A stretch of DNA of 23,313 nucleotides from a virus, in IMG/VR virus record IMGVR_UViG_3300032118_001249, positions 1 to 23,313 of that record; one strand, 5' to 3'. The translations under genes and the position numbers were made by a program. Below the pieces are notes generated by a model, which worked only from the letters and a program-made list of their open reading frames with translations, made no database searches and had not been told where the DNA came from. Below, piece by piece: positions 1 through 23,313 of the stretch; position 1 is the stretch's first letter; each line of letters opens with the position of its first letter.

Positions 1-9
1 GATGGGTGA
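1..9 (+). CDS. C-terminal end of an upstream gene (identity unknown; terminase large subunit expected by order)
   Basis: Reading GAT GGG TGA from base 1 gives a stop at 7-9 that overlaps the GTG start of the portal gene in a GTGA arrangement, the same junction type used repeatedly downstream. In siphoviruses the gene before portal is usually the terminase large subunit. Only two codons are visible, so the identity is inferred from order alone. Confidence 0.35.
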   Translation, partial: DG

Positions 10-2186
10 CGGACTTGGGACTGACTGAAACACTGCGGCGAATGCTGGGCAAGAGCCGGCCGCTGACCCCGCAGATGCGGGTAGCGGCCGCCAAGGCCGC
101 TCTGCGTGAGGCCCGTGAGCAGCTCGCTCTGGTCGCGCCCCAGCAGGCGAACCGGCCGATCTGGACCGATTGGTCAACCGCCAACGCGATCCAGAATGGG
201 CTGAAGAAGAACGAGTGGGTCTATTCGTGCGTCCGCAAGCTGGCCGACGCCATCTCCGCCGCCTCATGGTTCGCCGAGCAGCGCGTGGGCGAGGATGAAT
301 GGGAGCGCGATGACTCGCATCCGTTGAGCAACCTGCTGTCCCGCCCCAACCCCCAGATGAGTCGGCAGGACCTGTTCGAGCGGGCAACCTACCATCTGTA
401 TCTGGGCGGGAACTCAGTCTGGCACCTTGAGCGCAACGGGGCGGGCATCCCACAGACCATCGTGCCGCTGATGCCCGACCAGATCAAGCCCATACCCAGC
501 GGCCAGGGCCTCGAGGTGGCGCGCTACGAATACCGGGTGGGGAGCAAGAAGCAGCCGCTGGAGCCGCAGGACATCTGCCACCTGATGATCGCCGACCCGG
601 GCGACCCGTTCTGGGGCTTGGCGCCGCTGCGAGCCGCGATGCAGACGGTTGACACCGACGTTGAGGCGGTGCGTTGGAATAAGGTGAGCCTCCAGAACCG
701 CGCCGTGACTGATGGGCTGTTCGCGTTCAAGCACCCGCTGACTACCGAGCAGTGGGAAGACGCGCAGGAGCAGGTGAAGGAGCAGCACCTCGGAGCCGAC
801 AACGCGCATATGCCCTGGGTGCTGGGCGCGGATGCGAATTACACGCCGATGAGTTTGAGTCCGGTCGAGATGGATTTCCTCAGAACCCGCATGTTCAACG
901 TCGCTTCGATATGCAATGTCTTCGGAGTTCCGGTCGTGCTGATAAGTCAGGAGCGCACGACCTTCAACAACATGGAAACGGGCCGAAAGATTTTCTGGGA
1001 AGACACGGTCATCCCGCGACTCGACGACCTGGGCGACGCGCTTGACCTGCGGCTCTGCCCCTATTGGAACCCCGAAGGGCTGAAGGACGCGAGCAAGAAG
1101 ACACTGCGGATCGGCTACGACGTGTCCGCCATCCCAGCGATGCAGAGCATCTGGCGCGAGAAGGTTGACTCGGGCCGCAAGCTCTGGGACATGGGAGTGC
1201 CGTTCAACGAGGTCAACCAGCGGCTCTCACTGGGCGTTGCCGCGGTGGAGGGCGGGGACTTGCCCTGGGGCGGAAGCAAGCCGCCGACGCTGGGGTACGC
1301 GCCGATCGCCGAGCCACCGAAGTCATTGGTGGGAGCGACAGAGCTGAAGTCCGGCATGGCGGGGGCCGAGAAGGCCGCCTACTGGAAGGCCTTCGACAAC
1401 GATCGGGCGCGCTGGGAAGATCGGATCGCCAAGCAGATAGCCGAGCTATTCGGGGCCGAGGGCGAGGCGGTGGCGGCGGCCTTCGAGGAGCAGGGCAAGG
1501 CGGCCATCGCTGGCGCGATCGAGCGGGGCAAGACGCACTGGTCGGCCTGGCTGGTCCAGGCCTACAAGCAGATGATCATCCACTTCGGGACCTTGGAGGG
1601 GCGGCGGATCATCAGAGCGATCCCGAAGAGTGCGATGCCCGAGTTGCAGCGCAAGGACCTGGAGTACAAGGAGCGCGCTTGGAACTTCGACTTCGACGAC
1701 CCGGCGGTCGAGCACTTTGTTCGCACGGAAACGGCCGCGAAGGTCACGCTGATGACGGAGACGACCAAGGACGCCATCGCCGAGGGCGTGGCTGAGGGGC
1801 TATCGCAGAACGAAGGCGCCGCCGACATCGCCGCGCGCATCAGGGCCTCCTATGCCGACTGGGCGGGCGAGGGCGATTCTCCGCTTGACCGCAGCCGTAG
1901 CTTCCTGATCGCGCGGACCGAGGCGGGCGCGGCGGTGAACTTCGGGCACAACGAGGGGGCCCGCCAGATTGAGGAAGAGACGGGAGCGACGGTGCTGAAG
2001 GAATGGATCAGCAGCCGCGACGATAGGGTGCGGGACTCGCACGCGGCGGTAGACGGCGAGATTCGGCGCATGCCTGATGCGTTCTCCAATGGCCTGCTGT
2101 ATCCGAATCAGGCAGGCGCACCAGCGGAGGAACGATGTAATTGCCGGTGCGGGTGCGCGCACCTAGTGGAGGGCTTGAGCGCGTGA
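6..2186 (+). CDS. Portal protein fused to a Mu F/SPP1 gp7-like head morphogenesis domain
   Basis: A 726-residue protein starting at GTG 6. Residues about 1-430 look like an HK97-family portal, the ring at one capsid vertex through which DNA enters. Signs are NEWVYSCVRKLADAIS near residue 70, the segment HPLSNLLSRPNPQMSRQDLF, and a C-terminal portal part with VFGVPVVLISQERTTFNNME. After a linker, residues about 573-726 match the phage Mu F-like minor head family: RTETA...LIARTEAG, the motif WISSRDDRVRDSHAAVDGE and the terminal cysteine motif ERCNCRC. Mu F-like proteins are normally separate minor capsid proteins encoded just after portal; here no stop separates them. The 3' end overlaps the next gene in a GTGA junction. 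The portal call is firm, and the fusion is directly visible as one open frame. Confidence 0.93.
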   Translation: MTDLGLTETLRRMLGKSRPLTPQMRVAAAKAALREAREQLALVAPQQANRPIWTDWSTANAIQNGLKKNEWVYSCVRKLADAISAASWFAEQRVGEDEWERDDSHPLSNLLSRPNPQMSRQDLFERATYHLYLGGNSVWHLERNGAGIPQTIVPLMPDQIKPIPSGQGLEVARYEYRVGSKKQPLEPQDICHLMIADPGDPFWGLAPLRAAMQTVDTDVEAVRWNKVSLQNRAVTDGLFAFKHPLTTEQWEDAQEQVKEQHLGADNAHMPWVLGADANYTPMSLSPVEMDFLRTRMFNVASICNVFGVPVVLISQERTTFNNMETGRKIFWEDTVIPRLDDLGDALDLRLCPYWNPEGLKDASKKTLRIGYDVSAIPAMQSIWREKVDSGRKLWDMGVPFNEVNQRLSLGVAAVEGGDLPWGGSKPPTLGYAPIAEPPKSLVGATELKSGMAGAEKAAYWKAFDNDRARWEDRIAKQIAELFGAEGEAVAAAFEEQGKAAIAGAIERGKTHWSAWLVQAYKQMIIHFGTLEGRRIIRAIPKSAMPELQRKDLEYKERAWNFDFDDPAVEHFVRTETAAKVTLMTETTKDAIAEGVAEGLSQNEGAADIAARIRASYADWAGEGDSPLDRSRSFLIARTEAGAAVNFGHNEGARQIEEETGATVLKEWISSRDDRVRDSHAAVDGEIRRMPDAFSNGLLYPNQAGAPAEERCNCRCGCAHLVEGLSA

Positions 2187-3109
2187 TACTGCTGGTCGGA
2201 CTGGACGGGTACGACTACCGGTGGGGCGGTCTGCTTGAGCAGGCGGGGTACAGCGTCGCGCCTATGCACGCGCCTGTGCCGCTGAGCTGGGTTGCCTGGA
2301 ACACGATCGGGACGGGCATCGATGCGAAGTCGTGGGGAGTGAGCGACAATCCGGTGGACTATCTGGAGTTCAACCGCGAGCGAATCCCGCGGCCGCCATA
2401 CCTATGGGAGCGGATGGCCGAGAGCGGGCAGGCGGCGCTCGTCGCGAACTGGCCCTTCGTGCTTACCCCGCAGCCGTTCTACGGCACGCTGGTCTGCGGC
2501 TACCCGGCGCCGGAGACGCACTACGTCATACCCGCCGACCAGGCGGGCCGCTGGGACTACCGGGAACTTGACCTATCGGCGCGATATATGCAGGCGAGCG
2601 AGGAACAGAAGGCGCGGCTACTGGCGTTGCCTGCGCGCGAGCATCTGCGGAACGCTACGGTGTTGCGCAATCGTCTGGCCCTGAGAGTGATAGAGCAGGC
2701 GCAGGAAACCGCCCCGGCGATGACCGCCCTCGGCATTATGAACTGCGACCGCCTCAGCCACTATGCCAATGCGGTAATGCTGGACGAGCAGTTCCGCGCC
2801 GAGCTACTGGTGGGCCTGACGGAGGCGGTTGCCATGGTTGAGCAGGCGTTGCAGCCCGAGTGCACGATCCTGTTCTCCGACCACGGGCTTGACCTTGAGG
2901 CGCCGGCGCGAACGGGTGGCCCTGGATATACGACCCACGCCATAGAGCTTCCCGACAGCATGACCGGAGTGCTGGCGCTGAGGCAGGTGGGCTACAAGTT
3001 GCCGTCAATGACGGCGCAGCAGATAGATGTAGCGCCGATGGTGTTGAATCGGCTGGGCATCGGCCACGACTTGGCGGGCATTGACAGGTCGGTGCCCCAG
3101 GGAGACTGA
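2183..3109 (+). CDS. Alkaline-phosphatase-superfamily hydrolase, type I phosphodiesterase/nucleotide pyrophosphatase-like
   Basis: Start is GTG 2183 (GTGA overlap with the portal stop, GGAGGG about 10 nt upstream), giving 308 residues; the open frame extends further upstream inside portal but nothing supports that. The complete metal and nucleophile set of the family can be read off: D8 in VGLDGYD, nucleophile S35 in the segment SWVAWNTIGTG followed by SWGV (matching the T-x-P-x-x-x-T-x-x-TG...HGv region of nucleotide pyrophosphatases), D189 and H193 in CDRLSH, D233-H234 in FSDHG, and H252 in TTHAI. Such enzymes hydrolyse phosphodiesters, phosphomonoesters or related esters using two metal ions. 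No signal peptide or membrane segment is seen. The substrate is unknown. Its position between portal and protease is unusual for a virion assembly module; it may work with the sugar and methyl transfer genes downstream. Confidence 0.85.
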   Translation: MILLVGLDGYDYRWGGLLEQAGYSVAPMHAPVPLSWVAWNTIGTGIDAKSWGVSDNPVDYLEFNRERIPRPPYLWERMAESGQAALVANWPFVLTPQPFYGTLVCGYPAPETHYVIPADQAGRWDYRELDLSARYMQASEEQKARLLALPAREHLRNATVLRNRLALRVIEQAQETAPAMTALGIMNCDRLSHYANAVMLDEQFRAELLVGLTEAVAMVEQALQPECTILFSDHGLDLEAPARTGGPGYTTHAIELPDSMTGVLALRQVGYKLPSMTAQQIDVAPMVLNRLGIGHDLAGIDRSVPQGD

Positions 3110-3110
3110 G

Positions 3111-4265
3111 ATGGAAGACAAGGGTGCGACGACGTTTGGGGACCTGAAGCTGGCGCCGCGCGAGCGGACATGGGACCGCGGGGCCGCCGACAAGCGCGTG
3201 CGCGCGTGGGCGGGCGCGGACGAGGCGCCGAATGCCAAGTATCGGCGCGCGTTTTTCTGGTTCGACGGCGAGGCGGCAGACACATTCGGGGCTTACAAGC
3301 TCCAGTTCGCGGACATCATCGACGGCTCACTGGTGGCAGTGCCGCGGGGTGTCTTCGCCTGCGCCGGTGCGATCCAGGGGGCGCGCGGCGGCGTGGACAT
3401 ACCCGCGGATGATGTGCCGGCCGTGAAGTCGCATGTCGGCAAGTACTACGCGAAGATGCGCCGCGAGTGGGACGACGAGACCATTCAGCCGCCCTGGAAG
3501 AGCAAGGCGGCGGCTGCGGGCGGCCAGGAGAAGACAGGCATGGAGTTCAAGGTTTACCCGGCGGAGTTCAAAGTGGACGGCGACGGTAGGCACGTCGAGG
3601 CCTACGTCAGCGTGTTCGGCAACGTGGACGAGGGCGGCGACCGCGCCAACCGGGGCATGTTCCAGCGCTGCCTGGACGACCCAACATTGCGCGATGAGAT
3701 CGCTTTCTGCTGGCAGCATCAATGGTGTTGGCCGATCGGGGTGCCAGAAGTTATAGAGGAGCACTCAACCGGGCTGTTCACTCGCTCCTACGTATCGGAG
3801 ACGACATGGGGCAACGACGCGCTGGTGCTGCTGCGCGATCGCGCGGTGAAGAAGATGAGCATCGGCTACAACACGGTTCGCAGCATGACCGACGATGAGA
3901 CGGGAATTCGCGATCTCCTCGATGTGGATTTGTGGGAGTATTCGCCCGTGACGTGGGCGATGAACCGCATGGCGCGAGTTACCGGGGTGAAGAATGGCGA
4001 CTCCGCGCTAATCCTTAAGCGGTTCGTGGCGATGCAGGACGAGATCACCGCTGGCAGGATGCTGGACCCGAACTACCTTGACCGGATGATCGACACCCTC
4101 AAGGCGCTCCGCGAGGCGACGCCGGGCGGCCGCCCGCCCTCGCCGGACGGAGACGGAGAGGCCCTCGATCCGGCGGTGAAGGGAATCGCGGCAGACCTGT
4201 CGGCATTCGTGCAGCGGGTGAAGCTGGGAGAGGGCCTCGAAGAGTTCGCCCACTCGGTCCGCTGA
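3111..4265 (+). CDS. HK97-type prohead maturation protease with an extra N-terminal domain
   Basis: Start is ATG 3111, one base after the preceding stop, with GGGAG upstream; 384 residues. Residues about 55-116 form a short domain (AYKLQFADIIDGSLVAVPRG, then ARGGVDIP and a VKSHVGKYY end) that I recall as a common N-terminal attachment to phage proheads proteases and related phage proteins; its role is unknown. Residues about 144-300 are the S78/U35 prohead protease: EAYVSVFGNVDEGGD, catalytic-type H203 in FCWQHQW, S250 in VKKMSIGY, and the LWEYSPV motif near residue 274. It cleaves the capsid protein delta domain and assembly partners inside the prohead. The C-terminal 80 residues are charged and rich in Pro/Gly around 338-350, plausibly a scaffold-like tail. 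An internal start at 3540 could make the protease domain alone. Confidence 0.9.
   Translation: MEDKGATTFGDLKLAPRERTWDRGAADKRVRAWAGADEAPNAKYRRAFFWFDGEAADTFGAYKLQFADIIDGSLVAVPRGVFACAGAIQGARGGVDIPADDVPAVKSHVGKYYAKMRREWDDETIQPPWKSKAAAAGGQEKTGMEFKVYPAEFKVDGDGRHVEAYVSVFGNVDEGGDRANRGMFQRCLDDPTLRDEIAFCWQHQWCWPIGVPEVIEEHSTGLFTRSYVSETTWGNDALVLLRDRAVKKMSIGYNTVRSMTDDETGIRDLLDVDLWEYSPVTWAMNRMARVTGVKNGDSALILKRFVAMQDEITAGRMLDPNYLDRMIDTLKALREATPGGRPPSPDGDGEALDPAVKGIAADLSAFVQRVKLGEGLEEFAHSVR
3526..3542 (+). promoter_or_regulatory. Internal ribosome binding site and in-frame ATG at the protease domain boundary
   Basis: AGGAG at 3526-3530 lies 9 nt before an in-frame ATG at 3540 (M144 of the long protein). Translation from here would give a 241-residue product that begins directly at the prohead protease domain and lacks the N-terminal domain. 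The motif and spacing are seen; use as a start is inferred. Confidence 0.4.
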
Positions 4266-4289
4266 GTCGCATCTGACAGTCGGATAAGA

Positions 4290-4388
4290 GGCCCGGTCGG
4301 CCTGTAGGCATACAGGCCGCCGTGAAGACGGACAAAAGCCCTGACACCTTAGCTAAGGGGGTGCCGGGGCTTCGTCTTTGGCCGGGCC
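4290..4388 (+). promoter_or_regulatory. Three-way-junction RNA leader upstream of the major capsid gene (copy 1)
   Basis: Hand folding gives a closing stem P1 (GGCCCGGTC 4290-4298 with GGCCGGGCC 4380-4388, 9 bp with one G-U). It encloses hairpin P2 (GGCCTGTA 4299-4306 with TACAGGCC 4311-4318, tetraloop ggca) and a two-part hairpin P3: AAGACG 4325-4330 with CGTCTT 4373-4378, a 5-nt 5'-side bulge, then 4336-4348 with 4360-4372 (13 positions, one G-U and one A-C mismatch). The same plan recurs at 12690-12785 before the tail tube gene. ATAAG also precedes both copies. P3 plus the following CGTCTTT could act as a weak intrinsic terminator, so attenuation is an alternative to a leader role. Function is unknown. 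Confidence 0.72.
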
Positions 4389-4397
4389 ACAAACTAC

Positions 4398-4421
4398 CCC
4401 GCCGAGAGCGGGAGAACGGAG
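4398..4421 (+). promoter_or_regulatory. Small hairpin and Shine-Dalgarno site of the major capsid gene
   Basis: CCCGC 4398-4402 pairs with GCGGG 4408-4412 around a 5-nt loop, directly before GGAG at 4418-4421, which sits 7 nt before ATG 4429. The site decides the capsid start at 4429; the longer frame from TTG 4378 lies inside the leader structure and has no ribosome binding site. Confidence 0.6.
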
Positions 4422-4428
4422 TCGCACA

Positions 4429-5736
4429 ATGGGTGATGAGTTGAAGACCATCGGCGAGAGCATCGAGGCCCTGAAAGGGAGCTTCGACAAGCGCGTCGGT
4501 GAGATGAAGAGCGGCCTCGAGAAGGTTGAAAAGCTCGAGGGCGCGATCGAGGACATCAAGGCCAAGGTGACGGCCGGCGAAGCCACGATCGGTGAGCTGG
4601 TCGAGGCCAAGGAAGAGGTCAAGAGGCAGCGGACCGCCCTTGACGAGACCGCCAAGAAACTGGACGAGGTCGTGGCGCAGTTGGCTGCGGCCAGCAAGCG
4701 ACTGGACGAGGCAGAGGCGACAGCCAAGCGGCTGCCGCAGATGCTCGGCGACGAGGAGAAGAGCATCGGTGAGCGCTTCGTGGAGTCCGAGATGTACAAG
4801 GGCTTCAACGCGCAGACCGACAAGGCCTCCGGCGGCGTCGTCGTCAAGAATTTCTTCCCGCGCCACCGCAAGGCCGGGGAGATCACCGGCGCCAGCCTGG
4901 GCAACGTCGGCTCGTACTTCTACCAGCCGACGCGTGTGCCCGGCATCATCGGGCCACCGATGCCGGCGCCGCGCATCCGCGACCTGTTCCCGGTCCTGCC
5001 GACCTCGGTCGGCGCGGTCGAGTTCGTGCGTGAGACCGGCTTCACGAACAACGCGGCGGTTCAGGACGAGACGCCGGCCGACAAGCCACAGTCGGCCCTG
5101 ACCTTCGAGAGCAAGTCAGTGACGGTCAAGACGATCGCCCACTGGCTGCCGGCTTCGCGGCAGATCATCGCCGATGCCCCGGCGCTCCAGCAGTACATCG
5201 ATACGCGGTTGGTGCACGGCCTGGCGCTGGTCGAGGATGACGAGATCCTGAACGGCTCAGGCGGCGGCACACACCTCGAAGGCCTGCTGACCGACGCGGA
5301 CATCCAGCTCTACAGCGAGGCCGCGGGCGAGACCAAGGCCGACGCGGTGCGCAAGGCGATGACGCTCGTCGAGATCGCCGAGTATGCCGCGAGCGGGGTC
5401 ATCCTACACCCCAATGACTGGGAGGACATCGAACTCCTGAAGGACACCCTCGGCCGGTACATCTGGGCGAACGTCCAGCAGTCCGGCCAGCGACGGCTCT
5501 GGGGTCTGCCGGTCGTTACCACCACGAGGATCGACGAGCTGACCTTCTGCGTCGGCGCCTTTGACCTGGCGGCGGCGCTGTGGACAAGGGAAGATGCGAC
5601 TGTGCGGATCTCGGATCAGCACAGCGACTTCTTCATCAAGAACCTGCTGGCGATCCTGGCGGAAGAGCGCCTAGCGCTCACCGTCTATCGCCCGGAGTCT
5701 TGTGTGCTCGGGACCTTCTCGGCGGCGGGTAGCTAA
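4429..5736 (+). CDS. HK97-fold major capsid protein with N-terminal delta (scaffold) domain
   Basis: A 435-residue protein from ATG 4429 with GGAG 7 nt upstream. Residues about 1-110 are a highly charged, heptad-patterned helical region (ESIEALKGSFDKRV onward, many K/E/L repeats), as expected for the delta domain that serves as internal scaffold and is removed by the protease encoded just upstream. From about residue 115 (SIGERFVESEMYKGF) the HK97 fold begins: N-arm, an E-loop region around GFTNNAAVQDETPADKPQ, a spine-helix segment ASRQIIADAPALQQYID, and the P- and A-domain region around VILHPNDWEDIELLKD, ending in a typical capsid C terminus (LLAILAEERLALTVYRPE). It forms the capsid shell. 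The structured leader upstream and strong hairpins downstream set it apart from the tightly coupled genes around it, fitting a need for higher expression. Confidence 0.95.
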   Translation: MGDELKTIGESIEALKGSFDKRVGEMKSGLEKVEKLEGAIEDIKAKVTAGEATIGELVEAKEEVKRQRTALDETAKKLDEVVAQLAAASKRLDEAEATAKRLPQMLGDEEKSIGERFVESEMYKGFNAQTDKASGGVVVKNFFPRHRKAGEITGASLGNVGSYFYQPTRVPGIIGPPMPAPRIRDLFPVLPTSVGAVEFVRETGFTNNAAVQDETPADKPQSALTFESKSVTVKTIAHWLPASRQIIADAPALQQYIDTRLVHGLALVEDDEILNGSGGGTHLEGLLTDADIQLYSEAAGETKADAVRKAMTLVEIAEYAASGVILHPNDWEDIELLKDTLGRYIWANVQQSGQRRLWGLPVVTTTRIDELTFCVGAFDLAAALWTREDATVRISDQHSDFFIKNLLAILAEERLALTVYRPESCVLGTFSAAGS

Positions 5737-5745
5737 CGACAACCA

Positions 5746-5770
5746 ATGACCCCGCCTCCTGTGGGGTCAT
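5746..5770 (+). terminator. Hairpin just after the capsid gene
   Basis: ATGACCCC (5746-5753) pairs perfectly with GGGGTCAT (5763-5770) around a 9-nt loop, starting 9 nt after the capsid stop. No U-run follows directly, so it may stabilise the capsid mRNA 3' end or act with the next hairpin rather than terminate alone. Confidence 0.55.
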
Positions 5771-5771
5771 G

Positions 5772-5812
5772 TGGGGCCGGCCGGGCTTTCCTCCTTTCAC
5801 CGGCCGGCCCCA
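5772..5812 (+). terminator. 13-bp GC-rich hairpin with a CCUCC-containing loop, just before the methyltransferase start
   Basis: Bases 5772-5784 (TGGGGCCGGCCGG) pair without mismatch with 5800-5812 around a 15-nt pyrimidine-rich loop. The loop contains CCTCCTTTC, the same as the usual anti-Shine-Dalgarno tail of bacterial 16S rRNA. The ribosome binding site GGAG (5814-5817) of the next gene lies immediately 3' of the stem and is complementary to CTCC in the loop. It could attenuate transcription or lower translation of the methyltransferase; it lacks a clear U-tract. Confidence 0.55.
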
Positions 5813-5825
5813 TGGAGATAACACA

Positions 5826-6590
5826 GTGACAGACGCGGCTGATGCAACCGGATACATGCAGCGGCTTCAGCGGACCTGGGAGGCGTGGGCGCAGGCCGAC
5901 CCTTTATGGGCGATCTGCACGGTCCCAGCGCTGACCGGGAGGCGCTGGGGGCCGGAGCAGTTCTTCGCTACCGGCACGGCCCACGTCGCCGAGCTGATGG
6001 GCTACCTAGATAGTCTGCTCCCCAACCTGCCGCGCGGTGCGGCGCTGGACTTCGGCTGCGGCGTGGGCAGGCTGACGCAGGCGCTGTGCGCGGAGTTCCG
6101 CCAGGTCTGCGGAGTAGACGTGTCGCCCACCATGATAAGGTTGGCCGACGAGTTCAATCGCTGGCCCAACCAGTGCCGGTATCTGGTGAACGACCAACCC
6201 GACCTGAGTAGCTTCGAGGGCGGCGAGTGGGATCTGATTCACTCACACAACGTGCTCCAGCACATCGCGCCCGCGGCTACGGCGAGATACCTGGGTGAGT
6301 TCGTGCGCCTACTCACGCCGTATGGCGTCGCCGTGTTCCAACTCCCGTGTCGTCCTCGTTTTCGACCCGCTGGCTCGCGACCGTGGGACAGCTTGGATTC
6401 CTGGGGCGTCCCCGATGGAGGGCCCGTGAATGAGGATGGGCTGCAGCCCGCGATGGAGATGTATGGGATCGAGAAGCACGCCGTGATCGAGGTCATTGAG
6501 CAGGCCGGCGGCGAGGTGATCGAGGCCGCGACAGACCCGGCCCCGATTGTGGACTGGGAGAGCATCCGGTACGTAGTGAGGCGAGCATGA
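5826..6590 (+). CDS. Class I SAM-dependent methyltransferase (Methyltransf_11/25-like)
   Basis: Start chosen at GTG 5826, 8 nt after GGAG 5814-5817; the upstream ATG at 5769 falls inside the hairpin. 254 residues. The Rossmann-type SAM fold shows motif I LDFGCGVGRL near residue 75, the acidic strand-2 end in CGVDVSPTMIRLADE, and the post-motif DLIHSHNVLQHI, which typifies small-molecule, sugar or lipid methyltransferases more than DNA methylases. No DNA target-recognition domain and no DPPY-type motif is seen. It opens a run of four genes (three methyltransferases and a glycosyltransferase) joined by 4-nt overlaps, so the likely substrate is a sugar or glycan. The acceptor is not identifiable from sequence. 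Confidence 0.85.
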   Translation: MTDAADATGYMQRLQRTWEAWAQADPLWAICTVPALTGRRWGPEQFFATGTAHVAELMGYLDSLLPNLPRGAALDFGCGVGRLTQALCAEFRQVCGVDVSPTMIRLADEFNRWPNQCRYLVNDQPDLSSFEGGEWDLIHSHNVLQHIAPAATARYLGEFVRLLTPYGVAVFQLPCRPRFRPAGSRPWDSLDSWGVPDGGPVNEDGLQPAMEMYGIEKHAVIEVIEQAGGEVIEAATDPAPIVDWESIRYVVRRA

Positions 6591-7186
6591 CGGCGACAGA
6601 CGAAGTGCAGGATACACTCGACTTCTTGGCTACCCTCGGGGGCGCTTCGCGCATGGAGTGCGAGACGCGGGTGCGCTACGCGATGGAGGTGTCGCCGCCC
6701 GCCGTCATCGTCGAGTTGGGCGTGATGGTCGGGCAGGGACTGTGCTGCCTGGGTTGCGGGGCCCGGTTCGGCCAGGGCGCGCTGAGCTTCGGCATTGACC
6801 TGTTCGGGATGCGACCGAGCGGGCAGGGAGCAGCCTACGACAACCCCGCGAACATGGCGACGGTCAGGGGCTACATCGAGCGGTTCGGGCTTTCGGAGCT
6901 GGTGACACTCATGCAGGCCGATACTGCTGAGGCTGTGGCCCAGTGGGAGGAGCCTATCGGGCTGCTGGTGGTCGACGCGGGCCACGACTACGAGCAGGTG
7001 CTGGCCGACGCGAAGGCGTGGCTGCCGCACGTCGTGCCGGGCGGTCTGCTCCTGATGCACGATGCTCGGAACCCGGCATGGCCCGGCGTTGACCGGGTGA
7101 TCAATGAGGAGATTCTGCCGAGCGGTGAGTGGGACGACGCCGAGTTCGTCCCGCCGTTTTCGCGGTGGCTCAGGAGGAAGCCGTGA
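6587..7186 (+). CDS. Class I SAM-dependent methyltransferase (Methyltransf_24-like), first of two related genes
   Basis: 199 residues from ATG 6587, overlapping the preceding stop as ATGA. It shows a SAM-binding strand-loop IVELGVMVGQG near residue 41, a second strand FGIDLFG, and the segment LLVVDAGHDYEQVLADAKAW followed by VVPGGLLLMHDARN. The D-x-x-H-x-Y motif and the GG-x-x-x-x-HD motif fit the Methyltransf_24/cephalosporin hydroxylase-like group, whose members often act on sugars in surface glycan pathways. The next gene has the same architecture with clearly diverged sequence, suggesting an old duplication or two separately acquired relatives. Its target is inferred only from the adjacent glycosyltransferase. 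Confidence 0.82.
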   Translation: MTATDEVQDTLDFLATLGGASRMECETRVRYAMEVSPPAVIVELGVMVGQGLCCLGCGARFGQGALSFGIDLFGMRPSGQGAAYDNPANMATVRGYIERFGLSELVTLMQADTAEAVAQWEEPIGLLVVDAGHDYEQVLADAKAWLPHVVPGGLLLMHDARNPAWPGVDRVINEEILPSGEWDDAEFVPPFSRWLRRKP

Positions 7187-7761
7187 GCGTGCTTTCGGAG
7201 GAGATGCAGCGCCGCTGCGCCGAGGTGCACGGTGAGATCATTCCCGAGGAAGGCTTGCTGCTGGCCGAGTTGGCGGCGCAGGTGCCCAGTGATTACACCA
7301 TCATCGAGATCGGCGCCTACAAGGGCAAGAGCACTTGCTACCTAGCGGCGGGCGCGCAGGCGGGCGGCGGCGCCATCGTCTACAGCATTGACCTGTGGGA
7401 ACGGGCGCCCTGGCCCCAGTACGCGGATCCGGCGGTGCACCGGGCGTGGGAGGATAACATCGGATGCCTCGGGCTGGTGGGGCGGGCGATCGCCATCTGC
7501 GCCAGCTCGCAGGAGGCCGCGCAACTGGTGGACGCCAACGTCGGGCTCCTGTGGGTGGACGCCGACCACACCTATGAGGGGGTGCGGCGCGACGTGGAAT
7601 TATGGTCGCCCAAGGTCGCACTGGACGGCGTGATGGTGTTCCACGACGCGGCGACCGAGGACTGGGGGGTTGCCCGGGCGCTCCGGGACTGCCTGCTTGC
7701 GGAGGGCCGCTATACATCCGAGATTCTGCACGGGTGCGCCATCGTGAGGAGAGTACCGTGA
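7183..7761 (+). CDS. Class I SAM-dependent methyltransferase (Methyltransf_24-like), second of two related genes
   Basis: Start is GTG 7183, forming a GTGA overlap with the previous stop and preceded by AGGAGG at 7172-7177; the earlier in-frame ATG 7129 lies deep in the previous gene. 192 residues. Motifs are IIEIGAYKGKST (SAM loop), VYSIDLWER, LLWVDADHTYEGVRRDVELW and GVMVFHDA, in the same order and spacing as the preceding protein. The D-A-D-H-T-Y-E motif is typical of this family and may hold a divalent metal and SAM. Tight coupling to the upstream methyltransferase and downstream glycosyltransferase suggests one modification pathway. Confidence 0.84.
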   Translation: MSVLSEEMQRRCAEVHGEIIPEEGLLLAELAAQVPSDYTIIEIGAYKGKSTCYLAAGAQAGGGAIVYSIDLWERAPWPQYADPAVHRAWEDNIGCLGLVGRAIAICASSQEAAQLVDANVGLLWVDADHTYEGVRRDVELWSPKVALDGVMVFHDAATEDWGVARALRDCLLAEGRYTSEILHGCAIVRRVP

Positions 7762-9116
7762 GAGTTCTGGGTCACATGTACCACCTTGGCTGGGGCTGGG
7801 GTGGCGGAGTCGTGACGATGTGTTTGGTGCTGGAGGAACTCCGACGGCGCGGGCATTCGGTCGGCCTGATGCTGCAGCGCGGTGCCCTCAAGCCGACCCG
7901 TAGCCACGGGGCGCGGCAGTTCGGCATCACAGACGTATACTCGGCACCGTTGCCGGTGGCGAAACGTCGGCGCTACCAGGAGGCAGACATCATCATCACC
8001 CAGGGCGAGGCGACGACCGAGGCGCTGGCACTCTGCGGGGCCTACCAGAAGCCGCTCGCTCATATGATCCACGACGAGGGTCAACTCGCCCTTTACAAGG
8101 TCAAGCCAGCCCAGTGCCAACTCGCCCTCTACAACGCGCAGTGGGCCAGGGAGGCGGCGGAGCGCAAGGGGCGGGCCGACAACGCGATGGTGCTGTACCC
8201 GTTCGTTGAGCCCGCAGACTACCGCGTCGAGCAGACCGGCGACTGCATCACGCTGGTCAACTTGTGCGAGGAGAAGGGGGGGAAGCTGTTCTGGGAGCTG
8301 GCGCGGCTGATGCCGGGGCACAGGTTCTTGGGCGTTAAGGGCGGCTGGGGCGGACAGATCGTGCCCCAGAACCTGCCACCGAATGCCGAGGTCATGGAGC
8401 ACTGCCTGGACCCGCGGGATATCTACCGGCGCACCCGCATTGTCCTCGTGCCGAGCCAGGATCTGGGCACGCCGGGGATGCGGCACTGGACCGAGAGCTA
8501 CGGGCGCATCGGGATCGAGGCGGCGGCCAGCGGCATTCCCACGATCGCGCACCCGACGCCCGGGCTGGTGGAGTCGCTGGGGGAGGCAGGGATATTCGCC
8601 GATCGCTACCAGCCGGAGCAATGGATCGAGGCGATCGAGTTGCTCGACGACGCGGAACTGTACGCCGAGGTGTCGACTGCGGCGCTCAAGCGATCGAGTG
8701 AACTGGAGCCGACCGCCCAGATGGACGCGCTCGAGGCGGAACTGGTGCGGATTGGCGCAGAGTGGCGGGAGCGCGAGCGAGCGGCCCCGCGGCCGGGCGA
8801 TGCAATCATTCCGGCGATCAGGGAGGACAGAGAGGTGAAGGTGAGAGCTTTGCGGAGGCTGTCCGGGATAGCAAGCCGCGGCGACATAGTGAGCCTGCCC
8901 GCGCAACAGGCGCGCCATCTGCTGCGCCGGCGGTTGGTCGAGCTGGTAGAGGGTGCGGAGCCGACCGAGGCAGTGCAGCCGGAGGAGAACCAGGCGGACG
9001 GTCCGCGGGAGATCGCATCGGGCGTCACGATGACCTATAGGATCGGACGCGGGCCTTCCTTTCAATCCCGCGAAGAGGCCGAGGAGCATCATCGGGCCAC
9101 CGCAGGTAAAGGCTAA
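7758..9116 (+). CDS. GT4-type (GT-B fold) glycosyltransferase with a fused C-terminal phage domain
   Basis: Start is GTG 7758 (GTGA overlap, AGGAG 7747-7751 six nt upstream); 452 residues. Residues 1-340 resemble retaining GT4 glycosyltransferases: an N-terminal glycine-rich loop GWGWGGGVVT, an ELRRRGHSVG segment, and the nucleotide-sugar binding E-x7-E motif E246...E254 in TESYGRIGIE followed by AAASGIPTIAHPTPGLVES. It should transfer a sugar from a nucleotide donor. Residues about 360-400 (KVRALRRLSG, then RGDIVSLPAQQARHLL) resemble a small domain that many phages encode as a separate protein near the capsid gene. It is followed by an acidic linker and a short tail. The gene sits between capsid and connector, so capsid or tail glycosylation is a reasonable inference; host surface glycan change is the alternative. 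Confidence 0.85.
   Translation: MRVLGHMYHLGWGWGGGVVTMCLVLEELRRRGHSVGLMLQRGALKPTRSHGARQFGITDVYSAPLPVAKRRRYQEADIIITQGEATTEALALCGAYQKPLAHMIHDEGQLALYKVKPAQCQLALYNAQWAREAAERKGRADNAMVLYPFVEPADYRVEQTGDCITLVNLCEEKGGKLFWELARLMPGHRFLGVKGGWGGQIVPQNLPPNAEVMEHCLDPRDIYRRTRIVLVPSQDLGTPGMRHWTESYGRIGIEAAASGIPTIAHPTPGLVESLGEAGIFADRYQPEQWIEAIELLDDAELYAEVSTAALKRSSELEPTAQMDALEAELVRIGAEWRERERAAPRPGDAIIPAIREDREVKVRALRRLSGIASRGDIVSLPAQQARHLLRRRLVELVEGAEPTEAVQPEENQADGPREIASGVTMTYRIGRGPSFQSREEAEEHHRATAGKG
8835..9116 (+). CDS. Possible nested gene: stand-alone small phage head-region protein from an internal start in the glycosyltransferase
   Basis: GGGAGG at 8821-8826 lies 8 nt before an in-frame GTG at 8835. Translation from there gives a 93-residue protein starting M-K-V-R-A-L, exactly at the boundary of the conserved small domain. 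That domain is usually an independent short phage protein of unknown function encoded close to the capsid gene. The simplest reading is that the glycosyltransferase gene fused to, or ran into, the older small gene while its ribosome binding site was kept. Expression as a separate product is inferred. Confidence 0.45.
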   Translation: MKVRALRRLSGIASRGDIVSLPAQQARHLLRRRLVELVEGAEPTEAVQPEENQADGPREIASGVTMTYRIGRGPSFQSREEAEEHHRATAGKG

Positions 9117-9796
9117 TGGGCGCGTGCGTTGACAGGCTGAACTTGGCGATAGGCGAGGGTAGTAGCGCGGTCAGCGAACTGGACGCGGTGAAAGCTTACC
9201 TGCGCGTCGAGCACGAGGCCGACGACGACCAGATCACGGCGCTGATCGCCGATGCCAAGCAGATCGCCGACGACTTTCTGAACAACGCCTTCGAGGTTAA
9301 GCGCGCCTATATCGTCGTGTTGGCCGCGGCGGTCGGCGACATGGTCTATGTGGACGGTATGACCTTCCGAGTGGCCGCAAGCGCGCCGGCGACCCGCACT
9401 CAGGACGTGACCACTCAGGACTTCGCCATCGGGGCCGATGACGAGGAGACGGCCGAGAACCTCGCTGCCATCATCAACGACGAGATGTACGGGGCGCTCT
9501 ACGTGCTGGCGACGCAGGATAGCACCGAGATCGCGTTGACCTGGCGGCGGCCCAAGCGGGAGCCGGTGACTGCGTCCGAGGTGAGCACCAGCCTATCGGT
9601 GCGGGCGAGGCGGACGCAGGTTCCCATCCCGGCGGCAGTGCGGCGAGGAGTGCTACGCACCATCGCTCAGATGTACGACCAGCGCCAGGACGGAGTGGGT
9701 GCGCAGGCGATCAGCGGGCGGGGCTCGACCAGCTACGGGGCACCGCCGCTGGCTTACGCGATGTGGGCGCCGCATCGGAAACTGCCGGGGACATAA
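9116..9796 (+). CDS. Head-tail connector (gp6-like) with an inserted domain
   Basis: 226 residues from ATG 9116, overlapping the previous TAA as TAATG. The N-terminal helices (residues about 20-60, ELDAVKAYLRVEHEADDDQ, then ALIADAKQIADDFLNN) and C-terminal helix (residues about 170-195, IPAAVRRGVLRTIAQMYDQR) match the gp6-like connector family that docks under the portal. Between them, residues about 65-165 form a beta-rich insert with VGDMVYVDGMTF, FAIGADDEETAENLAAIIND and ALTW. I recognise this as a module usually seen in phage structural and adhesin proteins (G-D-x-V-x-V-x-G-x-x-F ... TA-x-NLAAAIN). The stop codon lies right beside the TnpB element, and the protein reads through to a natural-looking end. 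Confidence 0.8.
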   Translation: MGACVDRLNLAIGEGSSAVSELDAVKAYLRVEHEADDDQITALIADAKQIADDFLNNAFEVKRAYIVVLAAAVGDMVYVDGMTFRVAASAPATRTQDVTTQDFAIGADDEETAENLAAIINDEMYGALYVLATQDSTEIALTWRRPKREPVTASEVSTSLSVRARRTQVPIPAAVRRGVLRTIAQMYDQRQDGVGAQAISGRGSTSYGAPPLAYAMWAPHRKLPGT

Positions 9797-9880
9797 GATG
9801 CCCTTGCTCAGTACCAAGAGCTTGCAGCTAGGCGTAGATGCCCGCCGCGTTCGGCAGTCTTATGGCTGCCCGGCGGATGT
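9797..9880 (-). ncRNA. Candidate omega/reRNA region at the 3' end of tnpB
   Basis: TnpB guide RNAs overlap the tnpB 3' end and run out through the right end. Here the tnpB tail can fold into a nested hairpin (9842-9847 with 9871-9876 and 9853-9857 with 9866-9870, 11 bp with a 5-nt bulge), followed on the - strand by a 4-bp hairpin at 9821-9806. The guide would come from the end of the connector gene below 9797. Exact ends are unknown; this is inferred from the family. Confidence 0.4.
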
Positions 9881-10907
9881 TCTCCGCCGCGATGGTGTCC
9901 GCGGGGCCAGAGAACCCGCACTGGACACAGGAGAAGATGCTTTGTTCGGGACGGTTAGCCTTATCGGTATAGCCGCAGGCAGGGCAGGTGCGAGAGGTGT
10001 TGCGCGGGTCTACCGCGATCACCGTCACGCCCGCGCGCCTGGCCTTGTACTCGATAAAGCTCCGCAACTGTGCGAACGACCAAGAGGAGAGAGTGGCCCT
10101 CTGGGGTCGGCGAGCCGTAATCCGCGAGCGAATCCCTGTCAGTTCTTCCAGGGCGATTCCTCGCTTCGTGCCTTCGGCCGCGGCCACGATCTCCTTCGAG
10201 ATACAGTGATTCTCATGTCTCGCAAAGCGAGACTCTTTGCTGTGTCGTTTGCGCAGAAGGCGCTTCGCAGACTTCGTGCCCTTCTTCTGCAACTTGCTTC
10301 GCAGGCGGCGGTGACGATGGCGCAAGCCGTTGACGACCGCGCCGGAGTAGACTCGGCCGTCCGAGTCCGCGGCGATGTTGGCCACCCCCATGTCAACGCC
10401 GAGGAAGTCACCCACGTCCCCCGGTTCCGGGCCTTCGACGTTACAGACGGCGAACAGATACCATTTGCCCTCGACGACAGCGAGGTCCGATTCGCCCTGC
10501 TGGGTGGTGAGCAGAGCGCGCTGGCGGTCGCCGCAGACGAAAGGAATGGTCTGGCGGCCAGCGACCGTCCAGATCGAGACTTCCGAACTGGAGAGCCTCC
10601 AGCGCAGGATGCGCGAGTCGTAAGAGATAGCTCCGGCAGGCCGAAAGATGCGTCTGCTCTTCCGGTCCAGTTTGTACGCATCCGCGACCTTAGCGATGCA
10701 ACGCACGATCACCTGGGCGGAGAGTCCGAACTGCCCTCGCAAACAGTGATAGGTAAGCCGGTGCAGTGCGAACTGCCCGAATATACGCTCTCGCCAAGCT
10801 ACCTCCGAGATGTGGTTGCACGCGGCATTGGCCTTCTCCAGTGTATCGCGGAGAGCCTTGGCTTGCTCGCGGGATGGCAGAAGTTTCACCTGGGCGGTCA
10901 ACTTCAT
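9828..10907 (-). CDS. tnpB: TnpB RNA-guided nuclease (OrfB), complete
   Basis: 359 residues, ATG complement at 10905-10907. The RuvC-like triad is present: D172 in FLGVDMGVANIA, E254 in IALEELTGIR, and D337 in GPADTIAAENI. The zinc ribbon is intact with CPAC (308-311) and CVQC (327-330). The N-terminal MKLTAQVKLLPSREQ segment and the basic KLQKKGTKSAKRLLRKRHS stretch are typical. The last motif is D-T-I-A-A where most relatives have D-x-N-A-A. Known TnpB proteins cut DNA guided by an RNA made from the element's right end, which favours element retention. Here it lies antisense inside a late phage operon, with its own promoter. Local GC looks lower than in neighbouring genes, in keeping with separate origin. 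The protein looks functional. Confidence 0.93.
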   Translation of the reverse strand: MKLTAQVKLLPSREQAKALRDTLEKANAACNHISEVAWRERIFGQFALHRLTYHCLRGQFGLSAQVIVRCIAKVADAYKLDRKSRRIFRPAGAISYDSRILRWRLSSSEVSIWTVAGRQTIPFVCGDRQRALLTTQQGESDLAVVEGKWYLFAVCNVEGPEPGDVGDFLGVDMGVANIAADSDGRVYSGAVVNGLRHRHRRLRSKLQKKGTKSAKRLLRKRHSKESRFARHENHCISKEIVAAAEGTKRGIALEELTGIRSRITARRPQRATLSSWSFAQLRSFIEYKARRAGVTVIAVDPRNTSRTCPACGYTDKANRPEQSIFSCVQCGFSGPADTIAAENIRRAAIRLPNAAGIYA

Positions 10908-10913
10908 AGTTCA

Positions 10914-10942
10914 AGTATAGCAGGGATGGTGGCGTTAGTCAA
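10914..10942 (-). promoter_or_regulatory. Sigma70-type promoter of tnpB, predicted leaderless
   Basis: On the - strand TTGACT (10942-10937) and TATACT (10919-10914) are separated by exactly 17 bp. The ATG begins 6 nt after the -10 box (10907), so transcription would start at or within one or two bases of the start codon and give a leaderless mRNA. The TTGAC of the -35 box is also the candidate insertion target, so the promoter may be completed by the insertion site itself. Confidence 0.7.
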
Positions 10943-10969
10943 GCCATTGGCATTGTGTGAGGGCATCAC

Positions 10970-11158
10970 GTGAGGACCATTCGGGGCCATGACATACAGC
11001 GGCTGGCAAATGACACAGGCAGGACCGTGCCGATCCCGCTGTCGAGGTACAAGAGCGGACTACCTGGGCGGGTGTACCAGTGCAAGCACTGCGGACTCGT
11101 GCTCGCGCCCGCGCTGATGCGGGAGCACCTACGGAGAGCACACCGAATAGTCAGATGA
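10970..11158 (+). CDS. Small C2H2-type zinc-finger protein
   Basis: 62 residues from GTG 10970, with GAGGG at 10959-10963 six nt upstream. The C-terminal half holds a C-x2-C...H-x4-H finger: YQCKHCGLVLAPALMREHLRRAH. The rest is basic and polar. Single-finger miniproteins occur in phage genomes, usually with unknown roles in DNA or RNA binding or protein contact. It is the first phage gene after the TnpB element and overlaps the next reading frame as ATGA, so it belongs to the structural operon. No more precise function can be given. Confidence 0.65.
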   Translation: MRTIRGHDIQRLANDTGRTVPIPLSRYKSGLPGRVYQCKHCGLVLAPALMREHLRRAHRIVR

Positions 11159-11271
11159 GGAAAAGCAGGCGACCGAAGCCGAAGCGCGGACTACCGAAGC
11201 CGTCGCAGGCGCAGAACCTGCGTGGCCCGAGCGAGCGTCAGCGCCTCGCGGGACCGCGGGAGACGAAGTGA
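11155..11271 (+). CDS. Short highly basic peptide of unknown function
   Basis: 38 residues from ATG 11155. It overlaps the zinc-finger stop (ATGA) and ends in a GTGA junction with the next gene, the same coupling used across the operon. It starts MRKSRRPKPKRGLPKPSQ and is rich in Arg, Lys and Pro, so it may bind nucleic acid. It has no clear Shine-Dalgarno site of its own and would depend on coupling. It could instead be a non-coding bridge, since an open frame of this size is not strong evidence in GC-rich DNA. Confidence 0.45.
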   Translation: MRKSRRPKPKRGLPKPSQAQNLRGPSERQRLAGPRETK

Positions 11272-11603
11272 TGCTAGCGGCCGACGTATACCGCGACCGC
11301 GTCGAGATCGAAACGCGCACGGAGCCCAGCGGCACGTTTCACGAAAACGCGGGCGACTGGAGCCTCCTTGCCACGCGCTGGTGCAGGCGCACGCAGGTGA
11401 GTTCGCAGTACGCGATGGTGCTGGCGCAGCGCGGGCACGAGGAGCGAGTCGAGCGCCTACTGTTCCGAGGCGAGATGGAGTTTGACATCGCCAACACGCG
11501 GTTCGTGCTCAGTGGCCGGTACTACCGGGCGATCGAGCCCTGCGAGCATGACGCGGAGTCGGACGAGACGACGGTGCTGATAGCGCAGGAAGTGCAGCGA
11601 TAA
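11268..11603 (+). CDS. Head closure / head-tail adaptor protein (SPP1 gp16-like)
   Basis: 111 residues from GTG 11268, or 110 from ATG 11271; GGGAG at 11258-11262 fits either, with ATG having the more usual 8-nt spacing. The short beta-rich fold with DRVEIETRTEPSGTFHENAG near the N terminus, a central AMVLAQRGHEERVERLLFRG and a C-terminal FVLSGRYYRAIEP matches the phage head-tail joining family. Such proteins form the ring that closes the connector. Position between connector and gp10-like gene supports this. Its stop overlaps the next start as TAATG. Confidence 0.72.
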   Translation: MMLAADVYRDRVEIETRTEPSGTFHENAGDWSLLATRWCRRTQVSSQYAMVLAQRGHEERVERLLFRGEMEFDIANTRFVLSGRYYRAIEPCEHDAESDETTVLIAQEVQR

Positions 11604-12208
11604 TGCCTCAGATTACAGCCTTCGGGGCGGGCGGCAACTGCAAACTGACCAGCTTCCTCGGCGAGGTGGCCAAGCGTTTCGAGGAAGAGGCGCGCGCTCG
11701 CACGTTCGCGGCCGCCAATGTGGTCAAGCGGGACTGGCTGAAGATGCTGAGCGGGCCGCGGCATGGGCGCGTCTACCGACGGCCGGGCAGCAAGGCACGC
11801 CGCGCCAAGGGCGTGGTAAAAGCCAAGCGCCGGCCAGGGATGAAGGGCATGTCGCCGACGGCAATAGGCGCGTCTTATATGCTTGGAGCGAACGCCGGGC
11901 ACTATATCGCATCGGCGCCCGGTGAGGCACCGGCCTCGGTCATGGGCGACTTTCGCCGGTCTATCAAGGCGGTCTCGAAGCGGGGCGAAGGCGGCGAATG
12001 GGAGGCGCTGGTTGGGAGCGACATGGAGAAGGCACCTTGGCTCGAGTTCGGGACAGGGCGCGCCGGCGCCTCGGCGGGGCAGGGCGACCTGCCTGCGGGC
12101 TACACACACGGGAGCAAGTCCGGCATGGCGCCGCGGCCTTCTCTGCGGCCGGCGCTTGAGCACACGCGGGGTGCGGTGCGCGGCATTCTCGGCAGGAGGG
12201 TGATATGA
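11603..12208 (+). CDS. HK97 gp10-like neck/tail completion protein
   Basis: 201 residues from ATG 11603. The C-terminal half is diagnostic: HYIASAPGEAPASVMGDFRRS (about residues 99-119), then APWLEFGTGRAG and MAPRPSLRPAL, the usual PGE-P-x-x-TG-x-L and LEFGT...RP-x-LRPA motifs of this family. A basic stretch around residues 52-80 (GRVYRRPGSKARRAKG) is longer than usual. The protein is expected at the head-tail interface. Start and end overlap its neighbours (TAATG and ATGA). Confidence 0.85.
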   Translation: MPQITAFGAGGNCKLTSFLGEVAKRFEEEARARTFAAANVVKRDWLKMLSGPRHGRVYRRPGSKARRAKGVVKAKRRPGMKGMSPTAIGASYMLGANAGHYIASAPGEAPASVMGDFRRSIKAVSKRGEGGEWEALVGSDMEKAPWLEFGTGRAGASAGQGDLPAGYTHGSKSGMAPRPSLRPALEHTRGAVRGILGRRVI

Positions 12209-12666
12209 GCGACCGCGACACAGTGAAGGCGATCATCGAGGAAGTGCGCGACATCCTGGCTGAGGACGACACGCTGCTGGCGTTGATACCGCCTGTGCCG
12301 CCGGCCGACGAGGGAGCCTTGCGCTACTACCATATCTGGGCGCCGCCGAACTGCAAGTTCCCGTATTTCAGTGTGACGGTCGGCATTCGCGACGAGCAGG
12401 ACGAGAGTAGCTACCAGGTGGCAGATATTGAGCTGAAGATCTGGGATGCTGACCCAGCGAGCGGGCGCGTGCTCGACATGCGCAAGCGCATCCTCGTGCT
12501 GCTCAACCGGCGGGTGCTGGAGTGCGACGAATTCAAGGGTCGCATCCGCTTCGTGAGCGACTTCGATCTGCCTGAACCCGAGCAAGAAGTGTGGGCACGC
12601 CCGATGATGTGGACGATGCGACTGTACCCGACAGCCGAGGTGGCAGCGATGAAGGCGCGGGGATAG
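12205..12666 (+). CDS. Tail terminator / tail completion protein
   Basis: 153 residues from ATG 12205 in an ATGA overlap. The pattern of an N-terminal helix (DTVKAIIEEVRDILAEDDTL), then YHIWAPPNCKFPYFSVTVGI, a strand with QVADIELKIWD and a helix RVLDMRKRILVLLNRR resembles the DUF3168/gpU-like tail terminators that cap the tube next to the neck. It lies immediately before the tail tube leader, the usual order in siphoviruses. The family match is by pattern and position rather than a single signature motif. Confidence 0.75.
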   Translation: MSDRDTVKAIIEEVRDILAEDDTLLALIPPVPPADEGALRYYHIWAPPNCKFPYFSVTVGIRDEQDESSYQVADIELKIWDADPASGRVLDMRKRILVLLNRRVLECDEFKGRIRFVSDFDLPEPEQEVWARPMMWTMRLYPTAEVAAMKARG

Positions 12667-12689
12667 ACCCGCGGTGACAAGGGCATAAG

Positions 12690-12785
12690 GGCCCGGTCTA
12701 GGTGGGGTAGCTCCCCGCCGAACCGAGAGAGCACAGGCCTCCGTTCTCGATCGAGAGAGCACGGAGGCTTCTCTTTTGGCCGGGC
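12690..12785 (+). promoter_or_regulatory. Three-way-junction RNA leader upstream of the tail tube gene (copy 2)
   Basis: P1 is GCCCGGTC 12691-12698 with GGCCGGGC 12778-12785 (8 bp, one G-U), the same sequence as P1 before the capsid gene. Inside are P2 (GGTGGGG 12701-12707 with CCCCGCC 12713-12719, one G-U, 5-nt loop) and P3: AGAGA 12726-12730 with TCTCT 12770-12774, a 6-nt 5'-side bulge, then GCCTCCGT 12737-12744 with ACGGAGGC 12761-12768. P3's loop contains the palindrome TCTCGATCGAGA. Order, the one-sided bulge and overall length (96 against 99 nt) match copy 1, while the P2 and P3 sequences differ with pairing kept. P3 followed by TTCTCTTTT could also act as an intrinsic terminator. Confidence 0.72.
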
Positions 12786-12798
12786 AACTTGGACGTTC

Positions 12799-12843
12799 CG
12801 GGCATAGCCCGAGACCATAAGCGGCGGGAAGGCCGCGAAGGAG
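12799..12843 (+). promoter_or_regulatory. Two small hairpins and Shine-Dalgarno site of the tail tube gene
   Basis: CGGGC 12799-12803 pairs with GCCCG 12807-12811, and GCGGC 12821-12825 with GCCGC 12832-12836. AAGGAG at 12838-12843 follows, 8 nt before ATG 12852, which fixes the start there rather than at ATG 12789 inside the leader. A similar small hairpin sits between P1 and the capsid ribosome binding site in copy 1. Confidence 0.55.
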
Positions 12844-12851
12844 ACACAGAG

Positions 12852-13433
12852 ATGCTGATGCCCAGTGACGTGGGGTTGAACGGCCTCTCGACCGACACCC
12901 CGAACCGCATCTTGATCGACGCCGGGGCGATCTATGCGGGCTTCACCGACGAGGACAATCCCGGAATCTGCGTCGGGGCCACCCGCGGCGGCAGCCGCTT
13001 CAACGTGGAGCGGGAGATCCGCGAGATCGCGGTGGACGGCGCTATCGGGCCGACCAAAGGGTTGCGCCGACGGTCGCGTGTGGTCGCGACGGTGGAGACC
13101 AACGCGCTCGAGGTGTTCCCCAACAACATCGAGCGGCTGATCGCAGGCGCCGACGTGGACGACAGCGATCCCGATTTCACGGTGATCACGGGCGGGCCGG
13201 TCGAGGACGGTGACTACATCAGCAACATCGCGCTGGTGGGGACCGTCCACGGCAACGACCTGCCGTTCGTCGGGATCATCATGAACGCGCTGCCGGAGAG
13301 CCCGCTGACGATCCCGCTGGCGCCGCAAGACGAGGCGGTGATCGCCGCCAAATGGACGGGACACGCGGCGCTCGCGACTCCATACACGGAGCCGTGGGAG
13401 TTGTGGGTTCCAGCCGATATAGGCGGCTCGTAA
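12852..13433 (+). CDS. Major tail (tail tube) protein
   Basis: 193 residues from ATG 12852. The segment CVGATRGGSRFNVEREIREI followed by VDGAIGPTKGLRRRSRVVAT (about residues 38-77) is the hallmark of a common siphovirus tail tube family, in which the start of the protein forms the tube-lining beta strands. Later parts (EVFPNNIERLIAGADV, SNIALVGTVHGNDLPFVGII) also fit. It polymerises around the tape measure to make the tail tube. Like the capsid gene it is set apart by a structured leader upstream and a spacer downstream, so it is probably translated independently and at high level. Confidence 0.88.
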   Translation: MLMPSDVGLNGLSTDTPNRILIDAGAIYAGFTDEDNPGICVGATRGGSRFNVEREIREIAVDGAIGPTKGLRRRSRVVATVETNALEVFPNNIERLIAGADVDDSDPDFTVITGGPVEDGDYISNIALVGTVHGNDLPFVGIIMNALPESPLTIPLAPQDEAVIAAKWTGHAALATPYTEPWELWVPADIGGS

Positions 13434-13441
13434 CGACTGTC

Positions 13442-13515
13442 GCGGACCGGGGCGGGCATTCTCAGTCCCGCGCTGCTGACGGCTCGCTCCGGCCGCACCG
13501 AACGATTCGCGGGAG
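13442..13515 (+). promoter_or_regulatory. Spacer with hairpins and ribosome binding site before the tail chaperone gene
   Basis: GCGG-A-CCGG (13442-13450) can pair with CCGGCCGC (13489-13496) with one bulged A, enclosing GCGGG 13452-13456 with CCCGC 13467-13471. GGGAG (13511-13515) is 8 nt before ATG 13524. The layout loosely recalls the two leaders but the conserved P1 sequence is absent. It may serve as a weak attenuator lowering chaperone synthesis below tail tube. Confidence 0.4.
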
Positions 13516-13523
13516 AGTGTGAC

Positions 13524-14081
13524 ATGGTTGAAGAGACGGGAAGGGACGAGCTGGAAACGCAGGGCGCGCCCGACCGCGGTGCCGCCCCATTCGTCGCGGA
13601 GAAGCCGGTCTTCGAGGTTGAAGGCGCAGAGTACGAGATGCGGCGCCTGGGGTGGGACGACTGCTTCGCCCTGCTGGCCCTCATCGGTGATGTGCTGCGC
13701 GAGGCTGGCGTGCAGTCCAGCGCCGTGGCAAGCTTTGCCTCCGAAGGCAGTCTCGGCATGGCGGCGATCGGCGCGCTCATGTCGGCCGCCTCGACTAAGA
13801 GCGACCGGCTGCTCACCCTGGCCGCGGATACGCTCAGGCGGCGGCGTAGCGATGGTAAGACTGATCGCCTCGACCCGGGTGAATTCCGCGATCCGGACAG
13901 ATTCCCTGCCTACTGGGTCCCGCGATGGCTGACGGCGTTATCCGCGCATCCCGACTTCGCGCTTTTTTTAGCCGAGTTGGAGAGCGGGAAGGACGTGTTC
14001 GCGGCGCTGGGGCGGAGGCTGGCTTCGAGGTTGGTGTCTACCGGCTCCAGCGACAGACCGGATGGTCGGACCGTTATCTGA
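13524..14081 (+). CDS. Tail assembly chaperone, zero-frame product (lambda G-like)
   Basis: 185 residues from ATG 13524. An acidic N terminus (MVEETGRDELETQG) leads into VFEVEGAEYEMRRLGWDDCF, a usual start of this family, then a helical body ending HPDFALFLAELESG. It binds the tape measure protein during tail assembly and is not in the finished virion. It overlaps a second frame that encodes a T-like extension, and a slippery heptamer lies at 13964-13970. Ribosomes that do not shift stop at 14079-14081 after a further 36 residues. Order between tail tube and tape measure supports the call strongly. Confidence 0.85.
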   Translation: MVEETGRDELETQGAPDRGAAPFVAEKPVFEVEGAEYEMRRLGWDDCFALLALIGDVLREAGVQSSAVASFASEGSLGMAAIGALMSAASTKSDRLLTLAADTLRRRRSDGKTDRLDPGEFRDPDRFPAYWVPRWLTALSAHPDFALFLAELESGKDVFAALGRRLASRLVSTGSSDRPDGRTVI

Positions 14082-14452
14082 GGCGCGGCATCTGCTTCGC
14101 GCGGTTATGCCAGCTCATCAGGCTGGCTCAGGAAGCAGAGGACGAGGAGAACGACGAGCAGTGGCGGCGGGCGGCCTTTGTCGGCTGGCAGTTCGGAGCT
14201 GGCGGTCGCCAGAGTTTTGGTGACTACCTGGGGTCGTTGCGACTTGGATATGAGCAGAGCCGAGAAGCGGGCGGCCCGCAGGTGCAGCGTTCGGGACTGG
14301 TGAGCAAAGAGGAAGCGATGGCGAACGCCGAGCGGACACTCGCATATTTCCGGACACACCCAAAGCGGGTGATGGGCCGCGGCAAGCAGCTAGCCGAGCG
14401 CGAGGCGCGGCGCGCCAAGCGCCGGGCAAGGAGAGCGGCCAGTGGCAGCTGA
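13524..14452 (+). CDS. Tail assembly chaperone, -1 frameshift fusion (lambda G-T-like); join 13524..13970 and 13970..14452
   Basis: A -1 slip on U UUU UUA at 13964-13970 joins residue 149 (L, codon 13968-13970) to the -1 frame starting with codon 13970-13972, giving 309 residues. The extension contains FARLCQLIRLAQEAEDEEND, then AAFVGWQFGAGGRQSFGDYL and GSLRLG, resembling the T part of other siphovirus chaperones, and ends in a very basic tail (AEREARRAKRRARRAASGS). The -1 frame has no good independent start: its first ATG (13925) lacks a ribosome binding site and precedes only a short read before the slip. Frameshifting here is conserved among tailed phages with long tails. Confidence 0.82.
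13964..13970 (+). other. Programmed -1 ribosomal frameshift site (U UUU UUA)
   Basis: In the zero frame the codons are CTT TTT TTA, so TTTTTTA is correctly phased as X-XXY-YYZ. Both tRNAs re-pair in the -1 frame, which stays open until 14452. Seven consecutive T residues are very unusual in this GC-rich DNA, which suggests selection. Confidence 0.85.
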
Positions 14453-17400
14453 GCTCTTTACACTCTTCGGCCGCATCGTCACCAATGCCGGCGCGACCAT
14501 TGCGGAGCTTGGCAAGGTCGAGGGCGCGGCGACCAAAACCGGCGCGAGCATGTCGCTGGGGTTCGCGAAAGCCAATGCGGCGATCCAGCGCAACGCCGGG
14601 GCGATCCGGGCGGCTGGACTGGCTATCACTGGAATGGGCGCTGGCATAGCCGGCATCATCGCGGGCATGATGCGACTCGCCGCCCAGACCGGCGAGACCG
14701 CAGAGCAACTCCGCAACCAAGCCGCGATGACCGGCCTTTCGCGCAAGCAGTTGCAGGAGTACACGTTCATCGCTCAGCAGGCGGGCTTCTCGACTGAGGC
14801 CATCACCAACGCTTCCGCGTTTCTGCAACGCAACCTGATGGGCATGGAGCAGGGGACGGGCAATGCCGCCGACGTGATGAAGTCGCTGGGGATCGCGATC
14901 CATGAGACAGACGGGTCACTCCGCCCCATGTCCGCACTGCTGCCTGAAGTGATCGCTGCATTGCAGGGCATGGGGAACGAGACTCAGCGGAACATGTTCG
15001 CCGCCCAGGTCTTCGGCCGCGGCTGGAAAGAGATAGCGCCATTGCTGGCGATGACGACGGCGGAGATGGCGAGGCAGCAGCAGGCGGCGCGCGATCTCGG
15101 CTTGGTCTGGAGCGACGACATGTTCGCCGCCGCGGACAGGGCCGACGCGGCATTCGATCTCCTGCACGCGCAGATGCAGGGGGTAGCTGTCACCATCGCG
15201 TCCGCGGTGATGCCGGTCATCACCAGCGCCATGCCTCTGCTCCGGGACCTGATGACGACGGTGAAAGCGCTGGCTGCCGCGGCGGCCGACTGGGCGAAGG
15301 AACACCCCGGACTGGCCAAGGGGCTATTGCTGGCCGCGGGTGCCGTATCTCTGCTCATGCTCGCGCTGGGCCCGCTGCTCATCGTTCTACCGGGGCTGAT
15401 CGCGGCTTGGCCGGCGCTATCCGCAGTGATCGGCGCGGTGGTGAGTCCGATCGGCCTCGTAATCGCGGCGCTAGCCGCGCTTGTCATCGCATGGGAGACC
15501 GATTTCGGGCACATCCGCGAGGTTGTCTACACTGCCCTTCTCGACATATCGAACTGGTTGCTGGAGTTCGTGAACAAGCCGCTGCGTGACTTCACCACGG
15601 CCCTCTACAAGCTCAGCGGTCATCGCATACAGCTCGCCGTTTCGCAGTGGGTCGTAACGCTCCCAGAGGGAACGCCGAAGAGCGAGTGGCAGACATGGCT
15701 GGACAAGCAGAAAGCTGATCTGGACAAGTTGACGCAAGCTGCCGGCGCGAAAGCGGGTGGCGGTGCTCTTCCGGGTGCCGCGGAGGACGCCGAGAAGGCC
15801 CACAAGGCGGCGCAGGATGCCTTCAATCTGGAGGAGGCGCGACTGAACCTCCGCCTGCAGGAGGCCAAGTCGGAGAAGGACCGCGAGGCGGTCGAGCGTC
15901 AGATCGTCGCGCTGTACCGGCAGTTCGCCGGCGATGCTCGCCTCACCCGGACCGAGCGCACGAAGATGCTTACCGAGGCGCTCAAACTGGAGAAACAGAT
16001 CACGGAGGAGCAGTTCCAGCGCGACGAGGGCACCCTCCAGCGGCAGCGGACCATGGCGAAGACGTTCGATGCCGAGGAGGCGGCGCTGAAGGGCCTCCAG
16101 GTTCTCTATGCCAAACTGGCGGCGGCGCTGCCGGAAGGCAGCAAGGAGCAGATCGCCGCCCTGGATGAGCAGCGGCAGGCGGGAGAGGACCTGATCAAGC
16201 TAGAGCAGCGGCGTGGGCAGGCGGCGCAGACCAGGATGGCTGCTAGTGCACGCTCGTGGGACGAGGAAAAGGCCGCGCTGACTGAGAGCATCAGGCTCAA
16301 GCAGGAAGAGGCGAAGACGGCCACCGATGATCGCAGTGCCGCCATCGATGCTGAGATCCTTGCGCTTCGGCAGCAAATCTGGGATGGCGATGAGGCGTAC
16401 CTGCGCAACCTCTACGAGCAGAACATGGCGCGAGCGACGACGATCGCCCAGGAGCGGGCGCTCACAGCAGCCGAACTGGCCAGGCTACAGGCGCAGGCCG
16501 CCCAGCCCCTGACCACGGAGTTCACCGAGGAGAAGCGGGACGCGGCGCGGGCGGCGGCGCTCGCCATGCAGCAGAAACTGAATGACCTCGACGCGGAGGC
16601 GGTGAGCCTGCGGCAGGAGTACACGGCATCTCTGCGACTGTCCACGGCCGAGCAGCTGGCATCGTTCGACGCGGAGATCGCTGAGCAGCAGCGGATCATC
16701 GACCAGGCCAAGGAGCGGGGTACGCACGAGCGGGTCGTCGAGGCCGCCCGGCGGAGCATCAACGAACTGACCAAGGAGCGCGCCGACTTCCTGTTGCGCC
16801 AAGAACTCTCGCTGATCGAGCAGCAGATCGCCGTCGAGCGCACTGGCTATGACGAGAAGATCAGGGCGCTGCAGACCGCACTCGCGGCAGAGACCGAAGT
16901 CACCAAACAGGTTGAACTTCGGGCAGAGATCAGGGCCACCGGGACCGCTGCCATACAAGCCGAGATCGACAAACTAAAGGAATCGGGGCAGTGGCAGAAG
17001 ATGAGCCTGGAACAGCAGGCCCGACTCATCGCCCAGCAACTGCAGGGTTGGGGCAAGATCGCGGGGGTGGCCCTGCCCGAGATACAACGAATGCTGACCG
17101 ACATGCAGCTCCAGATGGCCGTGATGGCCATCACCGCGGAGCGCGCCTGGGGCCAGACGATAGAAACCCTCCATGACAACTTTTCCGCCAGCTTCCTCGA
17201 CATGACAGAACGCGGCGAGAGCCTGTGGCAGACCTTCACGCAGAATCTGCTGAACCGCTTCCGACAAGTGATCGCGGACATGGCCGCCGACTGGCTGTTC
17301 GGGTTGAAGCAGATGCAGCAGACCGGGCAGATTGGCGGCATAGCCGGGGGATTGCTCAACCCGATTATCAATGCAGTCGGCGGTCTGCTCGGGGGACAGG

Positions 17401-18050
17401 GCGCGGCGCAGGGCAAAGCAGAGGGCGCGGCCTCCCCCACATTGGAGGGCAGCAAGGAGTTGACCCCCGCCCTCAACGCTTTTGCGGTGGCCGCACAGGC
17501 CCTGCCAGGGCCGTTCGGGCAATGGGTACGGGTGGCCCTGCAGCAAGTGGCCGGGATCGCGCTCCAGGCTAAGTCAGCGGCCGCGGAAGTGGGTGCGGCT
17601 GCCACCGGCGTCGCGACCGCTTATGCGAACAGTGCGGCCGCTGGCATCATGTCGATGGCGGGCGGGCAGATGATCGTGGCTGCTGGTCTCATGTTGGACG
17701 CCGCGATCATCAACGCCGGGGCCGAGCGCGCGGGTGGCATCGTCGGCGCGATTGCCGGCCTCTTCGGGGGCGCCGAGGGCGCAATCATCACTCGCCCAAC
17801 TCTCGCGATGATAGCCGAAGCGGGGCCGGAGAAGTTGACGCCGCTATCCATGGCGCCGGGGGCCATGGCGCTAAGCCAGGCGCCAGCCTTCGCGGGCCAT
17901 TCTTCCGAGGTACATGTCCATATCGAAAAGGGTGCCGTTGCTCTCAGTGTCGAGGATCTGACGGCTTACAATCTCACGCGTCTCGCGGACCGTCTGACTC
18001 CGTATTTGGGAATGACCCTCGGCCGCCGCGCCGCGGAGGCATTAGCATGA
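14442..18050 (+). CDS. Tail tape measure protein
   Basis: 1202 residues from GTG 14442, with AAGGAG 14428-14433 eight nt upstream, overlapping the chaperone fusion end. It is the longest gene here, in the expected place. Residues 1-260 match the conserved tape measure N-terminal part (QTGETAEQLRNQAAMTGLSR, TFIAQQAGFS). Strongly hydrophobic segments lie at about 57-79, 293-325 and 327-350, consistent with a role at membrane passage. Residues about 450-870 are long charged coiled coil (many EE, KE, RQ, QQ runs). The C terminus is Gly/Ala-rich with AEGAIITRPTLAMIAEAGPE and KLTPLS, a typical tape measure end motif. No lytic transglycosylase or peptidase domain is evident. It sets tail length; at roughly 1.5 A per residue a tail of about 180 nm would be expected. 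Confidence 0.93.
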   Translation: MAAELFTLFGRIVTNAGATIAELGKVEGAATKTGASMSLGFAKANAAIQRNAGAIRAAGLAITGMGAGIAGIIAGMMRLAAQTGETAEQLRNQAAMTGLSRKQLQEYTFIAQQAGFSTEAITNASAFLQRNLMGMEQGTGNAADVMKSLGIAIHETDGSLRPMSALLPEVIAALQGMGNETQRNMFAAQVFGRGWKEIAPLLAMTTAEMARQQQAARDLGLVWSDDMFAAADRADAAFDLLHAQMQGVAVTIASAVMPVITSAMPLLRDLMTTVKALAAAAADWAKEHPGLAKGLLLAAGAVSLLMLALGPLLIVLPGLIAAWPALSAVIGAVVSPIGLVIAALAALVIAWETDFGHIREVVYTALLDISNWLLEFVNKPLRDFTTALYKLSGHRIQLAVSQWVVTLPEGTPKSEWQTWLDKQKADLDKLTQAAGAKAGGGALPGAAEDAEKAHKAAQDAFNLEEARLNLRLQEAKSEKDREAVERQIVALYRQFAGDARLTRTERTKMLTEALKLEKQITEEQFQRDEGTLQRQRTMAKTFDAEEAALKGLQVLYAKLAAALPEGSKEQIAALDEQRQAGEDLIKLEQRRGQAAQTRMAASARSWDEEKAALTESIRLKQEEAKTATDDRSAAIDAEILALRQQIWDGDEAYLRNLYEQNMARATTIAQERALTAAELARLQAQAAQPLTTEFTEEKRDAARAAALAMQQKLNDLDAEAVSLRQEYTASLRLSTAEQLASFDAEIAEQQRIIDQAKERGTHERVVEAARRSINELTKERADFLLRQELSLIEQQIAVERTGYDEKIRALQTALAAETEVTKQVELRAEIRATGTAAIQAEIDKLKESGQWQKMSLEQQARLIAQQLQGWGKIAGVALPEIQRMLTDMQLQMAVMAITAERAWGQTIETLHDNFSASFLDMTERGESLWQTFTQNLLNRFRQVIADMAADWLFGLKQMQQTGQIGGIAGGLLNPIINAVGGLLGGQGAAQGKAEGAASPTLEGSKELTPALNAFAVAAQALPGPFGQWVRVALQQVAGIALQAKSAAAEVGAAATGVATAYANSAAAGIMSMAGGQMIVAAGLMLDAAIINAGAERAGGIVGAIAGLFGGAEGAIITRPTLAMIAEAGPEKLTPLSMAPGAMALSQAPAFAGHSSEVHVHIEKGAVALSVEDLTAYNLTRLADRLTPYLGMTLGRRAAEALA

Positions 18051-18928
18051 GACTGGAAACCTGGACCATGCCCCATGCAATGCCCGGCTACTCCTCGCCC
18101 AAAGCGGGAGTCCGCGTCATCACCGCCCAGACGGCAGGGGGCGTGGTCGTACATACCAGCGCCGGCCATGTCGGGGATGAGCCCTGGGAACTTCTCTTCG
18201 ATGGTCTGAACGCGGCGCCCAAGGACACGCAGATACGCACCTACGCGCCGACTGCGGTTGTCTCCGACAGCATCGGTCCGAACGGCGCGCTCGCCTATGC
18301 CATCTCCGTTGCCGCCAATGGCTTCGCGGCCATCTCCGTGGCGACAATGACCCTCAAGCGCTCCGCCGGTGCTACCGGCACGTTGACCGTGGAGGTATGG
18401 GACCGCAACGGCACATTGCCGAACCGCAAGGTCGGCTTGCTCGGAGTGCTCGACGCCGCCACTGATCTCTCCGAGGCCTGGCAGGAGATCACCGTCTGGT
18501 CAAGGACCGCGGCCTGGCCGCTGCTCTATCCGGGCGGGTTCCTGGTACTCAATGGCAATGGCCTGACGGCGGGCACTGTCTCCTGGGCGGGGGAAGTGGC
18601 CGCGCCGAACGCACACGCGGAATGGAATCCCGGAACCAGCACGTGGGCGCTCGCGGCGGGCGAACTCAGTGCGACGGTATGGCAGGGCGGAGACTGGCTG
18701 GTGCTCGAGGGATTCCGGCTTGCCTACTGCTATCCGAACGGCGCCGGGCCGCAGCAGTGGACTCTGGAGGCCGATGATCTCAATCTCTATGAGGTCGTGC
18801 TCATGGACACGCGCGGGCGCTGGCAACTCGCACCCTGGAGCGCTGACTGGGAGGGATGGATGGACGAAGTGGGGGCCGCCTTCGCGCTCGTGTCCGAGAC
18901 CGGGCAGATGGCCCTGGGAGTGACATAG
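18047..18928 (+). CDS. Distal tail (Dit)-like protein with an inserted beta-sandwich, possibly carbohydrate-binding, domain
   Basis: 293 residues from ATG 18047, ATGA overlap with tape measure. By position it is the distal tail protein that joins tube and tip. Its N-terminal 55 and C-terminal 80 residues (WLVLEGFRLAYCYPNGAG, DLNLYEVVLMDTRGRWQLAP) frame an insert of about residues 65-215. The insert has the look of a jelly-roll domain common in environmental tail and surface proteins: AYAISVAANGFAAISVATMT, LTVEVWDRNGTLPNRKVG, then SEAWQEITV and YPGGFLVLNGN. Distal tail proteins of other phages can carry such inserts and bind host sugars; sugar binding is inferred here. A rare stop codon choice (TAG) and a 2-nt gap precede the next gene. 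Confidence 0.62.
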   Translation: MRLETWTMPHAMPGYSSPKAGVRVITAQTAGGVVVHTSAGHVGDEPWELLFDGLNAAPKDTQIRTYAPTAVVSDSIGPNGALAYAISVAANGFAAISVATMTLKRSAGATGTLTVEVWDRNGTLPNRKVGLLGVLDAATDLSEAWQEITVWSRTAAWPLLYPGGFLVLNGNGLTAGTVSWAGEVAAPNAHAEWNPGTSTWALAAGELSATVWQGGDWLVLEGFRLAYCYPNGAGPQQWTLEADDLNLYEVVLMDTRGRWQLAPWSADWEGWMDEVGAAFALVSETGQMALGVT

Positions 18929-18930
18929 CC

Positions 18931-20577
18931 GTGAGAGTGATCGCAGGATATACCCCGGAGGCACCAGCGCGGCGGACACGATTGCGCGTGACTGTCAGCG
19001 ATGGCATCACGAGCATCGACCTGACGGCCCTTTACATCGTCGAAGCGGCCAGTGTGACCGACAGCGCGCGGCGCGAGGCGAGCTCCGCGACGGTGGAGTT
19101 GCAGCGGCGCGAAGAGGCATGGAACGATCCCATAGGTGATGCCAGCTCCCCGCTGTCATTGGGGAACCGCCTGCTGATAGAAATGGGGGAGGAGGGCGGC
19201 GTACTGACCGCGATCTTCGAGGGGGAGATCACCGACTGCGGGACCGGCGCAGAATCGCCGGGCGCGCGCACGACGCTCCAGGCAATGAGCGGCCGGGAGC
19301 AATGGTGGAACCTGCCGCGGACCTCGCCGCTCTACACAACCGAGGAGACGGACGCGATAGTCGTAGACCTCTTCGAGCGGTATGGCGGCTTGACGGCGCC
19401 GGCCGACTTCGACCTGCCGGGAATCTCGCGGGTGATCGGGCGTTTGCAGGGCATGGAGAAGCCGATCATGGCGACGGCCTTGGACCTCTATGAACCGAGC
19501 GACCTCATGCCCTGGTGGGATCCGGTAAGCCTCAAGCTCAGCACCCTGGACCTCAGCGTGCCAGGGGTTCCCGATCTCGTCTTGAGCGACGCGGTGCGCG
19601 GCAGCATAGAGTTGGATGTGCGGCCGCCGGAGGCGACGCGCGTCAAGCTGGCGGGGGGTACGAAGCACAATGTCGTGCGCCTGGAGATCGGGGAATGGAC
19701 GACCCCAGCGAACTATCTCCCGGGCGCCAACCGCAGGCAGGCCGGGGTCGAATGGGCGCGCGGCGGCAAAGCCGACTGGCACCTGCCGCCGTTCTATGCA
19801 AGGATAGCCGACGATGATCCGCTATGGCGCTGGTGGGGCGTATGGGAGCTGGCGGCTCACCCTCCCCAGGATTGGCTATGGGTGATCTATCAGAGCGAGT
19901 GGGATACAGATGGCACTGGCTACCGCGGGCCAGAGGGCGTAGAGTTTGCCGTCAACGATCCCGGGATTTCGACCGATGCCGTGAGCCATGCGGAGTTGGT
20001 GCCCGAGGGCTGGGGCGCGGGTGTGGTTGATATTACCACCTTCGTCACCCAGGAGCGTTTTGGCGCGACGGAAAACCGCCAGATCGCATGGGTGAAGCTC
20101 CGAGTGGACCCCGCCGATATCCCCGGCGGCCCAGCGGGCAAGACCGCGGAACAGCTCTGGCAGTTGGTGCTGGATTCCGACGATGTTCTTGGCTGGATCG
20201 TCAAGGGCCGGCAGGTGGATCGCACGACGCTTCACCAGTACACCGCGCAGGCCTGGGATAACAACCTGATCGCGCGCTTCGGCGACCGATCCTTCGACGC
20301 TGAGAACCAAACCCTCTATGTGGCGGCGGCTCCCTACACCGCGGCGGAACTGGAAGCGAAGCGGCTCATGGAGAGAATGCGCTGGACGCAGTATCCCGCC
20401 TCGGTCGAACTGGAGGGCCAGGACCTGCGGTTGCTGCCCGGAGATACGATACAGACGCGCCATCCGCGCCAGGCCATTCTCTGCACGATATGGAGCGAAC
20501 GGGTGACGCAGGCGTGGCGGGGGGACAAGGCCACAACCTCCGTTGAGGGCTACGTGGTGGAGACGGCAGCGCCATGA
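18931..20577 (+). CDS. Tail tip / baseplate hub (Tal-like) protein
   Basis: 548 residues from GTG 18931 with GGGAG 18916-18920 ten nt upstream; the upstream in-frame ATG at 18856 lies inside the previous gene. The N-terminal domain (RRTRLRVTVSDGITSIDLTA, later LLIEMGEEGG, IFEGEITDCGTG, TTLQAMSGREQWW) has the pattern of gp27/Tal hub domains, where a 'functional of the frame' plus 'G.I...' strand pair recurs. A Trp-rich middle (about residues 290-330, WRWWGVWELAAHPPQDWLWV) and the C-terminal PASVELEGQDLRLLPGDTIQ, VEGYVVE, typical of hub C termini, follow. It should form the end of the tail tube and hold the fibres. No peptidase motif was recognised. Confidence 0.68.
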   Translation: MRVIAGYTPEAPARRTRLRVTVSDGITSIDLTALYIVEAASVTDSARREASSATVELQRREEAWNDPIGDASSPLSLGNRLLIEMGEEGGVLTAIFEGEITDCGTGAESPGARTTLQAMSGREQWWNLPRTSPLYTTEETDAIVVDLFERYGGLTAPADFDLPGISRVIGRLQGMEKPIMATALDLYEPSDLMPWWDPVSLKLSTLDLSVPGVPDLVLSDAVRGSIELDVRPPEATRVKLAGGTKHNVVRLEIGEWTTPANYLPGANRRQAGVEWARGGKADWHLPPFYARIADDDPLWRWWGVWELAAHPPQDWLWVIYQSEWDTDGTGYRGPEGVEFAVNDPGISTDAVSHAELVPEGWGAGVVDITTFVTQERFGATENRQIAWVKLRVDPADIPGGPAGKTAEQLWQLVLDSDDVLGWIVKGRQVDRTTLHQYTAQAWDNNLIARFGDRSFDAENQTLYVAAAPYTAAELEAKRLMERMRWTQYPASVELEGQDLRLLPGDTIQTRHPRQAILCTIWSERVTQAWRGDKATTSVEGYVVETAAP

Positions 20578-22433
20578 GGGGACGCAAGGTCGGCGGCATT
20601 CTTGGCGGCTTCAGAGCGGTGGCAGAACATGTCGCATCTATCCGCCAGGATGGCGAGGGCGGTTATTGGTTTGGCGATGGCCCAAAGGCGGGGGTGGCGC
20701 CGGATTCCGAAATACGCATCGTCGCCGTGGGATCCGAAGAAGCCGAGGAGACGGACATCAGTTGTTTCACGTGGGCCGATCCGTATCTGCGCAGCGTCTA
20801 CCAGAAGTTGGTCATGGGCTGCGACGCTACGATCGGGCTGATCGAGATGGGATTCACATACCCGCCTACACAGCCTTACCCCATCGCTGATAAATGGCTG
20901 CAGATCAGCATCTACGAGGATGCTGGGAACCAACCGGGGGCGCGACTCGGCCGGTGCGTGCCGTTGCCGCTCGCGATCCTCTCCCCGGACGACTGCGTAG
21001 ACTTCATAATCCCGCTGTGGGTCCCCTTGGCGGTGACGGATGGCCAAGCAATCTGGGTCGGCGTTTCGCCCAAGGCATATACGGGGCCAGCGGAGGTCCC
21101 GCCGGATACGGCCTCTGGCTGGCCGCTGGTTGCCCAGAATATCTTCGTCAACACCCGCGGGGATCGCGTTCTGGGTGCCGCCACTTTTATCAAGGCGGGC
21201 GGACCGAATCAGGAGAACGACGAACCGCCACTCACTGACGTGGGACTCGCCTGGTGGAACTACGAAGACGATATCCACCTATTCATGCGGCTCTATGAAG
21301 ATCCATCGGTATTGGACCTCCCGGCTTCCGAGGGCGTGGGGACTCCGGCAGGCAAGGCCGCGATTCCGGCGATGATCGCCCGGCCTGTGAGCGGCCGTAT
21401 CGAGAGCGCATACATCGCCGGGGTGCGACCGGGCTTCGCGACGTTTCCGTGGAGTTCACTGGGCCACGGTTGGGGCAGTCGCGGCGGCGGCGTGATGGCC
21501 CACAACCAGCTTCAGGACATTGACGAAGGGGAGACCGGATACTACGCGCACCTGACCCGGGAGGAATACCTAGGCAACTGGCTACACCGGCTTCGGGCCA
21601 CGACCGCTGACGAATGGCCGCTGGAGGGAATCCGTACATCGGCATTGGTCAATGCCGTCGCCGGAAGTGTGCTCGCCAAGCACAAGACCTCCGGCGACAT
21701 GGTGGACGGGTTCGGCGCGGGAGTGCTCTTTCAAGTCGAGGACTCGGCTGGGGTCGCGAACACCATTGCCGGCGTTTACGGCGTGCGGGCGGGCGCCGAC
21801 AACACGGGGGTGCTGGCCTGGCAGACCGCGGTGGCCGGGGCGATGGCAGAGCGCTTGCGACTGACCGCTAGCGGCCTCGTCTACACTCCCACGACCTTCG
21901 ACATCCTGGCCAACACGACCCTTGGGAGTGATACCAGTGCCATCCGCATAGCTTCCGGTGGTGCAGCAGGCATATCGCGGGGCCCGTATATCTCCCTCAT
22001 CGCAAACCAGTATAACCTCGCCGGCTATAAGGGTGCGTTGTTGCTCGTCGGCGGCGGGAGCGGCGAGGGCGGAACGTACTCGGACGCGGTTGTCGCGTGG
22101 GCCTCGCGTACCATCCTCACCGGCAACCTGCGGGCCATTGATGGAACGGTGGGCGCGCCGAGTTTCAGTTTCTCTTCGGATACCAACAGCGGCATCTACA
22201 GTCCGGGGGCCGACCTATTCGGCATTGTGACCGCGGGCGTGGAGGCCTGGCGGTGGGACGCCAGTGGCCACTACCTGCCGGGTGCGGCGGGTACGCGCAA
22301 CATCGGCAGTACCACGGCCGAGGTCGCCAATGTTTACATAGCATCGAACAAACTGATCTACTTGGGCGACGCGCAGCAGGCGACCATCGGTTGGTCGAGT
22401 GCGAACAGCCGCCTGGAGATACTGGTCCCATGA
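20574..22433 (+). CDS. Tail fibre / receptor-binding protein
   Basis: 619 residues from ATG 20574 in an ATGA overlap. Residues about 60-245 form a beta-sandwich-like region (FTWADPYLRSVYQKLVMG, LQISIYEDAGNQPGARLG, DGQAIWVGVSP) similar in layout to the insert in the distal tail-like protein. The C-terminal 100 residues carry well-known fibre modules: GAPSFSFSSDTNSGIYSPGA, where a bound or exposed loop precedes ADLFGIVTAGVEAWRW, and NIGSTTAEVANVYIAS. Before them is a repeat-like stretch with LTASGLVYTPTTFDIL. No intramolecular chaperone endosialidase domain follows. Host recognition is the probable role. Confidence 0.75.
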   Translation: MRGRKVGGILGGFRAVAEHVASIRQDGEGGYWFGDGPKAGVAPDSEIRIVAVGSEEAEETDISCFTWADPYLRSVYQKLVMGCDATIGLIEMGFTYPPTQPYPIADKWLQISIYEDAGNQPGARLGRCVPLPLAILSPDDCVDFIIPLWVPLAVTDGQAIWVGVSPKAYTGPAEVPPDTASGWPLVAQNIFVNTRGDRVLGAATFIKAGGPNQENDEPPLTDVGLAWWNYEDDIHLFMRLYEDPSVLDLPASEGVGTPAGKAAIPAMIARPVSGRIESAYIAGVRPGFATFPWSSLGHGWGSRGGGVMAHNQLQDIDEGETGYYAHLTREEYLGNWLHRLRATTADEWPLEGIRTSALVNAVAGSVLAKHKTSGDMVDGFGAGVLFQVEDSAGVANTIAGVYGVRAGADNTGVLAWQTAVAGAMAERLRLTASGLVYTPTTFDILANTTLGSDTSAIRIASGGAAGISRGPYISLIANQYNLAGYKGALLLVGGGSGEGGTYSDAVVAWASRTILTGNLRAIDGTVGAPSFSFSSDTNSGIYSPGADLFGIVTAGVEAWRWDASGHYLPGAAGTRNIGSTTAEVANVYIASNKLIYLGDAQQATIGWSSANSRLEILVP

Positions 22434-22882
22434 GCGAGTGCAAGTACGGGGTGATCACGGGCACTCCGACTTACGGGGGCTGCGGGGGCCTGACCGAGGC
22501 CCAATGCGGAGCGAATACAGGGCCGTGGGGTTACTCCTGTTGCGTATGGAGGGCGTCAGGTGGGCCGTGCGTGGTAAAGGCCTGCTTCTACTTGTTGAAC
22601 CCCGACGAATGCCCTGGGTGCAACCGCTGCGCCGACGACGGCTCGCACACGTACTGGGGCTGGGGGGTTACCTCGGACCGCGGCGAGATTCCGCAGGACA
22701 TCTACGTCGAGGGCGCGGTCGCGACACAGGTGAACCTCGGCTGCGGTATCACCGTGCCGAGCGGGCGGACCTTGTATGCGGGCGGCATCCTCATGGAGAG
22801 CGACGACACCAGCCCAAACGGCCATATCTACGTGAAGTCCGGCGGCAAAATCTATCTGTACGGATACGGACACGTCCCATGA
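22430..22882 (+). CDS. Cysteine-rich protein after the tail fibre, unknown function
   Basis: 150 residues from ATG 22430 (ATGA overlap with the fibre stop); the open frame extends further upstream only as a shadow of the fibre gene. It has 11 cysteines, ten within residues 4-67, including a CC pair (37-38) and CPGCNRC (61-67). The remaining residues 85-150 are Gly- and beta-rich (AVATQVNLGCGITVPSGRTL, HIYVKSGGKIYLYGYG), like the end of a beta-helix or adhesin. It may be a small tail-tip or accessory fibre protein with metal-bound or disulfide-bonded knots. No family was recognised. Confidence 0.6.
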   Translation: MSECKYGVITGTPTYGGCGGLTEAQCGANTGPWGYSCCVWRASGGPCVVKACFYLLNPDECPGCNRCADDGSHTYWGWGVTSDRGEIPQDIYVEGAVATQVNLGCGITVPSGRTLYAGGILMESDDTSPNGHIYVKSGGKIYLYGYGHVP

Positions 22883-23190
22883 AAACTGACGTTAAGGAAC
22901 TCATTGTAGAACTCGAAGCAGTGGAACGCGACGTGTGGCAGAGCGCCTTTGAGGGTCACCAGCAGGCCCTCGAATGTCGCCTTGGCCTGTGCGATGTAGT
23001 CACACGGGCGTCAACGCCAGCGCAACGAGAGGTGCTTATAGAAAGACGGCATGAAGCCTGGGCGGCTGCGACCCGTTTGCTGAGTCACTTGCGGGTGATG
23101 GTGGCAATGCTGGAACGCTACGACAAGGGGATACTCCTGGGCGAAGAGGTCCATGTAGGACATGACCCGTCCCGAGTGGAGGCTGGATGA
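22879..23190 (+). CDS. Small helical protein, unknown function
   Basis: 103 residues from ATG 22879 in an ATGA overlap. It is predicted mainly helical (VKELIVELEAVERDVWQSAF, EVLIERRHEAWAAATRLLSH) and ends in a short polar tail. No membrane segment or signal peptide. Its position between the Cys-rich protein and a further gene suggests a small tail or regulatory protein. No family was recognised. Confidence 0.55.
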   Translation: MKTDVKELIVELEAVERDVWQSAFEGHQQALECRLGLCDVVTRASTPAQREVLIERRHEAWAAATRLLSHLRVMVAMLERYDKGILLGEEVHVGHDPSRVEAG

Positions 23191-23313
23191 TGACCGACAA
23201 AGAGGCATTCCTGGCTTGGATGCACACGCTGCACGCGGACCGCGCAAAGGCGGCGGCCCTGTGGGCCCAGTTCGAGAAGGCAGATCCGCAGGGGACGGCC
23301 TGGTGGTTCGCGC
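23187..23313 (+). CDS. Partial gene at the window edge, unknown function
   Basis: Open to the end of the window. ATG 23187 overlaps the preceding stop (ATGATGA); the second ATG at 23190 has better spacing (7 nt) to GGAGG at 23178-23182. About 41 residues are visible, beginning MTDKEAFLAWMHTLHADRAK and rich in Ala and Trp. A lysis or post-tail gene would be expected here in many phages, but nothing visible decides this. Confidence 0.45.
   Translation, partial: MMTDKEAFLAWMHTLHADRAKAAALWAQFEKADPQGTAWWFA

Follow-up and report, generated by a model that had tools for sequence, protein, structure and literature searches.

A comparative sequence analysis shows that a predicted sense-strand RNA three-way junction, kept by covariation, opens the stretches of mRNA that encode capsid, probable scaffold-plus-capsid and tail tube. 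Two copies lie in the window (the whole stretch of viral DNA analysed, 23,313 nucleotides; IMGVR_UViG_3300032118_001249, positions 1 to 23,313), where an earlier note had proposed a conserved structured RNA ahead of two high-copy proteins, and relatives indeed have copies at the same two places. Judged by its sequence, the element is a previously undescribed phage RNA. It probably sets the amount of the most abundant virion proteins, since its shape is kept under sequence change together with a constant 12-nt self-complementary tip. We tentatively prefer to see in it a new family of leader RNAs that act in cis on the late mRNA of a group of uncultured tailed phages, through mRNA processing or protection.

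Element architecture in the window

The features, all on the + strand, were as follows.

4274..4289, +, unpaired A-rich segment TGACAGTCGGATAAGA, adjoining P1 of the capsid copy on its 5' side
4290..4388, +, three-way-junction RNA, capsid copy (fold z -5.5; matched at E 5e-8 by model R1, built without this copy); P1 4290-4298/4380-4388, P2 4299-4306/4311-4318, P3 about 4325-4379
4347..4358, +, 12-nt perfect palindrome CCTTAGCTAAGG at the P3 tip, capsid copy
4371..4379, +, U-rich tract TTCGTCTTT 3' of the P3 upper hairpin, then GG, capsid copy
4397..4413, +, small hairpin CCCCGCCGAGAGCGGGA 5' of the ribosome binding site, capsid leader
4429..5736, +, major capsid gene, HK97 gp5-like, PHROG 10 (tblastn 41% to HK97-type capsids)
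12675..12689, +, unpaired A-rich segment TGACAAGGGCATAAG, adjoining P1 of the tube copy on its 5' side
12690..12785, +, three-way-junction RNA, tail-tube copy (fold z -5.05; recovered by model R2); P1 12691-12698/12778-12785, P2 12701-12707/12713-12719, P3 12723-12777
12745..12756, +, 12-nt perfect palindrome TCTCGATCGAGA at the P3 tip, tube copy
12769..12777, +, U-rich tract TTCTCTTTT 3' of the P3 upper hairpin, then GG, tube copy
12799..12836, +, two more hairpins, CGGGC..GCCCG and GCGGC..GCCGC, with linker AGACCATAA, 5' of the ribosome binding site, tube leader
12852..13433, +, tail-tube (major tail protein) gene, PHROG 885

As the earlier note had described, P1 is identical in both window copies (GCCCGGTC/GGCCGGGC), P2 differs in sequence with its pairing kept (GGCCTGTA/TACAGGCC in the capsid copy versus GGTGGGG/CCCCGCC in the tube copy), ATAAG stands 5' of P1, and TTTGG or TTTTGG closes P3. 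The further hairpins that it had placed before the ribosome binding sites are present in both leaders and conserved in tube copies, the two-hairpin plan being common to five tube leaders. P3 likewise differs in sequence and carries a 5'-side bulge in both copies, but the bulge is less equal than the 5-6 nt claimed (about 5 nt in the capsid copy and 3-4 nt in the tube copy). In each window copy the predicted fold contains a double-stranded helix of ~20 bp with an asymmetric bulge; the lower P3 helix is poor in three other copies (L169, L171 and L175). TGACAxxxGxATAAG stands 5' of both window copies, and a related motif, TGACAAnCGnATAAS, precedes P1 in most copies; the capsid copies of G003 and G004 have a degenerate form of it.

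When compared with 200 dinucleotide shuffles each, the two window copies gave z = -5.5 and -5.05, respectively, with no shuffle as stable, and both ranked within the top ten or so for stability among 2322 stretches of 110 nt tested. Folding energy alone is not decisive, because stable folds are common in the GC-rich DNA of the window.

Homologues, covariation and associated genes

A covariance-model search of relatives, set beforehand as the test, recovered capsid and tube copies. The first model (R1), built from three copies (the window tube copy and two relatives), retrieved the window capsid copy (E 5e-8) and every capsid and tube copy of the relatives from 655 kb, with no other convincing match there. 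A second model (R2) together with DNA scans brought the set to 19 distinct copies on about 15 uncultured phage contigs; R2 recovered copies L180, L181, L189, L192/L208 and L206 at E 4e-14 to 2e-12, and found no element in 330 kb of other phage DNA. Over the 19 copies, 25 of the 34 pairs were changed on both sides, and the covariation score, on alignments that were fitted to the model structure, was 0.596, against 0.225 (sd 0.016) for shuffled and 0.10-0.14 for slid controls, so that the covariation proposed from the two window copies lies far above both. With this covariation, and with unseen copies recovered at consistent gene positions, the element is a conserved structured RNA. G-U was far commoner than A-C (88 versus 13 cells), which points to an RNA of the sense strand.

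Copies precede HK97-type capsid genes, a protease/gp23-type capsid fusion, probable scaffold genes and tail-tube genes; a portal copy, in G004, is without P2. Three different capsid families (PHROG 10, 138 and 371) and the tube family PHROG 885 carry the element upstream. Because the genes downstream belong to different families, the element tracks gene role and not gene homology, and it is shared by tube genes and by capsid genes from unlike families. Of the functions that the earlier note had suggested (terminator-leader switch, RNA processing or stability, autoregulation), autoregulation by one structural protein is thereby made unlikely. How hundreds of capsid and tube subunits are made from one long late transcript that also encodes low-copy proteins is poorly known outside model phages, and a portable RNA module before capsid or scaffold genes in three head types and before the tube gene would give a direct handle on this question.

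The earlier note had recognised no known class, and the window had no match in Rfam 15 at the gathering threshold; at a relaxed threshold nothing credible appeared (the best was Pxr, 24.4 bits versus 80 needed, with nothing relevant for the tube copy). The nearest sequenced phages had no DNA match to the window. Neither element gave a useful match; the capsid copy matched an annotated terminator in Streptomyces phage R4 at E = 0.3, which was taken as chance. No core of a hammerhead, HDV or other ribozyme was seen. In the more remote capsid relatives that were tested (51% identity or less) the element was absent. A DNA pattern search for lower P3 gave no further copies confirmed by R2, and a scan with a tube-protein alignment returned known contigs only. 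Genome contigs scanned with a single capsid sequence gave five distant loci (51% identity or below); with a capsid alignment they gave no match, an empty answer that shows little, as does the absence of R2 matches from four genomes tested and from 396 genomes of one phylum.

A proposed leader for processing and 5'-end protection

In the reading that we tentatively prefer, the long late transcript would be cut in the exposed A-rich linker 5' of P1, or in P3, a bulged helix of two turns, as by RNase E-like or RNase III-like enzymes of the host. P1 and the following hairpin would then seal the 5' end of the capsid and tube mRNAs, which would persist longer than the transcript parts for portal, protease and connector and be translated more; P3 may also make RNA polymerase pause or stop at the U tract. 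Consistent with this are the position before the highest-copy virion genes (three capsid families and the tube family), the covariation over 19 copies with its G-U excess, and the layout in the window and relatives, where P1 begins beside an unstructured A-rich motif and an extra hairpin precedes the ribosome binding site. Processing alone does not explain why the U-rich tract is kept in L169, L171 and L175 despite lost pairing with the purine strand; nor are palindromic tips necessary for 5'-end protection, and the portal copy without P2 also fits poorly.

The RNase III processing signals of phage T7 mRNA are single irregular hairpins, with no P1/P2, palindromic tips or U tract. The element resembles them in being intercistronic, upstream of phage genes, with a predicted long hairpin of about two turns and an asymmetric internal loop or bulge; it differs in having P1/P2, palindromic tips and a U tract, and its cleavage is a candidate activity.

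That no promoter-like site was seen at the elements also favours processing: two promoter-like sites were found in 3800-13200, neither at the elements, with no sigma-70-type site at either element, and sigma-70 region 2 (PF04542) had no match in nine records (the contigs being incomplete). A search of the contigs for PF00940 gave no match, but its control was also silent. A promoter reading of the ATAA motif is disfavoured: the upstream hexamers are not conserved, the motif is degenerate in two capsid copies (G003 and G004), and no sigma match was found in these incomplete contigs.

The U-rich tract and a possible attenuator

P3 is followed by a 9-nt tract in all 19 copies, with T always at positions 7-9; it runs into this U-rich tract, which ends UUUGG and was 78% T in the first 14 copies versus 18% T across those elements overall. 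U itself seems selected, since three copies lose pairing yet keep U. These features would suit a conditional transcription attenuator, a possible but rather unlikely reading, in which the GC-rich hairpin of P3 would act with the U tract as a leaky intrinsic terminator before the capsid and tube genes. Read-through would depend either on the folding of P1 and lower P3, by which the U tract is hidden, or on a phage or host factor. The element resembles intrinsic terminators in its predicted GC-rich hairpin with a U-rich tract directly 3'. Unlike these, however, the element lies before and not after key genes, and its tract is interrupted by C/G and then followed by the P1 strand. Approximate terminator scores were borderline, mostly near or below zero, the + strand terminator scan called neither element, and a terminator ahead of the most needed genes would be odd unless read-through were high.

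Palindromic tips and possible dimerisation

The P3 tip, a feature missing from the earlier note, is a perfect palindrome of exactly 12 nt in 19 of 19 copies, in 12 different sequences, whereas self-complementary loops occur in 54 of 1241 (4.4%) other hairpins of these contigs with 4-bp stems and 4-nt loops. In close relatives the P3 loop GCGC becomes GGCC or GATC, so that adjacent loop bases change in concert although they are unable to pair intramolecularly. The element thus has what would be looked for in a dimerising (kissing-loop) RNA, apical loops whose self-complementarity survives through compensatory change. P2 tips are mostly AGCU or GAUC, with the palindrome off-centre in the P2 loop.

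It is nonetheless unlikely that the P3 and P2 tips kiss or anneal between two identical mRNAs, giving a concentration-dependent switch or a double-strand cleavage substrate. The P2 tip is not palindromic in two copies (window capsid and G004 capsid), the G003 tube copy is without such a P2 motif, and palindromes can also come from template switching or act in DNA. Were the mRNA leader to act as a homodimer, for which the odds appear equally low, identical capsid (or tube) mRNAs would meet through their fixed-length self-complementary loops, and each leader would recognise its own kind only, because loop sequence differs between copies. Dimerisation, rising with mRNA concentration, would then switch how the messages for the most abundant virion proteins are processed, terminated or translated; fixed-length palindromic tips with coordinated loop change would be an unusual, testable sign of natural mRNA dimerisation. 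As a precedent, GOLLD and ROOL, both phage-associated RNAs, assemble into homo-oligomers with kissing loops (PMC12286853). The element shares with the ornate GOLLD/ROOL/OLE RNAs a conserved, structured, partly phage-borne character and, as a candidate property, kissing loops between copies (PMC12286853); those RNAs are several-fold larger, and GOLLD and ROOL often lie near tRNA islands, whereas the element is roughly 110 nt and intercistronic.

Other alternatives

RNA-based processive antitermination, in which nascent RNA like HK022 put or B. subtilis EAR binds polymerase and carries it through the late operon, is quite unlikely. EAR, a structured RNA lying mid-operon, gives a precedent for the position of the element. 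HK022 put RNA works alone on RNA polymerase (PMC9378689), and the element is like put (PMC9378689) and EAR in size and in being an RNA structure of a phage or operon that would act in cis. It differs in having no Rfam match (the comparison being the Rfam scan only), and antitermination is a candidate. Terminator-like sites in the operon part were not above chance (5 versus 4.4 expected), and the tight link with capsid and tube genes would be left unexplained.

Many phage structural genes are regulated at translation, and loop and linker motifs of the element are conserved, as would suit an operator RNA through which a bound phage or host protein would repress or activate capsid and tube translation. 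Such an operator is very improbable: loop letters vary freely while palindromy is kept, and with downstream capsid proteins of different families a shared structural-protein repressor is unlikely.

Template switching in DNA replication can make and maintain perfect hairpins and invert loops (PMC8794818), and the 3' side of P3 holds a near repeat of the palindrome's 3' half, but it is highly improbable that one hairpin arm was repeatedly rewritten from the other, with palindromes and covariation reflecting mutation and not selection on an RNA. Such rewriting leaves unaccounted for why the gene positions are fixed, why P1, the upstream motif and the U tract are kept, why G-U is favoured, why the palindrome is always 12 nt long and why that in P2 sits off-centre in its loop.

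The 13-bp SAS motif GGGATAGGAGCCC at the start codon, as defined for Cluster K mycobacteriophages (PMC3203893), is absent from both window leaders. The ESAS, which go with this translation-start motif, have a conserved sequence and form imperfect inverted repeats of 17 bp (PMC3203893); unlike SAS/ESAS, the element varies in sequence and keeps a branched RNA.

Fold and architecture of the element in the window

The late operon is otherwise tightly packed and contains two intergenic gaps, each with a strong RNA fold:

4266-4428: gap before the capsid gene, between it and the prohead protease gene
12667-12851: gap before the tail-tube gene, between it and a connector-type gene

In both copies the junction is closed by P1 (8-9 bp) and branches into a hairpin (P2) and a long arm (P3), the latter consisting of a lower helix, a 5'-side bulge and a long upper helix, in that order. 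The 3' strand of lower P3 is U-rich (TTCGTCTTT, TTCTCTTTT) and continues directly into the P1 strand GGCCGGGC. The fold energy was -62.2 kcal/mol for the capsid copy (z -5.5 relative to dinucleotide shuffles) and -60.0 kcal/mol for the tube copy (z -5.05). The proposal of an earlier note that both gaps hold the same RNA fold is confirmed. Unstructured A-rich linkers lie on both sides, with TGACAAnCGnATAAC before the element and, in many copies, CTCATAG or ACCATAAG after it. CTCATAG/CTCATAA between P1 and the ribosome binding site is common to loci L175, L169, L132, L208, L189 and L181.

In most copies the stop codon of the upstream gene lies, by eye, about 8 nt 5' of a TGACA motif (window 4263-4274 and 12664-12675, and relatives); P1 would therefore start about 25 nt past the stop, probably roughly clear of the terminating ribosome. 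In the window and its close relatives, more hairpins follow the element ahead of the ribosome binding site. A second conserved leader block separates the element from the tube gene (window 12799-12836, L110, L111, L128 and L112), in the order hairpin CGGGC..GCCCG, linker GAGACCATAAG, hairpin GCGGC..GCCGC, AGGAG.

Copies in related phages

A capsid-protein scan of viral contigs gave five close relatives, 65-74% identical over their best segment, all with an element of the same kind before the capsid gene, the copies at L005 and L007 being identical. R1, a covariance model trained on the window tube copy and the capsid copies of two relatives, recovered the window capsid copy, which was outside the training set, at E 5e-8. 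It also recovered the relatives' tube copies, a tube copy with altered P1 (L143; GGCCGGCG/CGCCGGCC) and copies belonging to another group of phages, with no other convincing match in the 655 kb searched. Five copies (L180, L181, L189, L192/L208 and L206), none of them in the model, were added by pattern scans and then a second model, R2; across 330 kb of further phage DNA, R2 matched nothing. The relatives' copies before capsid and tail-tube genes support the earlier claim of a conserved RNA. In total, 19 distinct copies were obtained from about 15 distinct contigs. Conservation of the P1 sequence is inflated, because the scans for the last five copies demanded it (P2 and P3 were left free). 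More distant relatives by capsid (identity no higher than 51%) lacked the element where tested. It was found before the following genes:

HK97 gp5-type capsid, PHROG 10: window and phages G001-G004
Protease fused to gp23-type capsid, PHROG 207/138: G007, G010, G011, L175
Probable scaffold genes after the portal, assigned by position and composition only: L180, L181 (in L181 a PHROG 371 capsid gene is next)
Tail-tube genes, PHROG 885: window, G001, G002, G003, G008, L206, L208/L189

The gp23-type phages have the terminase (71%) and some other genes in common with the first group, and a capsid gene of a different family; the placement of the element therefore tracks gene role, not gene ancestry.

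Two variants were seen. A reduced version in G004, just before the portal gene (L137:4432-4530; G004:24432), has the same upstream motif and lacks P2 (TGACAATCGCATAAC, hairpin, TTTTTCGTTTGGG). In the G003 tube copy (L128:7837-7948), still detected by the model, the junction is remodelled, with an extra hairpin and the U tract paired with AAAGCA 5' of P2.

Covariation and palindromic tips

In the 19-copy alignment, 93.4% of cells were paired and both sides had changed in 25 of 34 pairs. The covariation score was 0.596, against 0.225 (sd 0.016) when shuffled and 0.10-0.14 with slid partners, and 14 copies gave the same picture; the structure guided these alignments, and the copies are relatives of one another. 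With that caveat, the earlier claim of changed sequence with kept pairing holds. G-U cells exceeded A-C cells (88 versus 13, or 46 versus 13 once columns with G-U as the most frequent pair are set aside), identifying the sense strand as the RNA strand. The weakest part is the lower P3 helix, largely lost in L169, L171 and L175, where the U tract is kept.

In all 19 copies P3 is tipped by a perfect palindrome whose length is exactly 12 nt; 12 different sequences occur (for example, CCTTAGCTAAGG, TCTCGATCGAGA, TCTCGCGCGAGA and CCTGTGCACAGG). Intramolecular folding needs the outer 4 bp and cannot demand a self-complementary central 4 nt; self-complementary loops occur in 54 of 1241 (4.4%) other 4-bp/4-nt-loop hairpins on the same contigs. 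The rule was first seen on 14 copies and was obeyed by all those found later (L180, L181, L189, L192/L208 and L206). Between close relatives the tip core changes from GCGC to GGCC or GATC with flanks unchanged, a coordinated change of adjacent bases. Most P2 loops contain AGCU or GAUC, and the P3 3' arm often also holds a second, inexact copy of the 3' half of the palindrome, giving two alternative registers. Three readings of the tips remain, namely RNA-RNA contact, a DNA-level dyad and template-switch mutation (PMC8794818); the G-U bias favours RNA, as does the off-centre palindrome of P2.

Possible function

The element stands where the mRNA segments encoding the virion's most abundant proteins begin, and on the simplest reading it would be a leader deciding how much stable mRNA accumulates for these cistrons. 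Our first choice, held tentatively, is that it may direct mRNA processing and protect the 5' end. The second choice, rather doubtful, is that P3 and the U tract behave as a terminator or attenuator: 19/19 copies have a 9-nt tract in which positions 7-9 are T, but terminator scores are borderline. Dimerisation of the RNA is unlikely, and the readings overlap because it could serve both processing/protection and termination/attenuation. Antitermination by the RNA is less probable again, a protein operator is improbable, and features arising as a mutational by-product are the least credible.

No Rfam family matches the element, which the earlier note did not recognise as a known class, and no description was found in open-licence papers, a set without the principal catalogue of candidate structured RNAs. 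The closest analogues, with no membership implied, are T7 RNase III sites, mycobacteriophage SAS/ESAS (PMC3203893), HK022 put RNA (PMC9378689) and, for RNA self-association, GOLLD/ROOL (PMC12286853).

Other observations

In G007 (L132:12442-15525) a single frame of 1027 aa apparently joins the prohead protease to a gp23-like major capsid protein; the terminase of this phage shares 71% identity with the one in G004, whose capsid is of the HK97 gp5 type, apparently reflecting head-module exchange. Between the capsid and connector genes (window 5769-7761) lie two or three genes resembling methyltransferases (PHROG 4752 tRNA methyltransferase, PHROG 2675 DNA methyltransferase); two neighbouring ORFs match overlapping ranges of the PHROG 2675 profile, a possible duplication.

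What the first reader, a model, noticed from the sequence alone, without database searches (positions are those of the whole stretch)
9797..10942. Solo TnpB element inserted antisense in a late phage operon, with a leaderless promoter that overlaps its likely target
The TnpB has an intact RuvC triad and zinc ribbon. Its promoter is textbook (TTGACT, 17 bp, TATACT) and puts the transcript start at the ATG. The TTGAC of the -35 box is the probable insertion target, so the site itself may complete the promoter; if this holds more widely, insertions would be selected for expression. The element sits cleanly between genes, so the phage operon is not broken, but late read-through makes antisense RNA across tnpB.
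Basis: partly seen in the sequence, partly recalled or inferred. Interest (0 to 1): 0.6.

Follow-up and report, generated by a model that had tools for sequence, protein, structure and literature searches.

The report
Phage TnpB element at a start codon
A small mobile gene for an RNA-guided DNA cutter sits exactly at the seam between two phage head genes without breaking either; its promoter lies wholly inside the element, so the proposed link between landing site and promoter is wrong, but its relatives land at gene start codons six times more often than chance.

Summary
The TnpB, the sigma-70-like promoter and the clean inter-gene position are real. In 38 family members with a mapped left end the -35 lies 45-122 bp inside. 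The motif at the left end is TCAC (TCAT in empty relatives), i.e. GTGA/ATGA on the other strand: here the stop/start overlap of two head genes. The downstream gene keeps its start codon; the element's right end (ATAA) supplies the upstream gene's stop. The right end is a canonical omega-RNA 3' end. In 51 of 64 members the -10 box ends 6-9 nt before the tnpB start, predicting a leaderless mRNA. Across the family 21 of 57 sites (37%) look like start codons against 6% of controls, including genuine starts of tsaD, aroK, leuC, acrB-like and response-regulator genes. Some left ends carry an outward Shine-Dalgarno that might rescue the gene. It is a new IS200/IS605-type solo TnpB; start-codon occupancy with possible translational rescue is the novel part, cause unproven.

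The parts
9793..10969 (-). whole element, 1177 bp, left end at 10969, right end at 9793
   Evidence: junctions against empty sites in L060/L061; right end by homology to omega-RNA 3' ends
9828..10907 (-). tnpB, 359 aa, RuvC D172/E255/D337, zinc ribbon
10937..10942 (-). -35 box TTGACT, inside the element
10914..10919 (-). -10 box TATACT, 6 nt before the tnpB ATG (predicted leaderless start)
10908..10969 (-). left end: 62 nt, lacks the hairpin found in most relatives
10970..10973 (-). target/TAM TCAC in host DNA (GTGA on +; ATGA in relatives)
9793..9905 (-). omega-RNA 3' scaffold: 3' end of tnpB plus right end; fold z = -3.0
9800..9821 (-). right-end hairpin GCTCTTG-GTACTGAG-CAAGGGC
9858..9863 (-). 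ATAAGA inside tnpB, complementary to the terminal TCTTAT (9793-9798); covarying pairing in relatives
9773..9792 (-). flanking DNA expected to be the guide: GTCCCCGGCAGTTTCCGATG
   Evidence: inferred from ISDra2 biology (PMC8612924); sequence
9116..9796 (+). upstream head-tail connector gene; its stop TAA (9794-9796) is supplied by the element's right end in place of TGA
10970..11158 (+). downstream 62-aa gene with C..C..H..H-like motif; start codon kept as GTG (ATG in relatives)
10959..10963 (+). GAGGG, outward Shine-Dalgarno-like, 6 nt before the GTG, brought by the element (duplex -6.1 kcal/mol)
9797..9824 (+). left arm of a 28-bp imperfect terminal inverted repeat (75%)
10940..10967 (+). 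right arm of the same inverted repeat

Best explanation
The feature is a solo-TnpB insertion sequence of the IS200/IS605 type, 9793-10969, inserted antisense at the stop/start overlap (RTGA) of two late phage genes. Shown: it sits 3' of a TCAY motif on its own strand with no target duplication. Because TCAY is the reverse complement of RTGA, the downstream gene keeps its start codon, while the right end (ATAA on +) gives the upstream gene a stop in the original frame; both ORFs stay intact. tnpB has its own internal promoter whose predicted start is the ATG. Inferred: TnpB loads an omega-RNA made from the 3' end of its own transcript, whose guide is the flanking connector-gene DNA, and cuts empty sites (TCAT followed by the guide match) in sister or co-infecting phage genomes, so that repair copies the element in. 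Inferred: the leaderless start lets TnpB be made from its own promoter but not efficiently from longer transcripts.
For: Empty sites in relatives with 79-80% identical flanking protein. The family right end has a covarying terminal helix (GUAAAC/GUUUAC, GUCAAC/GUUGAC, GUCAUG/CAUGAC, CAUAAGA/UCUUAUG). Three copies in one MAG (L095, L104, L105) share sequence only from TTCAT onward. A relative (L077) carries a Y1 TnpA behind the same type of left-end hairpin and TTCAT. Catalytic residues are intact. L060 has TCAT followed by 18 of 20 guide matches. Promoter position is conserved.
Against: The window's left end lacks the hairpin of most relatives and instead has a 28-bp inverted repeat with the right end, so this copy may no longer transpose. 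No RNA or cleavage data. The predicted ancestral site (GTGA) differs by one base from the relatives (ATGA). TAM detection in relatives searched for TCAY, so the consensus is partly built in.
Confidence: 0.85

Rival explanations
1. One reading: the element inserted next to TTGAC, and the target supplies the -35 box, so insertions are selected for tnpB expression.
For: The promoter is real and TTGAC-like targets exist in other TnpB elements (ISDra2 uses TTGAT, PMC8612924). In L016 the best -35 match lies in flanking DNA.
Against: Empty sites place 27 element bases beyond TTGAC; all 38 relatives with a mapped left end have the -35 45-122 bp inside.
Confidence: 0.02
2. This copy is a terminal-inverted-repeat element moved by another transposase with a 4-bp target duplication (ACAT/ACGT).
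For: 28-bp 75% inverted repeat at the ends (2 of 20000 shuffles as good); ACAT and ACGT flank it with one mismatch.
Against: Leaves two unexplained bases (AA) on one side. The right end is already fixed by homology to omega-RNA ends and the left end by the family TCAY. The inverted repeat could be a degenerate copy of the right end.
Confidence: 0.1
3. The copy is no longer a transposon but a fixed phage gene: TnpB with a constant guide acts as a homing-type or competitor-cutting device.
For: The canonical left-end hairpin is missing here and in other phage-borne copies (L016, L018, L025), while TnpB and omega-RNA look intact. TnpB gene drive is known in plasmids (PMC11870625).
Against: No conservation of this copy at this site in relatives: L060 and L061 lack it. 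Nothing shows activity.
Confidence: 0.35
4. The start-codon enrichment in the family is only survivorship: insertions elsewhere break genes and are lost, and RTGA start or stop codons are the commonest harmless TCAY sites.
For: Stop-codon-like sites are also enriched (26% vs 13%), and among sites not spanned by long ORFs the control start fraction rises to 13%.
Against: The observed start-like fraction among non-interrupting sites is 11 of 24; some left ends carry an outward Shine-Dalgarno, which survivorship of random insertions alone does not predict.
Confidence: 0.5

Closest known systems
ISDra2 TnpB (IS200/IS605, Deinococcus radiodurans; PMC8612924)
   Same: TnpB with RuvC and zinc ribbon, omega/reRNA from the right end, insertion 3' of a short motif without duplication, subterminal palindromes in most relatives
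   Different: target TCAY rather than TTGAT; no tnpA in this copy; tnpB predicted leaderless from an internal promoter; relatives often at start codons; detectable sequence similarity confined to residues 144-350
TnpB gene drive on plasmids (PMC11870625)
   Same: proposed cutting of element-free sister molecules
   Different: here in a phage genome and inferred only
Cas12f and TnpB-type proteins of known structure (9nzq, 8hr5)
   Same: closest solved sequences, E 6e-25 and 2e-20, over the RuvC/zinc-ribbon part
   Different: no CRISPR array; element-borne
TldR (nuclease-dead TnpB relatives of phages, PMC13418256)
   Same: phage-borne TnpB relative
   Different: RuvC triad intact here

Membership tests
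IS200/IS605 family (solo TnpB type) | TnpB with OrfB/zinc-ribbon and RuvC catalytic residues | tested here: met
IS200/IS605 family (solo TnpB type) | insertion 3' of a short target motif without target duplication | tested here: met
   empty sites L060/L061; one base differs from the relatives
IS200/IS605 family (solo TnpB type) | omega-RNA-type right end, overlapping the tnpB 3' end | tested here: met
   covarying terminal helix and hairpin; no Rfam family matched
IS200/IS605 family (solo TnpB type) | subterminal palindrome at both ends | tested here: inconclusive
   right end yes; left end of this copy has no clear hairpin, although most relatives have one and some solo copies in phages also lack it. 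It resembles an inverted copy of the right end. The copy is treated as derived and probably immobile
IS200/IS605 family (solo TnpB type) | Y1 TnpA in the element or in close relatives | tested here: met
   absent in this copy; present in relatives L070, L077, L085 (PF01797)
IS200/IS605 family (solo TnpB type) | RNA-guided cleavage at TAM + guide | not testable with these tools
   needs protein and RNA
IS607 family | serine-recombinase TnpA | tested here: not met
   relatives carry Y1 TnpA; no tnpA in this element
TldR | loss of RuvC catalytic residues | tested here: not met
   D172/E255/D337 present

The most novel reading that the evidence does not exclude
A TnpB transposon family whose target motif is the reverse complement of a start codon (TCAY = RTGA) preferentially occupies start codons, and carries in its left end an outward Shine-Dalgarno, in some copies brought next to the start codon by the transposon's own end hairpin, so that the gene it splits from its ribosome-binding site is still translated. 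Its own mRNA is leaderless.
Probability: 0.3. Interest if true: 0.75.

Novelty: new variant of a known kind. Interest (0 to 1): 0.5.

Why it matters
It shows how an insertion sequence can enter densely packed operons, phage late operons included, without breaking genes: the target is the translational seam itself. If left ends really restore translation, these elements would be mobile 5' leaders that swap the expression control of host genes (tsaD, aroK, leuC, efflux pumps). It also predicts a TAM (TCAY) for a compact TnpB subfamily, a natural way to separate TnpB synthesis from read-through transcription, and a testable case of TnpB homing between phages.

Tried and rejected
TTGAC as target: refuted by empty sites and family. 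Phage GenBank DNA comparison: no match, so empty sites came from IMG/VR. Rfam: no family. The 424-aa plus-strand ORF 9699-10973 through the element: no Pfam family, judged an antisense artefact. Left-end hairpin taken at first as an upstream omega-RNA: rejected, because the omega-RNA features are at the right end and L077 shows the hairpin before tnpA. Searches of the phyla of L102 (a Bacteroidia MAG) and L081 (a Pyrinomonadaceae MAG) added almost no copies. Literature: no paper found that links TnpB/IS605 targets with start codons or leaderless tnpB, but the library is open-access only and Meers et al. 2023 was not held.

Full report
What is there. The window is a 23.3-kb IMG/VR contig with a tailed-phage structural cluster: portal, prohead protease, capsid, several methyltransferase and glycosyltransferase genes, head-tail connectors, major tail protein. 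On the minus strand, 9828-10907, lies a 359-aa TnpB. Comparison with solved structures (closest 9nzq, E 6e-25) aligns RuvC residues D172, E255 and D337 and the CPAC/CVQC zinc ribbon. No tnpA is present in the element.

Ends of the element. A scan with the upstream connector protein found four relatives; L060 and L061 (79-80% protein identity) carry the same two flanking genes and no element. They read CCGGGAACATGAGGATC and CCGGGGACATGAGAATC, where TGA ends the connector gene and the overlapping ATG starts the next gene. The window reads CCGGGGAC|ATAAGATGCCC ... GGGCATCAC|GTGAGGACC. The element is therefore 9793-10969.

Right end and omega-RNA. Relatives end in a hairpin and a short terminal word. 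That word pairs with a word roughly 45-110 nt upstream, in or near the 3' end of tnpB, and the pairing is kept while both sides change: GTAAAC/GTTTAC, GTCAAC/GTTGAC, GTAAGC/GCTTAC, GTCATG/CATGAC, GTAATG/CATTAC, and CATAAGA/TCTTATG in the window. The window's 113-nt 3' region folds better than all 200 shuffles (z -3.0). This is the expected architecture of a reRNA/omega-RNA (PMC8612924), and it places the guide in the connector gene, GTCCCCGGCAGTTTCCGATG. L060 has TCAT followed by the same word with two mismatches in 20, so element-free relatives could be targets. That step is inference.

Left end, target and hairpin. In 95 loci a left-end hairpin was found, with a TCAY motif usually 11-16 nt (in some copies 19-23 nt) upstream; they represent 68 distinct sites. 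Because the search required TCAY, the consensus is partly built in. Independent support comes from the window's empty sites, from three copies in one MAG (L095, L104, L105) that share sequence only from TTCAT on, and from L077, a copy with a Y1 TnpA (PF01797, E 5e-41) behind TTCAT and the same type of hairpin. The window copy lacks this hairpin; so do phage copies L016, L018 and L025. The window's two ends instead form a 28-bp, 75% inverted repeat (2 of 20000 shuffles score as high). I have no firm explanation: a left end rebuilt from the right end is possible, and such a copy is probably not mobile by the usual route.

Promoter. Among 64 distinct upstream regions (the window and relatives with at least 50% identity), the best sigma-70 match scores 6.0 on average against 4.8 in shuffles, and in 51 the -10 box ends 6-9 nt before the start codon. 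Several copies with a larger distance (for example L089 and L162) have a Shine-Dalgarno-like stretch before tnpB instead (by eye). Bacteroidota-type copies have a TAnnTTTG box at a similar distance (by eye). Thus a leaderless tnpB is a family trait by sequence; no RNA data were available. A plausible benefit, from general knowledge of insertion sequences, is that read-through transcripts entering the element would not be translated into TnpB.

Start codons. On the host-gene strand TCAY reads RTGA. Of 57 sites with both ends mapped, 21 (37%) open an ORF of at least 60 codons with an in-frame stop within 15 codons upstream of the joined site, against 6.1% of 2208 control RTGA sites nearby (binomial p 7e-12, treating sites as independent, which related copies are not fully). 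Stop-codon-like sites are 26% against 13%. Pfam profiles confirm true starts: shikimate kinase, LeuC/aconitase, response regulator, AcrB family and SDR match from profile position 1-2 at protein residues 9, 8, 7, 4 and 7, and TsaD from position 2 at residue 25. Among sites not spanned by long ORFs, 11 of 24 are start-like against 13% of controls. Survivorship explains part of this; whether it explains all is open.

Possible translational rescue. The insertion separates the start codon from its native ribosome-binding site. In 12 of 52 non-Bacteroidota left ends a strong Shine-Dalgarno faces outward beside the hairpin (shuffles: mean 3.8, maximum 9 in 300 runs; opposite strand 2), mostly with about 8 nt from hairpin to start codon; none of 16 Bacteroidota-type ends has one, as expected for hosts that hardly use it. 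In copies without the hairpin the sequence lies directly before the start: window GAGGG at 6 nt, L025 at 6 nt, L018 at 3 nt, but not L016. Most ends lack it, predicted folds do not always leave it free, and the copies are related, so this is suggestive only.

Verdict. The element is a new IS200/IS605-type solo TnpB with target TCAY, probably retained by RNA-guided cutting of empty sites. The new point is the family's presence at start codons and the possible repair of translation. I found no report of it in the papers available, which cover open-access work only.

Noticed in passing
window 9797-9824 and 10940-10967: 28-bp imperfect terminal inverted repeat (75%), unusual for an IS200/IS605-type element; other members show left/right-end similarity mainly through their palindromic hairpins.
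   Followed up: partly
   Followed up: partly
window 5769-9116: Three methyltransferase genes and a glycosyltransferase gene lie between the capsid gene and the head-tail connector in the structural cluster.
   Followed up: no
L060 about 5842-6200: The small CKHC zinc-finger-like gene downstream of the insertion site appears partly duplicated in this relative.
   Followed up: no
genome G310 (locus L092), loci L173 and L176-L196: One genome holds at least 22 copies of this TnpB family, a good system for mapping ends and targets.
   Followed up: partly
L014, L022, L092: Left-end and right-end hairpins of the same element are nearly identical in sequence while differing between elements, suggesting co-evolution with one transposase.
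   Followed up: partly
window 2141-3109: 322-aa ORF between portal and protease without Pfam match; by eye it resembles phosphodiesterase/phosphatase-type proteins.
   Followed up: no
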